A stretch of 64,000 nt of DNA from the NCBI GenBank assembly GCA_003282985.1, contig QBYE01000001.1, forward strand, positions 62,001-126,000. The letters run 5' to 3'. Below, piece after piece: positions 1-64,000 of the stretch (positions are counted from its first letter, which is position 1; the number at the start of each line of letters is the position of its first letter). The notes under the pieces were generated by a model, which was given only the letters and a program-made list of their open reading frames with translations, was not told the DNA's origin and made no database searches. Source of the stretch: Pelagibacteraceae bacterium AG-325-E08 (GTDB taxonomy: Bacteria; Pseudomonadota; Alphaproteobacteria; Pelagibacterales; Pelagibacteraceae). The translations under genes and the position numbers were made by a program.

Positions 1-841
1 CACCATGATTTGAAACCATTATACCTGTGCACCCAATATCAACTGCTCGTTTTGCATCCTCAACACTCATAACACCCTTCAATGCAAAATGACCTCCCCA
101 TTGAGAGCAAAGTTTTTCTGCATCTTTCCAGTTCATGGATTGATCTAACATAGTAGAAAAATAATTTCCAATGGACGAGTTGGTGCTCGTACCTTCTTTT
201 ACAAAATCTTGTAAGTGTGGCAATTCAAACTTACCTTTTGTTAAATAATTTATTCCCCACATTGGCTTAGTAGCAAAGCTAAATAAACTTGATAAAGTTA
301 GTTTTGGTGGAGATGTAAATCCTGTTCTCAGATCTCTTTCACGATTTCCACCTGTTATAGTATCTACTGTTAAAGCCATTACATCAAATTTAGCTGCCTT
401 TGCGCGCTCTAAACAAGAATCATTTAAACCTCTATCTTTATGGAAATAAAATTGAAACATCTTAGGAGTATCAATCATTGAAGATATTTCCTCTACACTC
501 ACTGTAGCTAATGCTGAAACCCCAAACATTGTATTGTATTTTTTAGCTGCTTTTCCAACTGCCCTTTCACCATCATAATGGAAAAGTCTTTGTAAAGCTG
601 TTGGTGCAAGATAAAAAGGTAAGTCTAGTTTCTTTCCAAAAATTGTTGTGGAAAGATCAACATCTTCAACTCCTCTTAAAACATTTGGAACCAAATCAAC
701 ATCATCAAATGCACTGGTATTTCTTGCATAAGTAATTTCATCATCAGCTGCACCATCAATATAATGAAATATGGGTGATGGTAATTTTTTTTGTGCTAAT
801 TTTCTAAAGTCACTAAAATTGTGGCAATCTTTTAATCTCAT
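1..841 (-). CDS. FMN-dependent alpha-hydroxy-acid dehydrogenase (L-lactate dehydrogenase-like), C-terminus beyond window start
   Basis: Own minus-strand translation MRLKDCHNFSDFRKLAQKKLPSPIFHYIDGAADDEITYARNTSAFDDVDLVPNVLRG..., typical of the LldD/glycolate oxidase family; open to the window edge. Confidence 0.85.
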   Translation of the reverse strand, partial: MRLKDCHNFSDFRKLAQKKLPSPIFHYIDGAADDEITYARNTSAFDDVDLVPNVLRGVEDVDLSTTIFGKKLDLPFYLAPTALQRLFHYDGERAVGKAAKKYNTMFGVSALATVSVEEISSMIDTPKMFQFYFHKDRGLNDSCLERAKAAKFDVMALTVDTITGGNRERDLRTGFTSPPKLTLSSLFSFATKPMWGINYLTKGKFELPHLQDFVKEGTSTNSSIGNYFSTMLDQSMNWKDAEKLCSQWGGHFALKGVMSVEDAKRAVDIGCTGIMVSNHG

Positions 842-850
842 ATTATATAT

Positions 851-1363
851 TTAAAACTTTTTAAGAAAATTAAACATATAACTATTTGCCCCAGGATTTT
901 TATCTCCTAGACTAGCATTAGATAAATGGTTGTAAGAAAAACCAAATTGACTATCCTTAGGCAGATCTAAAGAGAGTTGGACCTCGCTTTTAAACTCAAT
1001 TATATGTCCTAAATCTTTACCATCTCCCTGTTCATAAATACCAGGAGTAAAACTTGGTATCACATTTAAAGCTCCTATAGAATATTGAGCTTGCACTCCA
1101 GTATAGAAATATGCTGCATTGTCTGATGTTATTAATGCTCCAGTGATAGGTGATAAATTTCCTAAAAATGTATCTTTATTAAGATCTACATTTTGATGTT
1201 GAAGTCCAATTAAAGTTGATCTTTTACCATCATCACTAAAATCAAACATTCCTGAGTAAACATTAAACTTAGTATTATTAGTGTCGACCTTAAAATCTTC
1301 AGCATTAATAGGTAAACCTGCTACAAAGAATGCAATCAAAAGATATAAAATTTTTAGTTTCAT
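851..1363 (-). CDS. PagL-like lipid A 3-O-deacylase / acyloxyacyl hydrolase family outer-membrane protein
   Basis: Signal peptide, beta-barrel-like repeats, C-terminal HLSNASLGDKNPGANSYMFNFLKKF resembling the PagL H-x-S-N motif and terminal Phe. Confidence 0.65.
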   Translation of the reverse strand: MKLKILYLLIAFFVAGLPINAEDFKVDTNNTKFNVYSGMFDFSDDGKRSTLIGLQHQNVDLNKDTFLGNLSPITGALITSDNAAYFYTGVQAQYSIGALNVIPSFTPGIYEQGDGKDLGHIIEFKSEVQLSLDLPKDSQFGFSYNHLSNASLGDKNPGANSYMFNFLKKF

Positions 1364-1376
1364 ATGTGAAATATAA

Positions 1377-1742
1377 TTAATTTTTTTTATATATAAATAA
1401 TTTTAATATTATTGCACCACCAATTAAAAACATCAAGAGAGGTAATAACCAGAGAAAATAAGTGTTTTTACTAAATCCTGGGTCATATAAAATCCATTCA
1501 CCATATTTATCTTTTAAATAATTATAAATTTCCTCTTCACTACTCCCTTCATTTAATTTTTTTTTTACCAAGGTTTTTAAACTAATTGCAAATTCAGAGT
1601 CAGAGTCATGTATAGATTGACCTTGACAAATTAGACAGCGTAAATTTTTTGTTATTTTTGCATCCAAACTTTTAGTTTTTGCATGTACTAAATTAAAATT
1701 AAATATAATTAAAATTAAAATAAAAAATTTTAGAAATCTCAT
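1377..1742 (-). CDS. ccmH: Cytochrome c-type biogenesis protein CcmH
   Basis: LRCLICQGQSIHDSDSEFA motif, C-terminal TM helix, position in ccm operon. Confidence 0.92.
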   Translation of the reverse strand: MRFLKFFILILIIFNFNLVHAKTKSLDAKITKNLRCLICQGQSIHDSDSEFAISLKTLVKKKLNEGSSEEEIYNYLKDKYGEWILYDPGFSKNTYFLWLLPLLMFLIGGAIILKLFIYKKN

Positions 1743-2257
1743 TGAATTAACTCTTTAATTTCTAGTAATGAATTTTGGTCGATTGGTCCAATAATCTTTT
1801 TAACAATCTTATTTTTATATAATAAAAAAGACTCTGGAACCCCATAAGCACCCCACTCGATTGCGATTGTTCCATCTGTATCACTAAAAATAAAATCATA
1901 GGGATTGTTTAATTCGTTTAAAAAATTTGTTGCATTTTTTTTTTTATCTTTATAGTTGAGGCCAATAATTTTTAATTTTTTTTGATTAGATAAATTTAAT
2001 AAAAACTTGTGCTCATCTCTGCAGGGGGCGCACCAGGAAGACCATATATTCATCAAATAAAATTTATCCCCTTCAAAAATATCTTCTGATTTAAAAATCT
2101 CTTCTGTTTCGAATGCTTTAGCAATAAAAACAGGAATATTTTTTTGATTGCCTATTTGAGGTTTATAAACATTAGAATTTTGTAATCCTTTATAAAAAAT
2201 TACAAAAATTACTGAAACTATAATTATTAATGAAATTGGAAAAATTTTAGTTCTCAT
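1739..2257 (-). CDS. ccmG: Thiol:disulfide interchange protein CcmG/DsbE
   Basis: Thioredoxin fold with WSSWCAPCRDEH and YGVPESFL motifs; operon context. Confidence 0.92.
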   Translation of the reverse strand: MRTKIFPISLIIIVSVIFVIFYKGLQNSNVYKPQIGNQKNIPVFIAKAFETEEIFKSEDIFEGDKFYLMNIWSSWCAPCRDEHKFLLNLSNQKKLKIIGLNYKDKKKNATNFLNELNNPYDFIFSDTDGTIAIEWGAYGVPESFLLYKNKIVKKIIGPIDQNSLLEIKELIQ

Positions 2258-4121
2258 ATCTCTTTTTAAAAAAACCTATCAAACCACTTAAGCTAATTAA
2301 AAATGTAGATAGCCAAATCCAAATCATAAAAGGTTTTACTTGATATCTAATATTAAAATACTCTTGATTTTGAACAGAATTCATAGTCATAAATTTATCT
2401 TTATATAAAGTTGTTTTAATATCTGCTTCACTAGTAATGATGTTAGGTTGATTATATATTCTTAATTCAGGTTGCATAATATCTGTCTGCCCACCATTAT
2501 GCTCTATAACAAACTTGCCAATAATTGCTTTAAAATTTTGTTCATCTCTTTGTTCAATACCCTCAAAATTTATTTTTAGTGCATCATTTTCATAAGTTTC
2601 ATTAATTTTTAAATTAGTAATTATTTCTGTTGATAAAAAATTATTAAATAAAATACTTAAAATTAATAAACTAAAACTAAAATGAGCAAGATTTTGAGAT
2701 AAATTTTTAAATTTTTTTGAAAAAAAATCCTTGAGAGTTATTAAAAATAAATAAAATGCTGAGGTCACTAAAATTGTGTTGATTAGAAAGTTAATGTCTA
2801 AATTTCTTATTATAAAAGTAGATAATAAAAGAGAAATAATTAAAAATAAAATTAGGTTTAATTTATTTTCTAACTCTGATTTTATCCATTTTAATTTCGG
2901 ACCTATTGCCATTGCTAACAAAAATGGAACTAAAAATGGAATTATCAATTTATTATAGAATGGTGGACCAACAGATATTTTTTCTGAAGATAATACCTCT
3001 AAAAATATTGGATAAGTTGTTCCTATCAAAACTACTGAAAGAAAATACATCATAAACCAATTATTAATTAAAATTGATGTCTCTTTACTTAACCAAAAGA
3101 AAGAATTTGTTGTAGTTTTTTCACTTTTATAAAAAAATAAAAAAATAAAAATCGATAAAAACACTAAAATAAATAAAAAGATTAATATATATAATCCTCT
3201 TTCTGGGTCGTTAGCAAACGTGTGTACAGAATTTAAAATTCCAGATCTAACTAAAAAAGTCCCACACATACTTAGTGTAAAAGTTGCAATTGATAATATT
3301 ACGACCCAAGAAGTTAAGATTTGTTTTTTTTCCAATACTAATGTGCAATGCAGCAACGTAATAAGTGCTAACCACGGCATTAAAGAAACATTTTCAACTG
3401 GATCCCAGAACCAAAACCCACCCCAACCGAGCTCATAATATGCCCAGATTGAACCTAATAAAATACCCAAAGTTAAAAAAATCCAAGAAGTTAAAATCCA
3501 TTTTTTTATATGCTTGGCCCATGAACTTGAAATATAATTTGTTACTACCGCTGCAAGAGCAGAAGAAAATATAATTGATGATCCTACATAACCTAAATAT
3601 AAAATTGGTGGATGAATCGCTAAAGCAGGATCTTGTAAAATTGGATTAAGACCTAGTCCTTCATTTGGTATCGGAAAAATATAATTAAAGGGACTTGAAG
3701 TTTTTATCAAAAAAACAAAAAAACCAACAATAATTATCTGTTGAAATAATAAAGTTAAAATTCTGTATTTTTTTGGCTGATCATTAGATCTCAACAAAAA
3801 AAGAAAGATAAATAATGTCAAAACTAATAACCAAAGTAATAAACTACCCTCATGATTACCCCATGCACCAGATATTTTATAAAAAGTAGGCACTGTAGTG
3901 TGAGAATGATTGAAAACTGTTTCATTGCTAAAGTCAGAACTTATAAATGACTGAACTAAACCTAAAAAACTTAAACTCACGAAAAAAAATTGAAAAAAAA
4001 CAGAAAAAATAATTTTATTATCAAGTTTTGATTTACTGAGATTTTTTATAGAAAAAAAAATTATTAAGAAAGAAATACTAAATCCAATAATCAAAGAATA
4101 ATATCCTATTAAACTAGCCAA
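2247..4121 (-). CDS. ccmF: Heme lyase CcmF/NrfE family
   Basis: Multi-TM protein with WGGFWFWDPVENVSLMPWL (WWD domain); operon context. Confidence 0.95.
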   Translation of the reverse strand: MASLIGYYSLIIGFSISFLIIFFSIKNLSKSKLDNKIIFSVFFQFFFVSLSFLGLVQSFISSDFSNETVFNHSHTTVPTFYKISGAWGNHEGSLLLWLLVLTLFIFLFLLRSNDQPKKYRILTLLFQQIIIVGFFVFLIKTSSPFNYIFPIPNEGLGLNPILQDPALAIHPPILYLGYVGSSIIFSSALAAVVTNYISSSWAKHIKKWILTSWIFLTLGILLGSIWAYYELGWGGFWFWDPVENVSLMPWLALITLLHCTLVLEKKQILTSWVVILSIATFTLSMCGTFLVRSGILNSVHTFANDPERGLYILIFLFILVFLSIFIFLFFYKSEKTTTNSFFWLSKETSILINNWFMMYFLSVVLIGTTYPIFLEVLSSEKISVGPPFYNKLIIPFLVPFLLAMAIGPKLKWIKSELENKLNLILFLIISLLLSTFIIRNLDINFLINTILVTSAFYLFLITLKDFFSKKFKNLSQNLAHFSFSLLILSILFNNFLSTEIITNLKINETYENDALKINFEGIEQRDEQNFKAIIGKFVIEHNGGQTDIMQPELRIYNQPNIITSEADIKTTLYKDKFMTMNSVQNQEYFNIRYQVKPFMIWIWLSTFLISLSGLIGFFKKRYEN

Positions 4122-4123
4122 TT

Positions 4124-4543
4124 TTATTTCTCCTCTAATGCAGCTTTTACCTCAGGTGGCATATAATTTTCGTCATGTTTAGCAAGAATTTTCGTTGCTA
4201 AAAAAAAACTTTTATCTTTTAGATAACCCTCTGCTACAACTCCTTTACCTTCTGAAAAAAGATTGGGTACTGCTCCTGAGTAAGATACATTAATTTCATT
4301 TTCAAAATCTGTGATTATAAAATTTAATTTTTTCTCTTTTATAGATATAGAGTTTTTTTTGACCATTCCTCCAACTCTTATCTTATTTTTATTAGTTTCA
4401 GATAAAGTTTTAATATCTGATGGGGATTTAAAATAGACTACATTTTCTTCAAGAGATTTTAAAATGAGGAATACTGATAAAATTAGAGTAATTAAAACTA
4501 ATATTATAAAAAAAAATCTTAATTTAACTTTACGACCATACAT
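4124..4543 (-). CDS. ccmE: Cytochrome c maturation protein CcmE (heme chaperone)
   Basis: Single TM anchor, [11 protein letters not shown] and [13 protein letters not shown] motifs. Confidence 0.93.
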
Positions 4544-4553
4544 GGTTTAAAGT

Positions 4554-4781
4554 TTAAAAATTTGATGAATTAGATAAAATTTCTTTATTAATGATTTGAG
4601 ATTTTGCAAAAGCTGCTCTTTCAGATTTTAAATTTCCAAATTTAGCGATAAATTTATTTCTCTCTCTCACATATTGAACCTTAACAACAAAGTATAAAGA
4701 TAAAAAACTTAAAAGTGTAAATATAAAAGATGATAAAACATAAATGCCATATCCATTCATAAAAAGTATTTCATTAATCAT
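4554..4781 (-). CDS. ccmD: Small membrane protein, CcmD-like heme exporter subunit
   Basis: 75 aa, single TM (NGYGIYVLSSFIFTLL), located between ccmC and ccmE. Confidence 0.7.
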   Translation of the reverse strand: MINEILFMNGYGIYVLSSFIFTLLSFLSLYFVVKVQYVRERNKFIAKFGNLKSERAAFAKSQIINKEILSNSSNF

Positions 4782-5485
4782 AATCTATCTAAGCCTTTAT
4801 TTTTAATTTTTATCAGTTCTGTATTATATTTCATCAAAAAAATAAGTAATGAGAACAGGGCAAATGCCGCAGTCATTATAAATAATGGAAATAACATTGA
4901 TGAATGAATCGATGTTTTTGATAATATGTTAATTGAAGCAGGTTGATGGAGTGTATTCCACCAATCAACTGAATATTTTATTATTGGAATATTTATAATT
5001 CCCAAAATTGTTATTATTGAAGTAATTTTATATAATTGTTCTTTGTTTTCATAAATTCTCCAAGCAAGTAAATACATTAAATAAAATAAGGCTAAAATTA
5101 ACATAGAAGTTATTCTTGCATCCCAAGCCCACCAAGTTCCCCAGGTTGGTTTTCCCCAAATAGAACCTGTAACCAGTGCTATTATATTAAACACAAAACC
5201 TGATGGAGCTAAACTTTTTGCAATTAAAAAGAAATTTTTAATCTTAAAAATGTATCCTAAAATTGATAAAAAGGTAATTGAGGAAAAAATACCAAGTGTG
5301 ATCCAAGCTGCAGGAACATGAACATACATAATTCTTACAGCATGACTTTGTTTATAATCTTCAGGAGATAAAATTAGAGCTTCAGTTAATCCTACTGACA
5401 AAACAACAATAAATAAAAATAAAACATATTTTGGAGCTTTAGATGTAACAGAAAAGATTTTATTAGGTTCTAAAAGCTTAAACAT
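4778..5485 (-). CDS. ccmC: Heme exporter protein CcmC
   Basis: MYVHVPAAW and GKPTWGTWWAWDARITS (WWD) motifs, six TM helices. Confidence 0.95.
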   Translation of the reverse strand: MFKLLEPNKIFSVTSKAPKYVLFLFIVVLSVGLTEALILSPEDYKQSHAVRIMYVHVPAAWITLGIFSSITFLSILGYIFKIKNFFLIAKSLAPSGFVFNIIALVTGSIWGKPTWGTWWAWDARITSMLILALFYLMYLLAWRIYENKEQLYKITSIITILGIINIPIIKYSVDWWNTLHQPASINILSKTSIHSSMLFPLFIMTAAFALFSLLIFLMKYNTELIKIKNKGLDRL

Positions 5486-5534
5486 AAATTTTTTTTTTAA
5501 TATTATTTCAGATTATTTATTATGAATTTAAAGT

Positions 5535-5626
5535 CTGATCAAGAATGTAGAGGGAGATAATAACGAAGGGTAATAAAAACACTCTTGATCAGGATTATTT
5601 AAATTAAAATAACCCTGTGACCAAGA
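5535..5626 (-). ncRNA. Putative structured RNA element (overlapping alternative hairpins) between hspQ and ccmC
   Basis: Hairpin I pairs 5535-5548 with 5579-5592 (14 bp). Hairpin II pairs 5583-5600 with 5607-5626 (18 bp, 2-nt bulge) and is followed on the minus strand by GTGTTTTTATT. The hairpins share 5583-5592. All three non-Watson-Crick pairs are G-U only if transcribed from the minus strand. Confidence 0.5.
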
Positions 5627-5659
5627 TTTGAATTAAATGTGTTTAAAAAGTGATTTTTT

Positions 5660-5980
5660 TTAATTTGACGGTTTAAAATAGCTAGATCCCTTTTTTCCGG
5701 AGAATATTTCCTCAATTAGAGGGTGTTTTATGGGTTCATCAGAGTCGTCCATTAACAAGTTTTGCTCTGATACATAAGCCTCATAAGTAATTTCATCATT
5801 TTCAGCTAGAAGATGATAAAAAGGTTGATCTTTTTTCGGTCTAACATTTTTTGGGATTGATTGATACCATTCCTCAGAATTATTAAACTCGAAATCAACA
5901 TCATAAATAACACCTCTGAACTCAAAATGTTTATGCTTTACAATGTCTCCTATTGAAAATTTAGCTTTTTGAATTGGCAT
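5660..5980 (-). CDS. hspQ: Heat shock protein HspQ
   Basis: AKFSIGDIVKHKHFEFRGVIYDVDFEF...QPFYHLLAENDEITYEAYVSEQNL is characteristic of HspQ/YccV. Confidence 0.92.
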   Translation of the reverse strand: MPIQKAKFSIGDIVKHKHFEFRGVIYDVDFEFNNSEEWYQSIPKNVRPKKDQPFYHLLAENDEITYEAYVSEQNLLMDDSDEPIKHPLIEEIFSGKKGSSYFKPSN

Positions 5981-6069
5981 TGAGATAAGTATGGGTATTT
6001 AAAAATAAAAATCAATAAGAAAAAATATATAATTTTTGTATAAATATTATTTGTGTTAATATCTTCTTA

Positions 6070-6621
6070 GTGAATAAATCATTTTTGAAGTTTCTTACCG
6101 ATTTTGGCCCATTAGTAATTTTTTTTTACTACTACTACGATAGTGGAAAAGATTTAAAAATAGCTATTCCTCCATTTATAATTGCGACAATTATAGCATT
6201 AACTGTGATTTGGTTTTTAGAAAAAAGAATACCAAAAGTTCCATTGTTGAGTGGAGTTTTAATTACTTTTTTTGGAGGATTGACAATTTATTTTGATAAT
6301 CCAGTTTTTATTTATATTAAACCTACTATTATAAATATTTTATTTGGCCTGGCTTTAATATTTGGAAAATATTTTACTAATGAACCAGTGCTCAAAAAAC
6401 TGATGGGAAAATCAGTTTCTTTAACTAATGAGGGTTGGGAAATTTTAAATAAAAGATGGATATATTTCTTCTTTGGTCTAGCAATATTAAATGAATTGGT
6501 ATGGAGAACTCAATCTGAAGAATTTTGGGTAAATTTTAAAGTTTGGGGTTTATTACCTATAACTTTCATTTTTACAGGATTCCAAATAGGATTAATAAAC
6601 AAGTATAAAACAAATGAATAA
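6070..6621 (+). CDS. Septation protein A / YciB family inner membrane protein
   Basis: MNKSFLKFLTDFGPLVIFFYYYY...LLSGVLITFFGGLTIYFDNPVFIYIKPT...LNELVWR motifs of YciB. Confidence 0.88.
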   Translation: MNKSFLKFLTDFGPLVIFFYYYYDSGKDLKIAIPPFIIATIIALTVIWFLEKRIPKVPLLSGVLITFFGGLTIYFDNPVFIYIKPTIINILFGLALIFGKYFTNEPVLKKLMGKSVSLTNEGWEILNKRWIYFFFGLAILNELVWRTQSEEFWVNFKVWGLLPITFIFTGFQIGLINKYKTNE

Positions 6622-6961
6622 TAATTTACGGTTAGTAGTAAACAATGTTAATGACAAAAAACTAGAAGATAAACATTTTTTTGAAAAAGATGAATTAAAA
6701 ATTATTTTGGATTTATATGCAAAAATGGTCTCTGAAGGTTCTTGGAAAGATTATGGACTTAGTATATCAAGTAAACAAGTGGGTTTTAGTGTTTTTAAAA
6801 ATGCAGCTGAAAATGCACTTTATAAAATATGTAAAAATTTTGGACCCAAGAATAAAAATCTAAAATATTTGATAACAGATACAAATGGAAAAATATTAAA
6901 AAATTCTTTTGATTTAAATATACTTCTAAAAAATACTAACTGGAAAAAACTTCAAAAATAA
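6614..6961 (+). CDS. DUF2794 family protein
   Basis: FEKDELKIILDLYAKMVSEGSWKDYGLSISSKQVGFSVFKNAAENALYKICK, an alphaproteobacterial DUF2794 pattern. Confidence 0.75.
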   Translation: MNNNLRLVVNNVNDKKLEDKHFFEKDELKIILDLYAKMVSEGSWKDYGLSISSKQVGFSVFKNAAENALYKICKNFGPKNKNLKYLITDTNGKILKNSFDLNILLKNTNWKKLQK

Positions 6962-6963
6962 TA

Positions 6964-7725
6964 TTATCTTCTTTGACCAAAAAGTCTTAGAAGCATAATA
7001 AATAGGTTAATGAAATCTAGATAAAGCGTTAACGCTCCCATTACAGCTTTTTTACCAATAATTTCACCTGTATCACTTGCTGCATACATATTTTTAATTT
7101 TTTGAGTATCGTACGCAGTAAGTCCGACAAAAATTAAAACTCCTAAAACTGAAATTACGAAATACATCATTGATGATTTCATGAAAATGTTAACTAATGA
7201 GGCAATAATAATTCCAATTAATCCCATCATTAAAAAAGATCCTAATTTGGTTAGATCTCTTTTAGTCGTGTAACCGTATATGCTCATTGCTCCAAAAGTA
7301 GCTGAGCAAATAAAGAAAACTCTAGTCACACTCATACCGGTATAAATCAATAAAATTGAAGAAAGAGATAAACCCATTAATGCTGCAAAAACCCAAAAAG
7401 TTGTTTGAGCTTTTGATGCACTCATTTTATTTATTCCAAAACTCATATAAAAAACAATTCCTAGGGGTGCCAACATCACAAGCCATTTAAGTCCAGACAT
7501 ATAAATTGCATTTCCCATTTGAGTTAAACCCACAATAGATCCAGCGTCATTTGTAACTACTGACATTTTAAATGTTAAAAGAGCTACTATACCAGTTAAC
7601 AATATTCCTGTTGCCATATAGTTGTAAACTTTAAGCATGTAGGCTCTTAGGCCTTCATCCATCACTACTGTTGATTGTTGAGCTGCTTTAGCTCTTCCTA
7701 AAATGCCTTTTTTATCAAATTCCAT
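6964..7725 (-). CDS. Bax inhibitor-1/YccA family membrane protein
   Basis: Seven TM protein with LTAYDTQKIKNMY and ALTLYLDFINLFIMLLRLFG motifs. Confidence 0.9.
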   Translation of the reverse strand: MEFDKKGILGRAKAAQQSTVVMDEGLRAYMLKVYNYMATGILLTGIVALLTFKMSVVTNDAGSIVGLTQMGNAIYMSGLKWLVMLAPLGIVFYMSFGINKMSASKAQTTFWVFAALMGLSLSSILLIYTGMSVTRVFFICSATFGAMSIYGYTTKRDLTKLGSFLMMGLIGIIIASLVNIFMKSSMMYFVISVLGVLIFVGLTAYDTQKIKNMYAASDTGEIIGKKAVMGALTLYLDFINLFIMLLRLFGQRR

Positions 7726-7808
7726 AATGAGAGAAATATATAGTCTTTTACTAATTATTCAAGATGCCTTAAAAGATTAATAAAAAAAATTAACACTATA
7801 AAACCTCA

Positions 7809-8849
7809 ATGAACTACAAAAAATTAGGAAATACTAATCTTGACGTAAGTACAATTTGTCTCGGTACAATGACTTGGGGAGAGCAAAACACTCAAGACGA
7901 GGGTTTTGAACAGATGGATTACGCATTAGACCAAGGTGTAAATTTTTGGGATACAGCTGAAATTTATTCTATTCCGATGAGAGAGGAAACATATGGAGAA
8001 ACTGAGAGAATAATTGGAAATTGGTTTCAGAAAACAAAAAAGAGAGATAAAATTATACTTGCAACAAAAGTTTGTGGAAACACTTCTAACAAGTACATTA
8101 GAGGAGGTGGATACAATTTTGGGAAAAAAAAAATCACCCAGGCTTTAGAGGAAAGTTTAAAAAGATTAAAGACTGATCACATAGATTTATACCAACTGCA
8201 TTGGCCAGAGAGAAACACAAATTTTTTTGGCATGCACGGCTATGAACATGACGAGAAAGATAATGATTGGACACCTTTTGAGGAAATTCTAGAAAGTTTA
8301 GATAAATTTATTAGTGAAGGTAAAATTAGATATATAGGATTATCTAATGAAACCGCTTGGGGTTTGTCTAAATTTCTGGAACTATCAAAATTAAAAAAGC
8401 TTCCAAAAATGATGTCAGTTCAAAATCCTTATAATTTACTCAATAGATCTTATGAGGTTGGATTAGCTGAAATATCAGTAAGAGAAAAAAGTGGGTTATT
8501 AGCATACTCACCGCTAGCATTTGGATACCTAACAGGAAAATATAGAAATAATAATCTTCCTGATAAATCAAGGATGAAATTATTTAAAGATTTTACGAGA
8601 TATAAAAATGAAAATGGTCAAAACGCTATAGAAGAATATTATGAAATATCAAAAAAATTTGATATTGATTTTACTCAAATGTCATTAAAATTTTGTGAAA
8701 TCCAGCCTTTTGTAACAAGTGTGATCATAGGTGCAACAACAATGGAACAGTTGAAAACAAACATAGAAAGTGTAAATGTAAGTCTAACAAACGAAATTAT
8801 TAATGAGATTAACAAAATTCAAAAAAAATATCCAAACCCATGCCCATAA
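7809..8849 (+). CDS. Aldo/keto reductase (Tas-like)
   Basis: LGTMTWGEQNT, DTAEIYS, IDLYQLHWPER, IRYIGLSNE motifs. Confidence 0.9.
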   Translation: MNYKKLGNTNLDVSTICLGTMTWGEQNTQDEGFEQMDYALDQGVNFWDTAEIYSIPMREETYGETERIIGNWFQKTKKRDKIILATKVCGNTSNKYIRGGGYNFGKKKITQALEESLKRLKTDHIDLYQLHWPERNTNFFGMHGYEHDEKDNDWTPFEEILESLDKFISEGKIRYIGLSNETAWGLSKFLELSKLKKLPKMMSVQNPYNLLNRSYEVGLAEISVREKSGLLAYSPLAFGYLTGKYRNNNLPDKSRMKLFKDFTRYKNENGQNAIEEYYEISKKFDIDFTQMSLKFCEIQPFVTSVIIGATTMEQLKTNIESVNVSLTNEIINEINKIQKKYPNPCP

Positions 8850-9352
8850 TTAAAAAAATTTTATTATTTTCTTTTATAGTTTTAATTTCCAATATCTCAA
8901 AAACTTTTGCAGAAGATTTAAAAAAAGTTGGAAAATACAAGGATTGGGAAGTAATGGTAATGACTGAAGTATCTGGTAAGGTGTGTTTTGCTCAATCAAT
9001 TCCAGTTTTACAAGCACCCAAAAAAAATAAAAGAGATGCTAGATTATTTGTAACTTTTAGACCTGGAGAAAAAATTTCTAATGAAATAAGTGCAACTGCA
9101 GGGTATGAATTTAATAAGAATAATACAGTCTTAGCAACTTCAGGAAATAATAAATTTAAATTTGATATAAAGCAGCAAGGTTTTGCTTGGATGACTAGTA
9201 ATAAAAAAGAAAATATTATGGTCAAAGTAATGAAAAAAGGATCAAGAATAATGGTAGCGGGATATAATGAAAAAGGATCTCAAACTATAGATCACTATTC
9301 GTTGTTAGGATTTACAAAAGCTTATAATACTGCAAAAAAAGCTTGCAGTTAA
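8840..9352 (+). CDS. Invasion-associated locus B (IalB)-like periplasmic protein
   Basis: Signal peptide plus KYKDWEVM...GKVCFAQS...RLFVTFRPGEKISNEISATAGYEF pattern. Confidence 0.7.
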   Translation: MPIIKKILLFSFIVLISNISKTFAEDLKKVGKYKDWEVMVMTEVSGKVCFAQSIPVLQAPKKNKRDARLFVTFRPGEKISNEISATAGYEFNKNNTVLATSGNNKFKFDIKQQGFAWMTSNKKENIMVKVMKKGSRIMVAGYNEKGSQTIDHYSLLGFTKAYNTAKKACS

Positions 9353-9355
9353 TAA

Positions 9356-10543
9356 ATGAAATCAAAAAAAAGAATTGTATTAGCTTATTCTGGTGGCTTA
9401 GATACATCCATAATCCTTAAATGGCTTCAAGAAAATTATAAGACAGAGGTAATTTGTTATACTGCAGATATTGGTCAAGAAATTGATAAGAAAAAAATTA
9501 TTTCAAATGCTAAAAAACTTGGAGTTAAAAATATAATTATAAAGGATTTAAAAAATATATTTATAAAAGATTATGTTTTTCCGATGTTGAGAGGTCATGC
9601 GGTATATGAGGGAGTTTACCTGTTAGGAACTTCAATAGCGAGACCCCTTATTGCAAAAGATCAAATAAAAGTTGCAAAAAAATACAAAGCATATGCTGTA
9701 TCCCACGGATCAACTGGAAAAGGGAATGATCAAGTTAGATTTGAACTTGGCTATCATTACTTTGGTCCAAAAATAAAGATAATTGCTCCGTGGAGAATAT
9801 GGAAATTAAAATCAAGAACAGACTTAATAAATTATGCAAAAAAAAATAAAATTTCTATTCCAAAAGATAAAAAAGGTGCTCCACCTTTTTCAGTTGATGA
9901 TAATTTATTTCATACTTCAACTGAAGGTAAGGTTTTAGAAAACCCAAAAAACTCTGCACCAGAATTGATTTTTCAAAGAACTGTTTCACCAGAAAAAGCA
10001 CCAAATAAACCCACATTTGTTTCAATTAATTTTAGAAACGGAGATCCAATGGAGGTTAATGGAAAAAAATTAACTCCAGCAAAGTTGCTTGAAAAACTTA
10101 ATCAATTAGCTGGAAAAAATGGAGTAGGGAGAGTTGATCTTGTTGAAAATAGATTTTTAGGAATTAAGTCGAGAGGAGTTTATGAAACTCCTGGAGGAAC
10201 TTTGTTAATTCATGCTCATAGAGCAATCGAGTCTGTTACTTTAGATAAAGAAACAATGCATAAAAAGGAAAATATAATGCCAAGATATGCTGAGCTTATC
10301 TATAATGGTTATTGGTATTCAAAAGAAAGATTTAAACTTCAGAAAATTGTCGATTTAAAAAAAAATAAAGTTAATGGAACTGTTAAACTTAAACTTTATA
10401 AAGGAAATATTACTATAATTTCTAGACAAACTAAAAGTTCTGCTTACTCATTAAAAAAAGTTTCTTTTGAAGAAAATAAAACATTCAATAAATCCAATGT
10501 TGAAAAATTTATTAATTTTCATAAGAAAAAACTACGTTCTTAA
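9356..10543 (+). CDS. argG: Argininosuccinate synthase
   Basis: VLAYSGGLDTSIILKWL and HGSTGKGNDQVRFE motifs; full-length colinearity. Confidence 0.97.
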   Translation: MKSKKRIVLAYSGGLDTSIILKWLQENYKTEVICYTADIGQEIDKKKIISNAKKLGVKNIIIKDLKNIFIKDYVFPMLRGHAVYEGVYLLGTSIARPLIAKDQIKVAKKYKAYAVSHGSTGKGNDQVRFELGYHYFGPKIKIIAPWRIWKLKSRTDLINYAKKNKISIPKDKKGAPPFSVDDNLFHTSTEGKVLENPKNSAPELIFQRTVSPEKAPNKPTFVSINFRNGDPMEVNGKKLTPAKLLEKLNQLAGKNGVGRVDLVENRFLGIKSRGVYETPGGTLLIHAHRAIESVTLDKETMHKKENIMPRYAELIYNGYWYSKERFKLQKIVDLKKNKVNGTVKLKLYKGNITIISRQTKSSAYSLKKVSFEENKTFNKSNVEKFINFHKKKLRS

Positions 10544-10600
10544 TAAGGTTTAGGTCAATTTATCATTTGTTTAATTTGTTAGAAACTATATCTTGTAATC

Positions 10601-11059
10601 ATGGAATCATTTAAAAATTGGATGAAAGAAGCAGCAAATATTTTATTTGATGATAGTAAAAATGATTTAAGAGCTCTTCCAAAGACTGTCAGATTGCAAA
10701 TTCTGTTAGTCTTAAGTTTTATTTGGACTACTGTTTTTAGTTTATATGTATTTTCATACACCACTTTTGCATTTGGTTGGGCAGGACTTTTTGTAGCCCA
10801 CGTTGGATTAATATTTGCAGTTTATATGACATTTAAACATTTTCATAGAGCTGAGGAAAGTTCTGCTAGTGTTTTCAAAACAAAAAATTTTGATCCATTT
10901 AAAATAATGGTTATTGTTTTTGTGGTTGTGTTTATCTTCGTTTTTTCAAAAGGGATTGAAGTATTAACAAGTCCTAACCCCTACTCTTATTCAATTCCTT
11001 ACGATGGTTCTTCAAAATCAGTGTTTGAAAAATGGCTACCATTTAGTAAAGATAAGTAA
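10601..11059 (+). CDS. Conserved membrane protein of unknown function
   Basis: ORF with three hydrophobic segments; abuts the psiE-like gene. Confidence 0.7.
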   Translation: MESFKNWMKEAANILFDDSKNDLRALPKTVRLQILLVLSFIWTTVFSLYVFSYTTFAFGWAGLFVAHVGLIFAVYMTFKHFHRAEESSASVFKTKNFDPFKIMVIVFVVVFIFVFSKGIEVLTSPNPYSYSIPYDGSSKSVFEKWLPFSKDK

Positions 11060-11439
11060 TGGAAAAAATTGCCAAAAATTTACAACTAGTTTTAATGGTA
11101 ATCATTTTAATTAGCACTGTTATAGCGGTTGGAATTGAAATGAATAAAATGTTTCTCGCTAAGTCAGTAACTTTAGCTGATTTACTTTTAATGTTTCTTT
11201 ACTTAGAAGTATTGGCAATGGTTAGAGTTTTTTGGGATCAGCAATCGATTAGCATAACCTTACCACTTTTAATAGCAATCACTGCACTTGCACGATTTAT
11301 TATTCTTCAAGGAAAAGAAATGGATCCAACAGCATTAGTTTATGAGGCAGTAGCTATAGTTCTCATCGCTGGTGCGATTGTTATCTTAAGATTAAGACAT
11401 AGTGATAAATTAGGTCTTAAAAGAAAAAAAAATAAATAA
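11059..11439 (+). CDS. PsiE-like (phosphate-starvation-inducible E) family membrane protein
   Basis: Four TM segments, LADLLLMFLYLEVLAMVRVFW motif. Confidence 0.75.
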   Translation: MEKIAKNLQLVLMVIILISTVIAVGIEMNKMFLAKSVTLADLLLMFLYLEVLAMVRVFWDQQSISITLPLLIAITALARFIILQGKEMDPTALVYEAVAIVLIAGAIVILRLRHSDKLGLKRKKNK

Positions 11440-11444
11440 TCTTA

Positions 11445-12587
11445 ATGAATTTTGGGACGTCAAGAGCTTCGGCTATCAAAAATCTTAATAGATTTGTAGA
11501 CCAAAATTTGTTTGAATATTCTAAGTTAAGAAATTTTGATTATGGTCCAGACAATAGATCAAATATTTCGTGCCTTTCACCTTATATTACTCATGGAGTT
11601 ATATCGGAATTAGAAGTAATCAAAAAATCATTAAGCAAATTTTCATTCTCTAAAAATGAAAAATTCATTCAAGAAGTTTTATGGCGAACATATTGGAAGG
11701 GTTGGTTAGAATTAAGACCTAATGTTTGGACTGATTATTTAAATGAATTAAAAAAAATTCGTGAAGAATTTAAAAACAATCAAAACTATAGAAACGCTAT
11801 TGAGGGTAATACAAACATCGAGTGTTTTAATGAATGGATAAAAGAATTAAAAGAAACTAATTATTTACACAATCACGCAAGGATGTGGTTTGCAAGTATC
11901 TGGATTTTTACTTTGGATTTACCTTGGCAACTGGGTGCAGAGTTTTTTATGAAACATCTTTATGATGGAGATGCTGCATCCAATACTTTAGGATGGAGAT
12001 GGGTTGCTGGAATTCAAACACAAGGAAAAAATTATCTGGCTAGTGAATGGAACATTAAAAAATTTACCAACAACAGATTTAACAATATTAAACTAAATGA
12101 AAATGCTCCTCCAAAAACAAGCAATAAGACTTATGCTGCATCAAAATTAGAATTTAACAGTCCACAAAATCTTGAAGAAAAAAATCTTCTTATTTTTGAG
12201 AATAATTTATCTTTTGAAATAGGTGATTTTAAAGATCAAAAATTTAAAAAAGTTTTTTTAATTTCTAACAAAAATGAAAATCGAATCATAGAGCTCAGTG
12301 AAAAGTTGGTAAAATTCAAGTCTCAATTAATTGAAGACCAAAAAAAAAGATTGGAAGAAAAATCAATTGATACTGAAATTATAGATTTAAGTGAGATACA
12401 AAATATTAATGAAACTTCTTATGGTTTATATCCTACAGTTGGTGAAAACCTAGATTTTATAAATACAAATAATTTAAAAATAGAATTTCTGTATAGAAAA
12501 TTAGACCAATTTTCTTGGCAATATTGTAATAAAGGTTTTTTTAATTTTAAAAATTATATTCCAAAAATAATTACAACTTTTAATTAA
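11445..12587 (+). CDS. Photolyase/cryptochrome FAD-binding-domain protein with C-terminal extension
   Basis: ISCLSPYITHGVIS, FIQEVLWRTYWKGWLE, YLHNHARMWFASIWI, DGDAASNTLGWRWVAGIQTQGKNYLAS are photolyase FAD-domain motifs, located at the N-terminus. Confidence 0.85.
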   Translation: MNFGTSRASAIKNLNRFVDQNLFEYSKLRNFDYGPDNRSNISCLSPYITHGVISELEVIKKSLSKFSFSKNEKFIQEVLWRTYWKGWLELRPNVWTDYLNELKKIREEFKNNQNYRNAIEGNTNIECFNEWIKELKETNYLHNHARMWFASIWIFTLDLPWQLGAEFFMKHLYDGDAASNTLGWRWVAGIQTQGKNYLASEWNIKKFTNNRFNNIKLNENAPPKTSNKTYAASKLEFNSPQNLEEKNLLIFENNLSFEIGDFKDQKFKKVFLISNKNENRIIELSEKLVKFKSQLIEDQKKRLEEKSIDTEIIDLSEIQNINETSYGLYPTVGENLDFINTNNLKIEFLYRKLDQFSWQYCNKGFFNFKNYIPKIITTFN

Positions 12588-12805
12588 AACCACCTAAACA
12601 TTCCGATAATTCCAGCCGTTGCATAAAAGAATTGTAAAAATAATATTCCTCTATGACCACCCCTATAAGCCCAAATTCCAATTAAAATTGCAGATATAAG
12701 TAATAAACAAAAACCAAAGAACTCTATACCAATATTCATAGCTACAAATAATGAGTATAATATTGCCGTAATAACCCCTGCCCATTCAAAAAATTTATTG
12801 TTCAT
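12584..12805 (-). CDS. Small membrane protein of unknown function
   Basis: 73 aa, hydrophobic, tightly packed (4-nt overlaps) with both neighbours. Confidence 0.65.
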   Translation of the reverse strand: MNNKFFEWAGVITAILYSLFVAMNIGIEFFGFCLLLISAILIGIWAYRGGHRGILFLQFFYATAGIIGMFRWF

Positions 12806-13521
12806 ATTATTTTTTTAAAATTTTCATAAAGAATCTTAGAATAATTATTCATATCAGTCATATTATCTTTTGCAGCACCATCAAATTTTTCTAATGCTCC
12901 ATCTCCTAATTGATCTTCAAGAGCCTTTTTATACTCTGGCACACATCCCCATTCGTTGACTGTTGTGTCTCTAATTTCGATATGAAACTGAATGCCATAA
13001 GCATGATTTTGATATTTAAAAATTTGATACTTAGTAACTGGTGATGAAGCTAATAAAGTTACATCTTTATTATTCTCAATGCCCTGCACTTCATAAGAAT
13101 GCCATTGTAAACTTTTTATTTTACTTGGAAATTTAGAGAATAAATTATCATTATCTTTTTCTTTAGAAAAATTAATATCCATAATCCCTATTTCTGCTGG
13201 TTGAGATTTGACTACTTTACCGCCAACAACTTCACCTAACAACTGACACCCCAAACAAAAACCCAAATAAGGTTTTTTTAAATTAATAATAAATTCTTTG
13301 ATTGCTTTTTTTTCCTCAATTAACCAAGGATAATCTTTTTCCATGAACGTATCCATTGGGCCACCCATACAAAACATCCCATCAAATTTACTAAGATCAT
13401 TTGGAATTTTTTCACCTTCATCGAGTTCAATAGTGGTTAAATTTAATCCATCAGCCAACATTAAATCTTTAATGTAACCAGGGTCTTCAATTTTAATGTG
13501 TTGTAATACAATTATGTTCAC
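12802..13521 (-). CDS. Type 1 glutamine amidotransferase (GMP synthase-like class I GATase)
   Basis: GMFCMGGPMDTF, KPYLGFCLGCQLLGEVVGG, AYGIQFHIE motifs. Confidence 0.88.
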   Translation of the reverse strand: MNIIVLQHIKIEDPGYIKDLMLADGLNLTTIELDEGEKIPNDLSKFDGMFCMGGPMDTFMEKDYPWLIEEKKAIKEFIINLKKPYLGFCLGCQLLGEVVGGKVVKSQPAEIGIMDINFSKEKDNDNLFSKFPSKIKSLQWHSYEVQGIENNKDVTLLASSPVTKYQIFKYQNHAYGIQFHIEIRDTTVNEWGCVPEYKKALEDQLGDGALEKFDGAAKDNMTDMNNYSKILYENFKKII

Positions 13522-13526
13522 TAAAA

Positions 13527-13655
13527 TTAGCTTAGCTTAGAACACTTCTTAGAACAATATTTTACTCTATCCCAATTTAGTTTCCATTTCTTTCGCCAAA
13601 CAAAAGGTCTTTTGCAAATTGGACAAGTTTTGGATGGTAAATTTTCTTTTCTCAT
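13527..13655 (-). CDS. DUF2256 small Cys-rich protein (not in supplied ORF track)
   Basis: Own translation: MRKENLPSKTCPICKRPFVWRKKWKLNWDRVKYCSKKCSKLS*, 42 aa. ATG overlaps the TGA of the upstream photolyase gene (TGATG). Matches CPxCxRPFxWRKKW...WxxVxYCSxxC. Confidence 0.88.
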   Translation of the reverse strand: MRKENLPSKTCPICKRPFVWRKKWKLNWDRVKYCSKKCSKLS

Positions 13656-15145
13656 CAAATTGTATTTTGTTTAATAAATTGATCAGCTTCCGATAAAATC
13701 AATTTTTTTCTATCCGTTTTCATTTTATCAAAAATTCTTACCATCATTGATAGTCTAGGATTGGTTAAAAAAAATTTTCTGTTTCGATCTATAAATCTCC
13801 AATAAAGACCATCCATTGTATTACACCACTCTCCTTTTTTAAAATCCATCATTTTCATAAAATAAGCAGATCCACAGATATAAGGCTTGGTTGCGAATAT
13901 TCCACCATCACTGAATAATCCCATGCCATAAACATTTGGTACCATTACCCAGTCAGAGGAGTCTACAAACATTTCCATAAACCATTTATAAACTATAATT
14001 GGTTTTATCTCACAAAGGTTCATGATGTTAGATAAAATCATTAGTCTTTCAATGTGATGAGACCAGCCGTGGTTTAATGCATTCTTGATTGCATAATCTA
14101 ATGGTGGTAAACCTGTCGTTCCATCATACCAAGACTTTTTCATTTTTCTATTTTGTTTAAAAAAATTTTTTGTTTCCATTTCCTCTGAATAACTTTGATA
14201 AATACCTCGCATAAACTCTCTCCAACCAATTATCTGACGGATATAACCTTCCAAGGAATTCATTCTTATTTTATTTTTTTTATGAAAATCTAAAACTTTT
14301 TGAATAATAAACTCAGGAGTTATTAAACCTAAATTAATATAGGGACTTAAAGCACTATGAAATAAAATGTTGTCTTTTTGATTTACTGCGTCTTCATAAT
14401 CACCAAATAAATTTGATTTTTCTTTTATAAAAAAATTTAGTAATTTAACCACGTCATCAAATTCTGTTGCCAACCAAAAATTATCTGTACTACCTGGATG
14501 ATCTTTAAATAATTTTTCTACGATAGGCTTTAATTTTTTTGTATGATTAGTTTCATTAATTTTAGGAAATTTTGGTATTGAAATATCTTTTGGTAATTTA
14601 TTTCTATTGTCCTCATCAAAGCTCCACTTTCCACCAATTGGATTTCCATCAGCCCCCATCAATATTCCTGATTTTTTTCGGGCCTCTTTGTAAAACGTTG
14701 CCATAAAGGGTTTTTTTGATTTTCCTAGGTAATTTTTGAATTCACCTCTTGAGTTTAAAAACATAGGAGTTTGAAGAACATTCCAACTAATTTTTTCTTT
14801 TTTTAAAAATTGGGAAATTTTTTTTTCAAAAAACTTATCTTCAATTTCAAAACTAGAAATCTCTTTAATTTTTTTTGAATTAATAATCTTTTTTAATTTT
14901 TTAAGATAATCATCTTTAAATTCTTTATCTTCAATTTTTGTATACTCTAATTTAAATTTATTCTTTTTGAGTTTGTCTGCATAAGATCGCATAGAAGACA
15001 AGAATAATAGTATTTTCTGTTTGTGATGTTTTTCATAAGTACATAAACCATTGTCTTCTGCCATAAAGAATATATGGTCTTTTTTGAAGCGGTCGAGGTA
15101 TTTTGATGGAAATAATTGATTACCAAGTATAAAAAATAACTTCAT
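13655..15145 (-). CDS. Cryptochrome/photolyase family protein, DPRP (FeS-BCP/PhrB-like) lineage
   Basis: ILGNQLF, HSALSPYINLGLITP, VEGYIRQIIGWREFMRG-like, WSHHIERLMILSNI, WVMVPNVYGMGLFSDGGIFATKPY motifs. Confidence 0.9.
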   Translation of the reverse strand: MKLFFILGNQLFPSKYLDRFKKDHIFFMAEDNGLCTYEKHHKQKILLFLSSMRSYADKLKKNKFKLEYTKIEDKEFKDDYLKKLKKIINSKKIKEISSFEIEDKFFEKKISQFLKKEKISWNVLQTPMFLNSRGEFKNYLGKSKKPFMATFYKEARKKSGILMGADGNPIGGKWSFDEDNRNKLPKDISIPKFPKINETNHTKKLKPIVEKLFKDHPGSTDNFWLATEFDDVVKLLNFFIKEKSNLFGDYEDAVNQKDNILFHSALSPYINLGLITPEFIIQKVLDFHKKNKIRMNSLEGYIRQIIGWREFMRGIYQSYSEEMETKNFFKQNRKMKKSWYDGTTGLPPLDYAIKNALNHGWSHHIERLMILSNIMNLCEIKPIIVYKWFMEMFVDSSDWVMVPNVYGMGLFSDGGIFATKPYICGSAYFMKMMDFKKGEWCNTMDGLYWRFIDRNRKFFLTNPRLSMMVRIFDKMKTDRKKLILSEADQFIKQNTI

Positions 15146-15172
15146 AATTAAATATAACTAATAAAATTTTTT

Positions 15173-15883
15173 ATGTCAGAAAAATATATTGTTTTTGGTG
15201 CGACAGGTTCAATCGGATCAAGTTTAGCAGAACAGTTAGTAAGTTCAGGAAATAGCGTTCATTTAGTTGCAAGAAATGAAGCTGAGCTTAAAAATATTTC
15301 TGATAAATTAGGATGTACATCTACTGTGGCAGATGTTTTAGAGGAAGGATTTATTGATAAAGTTAAAAATGATATCGAAGAAACCAAAGGTATTGCTTAC
15401 TGTGTAGGTTCAATTGATTTAAAACCTTTAAGAATGGTTACAGAACAAGATTTTAACAAATGTATGAAACTAAATCTTTATTCTGCAGTTGAGTCTATAA
15501 AAGGATACCAAGAAAGTTTAAAAAAAAATAAAGGATCAGTAGTTTTATTTTCTACAGTCGCTGCTCAAAGAGGATTTACTAATCATGCTATAATCGCTTC
15601 TACAAAAGCTGCAGTTGAAGGGTTGACTGTTTCTTTAGCAGCTGAATTTGCACCAAACATAAGAGTTAACTGTATAGCTCCTAGTCTAACAAATTCTAAA
15701 ATTGCTGAACCAATGTTAAAAAATAAAGCTCTAGCCGATGGAATAGCAAAAGCTCATCCTCTTAAAAGATTGGGTGAAGGAAAAGATTCTGCTTCACTAG
15801 CAAAGTTTCTTATTACTGAAGATAGTTCTTGGGTCACAGGACAAATAATTGCAGTAGATGGTGGAAGATCTAAACTTTCTTAA
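15173..15883 (+). CDS. SDR family NAD(P)-dependent oxidoreductase
   Basis: FGATGSIGSSLAEQL, S-x-x-K-like STKAAVEGL, C-terminal WVTGQIIAVDGGRS. Confidence 0.9.
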   Translation: MSEKYIVFGATGSIGSSLAEQLVSSGNSVHLVARNEAELKNISDKLGCTSTVADVLEEGFIDKVKNDIEETKGIAYCVGSIDLKPLRMVTEQDFNKCMKLNLYSAVESIKGYQESLKKNKGSVVLFSTVAAQRGFTNHAIIASTKAAVEGLTVSLAAEFAPNIRVNCIAPSLTNSKIAEPMLKNKALADGIAKAHPLKRLGEGKDSASLAKFLITEDSSWVTGQIIAVDGGRSKLS

Positions 15884-15884
15884 A

Positions 15885-16949
15885 GTGAAAAAAGTTTTAT
15901 TTTTAACACTATTAATTTTTTTTTTAACCTCAAAATCTTTTTCTCAAGATTATAGTTTTCAAAAATTAGCAAAACTTAATGGACCATGGGGCTCGTCATT
16001 CTTGAATGAAAATGAGTTAATAATTACAGAGAAAAGTGGAAAAATAAAAATTGTAAATATTAAATCCAATAAAATTTCTGAAGTTGATCACAATTTAAAT
16101 TTTTTAGAATATGGCCAAGGAGGATTATTAGATATTCTATTTAAAGATAATTTTGTTTATATTTCCTATTCTGAAAATAGAGGTAATTGGAAGTCAAGTA
16201 CTTCAATTGCAAAAGCAAAATTTGATAAAATCAAACTAAACTTTGAAAACATTTTTCAGGCTGAACCTCCAATTGACTCAGGTTATCATTTTGGTTCAAG
16301 ATTAGTAATTAAAGATAATTACCTTTTTGCATCAGCTGGAGAAAGAGGACAAGGTATGATTGCACAAGACCCTACAAATCACCCAGGGAGCATTATAAGA
16401 ATTCATTTAGATGGAAGTATTCCTAATGACAATCCTAAGTTTAAAGGTAATCCAAACTGGCTTCCTGAAATTTATCAAATTGGAATTCGAAACCCCCAAG
16501 GCTTATCTTTATCACCTTTTGACGGAAAGATTTATATGAGCAACCATGGTGCAAAAGGAGGTGACTGGTTTGGAGAAGTAAAAAAAGGTGAAAACTATGG
16601 TTGGAAAATATTAGGCTGGGGAGGAAAAAATTATACTGGAACTAAAATTGGACCTAAATGGAAACCAGGCTTTACTAAAGCAATTCAATACTGGGTCCCT
16701 TCTATCGCTACTAGTGCAATTACTATTTATAAAGGTGATGAGTTTAAGGAATGGAACAGTCACGCTTTAATTACGTCTCTTAAGGATAAATCATTAAGAA
16801 AATTAATATTTGATGATAAATCAAATGTTAAGGAAGAGATAATTTTTAAAGACAAAATTGGAAGAATAAGAGATATACAAGTTCATCCAATTAATGGAAA
16901 AATTTATTTTTTAGCAGGAGATAATTTGTGGCTAATGGAAAAAAGTTAA
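15885..16949 (+). CDS. PQQ-dependent sugar dehydrogenase (soluble aldose sugar dehydrogenase family)
   Basis: Signal peptide from in-frame GTG at 15885 (VKKVLFLTLLIFFLTSKSFS); GPWGSSFLNENELIITEKSGKI, GGLLDILF, IYQIGIRNPQGLSLSP motifs. The ORF track start at 15858 overlaps the upstream gene. Confidence 0.85.
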   Translation: MKKVLFLTLLIFFLTSKSFSQDYSFQKLAKLNGPWGSSFLNENELIITEKSGKIKIVNIKSNKISEVDHNLNFLEYGQGGLLDILFKDNFVYISYSENRGNWKSSTSIAKAKFDKIKLNFENIFQAEPPIDSGYHFGSRLVIKDNYLFASAGERGQGMIAQDPTNHPGSIIRIHLDGSIPNDNPKFKGNPNWLPEIYQIGIRNPQGLSLSPFDGKIYMSNHGAKGGDWFGEVKKGENYGWKILGWGGKNYTGTKIGPKWKPGFTKAIQYWVPSIATSAITIYKGDEFKEWNSHALITSLKDKSLRKLIFDDKSNVKEEIIFKDKIGRIRDIQVHPINGKIYFLAGDNLWLMEKS

Positions 16950-18010
16950 TAAAAATTTTATGTCTTTTAATTGGGATAACTTCATATAATCATATTGGAT
17001 TAACAATGGAAAAAAAACCTTATCATCACGTTTCGGATGGAACATTTAGAAATCCAGAGGGATCTCCTAAAAGAAATACAAATTTTAAATGGTCATATAA
17101 AGTTTTTAATAAAGAAAAAAAGAAACTTGATATGACAGTTCCAGAAGAACATGTTGTTAAAAAAGAAAAAGTACTATCAGATTTATCAAAGTTGAAAAAT
17201 GATGATTACATTGCTTGGATTGGTCATGCTACATTTATAATCAAACTAGGAAATACTACGATTATAACTGACCCTGTCTTTTCTAAAAATGCAGGACCGT
17301 TAATATTTGGTCCAAAGAGATTTACTGAACCAGCATTAAAATTAAATGAAATTCCTAAAATTGATTTATTTTTACTTACTCACAATCATTATGACCATCA
17401 GGATATGATGACAATTCGTAGGTTCCCTTTTAAAGATGCGAAAGTGATGCTGCCGCTAAAACTTGGAAAATATTTTACAAGGAATGGATATAGAGACGTA
17501 AATGAAATGGATTGGTATGATGAAATAAAGATTAATGAAAAATTAAAAATTACATTTCTTCCTGCAGTTCATTGGTCCAAAAGAAGTTTAACTGATACTA
17601 ACAAAACTTTATGGGGTAACTTTTTAATTGAATATGATGGAAAAAAGATTTTATTTGCATGTGACACTGGAGTTGGAAATATTTATAAAGATTTAGGAAA
17701 TAAATATGGCCCAATAGACCTCTCTTTTATTAATATTGGTGCTTACAATTTTTATCCAATTTCACCTTATAAAGACAAATCTGCTTATCATACTAATCCT
17801 GAAGAGGCCTTAGGTGTAGGTAGAGATTTGAAAAGTAAAAAAGTTATTGGGACACACTGGGGTACGTTTGTTTTATCTTTGGAACCAATAATGGAACCCC
17901 CAGTGCGGTTTAAAGAAAATGCAGAAAAATATGGTTTTAAAAAAGAAGATGCTGTGATTTTTAAAATAGGTGAAATAACTGATCTTAAAAATCTAATAAA
18001 TAAAGATTAA
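16928..18010 (+). CDS. MBL-fold metallo-hydrolase (NAPE-PLD/RomA-like)
   Basis: WIGHATFIIKLG, TDPVFSKNAGPLIFGPKRF, LLTHNHYDHQD motifs. Confidence 0.87.
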   Translation: MANGKKLIKILCLLIGITSYNHIGLTMEKKPYHHVSDGTFRNPEGSPKRNTNFKWSYKVFNKEKKKLDMTVPEEHVVKKEKVLSDLSKLKNDDYIAWIGHATFIIKLGNTTIITDPVFSKNAGPLIFGPKRFTEPALKLNEIPKIDLFLLTHNHYDHQDMMTIRRFPFKDAKVMLPLKLGKYFTRNGYRDVNEMDWYDEIKINEKLKITFLPAVHWSKRSLTDTNKTLWGNFLIEYDGKKILFACDTGVGNIYKDLGNKYGPIDLSFINIGAYNFYPISPYKDKSAYHTNPEEALGVGRDLKSKKVIGTHWGTFVLSLEPIMEPPVRFKENAEKYGFKKEDAVIFKIGEITDLKNLINKD

Positions 18011-18261
18011 TTATCTAAAATTTTCTTTTTAGCCTTTTCAAACTCTTCTTGGGTTAAAGCGCCACTTTTTAAAAGCTCATTTAATTTATTTAATTCTTCA
18101 GTTAAATTCTCAGAATTGTCTACGTTATTATTTGCCTCTATTTCTGAGTCAGATTTATTGGAGCTCTTGGCACTAAATCCTGTCATTATAGCTCTTCCAC
18201 CCAGGTAAAGCACAAAAAGAAAAATTGGAATAACTAGACCGAAAAAAATTATCTTTTCCAT
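18007..18261 (-). CDS. SHOCT domain-containing membrane protein
   Basis: N-terminal TM and C-terminal ELNKLNELLKSGALTQEEFEKAKKKIL. Confidence 0.8.
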   Translation of the reverse strand: MEKIIFFGLVIPIFLFVLYLGGRAIMTGFSAKSSNKSDSEIEANNNVDNSENLTEELNKLNELLKSGALTQEEFEKAKKKILDN

Positions 18262-18264
18262 AAA

Positions 18265-18474
18265 TTAATCCTCATCATCCTCTCTCCAATTTTTTTCATA
18301 CATTAACCATGCTGCATATATTACTGAAAATGTTCCAGCTATCATACCATAATCAAAACCTGTCTGCATATCATATAAATACCAACCAAGTTGAGTTGCA
18401 CCTATTGGGGGTACAGTAAGTATTAGCATGAGAATTGCTATTCTATATGGGTACTTAGGTTTTTTCATAGACAA
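18265..18474 (-). CDS. Small membrane protein of unknown function
   Basis: 69 aa, two TM segments, adjacent to the SHOCT gene. Confidence 0.6.
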   Translation of the reverse strand: MSMKKPKYPYRIAILMLILTVPPIGATQLGWYLYDMQTGFDYGMIAGTFSVIYAAWLMYEKNWREDDED

Positions 18475-18505
18475 TCATATCAAATAAAATTTATTGGTCT
18501 AATTG

Positions 18506-19351
18506 TTAAGCTTGCGATCTTTTGAAACAGTCAATGGTGTTTTTAAGTAAACATGCAATTGTCATAGGGCCCACTCCACCTGGCACAGGTGTCAATGCTT
18601 TTGCATTTTTTGAAACTTCCTCGAAAGCTACATCGCCTACAATTCCTTTGTCAGTTTTATTTATACCAACATCAATAACTATTGTATCTTTCTTGACCCA
18701 ATCACCTTTAACAAGTTCTGGAATTCCAACTGCAGCAACGATAATGTCTGCCTCTAAACACTCTGCTTTTAAATCTTTTGTTTTTGAATGAGTGATAGTT
18801 ACTGTACAATTTTCTTTTAAAAGAAGTTGAGTCATTGGCTTACCATTAAGGTTTGACCTTCCAATAATAACTGCTTTTTTTCCATTCAAATTTGGTTCAA
18901 TTTTTTTTATTAACAAATAACATCCCAAAGGTGTGCAGGGTATTGAACTTTCATAACCCGATGAAAGATTACCAACATTCATTGGATGAAAACCATCGAC
19001 ATCTTTTGTAGGGTTAATAGCTTCAATGATTTTTTGCTTATCAATATGTTTTGGTAGTGGTAATTGAACTAAAATTCCAGAAACTGTCTCATCATTATTT
19101 AATTCATCAATTTTATTTAATATCGTTTTCTCCTCAACTGTATCTGGATACTTGATTACATCTGATTTTAATCCAACTTCATTAGCTGATTTTTCTTTGT
19201 TTCGAACATAAATTTGACTTGGTGTTAAATCACCAATTAAAATTACCGTTAAGCCCGGTACTTTATTATATTTAGTCTTAAGGTCAGAAACTTCTTTTTT
19301 AAGTTTCTCTCTAAGTTCTGCTGCAGCTTTTTTTCCATCAATTAAAATCAT
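18506..19351 (-). CDS. folD: Bifunctional methylenetetrahydrofolate dehydrogenase/cyclohydrolase
   Basis: PGLTVILIGDLTPSQIYVRNKEK, GILVQLPLPKHI, VIIGRSNLNGKPM, TPVPGGVGPMT. Start set at MILIDGKK rather than the longer ORF start. Confidence 0.96.
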   Translation of the reverse strand: MILIDGKKAAAELREKLKKEVSDLKTKYNKVPGLTVILIGDLTPSQIYVRNKEKSANEVGLKSDVIKYPDTVEEKTILNKIDELNNDETVSGILVQLPLPKHIDKQKIIEAINPTKDVDGFHPMNVGNLSSGYESSIPCTPLGCYLLIKKIEPNLNGKKAVIIGRSNLNGKPMTQLLLKENCTVTITHSKTKDLKAECLEADIIVAAVGIPELVKGDWVKKDTIVIDVGINKTDKGIVGDVAFEEVSKNAKALTPVPGGVGPMTIACLLKNTIDCFKRSQA

Positions 19352-19356
19352 ATAAT

Positions 19357-19647
19357 TTAGAATATCATTGGTGCGATGTAGAGCTTCATACACATTTCTA
19401 TAAACCAAATCAATAAGAGTAAAATTATAGGAGAAATGTCTAACGAACCTAAATTGGGTAAAAAACGTCTAATTTTATTTAATATAGGATCAGTTAAACG
19501 ATAACTGAATTCTAAAATAGAATAAACAAACCTATTTTGAGTATTTAAAATATTAAAAGCTATAAGCCAGCTCACAATAACGTTTGCAATGACAACATAG
19601 GAGTAAAGTTTAAGTATTTGTAAAGCTAAATAAAAAATAGCTATCAT
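19357..19647 (-). CDS. YggT family membrane protein
   Basis: Short two-TM protein with RLTDPILNKIRRFLPNLGSLDISPIILLLLIWF. Confidence 0.88.
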   Translation of the reverse strand: MIAIFYLALQILKLYSYVVIANVIVSWLIAFNILNTQNRFVYSILEFSYRLTDPILNKIRRFLPNLGSLDISPIILLLLIWFIEMCMKLYIAPMIF

Positions 19648-20729
19648 TTTTTCTCAATATAAATTGAAGAGCTCGGGAATGCGAATGAAGCTTTATTATT
19701 TTCTACAATTTGTTTAATTGCTATTGCTAATTTTTCCTTAACTGAAAGCCAATCATTCCAACTATTTGAATTAGTAAAACAACGAACATACATGTCAATT
19801 GAGCTATCAGAAAATTTATCAACTCTTACAGCAATTCCTATACTTGTATTAAAATCTTCACTTTTATTAATATGCTCTTCAATTTGATTTCTGATAGTTT
19901 TTAATTGATCTACTGTCGTGTCATATTGCAAAGTAATAATCCAGCTTATTAACCAATTTGAAGTTTCACTAACATTTACAACTGCATTCTCTGCAAATTG
20001 AAAATTTGGAATTATTGCTAGAGATTTATCAAATTTCCTAATTGTTGTTGAGCGAAAACCAATTTTTTCAACTATACCCTCGATTATTCCTTCAACTGAT
20101 ATCCAATCACCAATTTTAAATCTTTTTTCAACAAGAACTAAAATTCCTGAAATTAAATTTTTAAACAAATCTTGAGCCCCTAACGCAACAGCAACACCAA
20201 ATAAACCTAATCCAGCTATAATTGGTCCAATCTTTATTCCCCATAATTCTAAGACCGCTGCAAGTCCTAAGATAAATATTAATATTTTTAGGGATTTAAT
20301 TATCCATCCAATTAATTCTCTTGTTAAAATTTTATCAAGACCACTTAAGATATATGAAACTGGCTCTATAATCTGATGGATAACCCAAAAAATTAAAATG
20401 GTAATCAAAGTTCTGTTGATAGTATCTACAACTTCCCTGCCTTCCATAGAAAAAGTCATGTAATAACTAGCTATAAAAAAACCTAGCACTATTGGTAGAA
20501 ATCTTGCTGGACCGATTAATGCTGAAACAAAAGTATCATCCAATTTGTTAGTAGTTCTTTTTGAAATAATTTCTAATTTTTTAATTATAAGTTTACTAAT
20601 TATCCCTCTAAAGATAAGAAAAATTAAAAAAATTCCAATTCCAATTAATATTTGAAAAATATCAACACCTAAAATGCCTTTATTCCATACAGATAAAAAG
20701 ATATCAGAAAAATTATTTATTATTTCCAT
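19644..20729 (-). CDS. Mechanosensitive ion channel family protein (MscS)
   Basis: GLGLFGVAVALGAQDLFKNLISGILVLVEKRFKIGDWI motif. Confidence 0.92.
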   Translation of the reverse strand: MEIINNFSDIFLSVWNKGILGVDIFQILIGIGIFLIFLIFRGIISKLIIKKLEIISKRTTNKLDDTFVSALIGPARFLPIVLGFFIASYYMTFSMEGREVVDTINRTLITILIFWVIHQIIEPVSYILSGLDKILTRELIGWIIKSLKILIFILGLAAVLELWGIKIGPIIAGLGLFGVAVALGAQDLFKNLISGILVLVEKRFKIGDWISVEGIIEGIVEKIGFRSTTIRKFDKSLAIIPNFQFAENAVVNVSETSNWLISWIITLQYDTTVDQLKTIRNQIEEHINKSEDFNTSIGIAVRVDKFSDSSIDMYVRCFTNSNSWNDWLSVKEKLAIAIKQIVENNKASFAFPSSSIYIEKK

Positions 20730-20731
20730 AA

Positions 20732-21430
20732 TTAAATTTTATATAACAAAAACTCTTCTTCTCCAGGATTAAAAAGAAAAATTTTTTTCCACTTGATTTC
20801 ATTCAATATTGTTGAGGTTTTCTCTCCAATACACATTAAATTAGTGTTCATCCAAAGACTTTCTAATTGGTAAATTTTTATAATGTTAAGAAAACTAGAA
20901 GCACTATTTTGTGAGTAAATATAGACTATATCAGGTATTTTTAACTTTAATTCATCAATAAATCTTTCCTCAAATTTTTCGATAGGACTTGCTCTATAGT
21001 TAATAACTCTTTTGATATTGTAACCTTCTTCCTTTAATTGATGATCAAGGTCAATAGACACTATTTCTCCACTTATATAAATTAATTTTCCATCTTTTTT
21101 ATCAAAATTTTGTAAAATCAATTCTTTTAAATTTTCTACATTTCCTCCTGCTGCAATAACATTTTGAAAACCAACACCTCTTGCTTTTTTTTCTGTAGCA
21201 CTTCCAACGCAAAAGCATAACATTTTTTTTTCAATTTCTTTTAAATCTAAAAATTTAATAGCATTAGCGCTTGTAAAAATAATTCCTTTGTAATCTGAAA
21301 AATTTATCTCTCCATAATTTACTTTGTTCACACTCAGTAAAGGAAGATGAGAAACTTGATGACCTAAAGATTGAAATTTCGATATTATTTCTGAACAATC
21401 TTCTATAGGTCTAGTTAGTAATATGTGCAT
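20732..21430 (-). CDS. hemD: Uroporphyrinogen-III synthase
   Basis: MHILLTRP..., GIIFTSANAIKFL, CVGSATEKKARGVGF; adjacent to hemC. Confidence 0.88.
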   Translation of the reverse strand: MHILLTRPIEDCSEIISKFQSLGHQVSHLPLLSVNKVNYGEINFSDYKGIIFTSANAIKFLDLKEIEKKMLCFCVGSATEKKARGVGFQNVIAAGGNVENLKELILQNFDKKDGKLIYISGEIVSIDLDHQLKEEGYNIKRVINYRASPIEKFEERFIDELKLKIPDIVYIYSQNSASSFLNIIKIYQLESLWMNTNLMCIGEKTSTILNEIKWKKIFLFNPGEEEFLLYKI

Positions 21431-21431
21431 A

Positions 21432-22349
21432 TTATATTTTATAAGAATTTTTTGATTTTTGTTTTAAAATTGTACCAATTTCTGTTCCAATTTTTTTATA
21501 TTCATCAATTTTACCAGTTTTTTTTTCATAAAATCTAAGTGAGCCATCTAAGGAAAAAAGTTCTGCTTCTAGAGTAATATGATCTCCATTTATTTTAGAA
21601 TGAGCACCTATTGCAGTCTCGCAATCTCCTTCCAAAATTTTTAAAATGTTTCTTTCTGCATGTGCTCTTTTATAAGTTTCTAGATGATTAATTTTTTTTA
21701 AAATAGATGCTATATCTTTATCTTCATCTCTACACTGCAACGCAATAATTCCTTGTCCAACACTAGGAATAATTTCTTCAGCTGTAAAAATTTCGGAAAT
21801 TTCATTTTCATAGTTTAAATATTTTATTCCAGCATAAGATAGTATTATTGCATCATAAATTCCTTCTTTTAATTTTTTTATTCTAGTATCAACATTTCCT
21901 CTTATAAGTTTGCATTCAATATCTGGTCTAATTTTTTTTATCTGAAATTCCCTTCTATAAGATGAAGTTCCAATAATTGATTTTAAATTTAATTCTTTAA
22001 GTTTTTTTTTATTATTAGTTATTAAAATTTCTCTAGGATCATTTCTTTCTAAGAATGTATCTGTTATAAGTCCATCTGTTTCAATCGCTGGCATATCTTT
22101 AAGTGCATGGACAGCTATATCAATATTATTATCTTTAAGTTCCTTTTCAATATTACTAGAAAATAAACCTTTCCCTCCTACATCAGATAACCTGGTGTCA
22201 TGAATTTGATCACCCTTAGTTGTTATAGATTTGATAATAATGTCCCCATCAACTAAGTTAGTATTTTCAATAATTTTATCTTTAGCCTTTTGAGCATAAA
22301 GTAATGCTAACTTACTACCTCTTGATCCAATTGTTATTCTTTTATTCAT
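21432..22349 (-). CDS. hemC: Hydroxymethylbilane synthase
   Basis: ITIGSRGSKLALLYAQ, HALKDMPA, GTSSYRREFQIK, EGDCETAIGAHS. Confidence 0.97.
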   Translation of the reverse strand: MNKRITIGSRGSKLALLYAQKAKDKIIENTNLVDGDIIIKSITTKGDQIHDTRLSDVGGKGLFSSNIEKELKDNNIDIAVHALKDMPAIETDGLITDTFLERNDPREILITNNKKKLKELNLKSIIGTSSYRREFQIKKIRPDIECKLIRGNVDTRIKKLKEGIYDAIILSYAGIKYLNYENEISEIFTAEEIIPSVGQGIIALQCRDEDKDIASILKKINHLETYKRAHAERNILKILEGDCETAIGAHSKINGDHITLEAELFSLDGSLRFYEKKTGKIDEYKKIGTEIGTILKQKSKNSYKI

Positions 22350-22405
22350 AAAAAAATTTATTTCTTACTTGTATTGGGATTGTACAATTATTAAAAACTA
22401 TTTGA

Positions 22406-23479
22406 ATGAGCAAAAAACCCTTAATTCTTGGAATAGAATCAAGCTGTGATGAAACAGCTGCTTCATTAATAACTGAAAATGAGGAAGGGATGCCAATAGT
22501 TTTAAGTAACATTATTTCTAGCCAAATAGACATACATAAAGAGTTTGGTGGGGTTGTTCCAGAGCTAGCAGCACGCTCACACATTGAAAAGATAGATTGG
22601 ATTGTTAAAAAAGCGATAGATGAGAGTGGTAGAAGTATTAAAGAGATAGATGCTGTAGCTTCAACTGCAGGACCTGGTTTAATCGTATGTTTATCAGTAG
22701 GCCTAAGTTTTGGGAAAGCTTTTGCTTCAACAATTAACAAACCATTTATTGCTGTAAATCATTTAGAAGGTCACGCTTTGAGTCCAAAATTAAATTCAAA
22801 AATTAATTATCCATACCTTTTATTATTAATTTCAGGAGGTCATTCACAATACTTAAGTGTTCAGAACTTAGGAAAATATAAAAGATTAGGAACAACTATT
22901 GACGACGCATTAGGTGAAGCATTCGATAAAACTGCAAAACTTTTAGGAATTGAATTTCCTGGTGGACCTCAGATTGAAGTTTTTGCTGAAAAGGGTGATC
23001 CAAATAAATATGAATTACCAAAACCAATTTTTAATAAAGGTGGATGTAATTTATCTTTTGCAGGACTTAAAACAGCAATTTTAAAGATAAGTAAGACAAT
23101 TAATACAGAACAAGAGAAATTTGATTTAGCAGCATCTTTTCAAAAAACTATTGAGGATATTTTATATAAAAAAACTAAAATTGCTTTTAATGAGTTTGAA
23201 AAACTTAACAATCTACAAGAAAAAAAATTTGTAGTTGCAGGTGGAGTGGCTGCAAATAAAAAGATTAGATCAATGCTGGTAAACTTATGTATAGAAAAGA
23301 ATTATGAAAGTATTTTTCCTGCAATAGAGTTGTGTGGAGATAATGCTGCGATGATCGCAATGGTTGGTCTAGAAAAATTCAAATTAAAAGAGTTTAGTGA
23401 TTTAGACCATCCTGCAAAACCAAGGTGGCCTTTGGATGAAAAGGCTGCTTTTCTAAAAGGCGCTGGAGTTCAGTTATAA
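22406..23479 (+). CDS. tsaD: tRNA N6-adenosine threonylcarbamoyltransferase
   Basis: LGIESSCDETAASL, GGVVPELAARSHI, HLEGHALSPKL, GGHSQYL. Confidence 0.97.
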   Translation: MSKKPLILGIESSCDETAASLITENEEGMPIVLSNIISSQIDIHKEFGGVVPELAARSHIEKIDWIVKKAIDESGRSIKEIDAVASTAGPGLIVCLSVGLSFGKAFASTINKPFIAVNHLEGHALSPKLNSKINYPYLLLLISGGHSQYLSVQNLGKYKRLGTTIDDALGEAFDKTAKLLGIEFPGGPQIEVFAEKGDPNKYELPKPIFNKGGCNLSFAGLKTAILKISKTINTEQEKFDLAASFQKTIEDILYKKTKIAFNEFEKLNNLQEKKFVVAGGVAANKKIRSMLVNLCIEKNYESIFPAIELCGDNAAMIAMVGLEKFKLKEFSDLDHPAKPRWPLDEKAAFLKGAGVQL

Positions 23480-23892
23480 TGAAATATTGGTTAATGAAAT
23501 CTGAACCAGATGTTTGGTCTATTGAACAACAAATTAAAGCTGGTGCTAAAGGTGCCCCGTGGGATGGTGTCAGAAATTATCAGGCAGCTAAAAATTTAAA
23601 GTCTATGAAAAAAGGAGATCAGTGTTTTTTTTATCATTCTAATATTGGAAAAGAGATAGTTGGAACTGTCCAGGTTACAAAAGAGCATTACATTGATAAA
23701 ACTGATAAATCTGGACGATTTGTTGCTGTAACTGTTAAGTTTTTAAAGAAGTTAGACAAACCAGTTACTCTGGAAGACATCAAGAAAAACAAGGAATTAA
23801 GCCACTTATCCCTCATAAAGCAAAGCCGGCTGTCAGTTATGCCAATAGACTCTAAAAGCTGGAAAATTTTAAATAAGATGAGTAAGATTTAA
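23479..23892 (+). CDS. EVE domain-containing protein
   Basis: MKYWLMKSEPDVWSIEQQ...WDGVRNYQAAKNLKSMKKGDQCFFYHSN. Confidence 0.95.
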   Translation: MKYWLMKSEPDVWSIEQQIKAGAKGAPWDGVRNYQAAKNLKSMKKGDQCFFYHSNIGKEIVGTVQVTKEHYIDKTDKSGRFVAVTVKFLKKLDKPVTLEDIKKNKELSHLSLIKQSRLSVMPIDSKSWKILNKMSKI

Positions 23893-23904
23893 AAAATATT
23901 ATTT

Positions 23905-25998
23905 ATGCCTAAAAAAAAGAAAAAATCTAAAATTAAAAAAAGAAAATCTACAAAAAGAAAAGTTAAAAGTAGAAAAAAAATTCCAAAGAAAAAAAAAGTA
24001 GCAAAGAAAAAATCTAGAATTAAAAGAAAATCTTTAAAGACCAAAAAAAATGATACTTCTTCTCAGGAACTCATTTTTAAAACAAGGCCAGAGTGGATTA
24101 AAGCTAGTTTAGCAAATAAATTTCAATATCAGAATAAATATAATGAGTCGATAAAAAATAATAATGCTTTTTGGAAAAAAGAAGGAAAAAGAATTACCTG
24201 GATAAAACCTTATAAAAAAATTAAAGATGTCAAATATAGCAAGGATGAAGTAAAAATAAAATGGTTCGAAGATGGAACGTTAAATGCTTCTGCAAATTGT
24301 ATTGATAGACATTTAAAAGACAAGAAAGACAAAACAGCAATTATTTGGGTTGGGGATGATCCAAAAGATACTCAAAAAATTTCTTACAAACAACTTCATC
24401 AAAAAGTTTCTAAAGCAGCTAACGGGTTAAAAAAATTAGGGATAAAAAAAGGCGATAGAGTTACAATATATTTAACTATGATTCCTGAGCTAGCAATTTT
24501 AATGTTAGCCTGTGTAAGAATAGGAGCAGTTCATTCAATAATTTTTGGGGGCTTTTCTGCTGAGTCAATATCTGGAAGAGTTAATGATTGTGAGTCTGAA
24601 TATATTATTACTGCTGATGAAGGTGTAAGAGGAGGAAAAACTATTCCTTTAAAAGCCACTACAGATGAAGCATTAAGTAACTGCCCAAATGTAAAAAAAT
24701 GTATTGTTGTTAAAAGAACTGGAAATTATGTTTATTGGAATACTGATAGAGACGTCTGGTATCATGATTTAATAAAAGATGTTCCAGCTCATTGTGAGCC
24801 AGAAGAGATGAGCGCTGAAGATCCATTGTTTATTCTTTATACATCAGGATCGACTGGTAAACCTAAAGGCGTTTTACATACAACAGGTGGTTACATGGTT
24901 TATGCTTCAATGACCCATCAATATATTTTCAATTATAAACCCAAAGATATTTACTGGTGTACTGCTGATATTGGTTGGGTGACAGGACATAGTTATATAA
25001 TTTATGGACCACTCTCTAATGGTGCTACAACAATAATGTTTGAGGGAGTTCCTAATTATCCAGATAGTTCAAGATGGTGGCAAATTGTTGATAAATTTAA
25101 AGTGAATACATTTTATACTGCACCAACAGCTATTAGAGCATTAATGAGAGAGGGAAATGAACCTGTCAATAAAACATCAAGAAAATCACTTAAATTGTTA
25201 GGAACTGTCGGTGAACCCATAAATCCTGAAGCTTGGATGTGGTATTATAAGACAGTAGGAAACTCAAAATGTCCAATAGTGGATACTTGGTGGCAAACTG
25301 AAACAGGAGGAATTTTAATTTCACCACAAACTGGTGCTATCCCTTTAAAACCAGGTTCAGCTACAAAGCCTTTTTATGGAATTAAACCCGTTCTTGTAGA
25401 CAAAGATGGTAAAGAAATAAAAGGAGCTGGTGAAGGAAGATTGTGTATAGCTCAATCATGGCCAGGTCAAATGAGAACTGTTTATGGTGATCACCAAAGA
25501 TTTATAGATACTTATTTTTCACAATTCGATGGAAAATATTTTACTGGTGACGGTTGTAGAAGAGATAAGGATGGATACTATTGGATCACGGGAAGAGTGG
25601 ATGATGTAATTATTGTCTCAGGTCATAATCTAGGTACAGCCGAAATTGAAAGTGCATTTGTTGCCCATCCAAAAGTAGCTGAGGCTGCTGTAGTTGGTTA
25701 TCCTCATGATATCAAAGGTAATGGTTTATATTGTTATGTTACTCTTAATGCAGGGGAAAGTGAAACTGGAGATCTTGAAAGAGAGTTAAAATTATGGGTT
25801 AGAAAACAAATCGGTCCATTAGCAACTCCAGATCTCATACATTTTACTCCTGGTCTTCCTAAAACAAGATCTGGAAAAATAATGAGAAGAATTTTACGAA
25901 AAATTGCCGCTAATGAACAGGATCAATTAGGAGATACCACAACCTTAGCTGATCCTAGCGTAGTTACTAGTTTAGTGGACAATAGAAAGAATACTTAA
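23905..25998 (+). CDS. acs: Acetate--CoA ligase with Lys/Arg-rich N-terminal extension
   Basis: [44 protein letters not shown]; residues 1-48 are a polybasic tail preceding the canonical Acs N-terminus. Confidence 0.96.
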
Positions 25999-26618
25999 AA
26001 ACCTAATCTTTCTTTAAATTCTTTTTTAACAACATCCCATTTTAAGATAACTGAATTTAAAACTATTTTTCGATCCAAAGTTTTAAGCTCATCAGCTATA
26101 GGTGCCCATTCATATAATGATAAAGCACTTGAATTAAAAGGAAGGTCATTACAGTATGTGTCCCAATTTATTTTTTGAAGTCTTTCATCAAAATTCTTTT
26201 TTGCATTATCTATAATATCTAATGGCATCTTATTTGAGGTCTCATCATCTAAAATTTTTAAAAAAATTTCTTTTGCCTTGTCAAAATCTTGATAATCTAA
26301 ATTTGCCTTTAAATATGAAAAGGTAAAAAATGTTAGATCTTGCAAAGCAACTGCATAAATATTCCACTTAGCTAGATTTACAGATCCCATGAACTTATCA
26401 TTTTCAAAATGAAGAACATATCTAGTTCCCATTCTTGTTTTTAAATATCCATAAAGAGTGACTTGGCTTACCCATGCAGATTTAGATTGAATAAAACTCT
26501 CTAGTTCATCTAGATCTTTTATTTTGCTCTTGGGTATGAAGGCTCTAAAAAGACCAAAAAGGTAAATTTTAAAGTCATTCCAAGTAAGATCTCTCCAAGT
26601 AAGTTTATATTTTGCCAT
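25995..26618 (-). CDS. Conserved protein of unknown function
   Basis: Long ORF, probable start [16 protein letters not shown]; no family recognised with confidence. Confidence 0.7.
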
Positions 26619-26743
26619 AAAAAACCAGTATATAATGACCTTATACCTCAAAATCTGCCTAATTTGAGCAATTTTAACACTTTAAATCTCTTTCATAATG
26701 GTTATGGTTTTGGCCAGTTATAACTAAAAAGAGAGAGGTATAA

Positions 26744-27004
26744 ATGTCAAAACAAGCACAACACTGGGAAAAAACCAGAGGATTGTTAATGATGACGTTA
26801 GCAATTTGGTTTGTATTCTCAATTGGCATCTTCTTATTCGGAGCTGAGATGGAGTCTGTAACAGGACCCTTCGGTTATCCTTTGACATATTGGTTTACTT
26901 GTCAGGGATCTCTTGGAATCTTCGTAATCCTAATTTTCTGGTTTGCGAACAGACAAGAAAAAATCGATGAAGAATTCGGCTTTTCAGAAAGAGAGGACGA
27001 CTAA
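26744..27004 (+). CDS. DUF4212 family, small subunit of sodium/solute symporter
   Basis: HWEKTRGLLMMTLAIWFVFSIGIFLFG...GYPLTYWFTCQGSLGIFVILIFWFANRQEKIDEEFGFSE; followed immediately by an SSS transporter. Confidence 0.9.
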   Translation: MSKQAQHWEKTRGLLMMTLAIWFVFSIGIFLFGAEMESVTGPFGYPLTYWFTCQGSLGIFVILIFWFANRQEKIDEEFGFSEREDD

Positions 27005-28818
27005 TGATGAAAGGTAATTTTATAGATAATTTGCCTAAGGTTTATGGAATCTATACAGGAGGTTTTATAGCTTTCATAATCATAATGGCGATCGGTGAGC
27101 AGATGGGTATGACGTCGAAAGCAATCGGAATTTGTTTCGTTGCCTTCACGGTGGCCATCTATGCAATAATCGGTTACATGTCACGGACAATGGCAGCAGA
27201 TGCGTATTACGTTGCTGGAAGACAAGTACCTACCGTATTCAATGGAATGGCTACTGCAGCAGACTGGATGTCTGGTGCATCATTCGTTGCAATGGCAGGT
27301 GGTATTTACTTCAAAGGCTACGGCTATATGGCGCTACTTGTTGGTTGGACCGGTGGTTATGTATTGGTTGCATCATTACTAGCACCATACCTAAGAAAAT
27401 TTGGCTGTTACACAGTTCCAGATTTTATTGGTACAAGATACGGTGGTAATGTTTCAAGGTTAATGGCGGTAATAGTTTTAACTGTTGCTTCATTTACCTA
27501 TGTGACTGCACAAATTAACGCTACAGGTACTATTGCTTCTGTTGCTTTAGATATCCCATTCCAATACGCAGTATATGTTGGACTAGTGAGTATTTTACTT
27601 TGTTCAATGTTAGGTGGTATGAGAGGGGTAACTTGGACACAGGTTGCGCAATACATTGTACTAATTATAGCTTACTTACTTCCAGTGTTCTGGATCAGTA
27701 ACAAAATGGGTGCGGGTTTCTTCCCTCACTTTATGTTAGCTGATGAAGTAGCTAGAATTGGTGAATTAGAACAACAGTTTGGTTTTGTGAAAAACTCTGC
27801 TGCTGATCTTGCAAATGTACCAAAAGGATTAGCTGGAATAACTAAGGCTCACTCAGCGGTAAACGCTACGCCTTGGGCATTTATTTCATTAGCACTTGCA
27901 ATGATGATGGGAACAGCATCATTACCTCACGTGATGATGAGATATTTCACTACTCCAAGTGTAAAAGCAGCTAGAAAATCAGTAGGTTGGTCTTTATTCT
28001 TTATCTTCCTACTTTATTCTTCTGCGCCAATGTTAGCGACTCTATCTAAATTGTCATTGATTGACCCGACACTATCAACAGGTATTATCGGTAAATCAAT
28101 TGCAGAAGTTCAAGCGATAGATTGGTATCAAAACTGGAACCAAGCAAACTTGATGTTTGTAAGCGACTTTAACGGAAATGGAACTCTTGAATTAAACGAG
28201 TTTTTCATGGGTGGTAAAGCCGTTGTGTTAGCAACTCCAGAGATAGCTGGATTACCATATGTAATCTCAGGTCTAGTTGCTGCTGGAGGTATGGCTGCTG
28301 CCATGTCAACAGCGGATGGTTTGATTCTAGCGATTGCAAATGCTTTATCTCATGACTTGTACTACAAGATCATTGATCCAAAAGCAGAAACTGCAAAACG
28401 ACTAGTTGTTGCAAGGGTACTACTTGTAGTAATTGGTTTTGCTGGAGCAACTATTGCGGCAATGGAGATCCAAGGTATCTTAGGTTCAGTAATCTGGGCT
28501 TTTGACTTTGCGATGTCTGGATTGTTCTTCCCACTTGTACTTGGTGTATGGTGGAAGAGAGCTAACAAAGAAGGTGCTATAGCTGGTATGGCTTTAGGTC
28601 TAATTTCAGGTACAGCGTACTTAGTTTGGGTACGAACTGGTGGAAGTGGATTCTTAGGTATTACTCAGTTAACATTTGGTATCTTTGGTTCAGCTGTCAG
28701 CTTAGTATCTATGGTTGTTGTAAGTTTAATTACTTCAGAACCAAGTGCTGCTACGCAAAAAATGGTTGATGAGGTTCGTGTACCGTCAGGTAAAACGATC
28801 CTTGGCAAACAACACTAA
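27004..28818 (+). CDS. Sodium:solute symporter family protein (VC_2705/ActP-like)
   Basis: DAYYVAGRQVPTVFNGMATAADWMSGASFVAMAG, ATASLPHVMMRYFTTP-like motif, many TM helices. Confidence 0.93.
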   Translation: MMKGNFIDNLPKVYGIYTGGFIAFIIIMAIGEQMGMTSKAIGICFVAFTVAIYAIIGYMSRTMAADAYYVAGRQVPTVFNGMATAADWMSGASFVAMAGGIYFKGYGYMALLVGWTGGYVLVASLLAPYLRKFGCYTVPDFIGTRYGGNVSRLMAVIVLTVASFTYVTAQINATGTIASVALDIPFQYAVYVGLVSILLCSMLGGMRGVTWTQVAQYIVLIIAYLLPVFWISNKMGAGFFPHFMLADEVARIGELEQQFGFVKNSAADLANVPKGLAGITKAHSAVNATPWAFISLALAMMMGTASLPHVMMRYFTTPSVKAARKSVGWSLFFIFLLYSSAPMLATLSKLSLIDPTLSTGIIGKSIAEVQAIDWYQNWNQANLMFVSDFNGNGTLELNEFFMGGKAVVLATPEIAGLPYVISGLVAAGGMAAAMSTADGLILAIANALSHDLYYKIIDPKAETAKRLVVARVLLVVIGFAGATIAAMEIQGILGSVIWAFDFAMSGLFFPLVLGVWWKRANKEGAIAGMALGLISGTAYLVWVRTGGSGFLGITQLTFGIFGSAVSLVSMVVVSLITSEPSAATQKMVDEVRVPSGKTILGKQH

Positions 28819-28829
28819 TTAAATCTTTT

Positions 28830-28860
28830 AAAGGGGCGATTAATTTCGCCCCTTTTAATT
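28830..28860 (+). terminator. Rho-independent terminator of the symporter transcript
   Basis: AAAGGGGCGA-TTAATT-TCGCCCCTTT (28830-28839 with 28846-28855) followed by a T-rich tract. Confidence 0.88.
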
Positions 28861-28887
28861 TCTCACTTTTTTCAATATAAATTTAAA

Positions 28888-29244
28888 ATGTCAGCCAACT
28901 TTCACCCTTTAGTTTACATAATTGATTATATTTTTGGAGTAATCATGTGGACATTGATTGGACGGGTTGCAATGAATATCTTCCAAAGAGAGGACTCTCA
29001 GTTTTTTTTTATGAGAGTATTTGTCAAGTTTACCAATCCATTACTTAAAATATTTAAACCTATAACGCCTTCATTTATTATAGGGCCTTTAGTTCCTCTA
29101 TATGTGGCTTGGTTTTTCTTTATGATTAGATTTTACTTAATGCCATGGGTTTTAGGGTATTCTGTGATGGGGATGTTATCATTTCCTTTAGAAAGTGAAA
29201 TTTCGAGACAAATTTACCAATTTTTTAATTCAATTAAATTTTAA
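28888..29244 (+). CDS. YggT-like integral membrane protein
   Basis: FVKFTNPLLKIFKPITPSFIIGPLVPLYVAWFFFMIRFY pattern. Confidence 0.6.
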   Translation: MSANFHPLVYIIDYIFGVIMWTLIGRVAMNIFQREDSQFFFMRVFVKFTNPLLKIFKPITPSFIIGPLVPLYVAWFFFMIRFYLMPWVLGYSVMGMLSFPLESEISRQIYQFFNSIKF

Positions 29245-29272
29245 AAATTGATACTAGTTAATCTAGTTATCA

Positions 29273-29932
29273 ATGAAAAAAATACAAATTTCACCCTCAA
29301 TCTTGTCTGCTGACTTTGGTCAGTTGGGTGTTGAAATTAACAGATTAAAAGATGCAGGTGCAGATATGATCCATGTGGACGTAATGGATGGCCATTTTGT
29401 TCCAAATTTAACAATAGGACCTCCTGTGATAAAAGCATTGAAAAAACAATCTTCTATGATTTTTGATGTTCATCTAATGATTTCTCCTGTTCATAAATAC
29501 ATTGAGGCTTATGCAGATGCTGGAGCAGATATAATTACAATCCATCCTGAGGCTACAGATGATTTAAATTCATCAATTTTAAAAATTAAAGAATTAAATA
29601 AAAAAGTTGGCGTGTCCCTCAATCCTGAAACTAAAATTGATACTATTATCGAACACCTAAAAAAAATTGACTTAGTTTTAATTATGAGTGTTAACCCTGG
29701 ATTCGGTGGTCAGAAATTTATGCCTGAAGTATTAGAAAAGGTAAAAAAACTTAGTGATATAAAAGAAAAACAAGAGTTGAATTTTGATATTGAAATTGAT
29801 GGTGGCATTAATTTTGATAATTCAAAAACAGCAATAGAAGCTGGAGCAAATATTTTGGTCTCAGGAACTACTATTTTTAAAAGCAATAATGGGGATATTA
29901 AAAAAAATATTGAATTATTAAGATCAAAATAA
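29273..29932 (+). CDS. rpe: Ribulose-phosphate 3-epimerase
   Basis: SPSILSADFGQLG, HVDVMDGHFVPNLTIGPPVI, MSVNPGFGGQKF. Confidence 0.97.
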   Translation: MKKIQISPSILSADFGQLGVEINRLKDAGADMIHVDVMDGHFVPNLTIGPPVIKALKKQSSMIFDVHLMISPVHKYIEAYADAGADIITIHPEATDDLNSSILKIKELNKKVGVSLNPETKIDTIIEHLKKIDLVLIMSVNPGFGGQKFMPEVLEKVKKLSDIKEKQELNFDIEIDGGINFDNSKTAIEAGANILVSGTTIFKSNNGDIKKNIELLRSK

Positions 29933-29936
29933 TTTC

Positions 29937-31544
29937 ATGATTTACATAAGTCGATTTTTTTTTAAAATTTTTGATCAAATCAGAAAATTTTATTTAAGAT
30001 CTAATTTTTATGACAAAAGAATTTCAAAAATAGATGACAATCAATTTGTTTATCGACCCAGTCCTCACCTTCTTTCATCTTTAATTAAATACCAAAAAAA
30101 AAAATTTAAAATTGAAGATTTTTCATTAGATGATATTTGGAATAATAAGAATTTGAGTACAAAAGACTATAATAATTTAAATAATTTTTACTGGTTTTTT
30201 AGTTTAGATTTAAAATCCTCAAAAAAAAATACACAATTAGTAATTAAAAATTGGATTAATCATAATAACAAATACAACGATAAAAGCTGGAGTTTTGATT
30301 TAACTGCAAAACGAATTATTGCCTGGTTATCTAATCATAATCTTACTTATGAGAATTGTGACGAGGAATATAGAAATCATTTTAATGTAATGATACAAAA
30401 ACAAACAAATCATTTAATCAATGAAATTAACAAATCAAAATTAGTTGATGATAAATTAATTGGTTGTGCATCAATTATATTGGTAGGACTTTGCTATCAA
30501 GATGAAAAAAAATATTTATCTTTTGGATCTAATTTATTAAAAAAAATTTCTAAAATAACTTTAGATAATTATGGTTTTCCAAAGTCTCGGAGTATTAAAC
30601 AGCTTATATTTTATTTAAAATATTTTATTTTGATAAGAGAATGGTTTAAAGAATCTCAAATAAATATTCCAGAGCATATTGACGAGACAATTTATTATCT
30701 TGGTCAAGGTTATGCTTTTGTTTGGCAAAATATTAAATCTGATATTTTATATAACGGAAATAATATCTCTAATAATGATAACTTTGACAATTATCTTAAG
30801 AGATTGGGATATAAGTTTAAGAATGAAAATCAAGACGTAGGTGGATATATAATTTTAAAAAATAAAAAAATTTGTTTAACAATGGATGTAGGGTCTTCAC
30901 CTAATTCAGCCTTTTCAAAAGATTATCAGTCTGGTGCCTTGTCTTTTGAGGTAATAAGTAATGGAAAAAAATTAATCAGCAATTGTGGATATCATAAGGA
31001 AAGTAATATTAAATTAAATGAAATATCCAAGTCATCTGCAGCTCAGAGCACTTTAGTTATCGATGATAATTCATCATGTAAATTTAGTAAAATTGATAAA
31101 TCTTGGATAATAAACAAGGGATTAAAAATTTTAAAAAAAAATACTGTTTTTGAAAAAAATTATTGGAAAATAAACTCATCTCATGATGGTTATCAAAAAA
31201 AATATAAAGCTATTCATGAAAGAGAAATAGAATTTTTTCCTGAAAAGTTGACCTTTGTAGGTACTGACAAGATAATTAAAAAAATAAATGCTAATTATAA
31301 GTTTGATATTCGCTTTCATGTCGAACCAAATGTTAAATTAATGAAAACTCAAGATAATAAAACAATCTTAATTCAGTTAGATGATGAAGGTTGGAAGTTC
31401 ACCTGTGATAATTATGATATAAATATTGATAATGGTTTATATTTCGGTAATAAAAATTCATATACGGAAAACCAAAATATTTTTATATCTGGCATTTCTA
31501 ATAACCAGACTGAAAGTATAATGTGGGAAATAAAAAAGATATGA
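29937..31544 (+). CDS. Heparinase II/III family protein
   Basis: C-terminal half with SSPNSAFSKDYQSGALSFEVISNGKKLISNCGYHK and SAAQSTLVIDDNSS; gene lies next to purH. Confidence 0.82.
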   Translation: MIYISRFFFKIFDQIRKFYLRSNFYDKRISKIDDNQFVYRPSPHLLSSLIKYQKKKFKIEDFSLDDIWNNKNLSTKDYNNLNNFYWFFSLDLKSSKKNTQLVIKNWINHNNKYNDKSWSFDLTAKRIIAWLSNHNLTYENCDEEYRNHFNVMIQKQTNHLINEINKSKLVDDKLIGCASIILVGLCYQDEKKYLSFGSNLLKKISKITLDNYGFPKSRSIKQLIFYLKYFILIREWFKESQINIPEHIDETIYYLGQGYAFVWQNIKSDILYNGNNISNNDNFDNYLKRLGYKFKNENQDVGGYIILKNKKICLTMDVGSSPNSAFSKDYQSGALSFEVISNGKKLISNCGYHKESNIKLNEISKSSAAQSTLVIDDNSSCKFSKIDKSWIINKGLKILKKNTVFEKNYWKINSSHDGYQKKYKAIHEREIEFFPEKLTFVGTDKIIKKINANYKFDIRFHVEPNVKLMKTQDNKTILIQLDDEGWKFTCDNYDINIDNGLYFGNKNSYTENQNIFISGISNNQTESIMWEIKKI

Positions 31545-33079
31545 TGAAAAAAATTAAATCAGCTTTAATATCTGTATCTGACAAGTCCAATTTAAAGCCA
31601 CTTTTGCAAATTCTAAAGAAAAATAAAGTTAAGATAATAAGTTCTGGAGGAACCTTTAAAACTATAAAAAGATTAAAATTTGATTGTTCTGAGGTTTCAG
31701 ATTTTACTGGTTTTAAAGAAATCCTTGGAGGTAGAGTAAAAACTTTACATCCAAAAATTCATGCTGGAATTTTAAGTAAAAGAAATAATAAATTACATCA
31801 AAACCAACTTAAAAATAATAAGTTCGAAAATATAGATTTGGTTATTGTAAACTTTTACCCATTTGAAAAAACCCTAGAAAAAACAAAAAAACATGAAAAA
31901 ATTTTGGAAAATATTGACATAGGTGGACCAGCAATGGTCAGAGCATCTGCAAAAAATTATAGTGATGTAACTGTTATTACCTCTATAAAACAATATCCTG
32001 AACTTATAGACCAGTTAAAAACGAATAAAGGGTCCACTACATTAAAGTTTAGAAAAGATATGTCACTATTAGCTTTTGGAGAAACTGCTTATTATGACTC
32101 TGTTATATCAAATTACTTAAACATGGACTCTAAAACATACTTTCCTCAAAAAAAAATCTTTTACGGTAATTTGATAGAGAAACTACGATACGGTGAAAAT
32201 CCTCATCAAATGAGTGCAATTTATTCAAAAAATACAAATTTAAAGATTAATAAAATACATGGTAAACAGCTTAGTTATAATAATTATAATGATATTTTTT
32301 CTGCTTTAGCAATATCAAAAAGTCTACCAAAAAATATTGGTACAGCTATAGTAAAACACGCAAACCCTTGTGGTGTTTCAATTCTTAAAAATAAATTAGA
32401 TAGTTATAAAGCTGCTTTAGCTTGTGATCCAACAAGTGCTTTTGGTGGGATTGTATCTTGTAATTTTAAAATTGATAAAAAATTGGCTCTTGAACTTAAT
32501 AAAATTTTTCTTGAGGTAATCGTTGCTAATGGATTTGAAAAAAATGCACTTAAAATATTAAAATCAAAAAAAAATTTAAGACTTATTGATGCATCTAACT
32601 TTTCACAAAATGAGATATTTAAATTTAATTCTCTTAACAATTCTATTTTAATACAATCTGAAGATAAAAAAATATTTTCTAAAAATGACTTTAAAATTGT
32701 CTCAAAAAAGAAGCCTACTAAAATACAATTTGATAATTTGATATTTGCTTTTAACATTTGTAGATATGTAAAATCTAATGCAATAGTTTTAGTAGATAAT
32801 AAAACAACAGTGGGTATTGGTTCAGGTCAACCAAGTAGACTCGACAGTTGTCAAATTGCTATTGATAAAATGAAAAAAATTAGGAATTTAGAGACAGAGA
32901 TTGTAGCTGCATCTGATGCTTTTTTTCCATTTGTTGATGGTATTGAGAAATTAGTCCAGGCAGGAGTTTCTGCAGTTGTTCAACCTTCAGGATCAATTAA
33001 TGACAAAGAAGTAATAAACTTTGCTAATGCGACAGGTACTGTATTGATCTTTTCCAAGACTAGACATTTTAGACACTAA
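31541..33079 (+). CDS. purH: Bifunctional AICAR formyltransferase/IMP cyclohydrolase
   Basis: ALISVSDKSNLKPLL, GGRVKTLHPKIHAGIL, LRYGENPHQ, KHANPCGVS. Start could be 31523, 31541 or 31544. Confidence 0.96.
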   Translation: MMKKIKSALISVSDKSNLKPLLQILKKNKVKIISSGGTFKTIKRLKFDCSEVSDFTGFKEILGGRVKTLHPKIHAGILSKRNNKLHQNQLKNNKFENIDLVIVNFYPFEKTLEKTKKHEKILENIDIGGPAMVRASAKNYSDVTVITSIKQYPELIDQLKTNKGSTTLKFRKDMSLLAFGETAYYDSVISNYLNMDSKTYFPQKKIFYGNLIEKLRYGENPHQMSAIYSKNTNLKINKIHGKQLSYNNYNDIFSALAISKSLPKNIGTAIVKHANPCGVSILKNKLDSYKAALACDPTSAFGGIVSCNFKIDKKLALELNKIFLEVIVANGFEKNALKILKSKKNLRLIDASNFSQNEIFKFNSLNNSILIQSEDKKIFSKNDFKIVSKKKPTKIQFDNLIFAFNICRYVKSNAIVLVDNKTTVGIGSGQPSRLDSCQIAIDKMKKIRNLETEIVAASDAFFPFVDGIEKLVQAGVSAVVQPSGSINDKEVINFANATGTVLIFSKTRHFRH

Positions 33080-33411
33080 ATTTTGTCAATTTTTGCAGCT
33101 AAAATAAAATCATTTTCTGATAACCCTTCAATTGCATGTGTGGTTATATTAATTTTTGCATAGCCCCAACCAAATGTGATCTCTGGGTGGTGTCCCTCTT
33201 CTTCTGATATCTTTCCTACTGCATTAATAAATTTTTGACTATCCAAAAAATTTTTGAAACTAAATTGCTTTTCTAAAAAATAAATATCTTTTTTATCTTT
33301 GATAATATTCCAACCATCGACCATTTTTTGATATTTATGGATTTCTGAAATATCAAATGGGACTACCCCACCTTCACAAGGAACACATTTTTTTTCTAAA
33401 AGTTTATTCAT
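33076..33411 (-). CDS. 4a-hydroxytetrahydrobiopterin dehydratase
   Basis: C-x-x-C N-terminus, F-x-x-F...EEEGHHPEITFGWGYAKINITTHAIEGLSENDF. Confidence 0.92.
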   Translation of the reverse strand: MNKLLEKKCVPCEGGVVPFDISEIHKYQKMVDGWNIIKDKKDIYFLEKQFSFKNFLDSQKFINAVGKISEEEGHHPEITFGWGYAKINITTHAIEGLSENDFILAAKIDKI

Positions 33412-34246
33412 TTAAATTATATCCTAATTCAATTATTTCTTTATTTAAATTTTTATTTACTTTTTTAACTATATCATCTGGTAATTTATTTTGCCATTTA
33501 TTTTGAAAACCAAGATTAAAAAAGTTAATTTTTTTTCCTTTATCAGAATAAATACTTTCTTCAAACCCTAAGGTATTTTCTTTATTTTTTAAACTTGCAA
33601 AGTTTGTGGACTTTATTGCATTAAAAAATTTATTATCTTCGATTTTATTTGTTTCATTTCTTAGTTCATTTATAAAATTAATTACCTTTTTAAAAACAGG
33701 TACAATATTTTCTTCAAAATCTTCATATTTTATGAATAAAACTTTAAAATCTTTATTATCTCTCCAAGACTTGTAATGATCAGACCAGGTTCCTAAAAAG
33801 GTAAAATTACTGTGATCTTCATTAAAAGTTTTTTCAATTAATGATGATTTTTTATCGACAATTTTTTCATATGACGTTTCGTAAGATAGTGAGTAATGAT
33901 GACTCATAGATAAAATAACATTTCTTGGATCTCTAACTATATAAATAGCACCTTTAGTTTGTTTTTGTGAAGTAAACTTATATCCATCAAACTCCTCTAA
34001 AGAGTTATGAGTTTTTAAAAAAACATCTTTATGACTAAAAAAATGATTTTGATTTAAAATCCAGTTTTGTGCTGTCTCTTTTTTTGATGACATGTCGTTC
34101 TTAGAAAATTTCAGTGAAGGAAACTGTAAAATATTATATAATAGATTAAATTCAAATTTACCAGTATCTGAAAAAAAGTAAGCTGATAATAATGATCTTA
34201 AAAAAGTATTTCCACTTTTTGGGTATGATGCAATCCAAGTTATCAT
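33404..34246 (-). CDS. Sulfotransferase domain-containing protein (copy 1)
   Basis: PAPS 5'-loop ITWIASYPKSGNTFLRSLLSAYFF and AIYIVRDPRNVILS. Confidence 0.88.
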   Translation of the reverse strand: MITWIASYPKSGNTFLRSLLSAYFFSDTGKFEFNLLYNILQFPSLKFSKNDMSSKKETAQNWILNQNHFFSHKDVFLKTHNSLEEFDGYKFTSQKQTKGAIYIVRDPRNVILSMSHHYSLSYETSYEKIVDKKSSLIEKTFNEDHSNFTFLGTWSDHYKSWRDNKDFKVLFIKYEDFEENIVPVFKKVINFINELRNETNKIEDNKFFNAIKSTNFASLKNKENTLGFEESIYSDKGKKINFFNLGFQNKWQNKLPDDIVKKVNKNLNKEIIELGYNLNE

Positions 34247-34261
34247 TCAAAAAACATTTAA

Positions 34262-34336
34262 TGGAGCGGGCAAAGGGGGTCGAACCCTCGACCTTCTCGT
34301 TGGCAACGAGACGCTCTACCACTGAGCTATGCCCGC
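34262..34336 (-). tRNA. tRNA-Gly (anticodon GCC)
   Basis: Minus-strand GCGGGCATAGCTCAGTGGTAGAGCGTCTCGTTGCCAACGAGAAGGTCGAGGGTTCGACCCCCTTTGCCCGCTCCA; complete cloverleaf, GCC anticodon in TTGCCAA loop, encoded CCA. Confidence 0.97.
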
Positions 34337-34404
34337 AAAATTAAGTTAGTATAAATAGTTGTTTTTTTTAATTCAAGCAATATTAAATATGATATATTGA
34401 AAAT

Positions 34405-35052
34405 ATGAAAAAAAATGATTTGCCAAAAATAGTTTCTGTATTTCCATTAAGTAATTTTATAATTTTTCCAAAAACTACAGTGCCTCTGAATATATTTGAG
34501 CCTAGATATATTGATATGATCAATGATAGTATGCGATCAAACAAGTTTATTGGAATGATCCAGCCCAGAACATCTGCTGAGGATATTAATCAAGCTCCAA
34601 AATTACATGAAATAGGCTGTATGGGTAAAATAATGAGTTTTAAAGAAAATGATAATGGTCAGTTTTTGATAGAGCTTAAAGGACTAATTAGATTTAAGAT
34701 TATAAATGAAATCAAATCAAGTAAACAATATAGAGAATGCGAGGTGAACTTTACTGATTTTTATGATGATCTAGATAGTAAAAAAGAAAATCTTCAATTT
34801 TCGGATTTAAAACTTATTTTTAAAGATCTTAAAACCCTTTTTGAGAAAAGAGGATTTGTAATTAATTGGAAAGCATTAGAAAAACAAAGTCTAGATGAAA
34901 CCATAAACGCTTTAGCAATGGCATCACCATTTACTCTAGAAGAAAAACAAATTTTATTAGAGGCAAAAAATCTAGAATTAAGAAAAACTAAGATTTCAGA
35001 AATATTAACAACCTACTCTTTCGATAATTATAATAATACAACCGTTCAATAA
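34405..35052 (+). CDS. LON peptidase substrate-binding domain-containing protein
   Basis: VFPLSNFIIFPKTTVPLNIFEPRYIDMINDSM...IGMIQPR...IGCMGKI. Confidence 0.9.
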   Translation: MKKNDLPKIVSVFPLSNFIIFPKTTVPLNIFEPRYIDMINDSMRSNKFIGMIQPRTSAEDINQAPKLHEIGCMGKIMSFKENDNGQFLIELKGLIRFKIINEIKSSKQYRECEVNFTDFYDDLDSKKENLQFSDLKLIFKDLKTLFEKRGFVINWKALEKQSLDETINALAMASPFTLEEKQILLEAKNLELRKTKISEILTTYSFDNYNNTTVQ

Positions 35053-35054
35053 TT

Positions 35055-36125
35055 CTATATTTGCAATCCACTATTTGCAATTTTTTCAAAAGATTTATTT
35101 AAAAACTTATTTTTTCCAAATAACTGGATGGACTTAGTTAAAACATTATTATTTATTTTACCCTCTAAATTAAAAAACTCATAAACTAAATCAATACCTT
35201 TCGAAAAAAGATAATTTTTATGTTTTACTCTTTTCTCAAAATCAATGCATATTGAACTATCTATTTCTAATCCAAGATCTAATTTAAATTTTATCAATTC
35301 AGAGATTACTTTTATGTCCCTAATTGACATATTGAAACCTTGGCCTGCTAATGGATGTATCTTGTGTAATAAATCACCAAAAGCTAAAATATTCTTATAA
35401 TAATAAGTTCTAAGGTTGGATGCTTTTAATTCAAAAGAACCAAAGTCACTAAATTTTAAAATAGAATATTTTTTATTATATTTTTTAATTAAATTTTTTA
35501 GATCTAAATTCTGGTTTCCTTTAATAGAATAAACAATTGATGTCTTAGTTGCTGATATTGGTAAAAAAGCGATAGGGCCTTTTCTAGTAAAAGTCTGAGT
35601 TGCAATATTATTTTTGATCTTTTTATGAGTAATGATAGCTGTATTAGCAAAACTCTTATAATTTTTTTTTATCTTTTTGAAAAAAAACTTTTTTGAGACT
35701 CCAGTATTGCTGTCACAATTTATTATTAAATTATAATCCTTAATTTTCAAATTTTTATAATTTTTTTTTGTTTTAAAATTACATAATTTGTTTTTAGACA
35801 GATTAGATAATAACTTTTTTTGTAATTCATAATTCTTAATTATTCCAAAAAGTGGTTCATTATTTTTTTCAAAATTCAAAATATTTTCATCAGAAAGTTT
35901 ATCAGAAAAAATTTCGATTTTATCTATATCCCAAGTAATATTTTTTATATCCAAAATATTTTTGTTAAAAAAATCTAAATTTTCTTTTGAGATTCCGATA
36001 GTTCTGCCTTTATTAAGATATGATTTAGGTTCAGTAAAAAAAAGATCAACTATCATTCCTTGGTTAACTAAAGATTTAGCTAAACTCAAACTTGTTAATC
36101 CACCGCCTATTATACCTAGTTTCAT
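35055..36125 (-). CDS. FAD-dependent UbiH/COQ6-type monooxygenase
   Basis: MKLGIIGGGLTSLSLAKSL and ILAFGDLLHKIHPLAGQGFNMSIRDI; start trimmed to MKLGIIGGG. Confidence 0.88.
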   Translation of the reverse strand: MKLGIIGGGLTSLSLAKSLVNQGMIVDLFFTEPKSYLNKGRTIGISKENLDFFNKNILDIKNITWDIDKIEIFSDKLSDENILNFEKNNEPLFGIIKNYELQKKLLSNLSKNKLCNFKTKKNYKNLKIKDYNLIINCDSNTGVSKKFFFKKIKKNYKSFANTAIITHKKIKNNIATQTFTRKGPIAFLPISATKTSIVYSIKGNQNLDLKNLIKKYNKKYSILKFSDFGSFELKASNLRTYYYKNILAFGDLLHKIHPLAGQGFNMSIRDIKVISELIKFKLDLGLEIDSSICIDFEKRVKHKNYLFSKGIDLVYEFFNLEGKINNNVLTKSIQLFGKNKFLNKSFEKIANSGLQI

Positions 36126-36155
36126 AATATTTTTAATTTTAACAATAAAAATTAG

Positions 36156-38279
36156 ATGATACAAAGTGATAAATTTGATTCATCAAAAATGGATATAAAA
36201 AAACTATCTAACACAGCTTTAACGTTTCTTATCAAGCGTTTAATTGAGATATTTGGTATTTTAGTCTTTCTGTTTGGTGTTTTAATGCTTATGGCATTAA
36301 TTTCATATTCTCCTGAAGATCCAAATTTTATTTTTCCAGAAAATACAGATATTAAGAATATATTAGGATATCAGGGTAGTTTTATATCTGATCTTATTTT
36401 TCAATCTGTCGGGTTAATTGCTTATTTAATTCCAATTACATTAATATTCACTGGAATAAATATTTTTAAACGTAAAGAAATTTTTCTGATAATTGAAAAT
36501 ACTTTTTATATTGTAGTTTATTCTTTTTTTGGATCTGTATTCTTTAGCCTTTTTTATTTGAACACTTTTACTCTTTATATAAATGGCAATGGTGGATTTG
36601 TTGGGAACTATTTAGGTGACTCATTTATCAAAAATTTAACCAACTCATATGGTGATGTTTTATTCTACTTATTTATTTTAGTGACACTTTTATTTTTTTT
36701 AATTAGTATAAATTTTAATTTAAAAAACTCTTTTTTAAATTTTAAAAAATTTATAAATTTTATTTTCAAAAAAAGTCCAAAGAATTATACAAATCAGAAT
36801 GAAGTTATAAATGAATTTATACCTCAAGAAGAGATAAAAGATTTAATTCAAGAAGACTTACCATTTATTAAAGCAGATGCTAATAAATCATTAAATAAAA
36901 ATAAATTTTTTTTACCTTCTATAGATTTGTTAAAAATTTCAACTGAAAAGAAAAAAGTTCAATCAAACGATAACTCAAATAATAATCCAGATTTTTTAGA
37001 AAAAATTCTTTTAGATTTTGGTGTAGATGGTAAAATCAAAAAAGTTAGTCATGGCCCAGTTGTTACTCTTAATGAATTTGAACCTGCAGCAGGTGTAAAA
37101 GTTTCAAAAATAATTAATCTTTCAGATGATATCGCAAGAAATACTAGTTCAGAGTCGGCCCGAATAGCAACTATTCCAGGTAGTAACACAGTGGGAATTG
37201 AACTCCCTAATTCACATAGAGAAAATGTTTATTTAAGTGAAATTTTAAATAGTACAGATTTTAAAAAGAAAGAAATAAAATTGCCTATAGCACTAGGTAA
37301 AAATATTTCTGGGACACCAATAATTGGTGATCTATCATCAATGCCACATTTACTAATTGCTGGAACAACCGGATCTGGTAAATCTGTTTGTATAAATACT
37401 ATAATTTTATCACTCCTTTACAAACATACTCCAGAAAAATGTAAATTCATTCTTATAGATCCTAAAATGTTGGAACTATCTACATATGAAGGTGTTCCAC
37501 ATTTACTTTGTCCTGTAATTACTGAAGCAAAAAAAGCAGCTTCAGTTTTAGGTTGGGTTGTTAAAGAAATGGAGAGTAGATATCGGTTAATGACAAAAGA
37601 GGGTGTAAGAAACATTGATGGTTATAATACAAAACATAAATTACCTATGCCCTATATAGTTGTTGTAGTAGATGAAATGTCTGATCTAATGTTAGTAGCA
37701 GGAAAAGAAATTGAAAATTATATCCAAAAATTATCTCAAATGGCAAGGGCAGCTGGTATCCATATAATAATGGCAACTCAAAGACCTAGCGTTGATGTAA
37801 TAACAGGAACAATTAAAGCTAATTTTCCGACTAGAATATCTTTTCAAGTAACGTCCAAAATTGACAGTCGAACTATTTTAGGAGAACAAGGAGCTGAACA
37901 ATTGTTGGGTAAAGGAGACATGTTATATATGTCTTCAGCAAATAGGATTGTTAGAATACATGCTCCTTTTGTTTCTGATAATGAAATAGAAAAAATAAAC
38001 AATTTTTTAAGATCTCAAGCAGAACCAGATTATGTAGATGAAATTTTAAATTTTGTTGATGAAAAAGAAATAAATGAGTCTACAAAAAATCAAGGAGATA
38101 AAGATGAACTTTACCAGACTGCTGTGGAGATAATTAAATCTGAAGGTAAAGCCTCAACATCTTTTTTACAAAGAAAACTACAAATTGGCTATAACAGGGC
38201 TGCAAGAATTATTGATATGATGGAGGCAGATGGCATTGTTAGTAAAGCTAATCATGTTGGCAAAAGAGATGTTCTTTAA
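36156..38279 (+). CDS. ftsK: DNA translocase FtsK
   Basis: Four TM helices, PHLLIAGTTGSGKSVCINTII, ARAAGIHIIMATQRPSVDVITG, C-terminal gamma domain. Confidence 0.96.
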   Translation: MIQSDKFDSSKMDIKKLSNTALTFLIKRLIEIFGILVFLFGVLMLMALISYSPEDPNFIFPENTDIKNILGYQGSFISDLIFQSVGLIAYLIPITLIFTGINIFKRKEIFLIIENTFYIVVYSFFGSVFFSLFYLNTFTLYINGNGGFVGNYLGDSFIKNLTNSYGDVLFYLFILVTLLFFLISINFNLKNSFLNFKKFINFIFKKSPKNYTNQNEVINEFIPQEEIKDLIQEDLPFIKADANKSLNKNKFFLPSIDLLKISTEKKKVQSNDNSNNNPDFLEKILLDFGVDGKIKKVSHGPVVTLNEFEPAAGVKVSKIINLSDDIARNTSSESARIATIPGSNTVGIELPNSHRENVYLSEILNSTDFKKKEIKLPIALGKNISGTPIIGDLSSMPHLLIAGTTGSGKSVCINTIILSLLYKHTPEKCKFILIDPKMLELSTYEGVPHLLCPVITEAKKAASVLGWVVKEMESRYRLMTKEGVRNIDGYNTKHKLPMPYIVVVVDEMSDLMLVAGKEIENYIQKLSQMARAAGIHIIMATQRPSVDVITGTIKANFPTRISFQVTSKIDSRTILGEQGAEQLLGKGDMLYMSSANRIVRIHAPFVSDNEIEKINNFLRSQAEPDYVDEILNFVDEKEINESTKNQGDKDELYQTAVEIIKSEGKASTSFLQRKLQIGYNRAARIIDMMEADGIVSKANHVGKRDVL

Positions 38280-38827
38280 TGAAAAAAATATTTTTAATAG
38301 CTGTTTTTTTAATTTTAACAAAAAATTCATTTGCATCTATAAAAGACAATATAATTACAAAACTAAAAGAAGTTGAAAATATATCTTTTGAATTTGAACA
38401 AAATATTAATGGAAAAATTGAGAGTGGGAATTGTATTATTGAATACCCCAGAAAAATCAATTGTAAATATAACTTAGGTAATAAGAAAATTTTAATTTCA
38501 AATGGTAAGTCTGTAGTAATAAAAACTTTAAGCAGTTATTATATTTATCCATTAAAAAAAACTCCTTTAAACACAATTTTAGACAAAGATTTTTTACTAA
38601 AAAAAATCAAAAACTTAAAAGAAAGAGATATTGATAAGAAATTTGTAAATTTTAGTTTTCTAGAAAATGAAAATCAAATAAATTTATTTTTTGATAAAAC
38701 TACATTTAACCTAATTGGTTGGCAAACAATTGATATTTATCAAAATATTAGTATTACTTATCTCTCATCAATTAAGCGAAATCAAAAGCTAAAAAAAAAT
38801 TTATTTTTACTTCCACAAAAAGAATAA
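38279..38827 (+). CDS. LolA-like outer-membrane lipoprotein carrier protein
   Basis: Signal peptide, VENISFEFEQNINGKIESGNCIIEYPRKINCKY; located immediately downstream of ftsK as lolA often is. Confidence 0.78.
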   Translation: MKKIFLIAVFLILTKNSFASIKDNIITKLKEVENISFEFEQNINGKIESGNCIIEYPRKINCKYNLGNKKILISNGKSVVIKTLSSYYIYPLKKTPLNTILDKDFLLKKIKNLKERDIDKKFVNFSFLENENQINLFFDKTTFNLIGWQTIDIYQNISITYLSSIKRNQKLKKNLFLLPQKE

Positions 38828-38833
38828 TCTGAT

Positions 38834-39337
38834 TTAATAAAGTATTGTCTCTGTTTTAAAAACTTTCATGCCTCTTGAGATATAATTGTTGAGTGCATTT
38901 TTGTGATCCAATGAACATGTGTGTACCCATACTCGTTTAGGTTTTTTCAAAAATGAATTTTTAATAGCTGTTGATAAAATGAATGAGCCTAATTTCTTAT
39001 TTTGATATTCTGCTAATAATCCTAAGTATGCAATTTCAACTTCATTAGCTTCAAGATGTAAAATTAATTCAAAATAACCAGCAAAATCACCTTTTGCTTT
39101 TAAAACATATGTTTCAACTTTTGAGTTGGACACATACTCTATCCACTGTTTTTCAGTCCAAACTAGTCTATCTACCCAATTATGACTCTTACCAATATTT
39201 TTGTAAAAAAATTTATTTAATTGAAAATCTACTGGATTAACAATTTCAACTGTGTATTCATCTGAATTATAAAAAGAATCTCTAAGATCATTAAGAGATG
39301 TTATTTCTAAATAATTTCTTTCGACTTTTTTATTCAC
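38834..39337 (-). CDS. GNAT family N-acetyltransferase
   Basis: AYLGLLAEYQNKKLGSFILSTAIKNSF and VWVHTCSLDHKNALNNYISRGMKVFK. Confidence 0.88.
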   Translation of the reverse strand: MNKKVERNYLEITSLNDLRDSFYNSDEYTVEIVNPVDFQLNKFFYKNIGKSHNWVDRLVWTEKQWIEYVSNSKVETYVLKAKGDFAGYFELILHLEANEVEIAYLGLLAEYQNKKLGSFILSTAIKNSFLKKPKRVWVHTCSLDHKNALNNYISRGMKVFKTETILY

Positions 39338-39699
39338 TCTACCATCTTGCCAACTTTTTCTCCTCCAAACAAATGAAAATGCAAATGAGGTACCTCTTGA
39401 CCCCCATGCTCACTTATATTAGCCAGTGCCCGATATCCTTTACCAGTATCTACTGAAATTTGAAGTTTTTTTGCAACAATATTTATTCCTTTCAATAATC
39501 CAACCATTTCATCTGGGGAGGCATTAGTACTGAAGTCATCTAGGTCTAGGTATTTTCCTTTGGGTATAACCAGTGCATGAATTTTTTTTTGAGGATTTAT
39601 ATCGTAAAAAGATAGCACAAAATTATCCTCATAAATTTTTTTACAAGGTATTTCTCCTCTTAATATTTTTGCAAAAATATTATTATCGTCGTAACTCAT
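39334..39699 (-). CDS. HIT family protein (HinT-like)
   Basis: NIFAKILRGEIPCKKIYED...HGGQEVPHLHFHLFGG. Confidence 0.96.
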   Translation of the reverse strand: MSYDDNNIFAKILRGEIPCKKIYEDNFVLSFYDINPQKKIHALVIPKGKYLDLDDFSTNASPDEMVGLLKGINIVAKKLQISVDTGKGYRALANISEHGGQEVPHLHFHLFGGEKVGKMVE

Positions 39700-39968
39700 T
39701 TTTTTCTTTTATCGAGCTCACCCATTATGTCCTCAACTTTTATATCATTTGCCTCAAGATACATTATCAAATGATAAAAAACATCTGCTGCCTCATGAAT
39801 TTTATTGGTATCTTTTTCTACAGCCTCTATCAGTTCATTTATCTCCTCTAAAACTTTTGCTCTACTTAAAGATTTATCGTTAAGTAATTTGTTAGTATAT
39901 GAGCCCTCTTTTGGGGATTTTTTTCTATCTCTAGCGAGACTGAACAAATTTTCTAAAGTATTAAGCAT
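39696..39968 (-). CDS. hisE: Phosphoribosyl-ATP diphosphatase
   Basis: SYTNKLLNDKSLSRAKVLEEINELIEAVEKDTNKIHEAADVFYHLIMYL; in his operon. Confidence 0.95.
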   Translation of the reverse strand: MLNTLENLFSLARDRKKSPKEGSYTNKLLNDKSLSRAKVLEEINELIEAVEKDTNKIHEAADVFYHLIMYLEANDIKVEDIMGELDKRKK

Positions 39969-39969
39969 T

Positions 39970-40725
39970 CTAAATTCTAACAGGTATTCCCTTTGAGTCC
40001 AAATATTCCTTGGCTTCTTTTATAGAATGTTTTCCATAATGAAATATAGACGCTGCTAAAACTGCACTGGCATTTCCTAACTTTATACCATCAACTAAAT
40101 GATCTAAGTTCCCAACACCACCTGATGCAATTATAGGAATATTAACTTTAGATGAAATTTTAGACATTAGATCAATATCATAACCAACTTGTGTTCCATC
40201 TCTATCCATTGAAGTTACTAATAGTTCTCCAGCACCATTTTCTTCCATTTGTTTTGCGTACTCCAAGGTATCAATGCCGCTGTTATTTCTTCCTCCATGT
40301 GTAAATACTTCCCATTTATCTCCATTCTTTTTTGCATCTATTGCAACTACAATACATTGAGATCCAAACTTTTTTGAACTATCGATAACAACTTTTGAAT
40401 TTTCGACCGCAGCTGTATTTATTGAAACTTTATCTGCACCACAATTAAGTAACTTTGAAATATCTTCAATACTTCTTACTCCACCTCCAACGGTCAAGGG
40501 AACGAAACATTTCTTTGAGGTTTGTTCAACAACATCGTAAATTGTATCTCTATTTTCATTGGAGGCAGTAATATCTAAAAAACAAATTTCATCTGCACCA
40601 CCATCACTATAAATTTTTGCTTGTTCAACAGGGTCTCCTGCATCCTTAAGGCCTACAAAGTTTATTCCTTTAACGACACGGCCATTTTTAACGTCTAAAC
40701 ATGGAATTATTCTATTTTTAAGCAT
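39970..40725 (-). CDS. hisF: Imidazole glycerol phosphate synthase subunit HisF
   Basis: [29 protein letters not shown]. Confidence 0.97.
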
Positions 40726-41434
40726 CTTCCTTCACTAGTTCTGCTAATTTAATATCACCATCATAAATAGCTTTACCAACTATTATTCCCTCAATATTTT
40801 TCAAACTTTTTGCTTTTTTAACATCATTAATTGAGGATACACCTCCAGAAATTATCACCGGGCAGTTAGATGTATCAGCAACTTTTGAAGTTTCCTCGAA
40901 ATTCGGGCTTTTTTTCATTCCATCTCGATTGATATCTGTGAAAATCAATCTACTTACACCGTAATCATTTACTTCTTTTAAGTAATCTAAAGTTAATTGA
41001 TTAGAATTTTCTTTCCATCCAGCTACTGACAATAACCCATCTTTAGCATCTAAACCTAAAGCAATTTTATTTGGGAATTTATTACATGCTTCTTTTAAAA
41101 AATTTTTATCATTAATCGCAGCACTTCCTAGAATAACTTTCTCAACACCAACATCAGTGTATTTCTGGATACTTTCTAAATTTCTAATACCTCCACCTAT
41201 CTCAACCTTTAAATCAAATTTACCAACTATATCTTGAATAATATCTAGATTTACTGTTTTACCTGTTAATGCCCCATCTAGATCTACAATGTGTAAATTT
41301 TTAAAACCATGATCTTTATATTTTTCAGCTTGTTCAACTGGTGAAATTTCATACTCAGTTTTATTATCAAAATCTCCTTTGACTAATCTTACACACTTTT
41401 TATCTTTAATATCTATTGCTGGAAATATTTTCAT
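40718..41434 (-). CDS. hisA: Phosphoribosylformimino-AICAR ribotide isomerase
   Basis: [37 protein letters not shown]. Confidence 0.97.
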
Positions 41435-42061
41435 TTATAAACTTATAAAATTATTAATTATTTTAAGTCCTGTCTTGTCACTTTTTTCAGGGTGAAATTG
41501 GGTTCCAAAGATATTTTCTTTTTCAACTGAACAAACAATATTTGATGAATAATCTATCGTAGCTGAAATTACATTTTTTTCATTTGGTACAAATTCATAA
41601 CTATGTACGAAGTACATATGAGAATTATTTTCTATATTTTGAAAAATTTTACTATCTTTAACAATATTAATTTGATTCCAACCAATATGAGGAAGTTTAA
41701 ATTTTCCATCTTGATTATCTATTTTTGAAACTTTACCCGAAATCCAACCAAGGCCTTTAGTTTCTGTTTCTTCATAACCAATATCAGCAAACATTTGTAG
41801 GCCAACACAAATTCCAAGAAGAGGTTTTTTATTATTTATTACAAATTCATTTAAACTGTCTGTAAGACCATTAATTTTGTTTAAAGCATCCACACAGCTC
41901 TTAAATGAACCCTGACCTGGTAAAACTATTTTATCACTTGATTTGATCTTATTTAAATCTGAGGTAACCTCAATATTTACTTTATTTTTAGCAACCTCCT
42001 TAAAGGAGTTTATCACTGAGCTTATATTACCCGAATTATAGTCAACAATGGTGACGTTCAT
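41435..42061 (-). CDS. hisH: Imidazole glycerol phosphate synthase subunit HisH
   Basis: VDYNSGNISSV, PLLGICVGLQMF, FGTQFHPEKS. Confidence 0.97.
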   Translation of the reverse strand: MNVTIVDYNSGNISSVINSFKEVAKNKVNIEVTSDLNKIKSSDKIVLPGQGSFKSCVDALNKINGLTDSLNEFVINNKKPLLGICVGLQMFADIGYEETETKGLGWISGKVSKIDNQDGKFKLPHIGWNQINIVKDSKIFQNIENNSHMYFVHSYEFVPNEKNVISATIDYSSNIVCSVEKENIFGTQFHPEKSDKTGLKIINNFISL

Positions 42062-42066
42062 TAAAC

Positions 42067-42657
42067 TTATAGAGAACCTTTAGTCGATGGAATTGTTTTT
42101 CTATTCCTAGGGTCCATTTCTAACGCGGTTCTTAATGATCTTGCCAATCCTTTAAAACAAGACTCAATAATGTGGTGACTGTTATCACCATAAATATTCT
42201 CAACGTGTAAAGTAATTCCAGCAGCTTGGGCAAAAGCTTGGAACCACTCTTTAAACAATTCTGTATCCATTTCTCCAAGTTTTTCTACTTTAAGCTTAAC
42301 TTTCCAAATCAAATAAGGTCTATTAGAAATATCTATAGCAACACGTGATAAAGTTTCATCCATAGGTATCATTGCGTGAGCATATCTTCTTATACCAACA
42401 GATTTTTTCAAAGCCTTTTTTAATGCCTCACCTATTGCAATCCCAGTGTCCTCAGTTGTGTGATGAAGGTCAATATGAGTGTCACCTTTAGCTTTAATAT
42501 TCATATCAATTGATGAGTGCTTGGATAATTGTTCTAGCATATGATTTAAAAAACCTATCCCAGTATCAATTTTATATTTTCCTTTGCCATCAATATTAAT
42601 ATCAACACTAATGCTAGTCTCTTTTGTTTTTCTACTAATTTTGCCTTTACGCTTCAT
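42067..42657 (-). CDS. hisB: Imidazoleglycerol-phosphate dehydratase
   Basis: [49 protein letters not shown]. Confidence 0.97.
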
Positions 42658-42713
42658 AATTAAAATTAGGTATACATATATTATTCAATTATGGCAATAA
42701 TACTAAACCTGGG

Positions 42714-42743
42714 CTTGAACTATTGAATTTAGTATCCATTTAT
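42714..42743 (+). promoter_or_regulatory. Putative heat-shock (sigma32-type) promoter of hslVU
   Basis: CTTGAA (42714-42719) about 16 nt upstream of CCATTTAT (42736-42743), resembling CTTGAA-N-CCCCATNTA; five bases before hslV ATG (42749). Confidence 0.55.
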
Positions 42744-42748
42744 AGGCT

Positions 42749-43264
42749 ATGACAACGATTGTATTAGTAAGAAAGAATAATGAAGTAGTCGTCGCAGGTG
42801 ATGGCCAGGTGAGTATGGGAAATACTGTTGTTAAAAGCACCGCATCTAAAGTAAGAAAAATTGAAAAAAGAGAAGTCGTAGCAGGTTTTGCTGGTTCTAC
42901 AGCAGATGCATTAACTTTATTTGAAAGATTAGAGGCCAAAATAGAAAAACATGCTGGAAACTTATCTAGAGCTGCAGTTGAGTTGGCTAAAGATTGGCGG
43001 ACAGATAAATATTTGAGAAGACTGGAAGCTCTTATGGCTATTGGAGATAAAGAAAATAGCTATATCATCTCTGGAACGGGGGATGTGTTAGAGCCCGAAG
43101 GGGACGTCATAGGAATAGGGTCTGGTGGAAATTATGCTTTAGCAGCTGGAAAAGTTTTAATTGGAACAGATATGAGTGCTGAACAAGTTGCAAAAAAAGC
43201 GATTGAAGTTGCTTCAGAAATTTGTGTCTTTACAAATAACAATATTAAAATTGAAAAAATATAA
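42749..43264 (+). CDS. hslV: ATP-dependent protease subunit HslV
   Basis: [38 protein letters not shown]; followed by hslU. Confidence 0.97.
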
Positions 43265-44640
43265 TGGAAAAATCAAACGTAACTCCTTTGGTAAAAAAAG
43301 AAAAAGATATTGAAGAAAAAGAATCTTTGGTTAGTGCTTTATCACCAAGAGAAATAGTATCTGAACTAGATCGATTTGTAGTAGGCCAAAATAAAGCAAA
43401 AAAAGCTGTAGCAGTAGCTCTAAGAAATCGGTGGAGAAGACAAGCTTTAAAGGGTGAAATGAAAAATGAAGTTTTACCAAAAAATATTTTAATGATTGGA
43501 CCAACTGGAGTTGGTAAAACTGAAATATCGAGGAGACTTTCAAAACTTGCTGAAGCACCATTTGTCAAAGTTGAAGCCACAAGATTTACCGAAGTTGGTT
43601 ATGTAGGAAGAGATGTTGAACAAATCGTGAGAGATTTAGTTGAAATTGCTATTGCTATGGAAAAAGTAAAAAAAAGAAAAGAAGTTTTTGCTCAAGCTCA
43701 AAAATTAGCAGAAGAAAAAGTTTTGGATGCTTTAGTTGGAAAAAAAGCAAGTCTGGCTACAAGAGAAAGTTTTAGAAAAAGATTAAGAAATGGCGATTTA
43801 GACAATAATGAAATAGAAATTTCTGTAAATGACAGTGGATCTAACAATGGTGCATCTTTTGAAATACCAGGTATGCCTGGAGCAAACGTTGGTATGATAA
43901 ACATCGGAGAAATGCTCGGAAAATCTATTGGTGGTAAAGAAAAAAAGAAAAAAATGTCAGTAAAAGAATCTCATGAAATTCTAATTAATGATGAGTCTGA
44001 TAAATTAATTGAACAAGACAAGATTATCAAAGCAGCAAAAATTTCAACTGAAAATAATGGAATAGTTTTTTTAGATGAGATTGATAAAATATCTGGGAGA
44101 ACAGATAGAGTGGGTGGTGATGTTTCTAGAGAAGGTGTACAGAGAGATTTATTGCCGTTAATAGAGGGTACAACTGTTAATACAAAATATGGACCTATTA
44201 AAACTGATCATATTTTATTTATTGCATCTGGAGCATTCCAACTTGCTAAACCATCTGACTTGTTGCCAGAGCTTCAAGGAAGACTACCTATTCGAGTGGA
44301 ATTAGAGGCCTTAACAAGTGATGATTTTAAAAGAATACTCAAGGAGCCTGATTTTAGTTTGATAAAACAATATATTGCTTTGTTAAAAACTGAAAATGTT
44401 GAACTTGAATTTTCTGATGATGGAATAGATTCAATTGCAAATATAGCCTCTGAAGTAAATGCAACTGTAGAAAATATTGGTGCAAGGAGACTACATACTA
44501 TTATTGAAAAAATATTAGACGATATCAGTTTTACAGCTACGGACAGAGCGGGAGAAAAAATTATTATTAACAAAGAATATATAAGTAAGAACCTGGAGAA
44601 CTTGATAAAAGATAATGATTTATCTAAATTTATTCTTTAA
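43264..44640 (+). CDS. hslU: ATP-dependent protease ATPase subunit HslU
   Basis: [57 protein letters not shown]-terminal DLSKFIL. Confidence 0.97.
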
Positions 44641-44644
44641 TAAT

Positions 44645-45487
44645 CTACTTTAGATAACCTAACTCTTTCATTTCATTATTAAGTTCTTTTTCTAAATTTT
44701 TCGTTATTTCTAAATCTAAAATTTTTTTCCAATCATTTTTTGCTCCTAAATTAAAAAACTTTATCTTTTTGCCTGTAATTGAGTTAGTTTTGGCTTCTTT
44801 AAAAGTTTCAGAGTCCTCCAATTTTTGCATATTATCAAAACTCGTACTTTTTAAACAATTGTTAAATTTTTCTTTATCTAAAGAAAAATTTACTTTATTT
44901 AATGCAGCAACAAATTTTAAAATATTTGTGAAAGTTTGCTCAGTATTTAAAACTAAATCTTCATATTTTATTAATAAGTATCTTTTGTATTTTTTAAAAA
45001 TTTTCCATGAATTATAATGATATTGCCATGAACCCATCCATGTTGTACATGCAGTTTTTGAGTTTTTACCAAGATACTGTGGGGTTAAGAGACTTTCTAG
45101 AGATTGCTCGGTAGTTTTTTGAAAATGATGTGAAAAAGAAGAAACTACGTTTCTTGGATCCCTTACAATATAAATTACCCCTATTGTATGATCTCCATTG
45201 GTAAATCTAAATCCCTCTTGATCAACATAAGCAGAGTGCGTTTTTAAAAATCTTATAGAGTTTTTTTTATAAAAAATTTTTTGGGTATTAATATAATTTT
45301 TATACATTTCGTTTTCATTATTTGTATCTACACCTATTCTTTTGAATAATGAATTATCAGGAAATTGTTTAATATTTTTAAGTAATGCAAAGTTAAAATT
45401 ACCATCTTTGGAAAAAAAATAGGATGTTAATAGTGACCTTACTAATGTATTTCCACTTTTAGGATAAGAAGCTAACCAAATTATCAT
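44645..45487 (-). CDS. Sulfotransferase domain-containing protein (copy 2)
   Basis: IIWLASYPKSGNTLVRSLLTSYFF and VIYIVRDPRNVVSSFSHHF; same length (280 aa) and layout as 33404-34246. Confidence 0.88.
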   Translation of the reverse strand: MIIWLASYPKSGNTLVRSLLTSYFFSKDGNFNFALLKNIKQFPDNSLFKRIGVDTNNENEMYKNYINTQKIFYKKNSIRFLKTHSAYVDQEGFRFTNGDHTIGVIYIVRDPRNVVSSFSHHFQKTTEQSLESLLTPQYLGKNSKTACTTWMGSWQYHYNSWKIFKKYKRYLLIKYEDLVLNTEQTFTNILKFVAALNKVNFSLDKEKFNNCLKSTSFDNMQKLEDSETFKEAKTNSITGKKIKFFNLGAKNDWKKILDLEITKNLEKELNNEMKELGYLK

Positions 45488-45511
45488 TATAAAGACACTA
45501 TATGACTATAT

Positions 45512-45934
45512 TCATTTAAATAAATTATTTTTTTTTAGAAAAATATAAAATGCTCCCTCTCCTCCGTCCTCAATACTAGCGTTTTTTATTTCATAAATCT
45601 TACTCATTAAGTCTTCATTTTGTTTGATGAATGAAGGTATGGAATGTTTTAGAATAGAAAGGTCTCGTGAAACATAGGGATCTTTATGATTATCTGAATG
45701 AAGACCTTTGCCAGTAACAATTATTAATTTAGAAATATTATCTTCAAAAGATTTTTTTATGAAATTTTCTAAAGTCTTATTAGCTTCATCTAATGTGTAG
45801 CCATGAAGATCAAGTAATCTAACTTTACCTCTTGCCTTCTTTTTTTCTAAACTATCCTTGTTTGGAAATTCTTGATCTTTGGCTAAAAATTCTTCCCAGT
45901 CTTGCTTATCTTTATCTGAAATTTTATTATTCAC
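45512..45934 (-). CDS. Smr/MutS2 domain-containing protein
   Basis: RLLDLHGYTLDEANKTLENFI...LIIVTGKGLHS...DGGEGAFYIFLKK. Confidence 0.92.
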   Translation of the reverse strand: MNNKISDKDKQDWEEFLAKDQEFPNKDSLEKKKARGKVRLLDLHGYTLDEANKTLENFIKKSFEDNISKLIIVTGKGLHSDNHKDPYVSRDLSILKHSIPSFIKQNEDLMSKIYEIKNASIEDGGEGAFYIFLKKNNLFK

Positions 45935-46531
45935 CTAATTTAGGGTGTTTACAAGTAGCCAGTTTGGGTTGTTAGAACTCATGTCTCTCGAGAAAGTCCA
46001 AGTATCATAAATAGTTTTAATTTTATCTGGACTACCTGAAATAATTTTTTTTTCTTTATCCCTGATACAGGTAATGATTTCACTTACAAAGTTTACTGTT
46101 ACATTTAAAACTTTATCCAATTTTTTATGTTCTTTAATATCAGCAGAACTTATTCCTATAAATGTTATTTCTGCAAAGTGTCCTCTTTGCCCTCTTTCAA
46201 CAAGAGCTTTATTAAATTCGTCATAAATTTTCTTACTAAGCAAAGGTTTGCTTGCAATTAACTTATTATCATTGTCACTAAAATCTGTAATTATAGTCTC
46301 GTAAGCAATTTTAGCCCCTTTTAAAAACTCCTTCTGAGCTACTTCATCAAAATTTTCATTTTGTTTAGTTTTTTTTTCTTGGTGAACTTTTTTTAAAATA
46401 TTTTCAAATTGAGCAGGTGTTTTACCCTCAAATCCAGTTCTTTTACCAAGAATTCCTCTCAATCTTAAAATAATAAACCCTGCAATCATTGCCAGTAAAA
46501 TAATATCTATATATTCAAAACTATAATTCAT
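45935..46531 (-). CDS. Tim44/TimA family protein
   Basis: N-terminal TM, FLKGAKIAYETIITDFSDNDNKL...WTFSRDMSSNNPNWLLV. Confidence 0.9.
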   Translation of the reverse strand: MNYSFEYIDIILLAMIAGFIILRLRGILGKRTGFEGKTPAQFENILKKVHQEKKTKQNENFDEVAQKEFLKGAKIAYETIITDFSDNDNKLIASKPLLSKKIYDEFNKALVERGQRGHFAEITFIGISSADIKEHKKLDKVLNVTVNFVSEIITCIRDKEKKIISGSPDKIKTIYDTWTFSRDMSSNNPNWLLVNTLN

Positions 46532-46588
46532 ATACCCAACTTAATTACTATGTTGATTAATTTCAACTAGCAATTAGAGTAAAGACAA

Positions 46589-47026
46589 ATGAACACAGTT
46601 TTAATTACTATAATATTGGTGCCGATAATCGAAATTTATTTATTTATAAAAATTGGCAGCCAGATTGGAGCTTTTAGCACCATTTCTTTAATATTCATTA
46701 CAGCAGTTATAGGAATAATTTACGCAAGGTATGAAGGATTGAACACACTTAAATCTGGGTTTTCTCAGCTAGTTAAAAATGAGCTTCCAGCTTATGAGAT
46801 AATCTCAGGTGCAGCAATTGCTTTTGCTGCATTGCTTTTAATAATACCAGGATTTGCAACTGATGTTTTAGGATTTCTTTTAATTTTTCCATTTACTAGA
46901 AAAATAATATTTGGAAGATTTATTGATAAATTTAAAAATGAGACAAAAAATAAGACAAAAAATGGGAAACCTTATATAGAAGGGGAATTTGAAGATATAG
47001 AGGAAGATGATGAACGAAAATTATAA
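46589..47026 (+). CDS. FxsA family membrane protein
   Basis: IEIYLFIKIGSQIGAFSTISLIFITAVIGIIYARYEGLNTL...LLIIPGFATDVLGFLLIFP. Confidence 0.92.
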   Translation: MNTVLITIILVPIIEIYLFIKIGSQIGAFSTISLIFITAVIGIIYARYEGLNTLKSGFSQLVKNELPAYEIISGAAIAFAALLLIIPGFATDVLGFLLIFPFTRKIIFGRFIDKFKNETKNKTKNGKPYIEGEFEDIEEDDERKL

Positions 47027-47432
47027 AATTGTAAGTAAATTTATAAAAGATATCTCTGGTGAAACTCCAGATGTTGAAACATATTTATATGTAAAGGATT
47101 ATATATCTAAATATCAAATGAATATCGAGATCAGCTCAAAAGCTTTGAAAGCACAAATTATTGAAATTAATACTTTATTAAAATTTCATGATAATAGCGA
47201 AAGTAAAAAAAAATCCCATTTTGAATTAACATATACAACAATTATAAAACTAGAAAAAGAAATTAAAGAAAAAAAAGTTTTACAAAAAATTATTTTATGT
47301 GATGTGCAAAAAGAAATGTATTCAGAAATGGAGGAAGCGCTACTAAATCTTCTAAAAATGTCTGGTTTCCCTAATATTAAGTTTGAAAAGAAAATTGATT
47401 TCGAGGAGCTTTATAACAAAAAATTTAATTAA
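47007..47432 (+). CDS. Divergent SecB-like protein-export chaperone
   Basis: IVSKFIKDISGETPDVETYLYVKDYISKYQMNIEISSKAL has the SecB N-terminal pattern; location fxsA-(timA)-secB-dnaQ is typical in alphaproteobacteria. Confidence 0.75.
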   Translation: MMNENYKIVSKFIKDISGETPDVETYLYVKDYISKYQMNIEISSKALKAQIIEINTLLKFHDNSESKKKSHFELTYTTIIKLEKEIKEKKVLQKIILCDVQKEMYSEMEEALLNLLKMSGFPNIKFEKKIDFEELYNKKFN

Positions 47433-48090
47433 AAAAATTTTTCTTTAAATTAGTTTTTAAATATTGAGAATGATTATTTTTTTCCTTATCGCTTGGCTTA
47501 ATTATTTTCTTAAAGTATAAAACCTTATTGTCCATTTGATACTTATTATCAATAGTCTCATTATTGAAATTTAATGTAGGTTCCTTTTGATCAATTAAAT
47601 TAATATAAACTTTAGATAGTAAATCACAGTCTATTAATGCAGTATGTTGAACCCTTTTAGAATTATCAATTCTATATCTTTTACAAAGGGCATTAAGACT
47701 TAAAGGTGATCCTGGGTATTTATCTCTGGCTAATTGTAAAGTATCAACTATTTCATTCTTTAATGTCTCTTTGCCAATGATTTTTAACTCATTATTAAGA
47801 TGAGACAAATCAAACTCTGCATTATGAATAATTAATCTTTTACCACTAACAAAATCTAAAAATTCTTGGACCACTTCTTTAAATTTTTTTTTTGAGGATA
47901 AGAATTCATCAGTATATCCATGAACTTCTAATGCTTTTTCTGAAACTTTTCTTTCAGGATTTAAATAACAATGGAACTTATTTTTAGTAGGTATCAAATT
48001 TTCTAATTCTATACACCCAATCTCTACTAATCGATGGCCATCTTTTACAGATAAACCAGTTGTTTCAGTATCAAGAATAATTTCTTTCAT
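47425..48090 (-). CDS. dnaQ: DNA polymerase III epsilon subunit
   Basis: EIILDTETTGLSVKDGHRLVEIGCIEL, HNAEFDLSHLN, HTALIDCDLLSKVY. Confidence 0.95.
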   Translation of the reverse strand: MKEIILDTETTGLSVKDGHRLVEIGCIELENLIPTKNKFHCYLNPERKVSEKALEVHGYTDEFLSSKKKFKEVVQEFLDFVSGKRLIIHNAEFDLSHLNNELKIIGKETLKNEIVDTLQLARDKYPGSPLSLNALCKRYRIDNSKRVQHTALIDCDLLSKVYINLIDQKEPTLNFNNETIDNKYQMDNKVLYFKKIIKPSDKEKNNHSQYLKTNLKKNFFN

Positions 48091-48660
48091 TTATAAAATC
48101 CTTTTTAAAATATACTTAATATCTCTTTTTACAGATTTATTTGTAAAATTATTTTTAATAATAAAATGAGATTTTCTCATTTTATAGTCAAGTGGAAGTT
48201 GTATTTTTTTAAATTTAATAAATAAATTATAATTAAAGCCTGGTCTTTTTTTTAATCTTTTTAGAATGTCCTTTTTATTAGATTTTACAAAAACCAACAT
48301 ATCTCCTTTTTTATTGATTTTATTTTCTAACAAAAGAGGAATGTCTAAGATAACAATTTTTTTGTTAACGTGCTTTTTCAAAAATTTACTCATTTCTTTT
48401 CTTATTTCAGAGTGAATAATTTTAGTGATCTTTTTAAGATTAATCTTATTCGCAAATATTGCTTTAATAATTTCATTTTTATTAATTGGAAATGAATAAA
48501 TAAATTTAGGTAAAACTTTTTTTAATTTAATAAAAATTCTTTTATTTTTTTTATATAACTTACCTACTTCTTCGTCAGCGTTAAATACAGGATATCCGAA
48601 GTTCTTTGCTATATAACTTTTGCCTGATCCTATATCACCTAAAATTCCAATTTTTATCAT
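48091..48660 (-). CDS. coaE: Dephospho-CoA kinase
   Basis: IGILGDIGSGKSYIAKNFGYPVFNADEEV, VILDIPLLLE. Confidence 0.93.
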   Translation of the reverse strand: MIKIGILGDIGSGKSYIAKNFGYPVFNADEEVGKLYKKNKRIFIKLKKVLPKFIYSFPINKNEIIKAIFANKINLKKITKIIHSEIRKEMSKFLKKHVNKKIVILDIPLLLENKINKKGDMLVFVKSNKKDILKRLKKRPGFNYNLFIKFKKIQLPLDYKMRKSHFIIKNNFTNKSVKRDIKYILKRIL

Positions 48661-49451
48661 TTATCAAGCAGTCCAATAACTTGTTCATTAATTTTTGGTT
48701 CTATTCCATGCCAAATTTTAAAAGCTTTTGCGGCCTGATAGATAAACATTTTTTTCCCGTTTTCAGTTTTTTTTCCTAAATTTTTACCATCCTTAATAAA
48801 ATTAGTTTCTTTTGGGTTATAAATTACATCATAAAAAAATTCACAATTTTGGAATTTTGAAAAATCTAAATTTAATCTATCTTCTTTTTTTAAACCAATG
48901 CTTGTAGCGTTAATGATCATGTCAAAATCTGATATTTCATTCCAATCTACTACCTCTAAATCTTTAAATAGATTTTTTAAATTTTCAGCTTTAGTCTTTG
49001 TTCTGTTGCTGATGGTAATACTTAAGACTCCCATTTTATAAAGAGCAAAAATAACTGATGGCACAACACCCCCTGCTCCAAGAATTAAAACTTTTTTTCC
49101 TTTAACATCATAATTTACATCTTTAATAGCAAGTTCAAATCCATCAATATCAGTATTGTGTCCTATAATTTTATCATTTTTCAAGTAAACTGTGTTTACA
49201 GATTGTGTCTTTTCTGACTCAAAACTAAGCTGATCTAAATAAGGAATAACATCTCTTTTGAAAGGAACTGTAATATTGGCTCCATTTATCTCTTTATTTC
49301 TAATCTTAAGAAAGAATTCTTTTAAATCGTTCTCATTTAATTTCTTTTTATCATAAATTCCATTTATACCATTTTCTCTTATCCAGTAATTGTGTAGTTC
49401 AGGTGAAAGCGAATGAGTTATTGGATTCCCTATTACTAAATATTCTTTCAT
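48657..49451 (-). CDS. aroE: Shikimate dehydrogenase
   Basis: VIGNPITHSLSPELHNYW, GANITVPFK, LILGAGGVVPSVIFAL, NATSIGL. Confidence 0.96.
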   Translation of the reverse strand: MKEYLVIGNPITHSLSPELHNYWIRENGINGIYDKKKLNENDLKEFFLKIRNKEINGANITVPFKRDVIPYLDQLSFESEKTQSVNTVYLKNDKIIGHNTDIDGFELAIKDVNYDVKGKKVLILGAGGVVPSVIFALYKMGVLSITISNRTKTKAENLKNLFKDLEVVDWNEISDFDMIINATSIGLKKEDRLNLDFSKFQNCEFFYDVIYNPKETNFIKDGKNLGKKTENGKKMFIYQAAKAFKIWHGIEPKINEQVIGLLDK

Positions 49452-50032
49452 ATATGATTATTTAAATATTCTTGAATTTTCTCTATTGGAAGACCCATTA
49501 TAGTATTTTTATCTCCATCAATTTTCAAAAATAAATTTTTTCCCTCTCCTTCAATTTGATAAACATTATAAGCATATAAGGACTCATCTGATATTTTTGA
49601 TAAATATTCCTCGAGTTCTTTATCACTAAATTTTTTCATTGTTAGGGTTGCTTTATCAGTGTGGTTCCAAATCATAGAGCCATTTTTTGAAATACATACT
49701 GAACTTACTAGATTATGTTTTTTTCCATTTAATTTTTTTAAAATACCCAGGGCTTCTTCTCTATTTTGAGGTTTAGAAATCAATTCTCCATTTAAATCTA
49801 TGACGCTATCAGCCCCTAAAACTAATACATCAAAATTTTTCTGACTAACTTTACTAGCTTTAAGTTCTGCCAGATTCTTTGAAATAATTTCTGGAGATGC
49901 ATTTTCATTTAGTAAACTTTGTTTAATTGGATCTTCATCAACGCTGGAGGGCTGAACTTCAGCAGGAATATTGTTTTTGTCTAATATTTCTTTTCTAACT
50001 TTACTTTTTGACGCAAGTATCAATTTAAACAT
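49448..50032 (-). CDS. Maf family nucleotide pyrophosphatase
   Basis: LILASKSKVRKEILDKNNI, VLGADSVIDLNGELISKPQNREEAL, GDKNTIMGLPIE. Confidence 0.94.
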   Translation of the reverse strand: MFKLILASKSKVRKEILDKNNIPAEVQPSSVDEDPIKQSLLNENASPEIISKNLAELKASKVSQKNFDVLVLGADSVIDLNGELISKPQNREEALGILKKLNGKKHNLVSSVCISKNGSMIWNHTDKATLTMKKFSDKELEEYLSKISDESLYAYNVYQIEGEGKNLFLKIDGDKNTIMGLPIEKIQEYLNNHI

Positions 50033-50849
50033 TTTCTTTGTAAATTTCGTATATTTTTATGACTGATGCAGCAGTTTCCTCGACAGACTTTCTGGTCACA
50101 TCTATTGTGGGCCATCCATATTTACGAAAAGTTCCTTTCGCATTGTTTACCTCTTTTTTAATTTTTTCTAAATCTGTATAAGATTTATTTTCATTTTCTT
50201 TTAAAGAACTCATTCTATTCTTTCTAATATCTACCAATCTTTCTGGTTCAGTGCTAAGACCAACAATACAAGAGATTTTTGGTTTGTCTTTTAGAATTTG
50301 CGGAATTGAATTTTCATTTACTAATGGAATATTTGAAGTTTTAAAACCTTTGTTTGCTAAATAAATTGCTGTTGGTGTTTTGCTAGTTCTGCTTACACCT
50401 AATAAAATTATGTCAGATTTTTTAATTTCTTTTACTAAATTTCCATCATCATGATTCATGGTAAATTGAATGGCTTCAATTCTTTTATAATATTCATCAT
50501 TTAAAGCATACTGACCACTTGGTTCGTGTGATGCTTTTTGATTCAACAATTTAGAAAAACTAAGTATCAAATCACCAAGCACTCCAAAACAAGGAATATT
50601 TTTTTCATTACTAGTATTTGCTAAATATTTTGCAAGACTACTATCCACGATAGAATAAAGAATTATAGAATTTGGTTGTTTTTTAGCGTTAGATAAAATT
50701 TTTGAGATCTGATTTTCTGTCCTTGTGAAAGAAAATGTATGTATTTTATACTCAATATTTTTAAATTGAGCTTTGATCGCAGTAAAAATCCTATCTAATG
50801 TTTCACCAGTAGAATCTGAAATTAAATAAATTTGATATGTATTGTTCAT
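50025..50849 (-). CDS. Pyruvate, phosphate dikinase/PEP synthase regulatory kinase/phosphorylase (PSRP)
   Basis: IYLISDSTGETLDRIF, DIILLGVSRTSKTPTAIYLANKG. Confidence 0.95.
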   Translation of the reverse strand: MNNTYQIYLISDSTGETLDRIFTAIKAQFKNIEYKIHTFSFTRTENQISKILSNAKKQPNSIILYSIVDSSLAKYLANTSNEKNIPCFGVLGDLILSFSKLLNQKASHEPSGQYALNDEYYKRIEAIQFTMNHDDGNLVKEIKKSDIILLGVSRTSKTPTAIYLANKGFKTSNIPLVNENSIPQILKDKPKISCIVGLSTEPERLVDIRKNRMSSLKENENKSYTDLEKIKKEVNNAKGTFRKYGWPTIDVTRKSVEETAASVIKIYEIYKENV

Positions 50850-51131
50850 GTATAAATAGTTGATTTCTTTGTTTTATTTAAATCATATTAGATATTTTTA
50901 ATATTTAATAATTTACATTGTAAAACACCATTTTTATCAACATTATTAAAACTGTGTATAATAATTTAAGTAATTTTGATCAAATTGTTAATAGGCTACA
51001 ATATTGCTTATATATTTAATAAATTTTAAGCTCTAAATGTTAATAAAAAGTTTATAAAATGTTAAAAAAAACTAATTACCGTTATTCACAAGTTATACTA
51101 CAAATACTATTAATTATATTTAATTATTAAT
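50850..51131. other. Putative chromosomal replication origin (oriC)
   Basis: 282-bp very AT-rich intergenic region between the dnaQ/coaE/aroE/maf/PSRP block and hemE. DnaA boxes TTATACACA (minus, 50953-50961) and TTATTCACA (plus, 51082-51090) are perfect matches; TTATCAACA (50934-50942) and TGTTAATAA (51038-51046) are near matches. Genes diverge from it. Confidence 0.78.
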
Positions 51132-52133
51132 ATGTCAGACATTAATGAAGTTATTAAAAATAAAAAAACAAACATAAATCCTATATGGATTATGAGGCAG
51201 GCTGGGAGGTATCTTCCAGAATTCCGAGATATTAGAAAAAAAAATACTGATTTTATTAAATTATGTTTAAACCATGAATTATCAGCTGAAATAACATTAC
51301 AACCCTTAAAAAGATTTGAACTAGACGCAGCTATAATTTTTTCAGACATTTTAATGGTTCCTTATGGCTTGAATCAAAAAGTTGAATTTAAAAAGAATTT
51401 TGGTCCAATCTTAGGAGAAATAAATTTACAAGAAATATCAAATTTCAACGAAAAAGATTTTACTCAAAAACTTAAGCCAATTTATATGGCGTTAGACTTA
51501 GTTAAAAAAAATGATTTAACGCAAAACAAAAGTACGATAGGTTTTGTGGGTGCACCATGGACTCTACTAGTTTACTTAATTAATAGAAAATCACCAAAAC
51601 AAAAATTAATCAGTAATTTTTTTCAAAATTCCCACTCGATAGAAAAAATATTGTCCGTCTTAGATAAATTTCTTAAAATTCATATTAAGAACCAAATTGA
51701 TAATGGTGCTGAAATAATACAAATATTTGATAGTTGGGCAGGTCTATTAGAAACGAAGGACTTGCCAAAATACGTCTATTCCCCAACTTTATCACTAGTA
51801 GAATATGTTAAGTCCCAAAATATTCCTGTTATATGTTTTCCAAGAGGCATTAAAGATTATAAAATTTATTGTGACAATGTAAAACCTGATGCTGTTTGTA
51901 TAGACTATGAAACTGATCCAATTCAAATAAGGAAGAATATTACTATACCTGTACAAGGTGGTATGGATCCCAAGGTATTGCTGTCTGACAAAGAAAATTT
52001 AAAAAAAGAAACAAGAAAATATTTAGATATATTTAAAGATCATCCATACATTTTTAATTTAGGGCACGGGGTCTTGCCCGAAACCGATCCAAATATGATG
52101 GATTATCTTGTAAAGATGGTAAAAGACTATTAA
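51132..52133 (+). CDS. hemE: Uroporphyrinogen decarboxylase
   Basis: PIWIMRQAGRYLPEFRDIR, FSDILMVPYGL, LGHGVLPETDP. Confidence 0.97.
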   Translation: MSDINEVIKNKKTNINPIWIMRQAGRYLPEFRDIRKKNTDFIKLCLNHELSAEITLQPLKRFELDAAIIFSDILMVPYGLNQKVEFKKNFGPILGEINLQEISNFNEKDFTQKLKPIYMALDLVKKNDLTQNKSTIGFVGAPWTLLVYLINRKSPKQKLISNFFQNSHSIEKILSVLDKFLKIHIKNQIDNGAEIIQIFDSWAGLLETKDLPKYVYSPTLSLVEYVKSQNIPVICFPRGIKDYKIYCDNVKPDAVCIDYETDPIQIRKNITIPVQGGMDPKVLLSDKENLKKETRKYLDIFKDHPYIFNLGHGVLPETDPNMMDYLVKMVKDY

Positions 52134-53131
52134 TGGATAAAAATTTTGAGCATCCCCCGATTAGATTTGGCAAAACTGGAGCATTAATTGTAAACTTAGG
52201 AACTCCGGATTCGACAAGTTGGTTTGATATTAGAAAATATTTGAAAGAATTTCTTTCTGATAGGCGTGTTATTGAGGTTAATCCCCTAATCTGGCAATTG
52301 ATTCTAAATGTTTTCATTTTAAATTTAAGACCCTCTAAAACGGCCAAAGCTTATAAAGAAATATGGATGAAAAATGAAAATATTTCACCCCTGTTATATT
52401 ATACACAGAAACAAAAAGATAAAATTTCTAACTTAATTTCTTCAGAAAATCTAATTGTCGATTTTGCAATGCGTTATGGCAATCCCAGTATTAAAAGTAA
52501 AATTGATAAATTACATCAACAAGGATGTGAAAACTTAATTATTTTGCCTCTATATCCTCAGTATGCTGCTGCTACTACCGCCACTGTTTGTGATGAAGTT
52601 TATAGATCATTAATGGATATGAGATGGCAACCATCCTTAAAGATTATCCCACATTACGAGTCTGATCCATTATATATTGACGCTTTAGTAAATTCTATAA
52701 ATAAAAAAATTAATGAAATTAATTGGAAACCAGATTTAATACTTGCATCATATCATGGTATTCCAAAAAAATATTTTGATAAAGGAGATCCTTATCATTG
52801 CTATTGTCATAAAACTACAAGGTTAGTCTCAGAAAAATTTAACTCAATAGAAATAAAAACTACGTTTCAATCAAGATTTGGACCTCAAGAGTGGCTACAA
52901 CCTTATACTGATAAAACTCTTGAAAATTTACCCAAAGAAGGAAAAAAGAATGTGCTAGCAATATGCCCAGGCTTTTCTTCTGATTGTGTAGAAACACTAG
53001 AAGAAATACTAATTCAAGGTAAGGAAAGTTTTATAAATTCAGGTGGTGAAAATTTTGATATGATCCCATGTTTAAATGATAATGATGATCACATTATTTT
53101 ATTAAAATCCTTAATACAAAAAAGCATTTAG
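52133..53131 (+). CDS. hemH: Ferrochelatase
   Basis: GALIVNLGTPDS, LPLYPQYAAATTATV, SYHGIPKKY, CPGFSSDCVETLEEI. Confidence 0.97.
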   Translation: MDKNFEHPPIRFGKTGALIVNLGTPDSTSWFDIRKYLKEFLSDRRVIEVNPLIWQLILNVFILNLRPSKTAKAYKEIWMKNENISPLLYYTQKQKDKISNLISSENLIVDFAMRYGNPSIKSKIDKLHQQGCENLIILPLYPQYAAATTATVCDEVYRSLMDMRWQPSLKIIPHYESDPLYIDALVNSINKKINEINWKPDLILASYHGIPKKYFDKGDPYHCYCHKTTRLVSEKFNSIEIKTTFQSRFGPQEWLQPYTDKTLENLPKEGKKNVLAICPGFSSDCVETLEEILIQGKESFINSGGENFDMIPCLNDNDDHIILLKSLIQKSI

Positions 53132-53134
53132 TTT

Positions 53135-53569
53135 ATGAATACTTATCTTCTTTTTAAATCTCTCCATTTAATATCAGTTATTTCTTGGATGGCTGGCTTA
53201 TTATATTTACCGAGAATTTTTGTTTATCATGCCCAAAACAACTCCGAGCCAATTATATCAGAAGTATTTAAAATTATGGAAAAAAAATTATTTTTTTACA
53301 TTATGACCCCTGCTATGATTTTATCTTGGTTATTTGGATTACTACTAATCCATGAAATTGGTTTTGAGCAATTAGGACAAATTTGGATGATTTTGAAACT
53401 AGTTTTTGTTGTTTTGCTAACAATTTATCATCTTTATTTAGGAAGTATCCTTAATCAATTTAAGCTAAATCTTAATGAGCATTCACATAAATTTTTTCGA
53501 TACATTAACGAAATTCCAACAATATTACTGATTTTAATCATATTTGTAGTAGTTTTTAAGCCTATCTAG
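53135..53569 (+). CDS. hemJ: HemJ-type protoporphyrinogen oxidase
   Basis: LFKSLHLISVISWMAGLLYLPRIFVYHA; follows hemH. Confidence 0.92.
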   Translation: MNTYLLFKSLHLISVISWMAGLLYLPRIFVYHAQNNSEPIISEVFKIMEKKLFFYIMTPAMILSWLFGLLLIHEIGFEQLGQIWMILKLVFVVLLTIYHLYLGSILNQFKLNLNEHSHKFFRYINEIPTILLILIIFVVVFKPI

Positions 53570-53633
53570 GGTTGAATAATATTAAATAGTATATATATTC
53601 ATTCTACTTATTAAGTCCTTAATAATTTTAATC

Positions 53634-54902
53634 ATGAACATTCAAGAACTAAAACTTAAATCATCTGAGCAACTGATTACCCAAGCCGAAGAGCTTGGAA
53701 TTGAAAATGCTAGTACCCTTAGAAAGCAAGAGATTCTTTTTGCTATCTTAAAAAAGGTAGCTGAAAAAGAAGAAATTACAGGTGCTGGAGTACTTCAATT
53801 ATTACAGGATGGTTTTGGTTTTCTGAGAGCAATGGAATCAAACTATCTTCCAGGTCCTGATGATATATATGTTAGCCCAAGTCAGATTAGAAAATTTGGT
53901 TTAAGAACAGGTGATACTGTTGAAGGTCCAGTTAGAGCCCCTAAAGAAGGTGAAAGATATTTTGCATTACTTCAAGTAAGTAAAATTAACTTTGAAGAAC
54001 CAGATAAATCTAGACATAAAATAGCATTCGACAATTTAACACCACTTTATCCAGATAAACAATTAGTTATGGAAGTAGAAATGGTTAAAACAGAAAAAAA
54101 ACCAGACTTAACACCACGATTAATTGATCTAGTAAGTCCCATAGGTAAAGGACAAAGATCAATTATTATTTCACCTCCTAAAGCTGGTAAAACAATGATT
54201 TTACAAAGTATTGCAAATTCCATAGCTAAAAATTATCCAGAATGCTACCTAATCGTATTATTGATAGACGAACGACCAGAGGAAGTAACAGACATGCAAA
54301 GAACAGTTAAAGGTGAAGTTATAAGCTCCACTTTTGACGAACCAGCGCAACGTCATGTGGCTGTAGCAGAGATGGTAATCGAAAAAGCCAAAAGATTAAC
54401 TGAGCATAAAAAAGATGTAGTTATTTTATTAGACTCAATTACAAGATTAGGAAGAGCATATAATGCAGTAATTCCAAGCTCTGGTAAAGTTTTGACAGGT
54501 GGGGTTGATGCGAACGCCCTTCAAAGACCAAAAAGATTTTTTGGTGCAGCAAGAAATATTGAAGAAGGAGGTTCTTTAACTATAATTTCTACTGCTCTTA
54601 TTGATACTGGAAGTAGAATGGATGAGGTTATTTTTGAAGAGTTCAAAGGAACAGGAAATAGTGAAACAGTCTTAGACAGAAAAATTGCTGATAAAAGAAT
54701 TTATCCAGCTATTGATATTACAAAATCAGGCACTAGAAGAGAAGAGTTGTTATTTGACAAAAATGATTTACAAAAAATGAATGTGCTAAGAAGAATAATC
54801 GCACCAATGGGAACAATGGATGCTATAGAATTTATAAATTCTAAATTAAAGGACACCAAAAATAATGCTGAGTTCTTTAATTCAATGAACAAACCAGCAT
54901 AA
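53634..54902 (+). CDS. rho: Transcription termination factor Rho
   Basis: [64 protein letters not shown]. Confidence 0.98.
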
Positions 54903-54943
54903 TTAAGTTTTCCAATATATCAGAATAAAAGTTATAATATTTT

Positions 54944-56275
54944 ATGACTATTTACGCTTTATCAACTGGTCCAGGTGTGTCTGGTGTTGCAATTGTTCGA
55001 ATTTCAGGTCCAGAGGCTTCTAATGTAATTAAATTATTAACAAAGAGTAAAATTCCTGTACCAAGAATGGCAACCCTAAGAAAAATAAAGAATATCAACA
55101 CTTCTGAGCTTATTGATGAGGGCATAATAATCTGGTTTCCTGGGCCTGAGAGCTATACAGGAGAGGATATGGCAGAAATTCATATCCATGGCGGCAAGGC
55201 TGTGATTTTAGCACTTCAAAATGAGATATCTAAAATAAAAGATTGTCGGTTAGCTGAGCCAGGTGAGTTTACAAAGATTGCCTTTCAAAATGGAAAGATA
55301 AATTTACTCAAAGCCGAGAGTATTGCTGATTTGATCTCAGCAGAAACTGAAATCCAAAGATTACAAGCTATTAAGATTATGAGAGGAAAATCTTCTGCTA
55401 AATTTAATGAACTTCGAGAAAAGTTGTTGAAACTTTTATCATTTGTTGAAGCTAAGATAGATTTCCCCGAGGAAGATTTACCTGAAGAAAATTTAAAACA
55501 AATTAAAAAAGATTCCTCGGATGTATTAAATGAGATTAATAAAATTCAAAATGATCAAAAAGTTGGTGAGATAATTCGTGAAGGTTTTAAAATTGCAATA
55601 GTAGGACCAACCAATGCAGGTAAGTCCAGTTTATTGAACAATTTATCAAACAGAGAAGTTGCCATTGTTTCTGAAATTGCTGGTACTACTCGAGATGTTA
55701 TAGAGACACACTTAAACATAGATGGGTACCCGGTTATTGTTTCAGACACCGCGGGCATAAGAGACTCACAAGATGAAATTGAAAAAAAAGGTATAAAGTT
55801 ATCTCTTAAAAAGGCCGAAAATGCTGACTTAAAATTAGTAGTAGTTGATGCTAAAAACATTGATTTAAGCGGTTTTTTGAACGATTTACTAAAAAAAGAT
55901 GCAATTTTAGTTGTTAATAAATCAGATCTACTCAAAGAAAAATTAGATCCGAAAATTGTTAAGCTTAATCATGTTTTAATTTCATTAAAAAATAATTTAA
56001 ATATAGATGTGTTAATCTCAAAAATTAAAAACAATCTAAAAAATAAATTTATAATTGAAGAAGATATTTTAATTACCAGAGAAAGACATAGACAACATCT
56101 TGCTCAGTGCGGAAATCATTTGAAAAATTTTTTGGATAAAAATGATAAAAAGGATTTTGACAAAGGAGCTGAGGATTTAAGATTAGCAACTAGACATTTG
56201 GGCATGATTGTTGGAAAAGTCGATGTAGAGGAGATATTAGGTAGTATTTTCAACGATTTTTGCATTGGGAAATAA
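54944..56275 (+). CDS. mnmE: tRNA modification GTPase MnmE
   Basis: IYALSTGPGVSGVAIVRISG, GPTNAGKSSLLN, C-terminal FCIGK. Confidence 0.97.
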   Translation: MTIYALSTGPGVSGVAIVRISGPEASNVIKLLTKSKIPVPRMATLRKIKNINTSELIDEGIIIWFPGPESYTGEDMAEIHIHGGKAVILALQNEISKIKDCRLAEPGEFTKIAFQNGKINLLKAESIADLISAETEIQRLQAIKIMRGKSSAKFNELREKLLKLLSFVEAKIDFPEEDLPEENLKQIKKDSSDVLNEINKIQNDQKVGEIIREGFKIAIVGPTNAGKSSLLNNLSNREVAIVSEIAGTTRDVIETHLNIDGYPVIVSDTAGIRDSQDEIEKKGIKLSLKKAENADLKLVVVDAKNIDLSGFLNDLLKKDAILVVNKSDLLKEKLDPKIVKLNHVLISLKNNLNIDVLISKIKNNLKNKFIIEEDILITRERHRQHLAQCGNHLKNFLDKNDKKDFDKGAEDLRLATRHLGMIVGKVDVEEILGSIFNDFCIGK

Positions 56276-56391
56276 TAGCAATTTTGCTGTATTTTTGGCC
56301 ATTTTTTTACGATTTTCGTTGATAAATAATGCTTATTCAAGAAAAATAACTGAAATCTTGTAAATATTTTAATCGAATATAAATTTACCTC

Positions 56392-58263
56392 ATGAAAAAA
56401 GATTTATCTTTTGATGTGGTAGTGATTGGTGGTGGCCATGCTGGTTGCGAGGCAGCAGCAGCTTCTGCACGTCTTGGAATTAATACTGCCCTTTTTACTC
56501 ACAATAAAGATACCATAGGTGAAATGTCATGTAATCCTGCTATTGGAGGTTTAGGAAAAGGACATTTGGTAAGAGAAATAGATGCTCTAGATGGTGTTAT
56601 GGGTGAAATAGCAGATAAGTCTGGTATACAGTTTAGACTACTAAATAGGAGCAGAGGGCCAGCAGTAAGAGGACCAAGAACACAATCTGATAGATCATTA
56701 TATCGTAAATTTATGCAAGAAAAACTTGCAAACTACTGTAATTTAAGCATTTTTTCTGATCCTGTTATTAAGTTTATTTTTGAGAATAATGAAATAAATG
56801 GATTTATTACGCAAAAAGGCAATAAAGTAAGTTGTAGTAAGTTAATCTTAACAACGGGCACATTTTTAAATGGATTGATACATATTGGTGATGAGAAAAC
56901 ACCCGCTGGTCGATTCAATGAAAAACCTAGCACAGGTTTAACTGAACAGTTGGGGAGATATAATTTTAAGATCGGTAGATTGAAAACAGGTACACCTCCA
57001 AGGTTAGACTCTAGAACTATTAATTTTACAAATTTAGAAAAACAATCCGCTGACAATGATCCTTATTTTTTTTCTTTCCTGACTAGGAAAAACTTCAACA
57101 AGCAAGTATCCTGTTCAATGACCTATACTAATGAAAAGGTTCACAAGATTATTGAAAAGAATTTATCTAGAAGTGCAATGTACTCTGGTAACATACAAGG
57201 TGTTGGACCAAGATATTGTCCTTCAATAGAGGATAAAGTTGTAAAATTTGCAGATAAGACTAGGCACCAGATATTTCTAGAGCCAGAGGGTCTAAATGAT
57301 CATACAATTTATCCAAATGGTATATCAACATCTCTACCTGAAGTTGTACAGCATGAAATACTTAACAATATCAATGGTTTAGAAAATGTTAAAATAATTA
57401 GACCAGGATATGCTATAGAATATGACTATATTGACCCTAGAGAGCTTTTTTTGACATTGGAGACCAAAAAAATAAAGAATTTATATCTTGCAGGACAAAT
57501 TAATGGAACCACAGGATATGAGGAGGCAGCTGCTCAAGGTCTTGTAGCTGGGATTAATGCTGCTCTTTCTCTCAAAAATATGGAACCTTTTATTTTGGAT
57601 CGATCTGATGCCTATATTGGAGTGATGATTGATGATCTAGTGACCAAAGGTGTTGCAGAGCCATATAGGATGTTTACATCTAGAGCTGAATACAGGTTAA
57701 CTCTTAGGTCTGATAATGCAGATTTGAGACTAAGTCATAAAGGAATAAAGATTGGATTGATTTCAAAGTTAAGAAAGGAGTTATTTGAGGATAAATTTGA
57801 AAAATTGAGCAAAATCTCAATGCAAATGGTAAATTTGAGTATTTCTCCATCTAAAGCAGAAAAATTTGGTATTAAAATAGCTAAAGATGGTGTTTTTAGA
57901 TCTGCTGAAGAAATTTTGACACAAAAAGATGTAAACATGAGAAAAATTAGAGAGATCTGGCCAGAAACTTTAAACCATGGGTCTGAAATAGATCAACAAA
58001 TTGAAATTAATTCACATTATAGAGGTTATTTAAAAAAGCAAAAGGCAGATATTCTCGCGTTTAAAAGAGATGAAAATCTGTCAATTCCAGACAATATCGA
58101 CTATGATCAATTTTCTGGTCTTTCTAACGAAGTTAAGGCTAAATTTAAGGAAATAAGGCCCAAAACACTGGGTCAAGCACTAAGGATTGATGGAATTACA
58201 CCTGCAGCCGTATATATTTTGTTGTCACATGTCAAAAGAAGGTCTATTAAGCATATAGCTTAA
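56392..58263 (+). CDS. mnmG: tRNA uridine-5-carboxymethylaminomethyl modification enzyme MnmG
   Basis: [43 protein letters not shown]. Confidence 0.98.
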
Positions 58264-58907
58264 TGGATAACGAAATTTTAAATTCTTACTCTAAAATTCC
58301 CAATCTAAATGTTTCACGTGAAACTTGTAATGACCTTGAGAGCTTAATTTGGATGATCCAAGAAAAAAATAAGGAAATAAACATTATTAGTAAAAAAACT
58401 GATGAAAAATGGTCCATCAGGGAGCGCCATATACTTGATTCTGCACAAATCATTGATTTTGTTGATTTAAATTGTAATACAACCTGTGATTTAGGTACTG
58501 GGGGAGGTATGCCTGGATTAATAGTAGCGATAGCAATGAAAAAAATAAAAAATACAATGAAAATAAATCTTTATGAAAAAAGCCATAATAAGTGCATTTT
58601 TTTAAAAGAAGTGTCAAAAAAATTGAATTTGAACACAGAGATAATTCACAAAGATATTTTTACAGTTAAAAATATTGAAACTGGAACAATAATGTCAAGA
58701 GCCTTTAAACCTATGCCGGTAATTCTCAATTTGGTTAGAGAAAATTTTAAGAAATATAAAAATATAATTTTTTTTATGGGCAGTAGTGGAAAAAAAATTT
58801 TAAATGAAACATTAAAAGAATGGGATTTAGATTACGAAGTAAAAAAAAGTTTAACTAATGATGAGTCATTTATATTAAATATACAAAAGATTAGAAAAAA
58901 AATTTAA
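58263..58907 (+). CDS. rsmG: 16S rRNA (guanine527-N7)-methyltransferase
   Basis: ERHILDSAQIIDF, CDLGTGGGMPGLIVAIA; between mnmG and parA. Confidence 0.95.
   Translation: MDNEILNSYSKIPNLNVSRETCNDLESLIWMIQEKNKEINIISKKTDEKWSIRERHILDSAQIIDFVDLNCNTTCDLGTGGGMPGLIVAIAMKKIKNTMKINLYEKSHNKCIFLKEVSKKLNLNTEIIHKDIFTVKNIETGTIMSRAFKPMPVILNLVRENFKKYKNIIFFMGSSGKKILNETLKEWDLDYEVKKSLTNDESFILNIQKIRKKI
58310..58325. promoter_or_regulatory. parS: parS-type ParB binding site
   Basis: TGTTTCACGTGAAACT, 15 of 16 matching the TGTTTCACGTGAAACA consensus, inside the 5' part of rsmG just upstream of parAB. Confidence 0.88.
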
Positions 58908-59701
58908 TGAAAATAATTTCAATAATAAATCAAAAGGGTGGGGTTGGAAAAACAACAACAGTGATCAACCTAGCTTCAGCTTTATCTCAACAAGGTAAAA
59001 AAATTTTAGTAATTGATCTTGATCCACAAGGAAATGCCACAACAGGGTTAGGACTTTCTAATGTAGAGCAGTCTAATCAAACTATTTATGGAATTTTAAA
59101 TGGAACAATGTCAATTTCTAATGTGATTAAGAAAACTAAGTTCCAAAATTTAGATTTGATTACTTCGAATGTAGATTTATCTGGATTGGAAGTTGAAACA
59201 GCTGGTGATAATGATAGAGCCTTTATTTTGAAGAGTAAATTAACCTCATATTTGAATGATTCTAGAGCTTTGTATGACTATATCCTCATAGACTGTCCTC
59301 CTTCACTAAGTTTATTGACAGTAATGGCTCTAGTATCTTCTAATTCTTTATTGGTACCACTCCAAACTGAATTTTTTGCTTTAGAGGGTTTAACTCAGCT
59401 TATGAAAACAATAGAACGTATAAAAGTCAACTTAAACCCAGAATTAGAAATTCAGGGAATCCTTTTAACAATGTATGATAGAAGAAATAAGCTTTCGTCT
59501 CAAGTCGAACAAGAAGCAAGAGATTATTTTAAAGACAAAGTTTATCAAACAGTTATTCCTAGGAATGTAAGGCTATCCGAAGCCCCATCTCATGGTATGC
59601 CAGTTTTAATTTATGATAAAAATTGCCCTGGAAGTAAATCATATTACAGTTTCACGGATGAATTCATTAACCAAGAAAATAAAATAGGGAGTGCTGCATA
59701 A
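58907..59701 (+). CDS. parA: Chromosome partitioning ATPase ParA
   Basis: ISIINQKGGVGKTTTVINLASAL, VIDLDPQGNATTGLG. Confidence 0.97.
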   Translation: MKIISIINQKGGVGKTTTVINLASALSQQGKKILVIDLDPQGNATTGLGLSNVEQSNQTIYGILNGTMSISNVIKKTKFQNLDLITSNVDLSGLEVETAGDNDRAFILKSKLTSYLNDSRALYDYILIDCPPSLSLLTVMALVSSNSLLVPLQTEFFALEGLTQLMKTIERIKVNLNPELEIQGILLTMYDRRNKLSSQVEQEARDYFKDKVYQTVIPRNVRLSEAPSHGMPVLIYDKNCPGSKSYYSFTDEFINQENKIGSAA

Positions 59702-60543
59702 TGAATACAATTAAAAAAGGACTAGGAAGAGGATTATCATCATTGATTGGAGAAACGAAAGTAGAAACAAAAACAAACAAGTTATTATTAAGTGAAATAA
59801 TCCCAAACAAATATCAACCTAGAAAAAATTTTGATGCAGCAAACCTAGAAGACCTTACAAATTCCATTAAAGAAAGAGGTGTAATCCAACCAATTATTGT
59901 AAGGAAATCCGATACAGATAATTCAAAATATGAAATTATTGCTGGTGAAAGAAGATGGCTAGCTGCAAGTAAAGCAGGTCTACATGATATTCCAGTTGTT
60001 TTAACTGAAGCGGATGATTTGAAATCTCTAGAATTTGCAATAGTTGAGAATGTGCAAAGACATGATTTAAACCCCCTTGAAGAAGCCCAGGGATATAAAA
60101 GATTAATAGACGAATTCTCATATGATCAAGAGAAAGTATCAAAGTTTATTGGAAAAAGTAGAAGCTATATAACAAATGCACTTCGATTATTAACCTTACC
60201 AATTGAAGTATTGAAATTTATTGAAGAAAAAAAAATTAGTGCAGGACATGCTAAAGTTTTAGTTGGATTAGATAATGCTTATTTTATAGCTAATAAAATT
60301 ATTGAAAAAAAACTTTCTGTGAGACAATCTGAAAATTTTGTTAAAATTTTTAGAAATAAAAAATCTTCATTTGTGAAATCATTAGATCCAAATATTCAAA
60401 GTCTTGAAGCTTCTATATCTGATAAAATTGGTTTAAATGTTTCAATTAAGAATAGCAAAAATAACAAAGGATCAATAACATTTGCTTATCACGATATTGA
60501 TCAATTAAATAAAATAATCGATATAATTAAATCTAATTACTAG
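59701..60543 (+). CDS. parB: Chromosome partitioning protein ParB
   Basis: KGLGRGLSSLIGE, IIAGERRWLAASKAGL, ENVQRHDLNPLEEAQGYKRL. Confidence 0.97.
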   Translation: MNTIKKGLGRGLSSLIGETKVETKTNKLLLSEIIPNKYQPRKNFDAANLEDLTNSIKERGVIQPIIVRKSDTDNSKYEIIAGERRWLAASKAGLHDIPVVLTEADDLKSLEFAIVENVQRHDLNPLEEAQGYKRLIDEFSYDQEKVSKFIGKSRSYITNALRLLTLPIEVLKFIEEKKISAGHAKVLVGLDNAYFIANKIIEKKLSVRQSENFVKIFRNKKSSFVKSLDPNIQSLEASISDKIGLNVSIKNSKNNKGSITFAYHDIDQLNKIIDIIKSNY

Positions 60544-61528
60544 TTTCAGAATATCCTTGGGCAAGAATAAAGTCTGTAACTATTAGAATTGAATTCTTAT
60601 AATCTTTCTTAACTTGCAGTTCTATATTGTTGATAAGATAAATGAGGTCCTTTATCTTTTCAGGTTTCCATTTATTAAGCTGCGCTCTTACAATATCTTT
60701 TTCCTTCCAAAAGATAGGAGGTTTAGCTGAGTTAATTGTTTTATTAATATCTCTATTTTTGTCATATTCTATAGATAAACCTAGAATTTTTTTTGCTTTC
60801 AATAAAAATGTTCTTAAAATTATTATGCAGTCTTCATTTGAAAAATTATTTTCATTTAAGATATTTATGGTTTTATTTGTGTTCTTAGCTAAACAATTAT
60901 CTATCAATTCATAAAAAGTATGATTTTCACTCAAATTTATCAACTTTAAAATTTCTTCCCTAGAAATACTTTTCTTTCTTGTTAAGTAAATTTTAATCTT
61001 TTCTAATTCATTTTCTAGATTAAGCCTATCTCCACCACATTTATCAACAATTAAGTTTATATTCTGCTGAGATATTGAAATTTTTATTTTTTTAAAAAAA
61101 GTTATCGCTAAATTTGAAAGTATCTCATTTGTATCGGGGTAGGTAGCTATACAGGCTAGATTTTTTTCTTTTTCAAATAATTTTCTAAGTTTAGATTTTT
61201 TTTCTAACACATTTGCATTGATTATAATCCTAATATCATCAATGTTTCGTTCTATTAAATTTATGATAATTTCATAAATTTTATCCGTACTGCGATTTAT
61301 TACTATACTTTTTTCATTCTCAAATAATGAATTAGATAAAATACTTTCAAAAAAAATATCTTTGTTTTCCAATATTTCTTTTTCGTCGTATTTAATAACA
61401 TTGTTATTATCACTTTTCTCCAAAAGTTGTTTTATGTGCTGATTTTTTAATCCTTCATTTTTACCATAAAATAAGAACAATTTTAAATTGTTGTTTATTT
61501 TATTCAATTCGTAAGGTTTAACTATCAT
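60533..61528 (-). CDS. holA: DNA polymerase III delta subunit
   Basis: FLFYGKNEGLKNQHIKQLL...LACIATYPDTNE...CGGDRLNLENELEKIKIYL. Confidence 0.88.
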   Translation of the reverse strand: MIVKPYELNKINNNLKLFLFYGKNEGLKNQHIKQLLEKSDNNNVIKYDEKEILENKDIFFESILSNSLFENEKSIVINRSTDKIYEIIINLIERNIDDIRIIINANVLEKKSKLRKLFEKEKNLACIATYPDTNEILSNLAITFFKKIKISISQQNINLIVDKCGGDRLNLENELEKIKIYLTRKKSISREEILKLINLSENHTFYELIDNCLAKNTNKTINILNENNFSNEDCIIILRTFLLKAKKILGLSIEYDKNRDINKTINSAKPPIFWKEKDIVRAQLNKWKPEKIKDLIYLINNIELQVKKDYKNSILIVTDFILAQGYSETSN

Positions 61529-61983
61529 TCTATAATTGACAATCTCAGGATTAATTTTTGAGATATAGAAGATGCCAGATTACTTTTAATAGTTTGTTCA
61601 TAAGATTTTTCTTCATAACTATCTGAGATCTTTTGATAGTTAAATTTTTCTTCAACTACTAACTGTTCTATAATTTCATTTTTATTGATTTCAAATTTAG
61701 TAATGGCCATAGCTTGATAATCAGTTGTTGAACCAAGAGTATTCTTAGCCAAAATTTTTCTTGAATATTCACTGTTAATTTTAATATTAATTATCTCAAC
61801 TGAATTCTTTCGACTGTTTCTTTTAAGATTTTCTACAATATATTTGTTTAATTTTTTATCTCCCGAAAGATCAGTTATAATAATTCGATAATTTGATTTA
61901 TTAGAACTAGAATAAATTGGCTTATATTCACAACTTGATACAAAATTTAATATAAAAAAAAGCGTTAAAATTTTTTTAAACAT
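61525..61983 (-). CDS. lptE: LPS assembly lipoprotein LptE-like
   Basis: Lipobox-like FVSSCEYKPIYSS; between holA and leuS (conserved order leuS-lptE-holA). Confidence 0.82.
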   Translation of the reverse strand: MFKKILTLFFILNFVSSCEYKPIYSSSNKSNYRIIITDLSGDKKLNKYIVENLKRNSRKNSVEIINIKINSEYSRKILAKNTLGSTTDYQAMAITKFEINKNEIIEQLVVEEKFNYQKISDSYEEKSYEQTIKSNLASSISQKLILRLSIIE

Positions 61984-61984
61984 T

Positions 61985-64000
61985 TTATATAATTATATTC
62001 ATTAATTTATTCTTGATATAAATTCTTTTTTTAAATTCTTTTTGATTTAAATATTTTGTTAACTTCTCATCATTCTTGATTATTTCAAATAATTTTTCTT
62101 CAGTAATATTTAATCCAGTCTTGACTAAACCTCTTTTTTTTCCATTAATTTGAACAACTATATTTATTATATCTTCTTTTAATATCGACTCATCATATTT
62201 TGGCCATTTAGAATCTTGTATGCCTAGAACGTTTAAACACTCAGTAGAAAAATGAGGAACAATTGGTGTCATCGCAATTAAAATTTTTTGATAGTTTTCA
62301 ATTAAAGTTATTTTTGTATAAGGCTCTCGAATTTGCTTGTACATAAAAGAATACATTTCATGTAAATTTGCTATTAACTTGTTATAACTAAAATTTTCAA
62401 GATTGTGGGTTATATCTTTTAAAAATTTATTAGTATATTTATCAATCGCATTATTATTATTTTTTTTATGATCTTTGTTTGATTCATCTAAAATTTTTTG
62501 GTGTAAATTCCATAGTTTTTGAACAAACTTAAAAGAAGAAATAATACCTTCTTCTGACCACTGTACATCTTTTTCTGGTGGGCTATCTGATAAAATAAAT
62601 AATCTTGCTGCGTCAGCACCATAATTTGAAATAATATTTTCTGGGTCAATCGTATTTTTTTTTGACTTTGACATAGATTCTGATGGACCAACTTTGACTA
62701 TTTTTGACTTATCACTCTTTAAGTACTTTTTACCATCTATTGTTTCAATTTCATCAGGGCTTATCCATTTATTATCCAAATCTTTATATGTTTCATGACA
62801 GACCATGCCTTGAGTAAAAAGTCCTTCAAATGGCTCTAATATATTAAACTCATCATTGTTATGGGAAAGTGCTTGCATAAAAAATCTTGAGTACAACAAA
62901 TGTAAAATTGCATGTTCTACCCCCCCTATATATTGATCAACCGGCATCCAATAGTTGATGTCCTCTTTATTAAAACCATATACTTGCTCTTTAGGAGAAC
63001 AAAACCTCAAGTAATACCATGACGAACAAACAAAAGTATCTAAAGTGTCAGTTTCTCTAGTAAGTTTTTTTCCATTTATATTAATTTCCTTCCACTCTTT
63101 TTGACCATCTAATGGGTTCCCTTTAACATTTAAATTAATATTTTCTGGTAGTTTTACTGGTAACATTGATTTAGGAATAGAATGAATTTTTCCCTCCTCG
63201 TCATAAGCTATTGGTATTGGACATCCCCAATATCTTTGTCTAGAGACACCCCAATCTTTTAATCTAAAATTGATTTTTTTTTTACCTAATTTTTTTTTTT
63301 CTAAAATTTTAATTGTCTCAATTACAGAATCTTCTGGTGCCACAAGTCCGTTTAAAAAATCTGAATTTATAATAATTCCAGGATCAGGATAGGCCTTGTC
63401 TATGACTTGAAAATCATCTTTTTCAGAATTAGGTTTTACTACAGTTTTTATATCAAGGTTATATTTTTTCGCAAAATCAAAATCTCGCTGATCATGAGCC
63501 GGGCACCCAAAAACAGCACCAAATCCATAGTCCATTAATACAAAATTAGCAAAAAATACCGGTACTTTATTTTTGGGATTCAAAGGATTTGTAGCCATTA
63601 GGTTTGTTTTAAAGCCGATTTTTTCACCTACTGCGATTGCTTCTTCAGTAGTTCCAGTTTTTGAGCATTCATCTTTAAACTTTATAAAATCAGGATCGTC
63701 TTTATAAAATTTTGAGACTTCATGATCTACTGATAAGGCTAAAAAAGAAAAACCAAAAAGAGTATCGGGTCTGGTAGTAAAGCATTTAATATTATTAATT
63801 GGTATCTCTCCTTCAATTTTAAAATCAATTTCACATCCAAATGATTTACCAATCCAATTTTTTTGCATAACCTTCACTTTATTGGGCCAAGAATTTAACC
63901 TATTTAAGCCATCCAATAAATTTTGAGAAAATTTAGATATATTAAAAAACCATTGGCTTAATTTTTTTCTTTGCACAGTAGCGCCGGAACGCCAGCCCTT
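61985..64000 (-). CDS. leuS: Leucyl-tRNA synthetase, N-terminus beyond window end
   Basis: [42 protein letters not shown] runs off the window edge. Confidence 0.96.

Follow-up and report, generated by a model that had tools for sequence, protein, structure and literature searches.

Three complementary segments lie between hspQ and ccmC in the SAR11 (Pelagibacter-type) DNA studied here, a stretch of 64,000 nucleotides that we call the window, and the question is which of their pairings matters and what it serves. No marine bacteria are more abundant than SAR11, whose transcription factors are very few, so that much of their regulation falls to RNA leaders. Both genes are on the minus strand, hspQ at 5660..5980 and ccmC, the first gene of ccmCDEFGH, at 4778..5485, with the hairpin in between. 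Read along this strand, the segments are A (UCUUGGUCA, 5626-5618), A′ (UGAUCAAGA, 5591-5583) and B (UCUUGAUCA, 5544-5536), and re-reading the window bore out the sequences and coordinates given for all three in the preliminary description. The two folds described there also form in the window genome: A:A′ as an 18-bp hairpin with a 2-nt bulge (−17.9 kcal/mol alone) and A′:B as a 14-bp stem with a 30-nt loop (−17.1 kcal/mol alone). When the region was folded in context, A′:B was preferred, with −25.4 kcal/mol compared to −19.6 kcal/mol with A:A′ forced. The proposal of a structured RNA on the minus strand was supported as well, since folding of this strand gave z = −4.20 against dinucleotide shuffles, with 0/200 shuffles as good, compared to z = −0.75 for the plus strand, and a covariance model scored 81.7 bits on the minus (sense) strand of the window genome and 36.1 bits on the reverse. 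Many pairs of the A′:B stem are G-U on one strand only.

We gathered hspQ–ccmC spacers from 146 loci of the genus, which represent 136 distinct sequences, and tested A′:B for covariation on 69 diverse sequences with 500 shuffles, five measures and a slid-partner control. In the window, the stem joins CUGAUCAAGAGUGU (5579..5592, minus strand, which includes A′) to ACAUUCUUGAUCAG (5535..5548, minus strand, which includes B), and the loop between them (5549..5578, minus strand) is 30 nt long, with 22-36 nt in relatives. Over the 69 relatives, 99.3% of cells in the 14-bp stem were paired, and the alignment revealed compensatory changes in A′:B, with both sides changed in 8 of the 14 pairs (33 cells). 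None of the 500 shuffles reached any of the five measures, and pairing dropped to 28-41% when the partner was slid; the A′:B pairing is far above chance. The sequence of both arms is highly conserved within the genus. RNAalifold, applied to a wider region, predicted the A′:B stem and no other structure. A covariance model search returned one strong locus per genome in the genus, and the strong matches in a sample of the order were all within the genus; when 10 genus genomes that had no match to the model were checked, a ccmC match was present in 0/10. By this sequence comparison, the minus-strand RNA A′:B is real and conserved.

At every genus locus extracted, and in other genera too, ccmC has the hairpin ahead of it. 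As stems of different genera were not alignable with MAFFT, each was folded separately and then compared. In four further genera of the family (g6-g9), the same position at six ccmC loci is again taken by a hairpin of 12-15 bp, whose arms are different yet complementary: their sequence is almost wholly different, and, compared with the window, 9-12 pairs have changes in both partners. All six (6/6) carry CUCCCU in the loop. At one locus (L197) the upstream gene is not hspQ, yet the leader hairpin precedes ccmC, and it therefore belongs to ccmC and not to hspQ, which is the usual neighbour but is not required. The start codon of ccmC is 49 nt past the hairpin in the window (median 48 in relatives), and a constant position upstream of one gene family, also without hspQ, is what a cis-acting leader would be expected to show. 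In family f2, ccmC directly follows another ccm gene, which reads as ccmB, and there is no such leader. Ahead of the cytochrome c maturation operon, the leader RNA is apparently kept throughout the Pelagibacteraceae genomes examined.

Upstream of the hairpin lies a rigid box, AACACATTTAATTCAAATCTTGGTCA (5618..5643, minus strand), which we take as a promoter or activator site and whose last nine bases are element A. In 133 of 136 sequences this box aligns without gaps, and the spacing AACA-N9-C-N8-GNCA-N11-TA is found in 126/136 genus sequences and at 6/6 other-genus loci. The −10-like hexamer TAATTT (TANNNT; 5601..5606, minus strand) is fixed 11 nt after GNCA, with its T and A each present in 132/136. 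Length variation begins only past TANNNT, the end of which is 7-14 nt from the stem, mostly 9-11. Rigid spacing upstream and free spacing downstream are as expected for a promoter followed by an RNA, and the box with TANNNT looks like a dedicated, predicted ccm promoter. The −35 match is poor, and a sigma-70 scan was at shuffle level. Transcription would start at about 5594, at the hairpin base, and element A, which lies upstream of this likely RNA start, is thus probably not part of the ccmC transcript.

Because the box is unique in the window genome (1.0 Mb), no regulon points to its regulator; a box regulon was rejected, as the next matrix matches fell inside coding regions (homoserine dehydrogenase-like and rpsS-like genes). 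We also rejected the box as a CenR site, given that the CenR motif is TGA-N8-TGA and that Pelagibacterales lack CenKR (PMC9275681). Within the box, CA steps recur every 11 bp (window 5643-5601, minus strand), with weak self-similarity and no second copy in the genome. Sites of OmpR-family response regulators typically have this arrangement, which would fit a regulator of that family, e.g. PhoB, ChvI or EssR (SAR11 systems listed in PMC10746171).

The loop holds the motif CUCCCU (5551..5556, minus strand), in the genus mostly as UUAUCUCCCUC. CCCUC is present in 136/136 distinct genus sequences and CUCCC in 131/136, and CUCCCU is single-stranded in the hairpin in all genus sequences but five and in each of the six hairpins from other genera. 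Neither the ccmC leader nor the first 300 nt of ccmC contains a conserved GGGAG complement to the loop, and cis pairing of the loop with the leader or gene start was rejected on this ground. A leader peptide was rejected too: the ORF from the commonest start-like codon ranges from 1 to 33 codons across relatives, and the leader lacks the conserved short ORF of a leader-peptide attenuator. As there is no conserved cis complement of the loop and no conserved leader peptide, a trans partner, either protein or RNA, is likely.

Comparison at the sequence level brings out the stem, the invariant CUCCCU, the RNA strand and the rigid box with TANNNT. With somewhat better than even confidence, we propose that ccmCDEFGH has a dedicated promoter and a 5′-terminal RNA hairpin, whose CUCCCU loop is recognised by a putative trans partner. 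Transcription would start 1-5 nt before the stem, so that the ccm mRNA would begin with the hairpin and include A′ and B, not A. The hairpin would cap the 5′ end of the mRNA and present CUCCCU to the trans-acting partner, perhaps a protein that binds RNA or else an RNA with GGGAG, and the binding of this partner would determine how stable the ccmC message is or how it is translated.

The hairpin could instead serve solely as a passive 5′-end stabiliser, which shields the mRNA from decay and has no specific partner. Its place at the predicted 5′ end, the few unpaired nucleotides there and a stem sequence that is free to vary all suit such a role, but an invariant CUCCCU in a loop of 22-36 nt is not needed for stabilising, and we regard this explanation as unlikely, though still of some weight. 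The E. coli ompA mRNA has a 5′ stabilising hairpin. The ccmC leader would resemble it in its place right at, or close to, the 5′ end of the mRNA; the invariant loop motif sets it apart.

Another possibility, to our mind an improbable one, is that the hairpin acts as a 5′-derived trans-acting small RNA, either set free or in addition to its leader role, with CUCCCU pairing to G-rich Shine–Dalgarno (SD) sites in other mRNAs, in the way of the AbcR M1 motif CUCCCA. The AbcR1/AbcR2 sRNAs of Alphaproteobacteria carry a CUCCC-type motif (M1 = CUCCCA) single-stranded in a hairpin (PMC5461406), and this core motif is shared by the ccmC leader, where it is single-stranded in the hairpin as well; the AbcR motif is the nearest functional likeness of the ccmC loop. 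However, the AbcR RNAs are free sRNAs with two motifs (CUCCCA and GUUCCC), Hfq-type regulators of ABC transporter mRNAs (PMC5461406), whereas here a single hairpin stands in the ccmC leader, with no terminator and no M2 seen. A conserved terminator of its own, as expected of an AbcR-type free sRNA, was seen neither in the genus nor in other genera, where no adjacent U-run straight after the B stem was found, and the kept distance to ccmC points to a leader. As for targets, the proteorhodopsin SD, GAGGGAG, is invariant in 29/29 genus genes and is a perfect complement of the loop CUCCCUC (the gene of the window genome is at L259:3332-3931, minus strand), and in genome G457 the loop CUCCCUU pairs with the SD AAGGGAG. 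Against this, loop and SD have a mismatch in genome G030, the f2 genomes have G-rich proteorhodopsin SDs without the leader, aprA and sufC were rejected as conserved trans targets since GGGAG at their sites is not conserved, and many SDs match any anti-SD-like loop. A dual RNA, which would head the ccm mRNA and also pair through its CUCCCUC loop with the GAGGGAG ribosome-binding site of proteorhodopsin, is very improbable because the leaderless f2 genomes have a G-rich site too; if it were real, cytochrome c making and a light-driven pump would be traded off directly through RNA. Separately, GGAGATAA occurs at the ribosome-binding site of five genes (L246:15707 and 1715, plus strand; L214:15297, L239:1860 and L243:520, minus strand), one of them periplasmic binding-protein-like, and has 8 nt complementary to the loop UUAUCUCC, a complementarity that may be only SD likeness.

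Transcription attenuators exchange a terminator for an antiterminator. The preliminary description suggested that A:A′ could terminate hspQ and that a switch of A′ between A and B could control read-through into ccm. A:A′ is a strong hairpin in the window genome and is followed there by GUGUUUUUAUU, and in this one genome three complementary segments can be drawn as in an attenuator. Among relatives, however, 61.4% of the A:A′ cells are paired, 3/136 sequences have a perfect nine-base core, and alignment yielded covariation at shuffle level. The U-run is missing from most relatives, which have GUGUUAAA in place of GUGUUUUU, a terminator scan found none at this locus on the minus strand, and A is part of the rigid, promoter-like DNA box. 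Thus, unlike an attenuator, the ccmC leader conserves one of the two mutually exclusive pairings, A′:B covarying and A:A′ not, and has no conserved intrinsic terminator (stem and U-run). Neither the hspQ terminator nor the switch is supported by this comparison, and we find the model hardly credible; the link of A′:B to ccm is supported, whereas control through refolding between A:A′ and A′:B is not. Seen against its relatives, A:A′ is an accident of the window's strain group and could form only in transcripts that read through from hspQ.

That the arms are a protein-binding DNA palindrome, as inverted repeats highly conserved in the genus might suggest, deserves almost no credence, as many pairs are G-U on one strand only, the covariance model prefers the sense strand (81.7 vs 36.1 bits), the arms are swapped wholesale between genera yet stay complementary, and the loop varies in length.

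The 5′ leader hairpin that we favour has counterparts among the structured leaders of Pelagibacter (SAM-V, glycine riboswitch, rpsB, ffh and rhtB motifs; PMC2704228), each likewise a conserved RNA that precedes a single gene family in the same organisms; two of them, the ffh and rhtB motifs, are single hairpins too. It differs from these in that there is no ligand-pocket-like conservation and only the loop hexamer is invariant. With just one hairpin and, in its loop, one conserved hexamer, the leader is unlikely to be a riboswitch. The main text of Meyer 2009 (PMC2704228) makes no mention of ccmC, and searches of a literature collection found no paper describing the hairpin. An Rfam search, as the preliminary description had suggested, gave no family at the gathering threshold for the window locus and no matches for seven relatives; at E up to 10, there were only sub-threshold snoRNA-like and other chance matches, and the rest of the window held one tRNA only. 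The general kind is familiar, but the ccmC leader itself seems to be a leader-RNA motif not described before.

The hairpin is also carried by ccmC of HTCC1062 (genome G451, which we take as HTCC1062). In excerpts of the tables of PMC5069961, the mRNA of this gene (SAR11_0287) is 10.35-fold up in S-limited stationary phase vs exponential phase and 4.74-fold up in S-limited vs control stationary phase, and these excerpts include no ccm gene besides ccmC. The sulfur response fits regulation at the leader's promoter or at the leader itself, and could act wholly at the promoter. The leader is a concrete, testable element in the search for the cause of the ccmC mRNA increase that HTCC1062 shows when sulfur is limiting. 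Among the loci compared, ccmC at G024:C1:26576-27281 (minus strand) is broken by stop codons, which suggests an assembly error or a broken gene, and hspQ of genome G061 (L005:2367-2685, minus strand) is split over two reading frames through either assembly error or decay.
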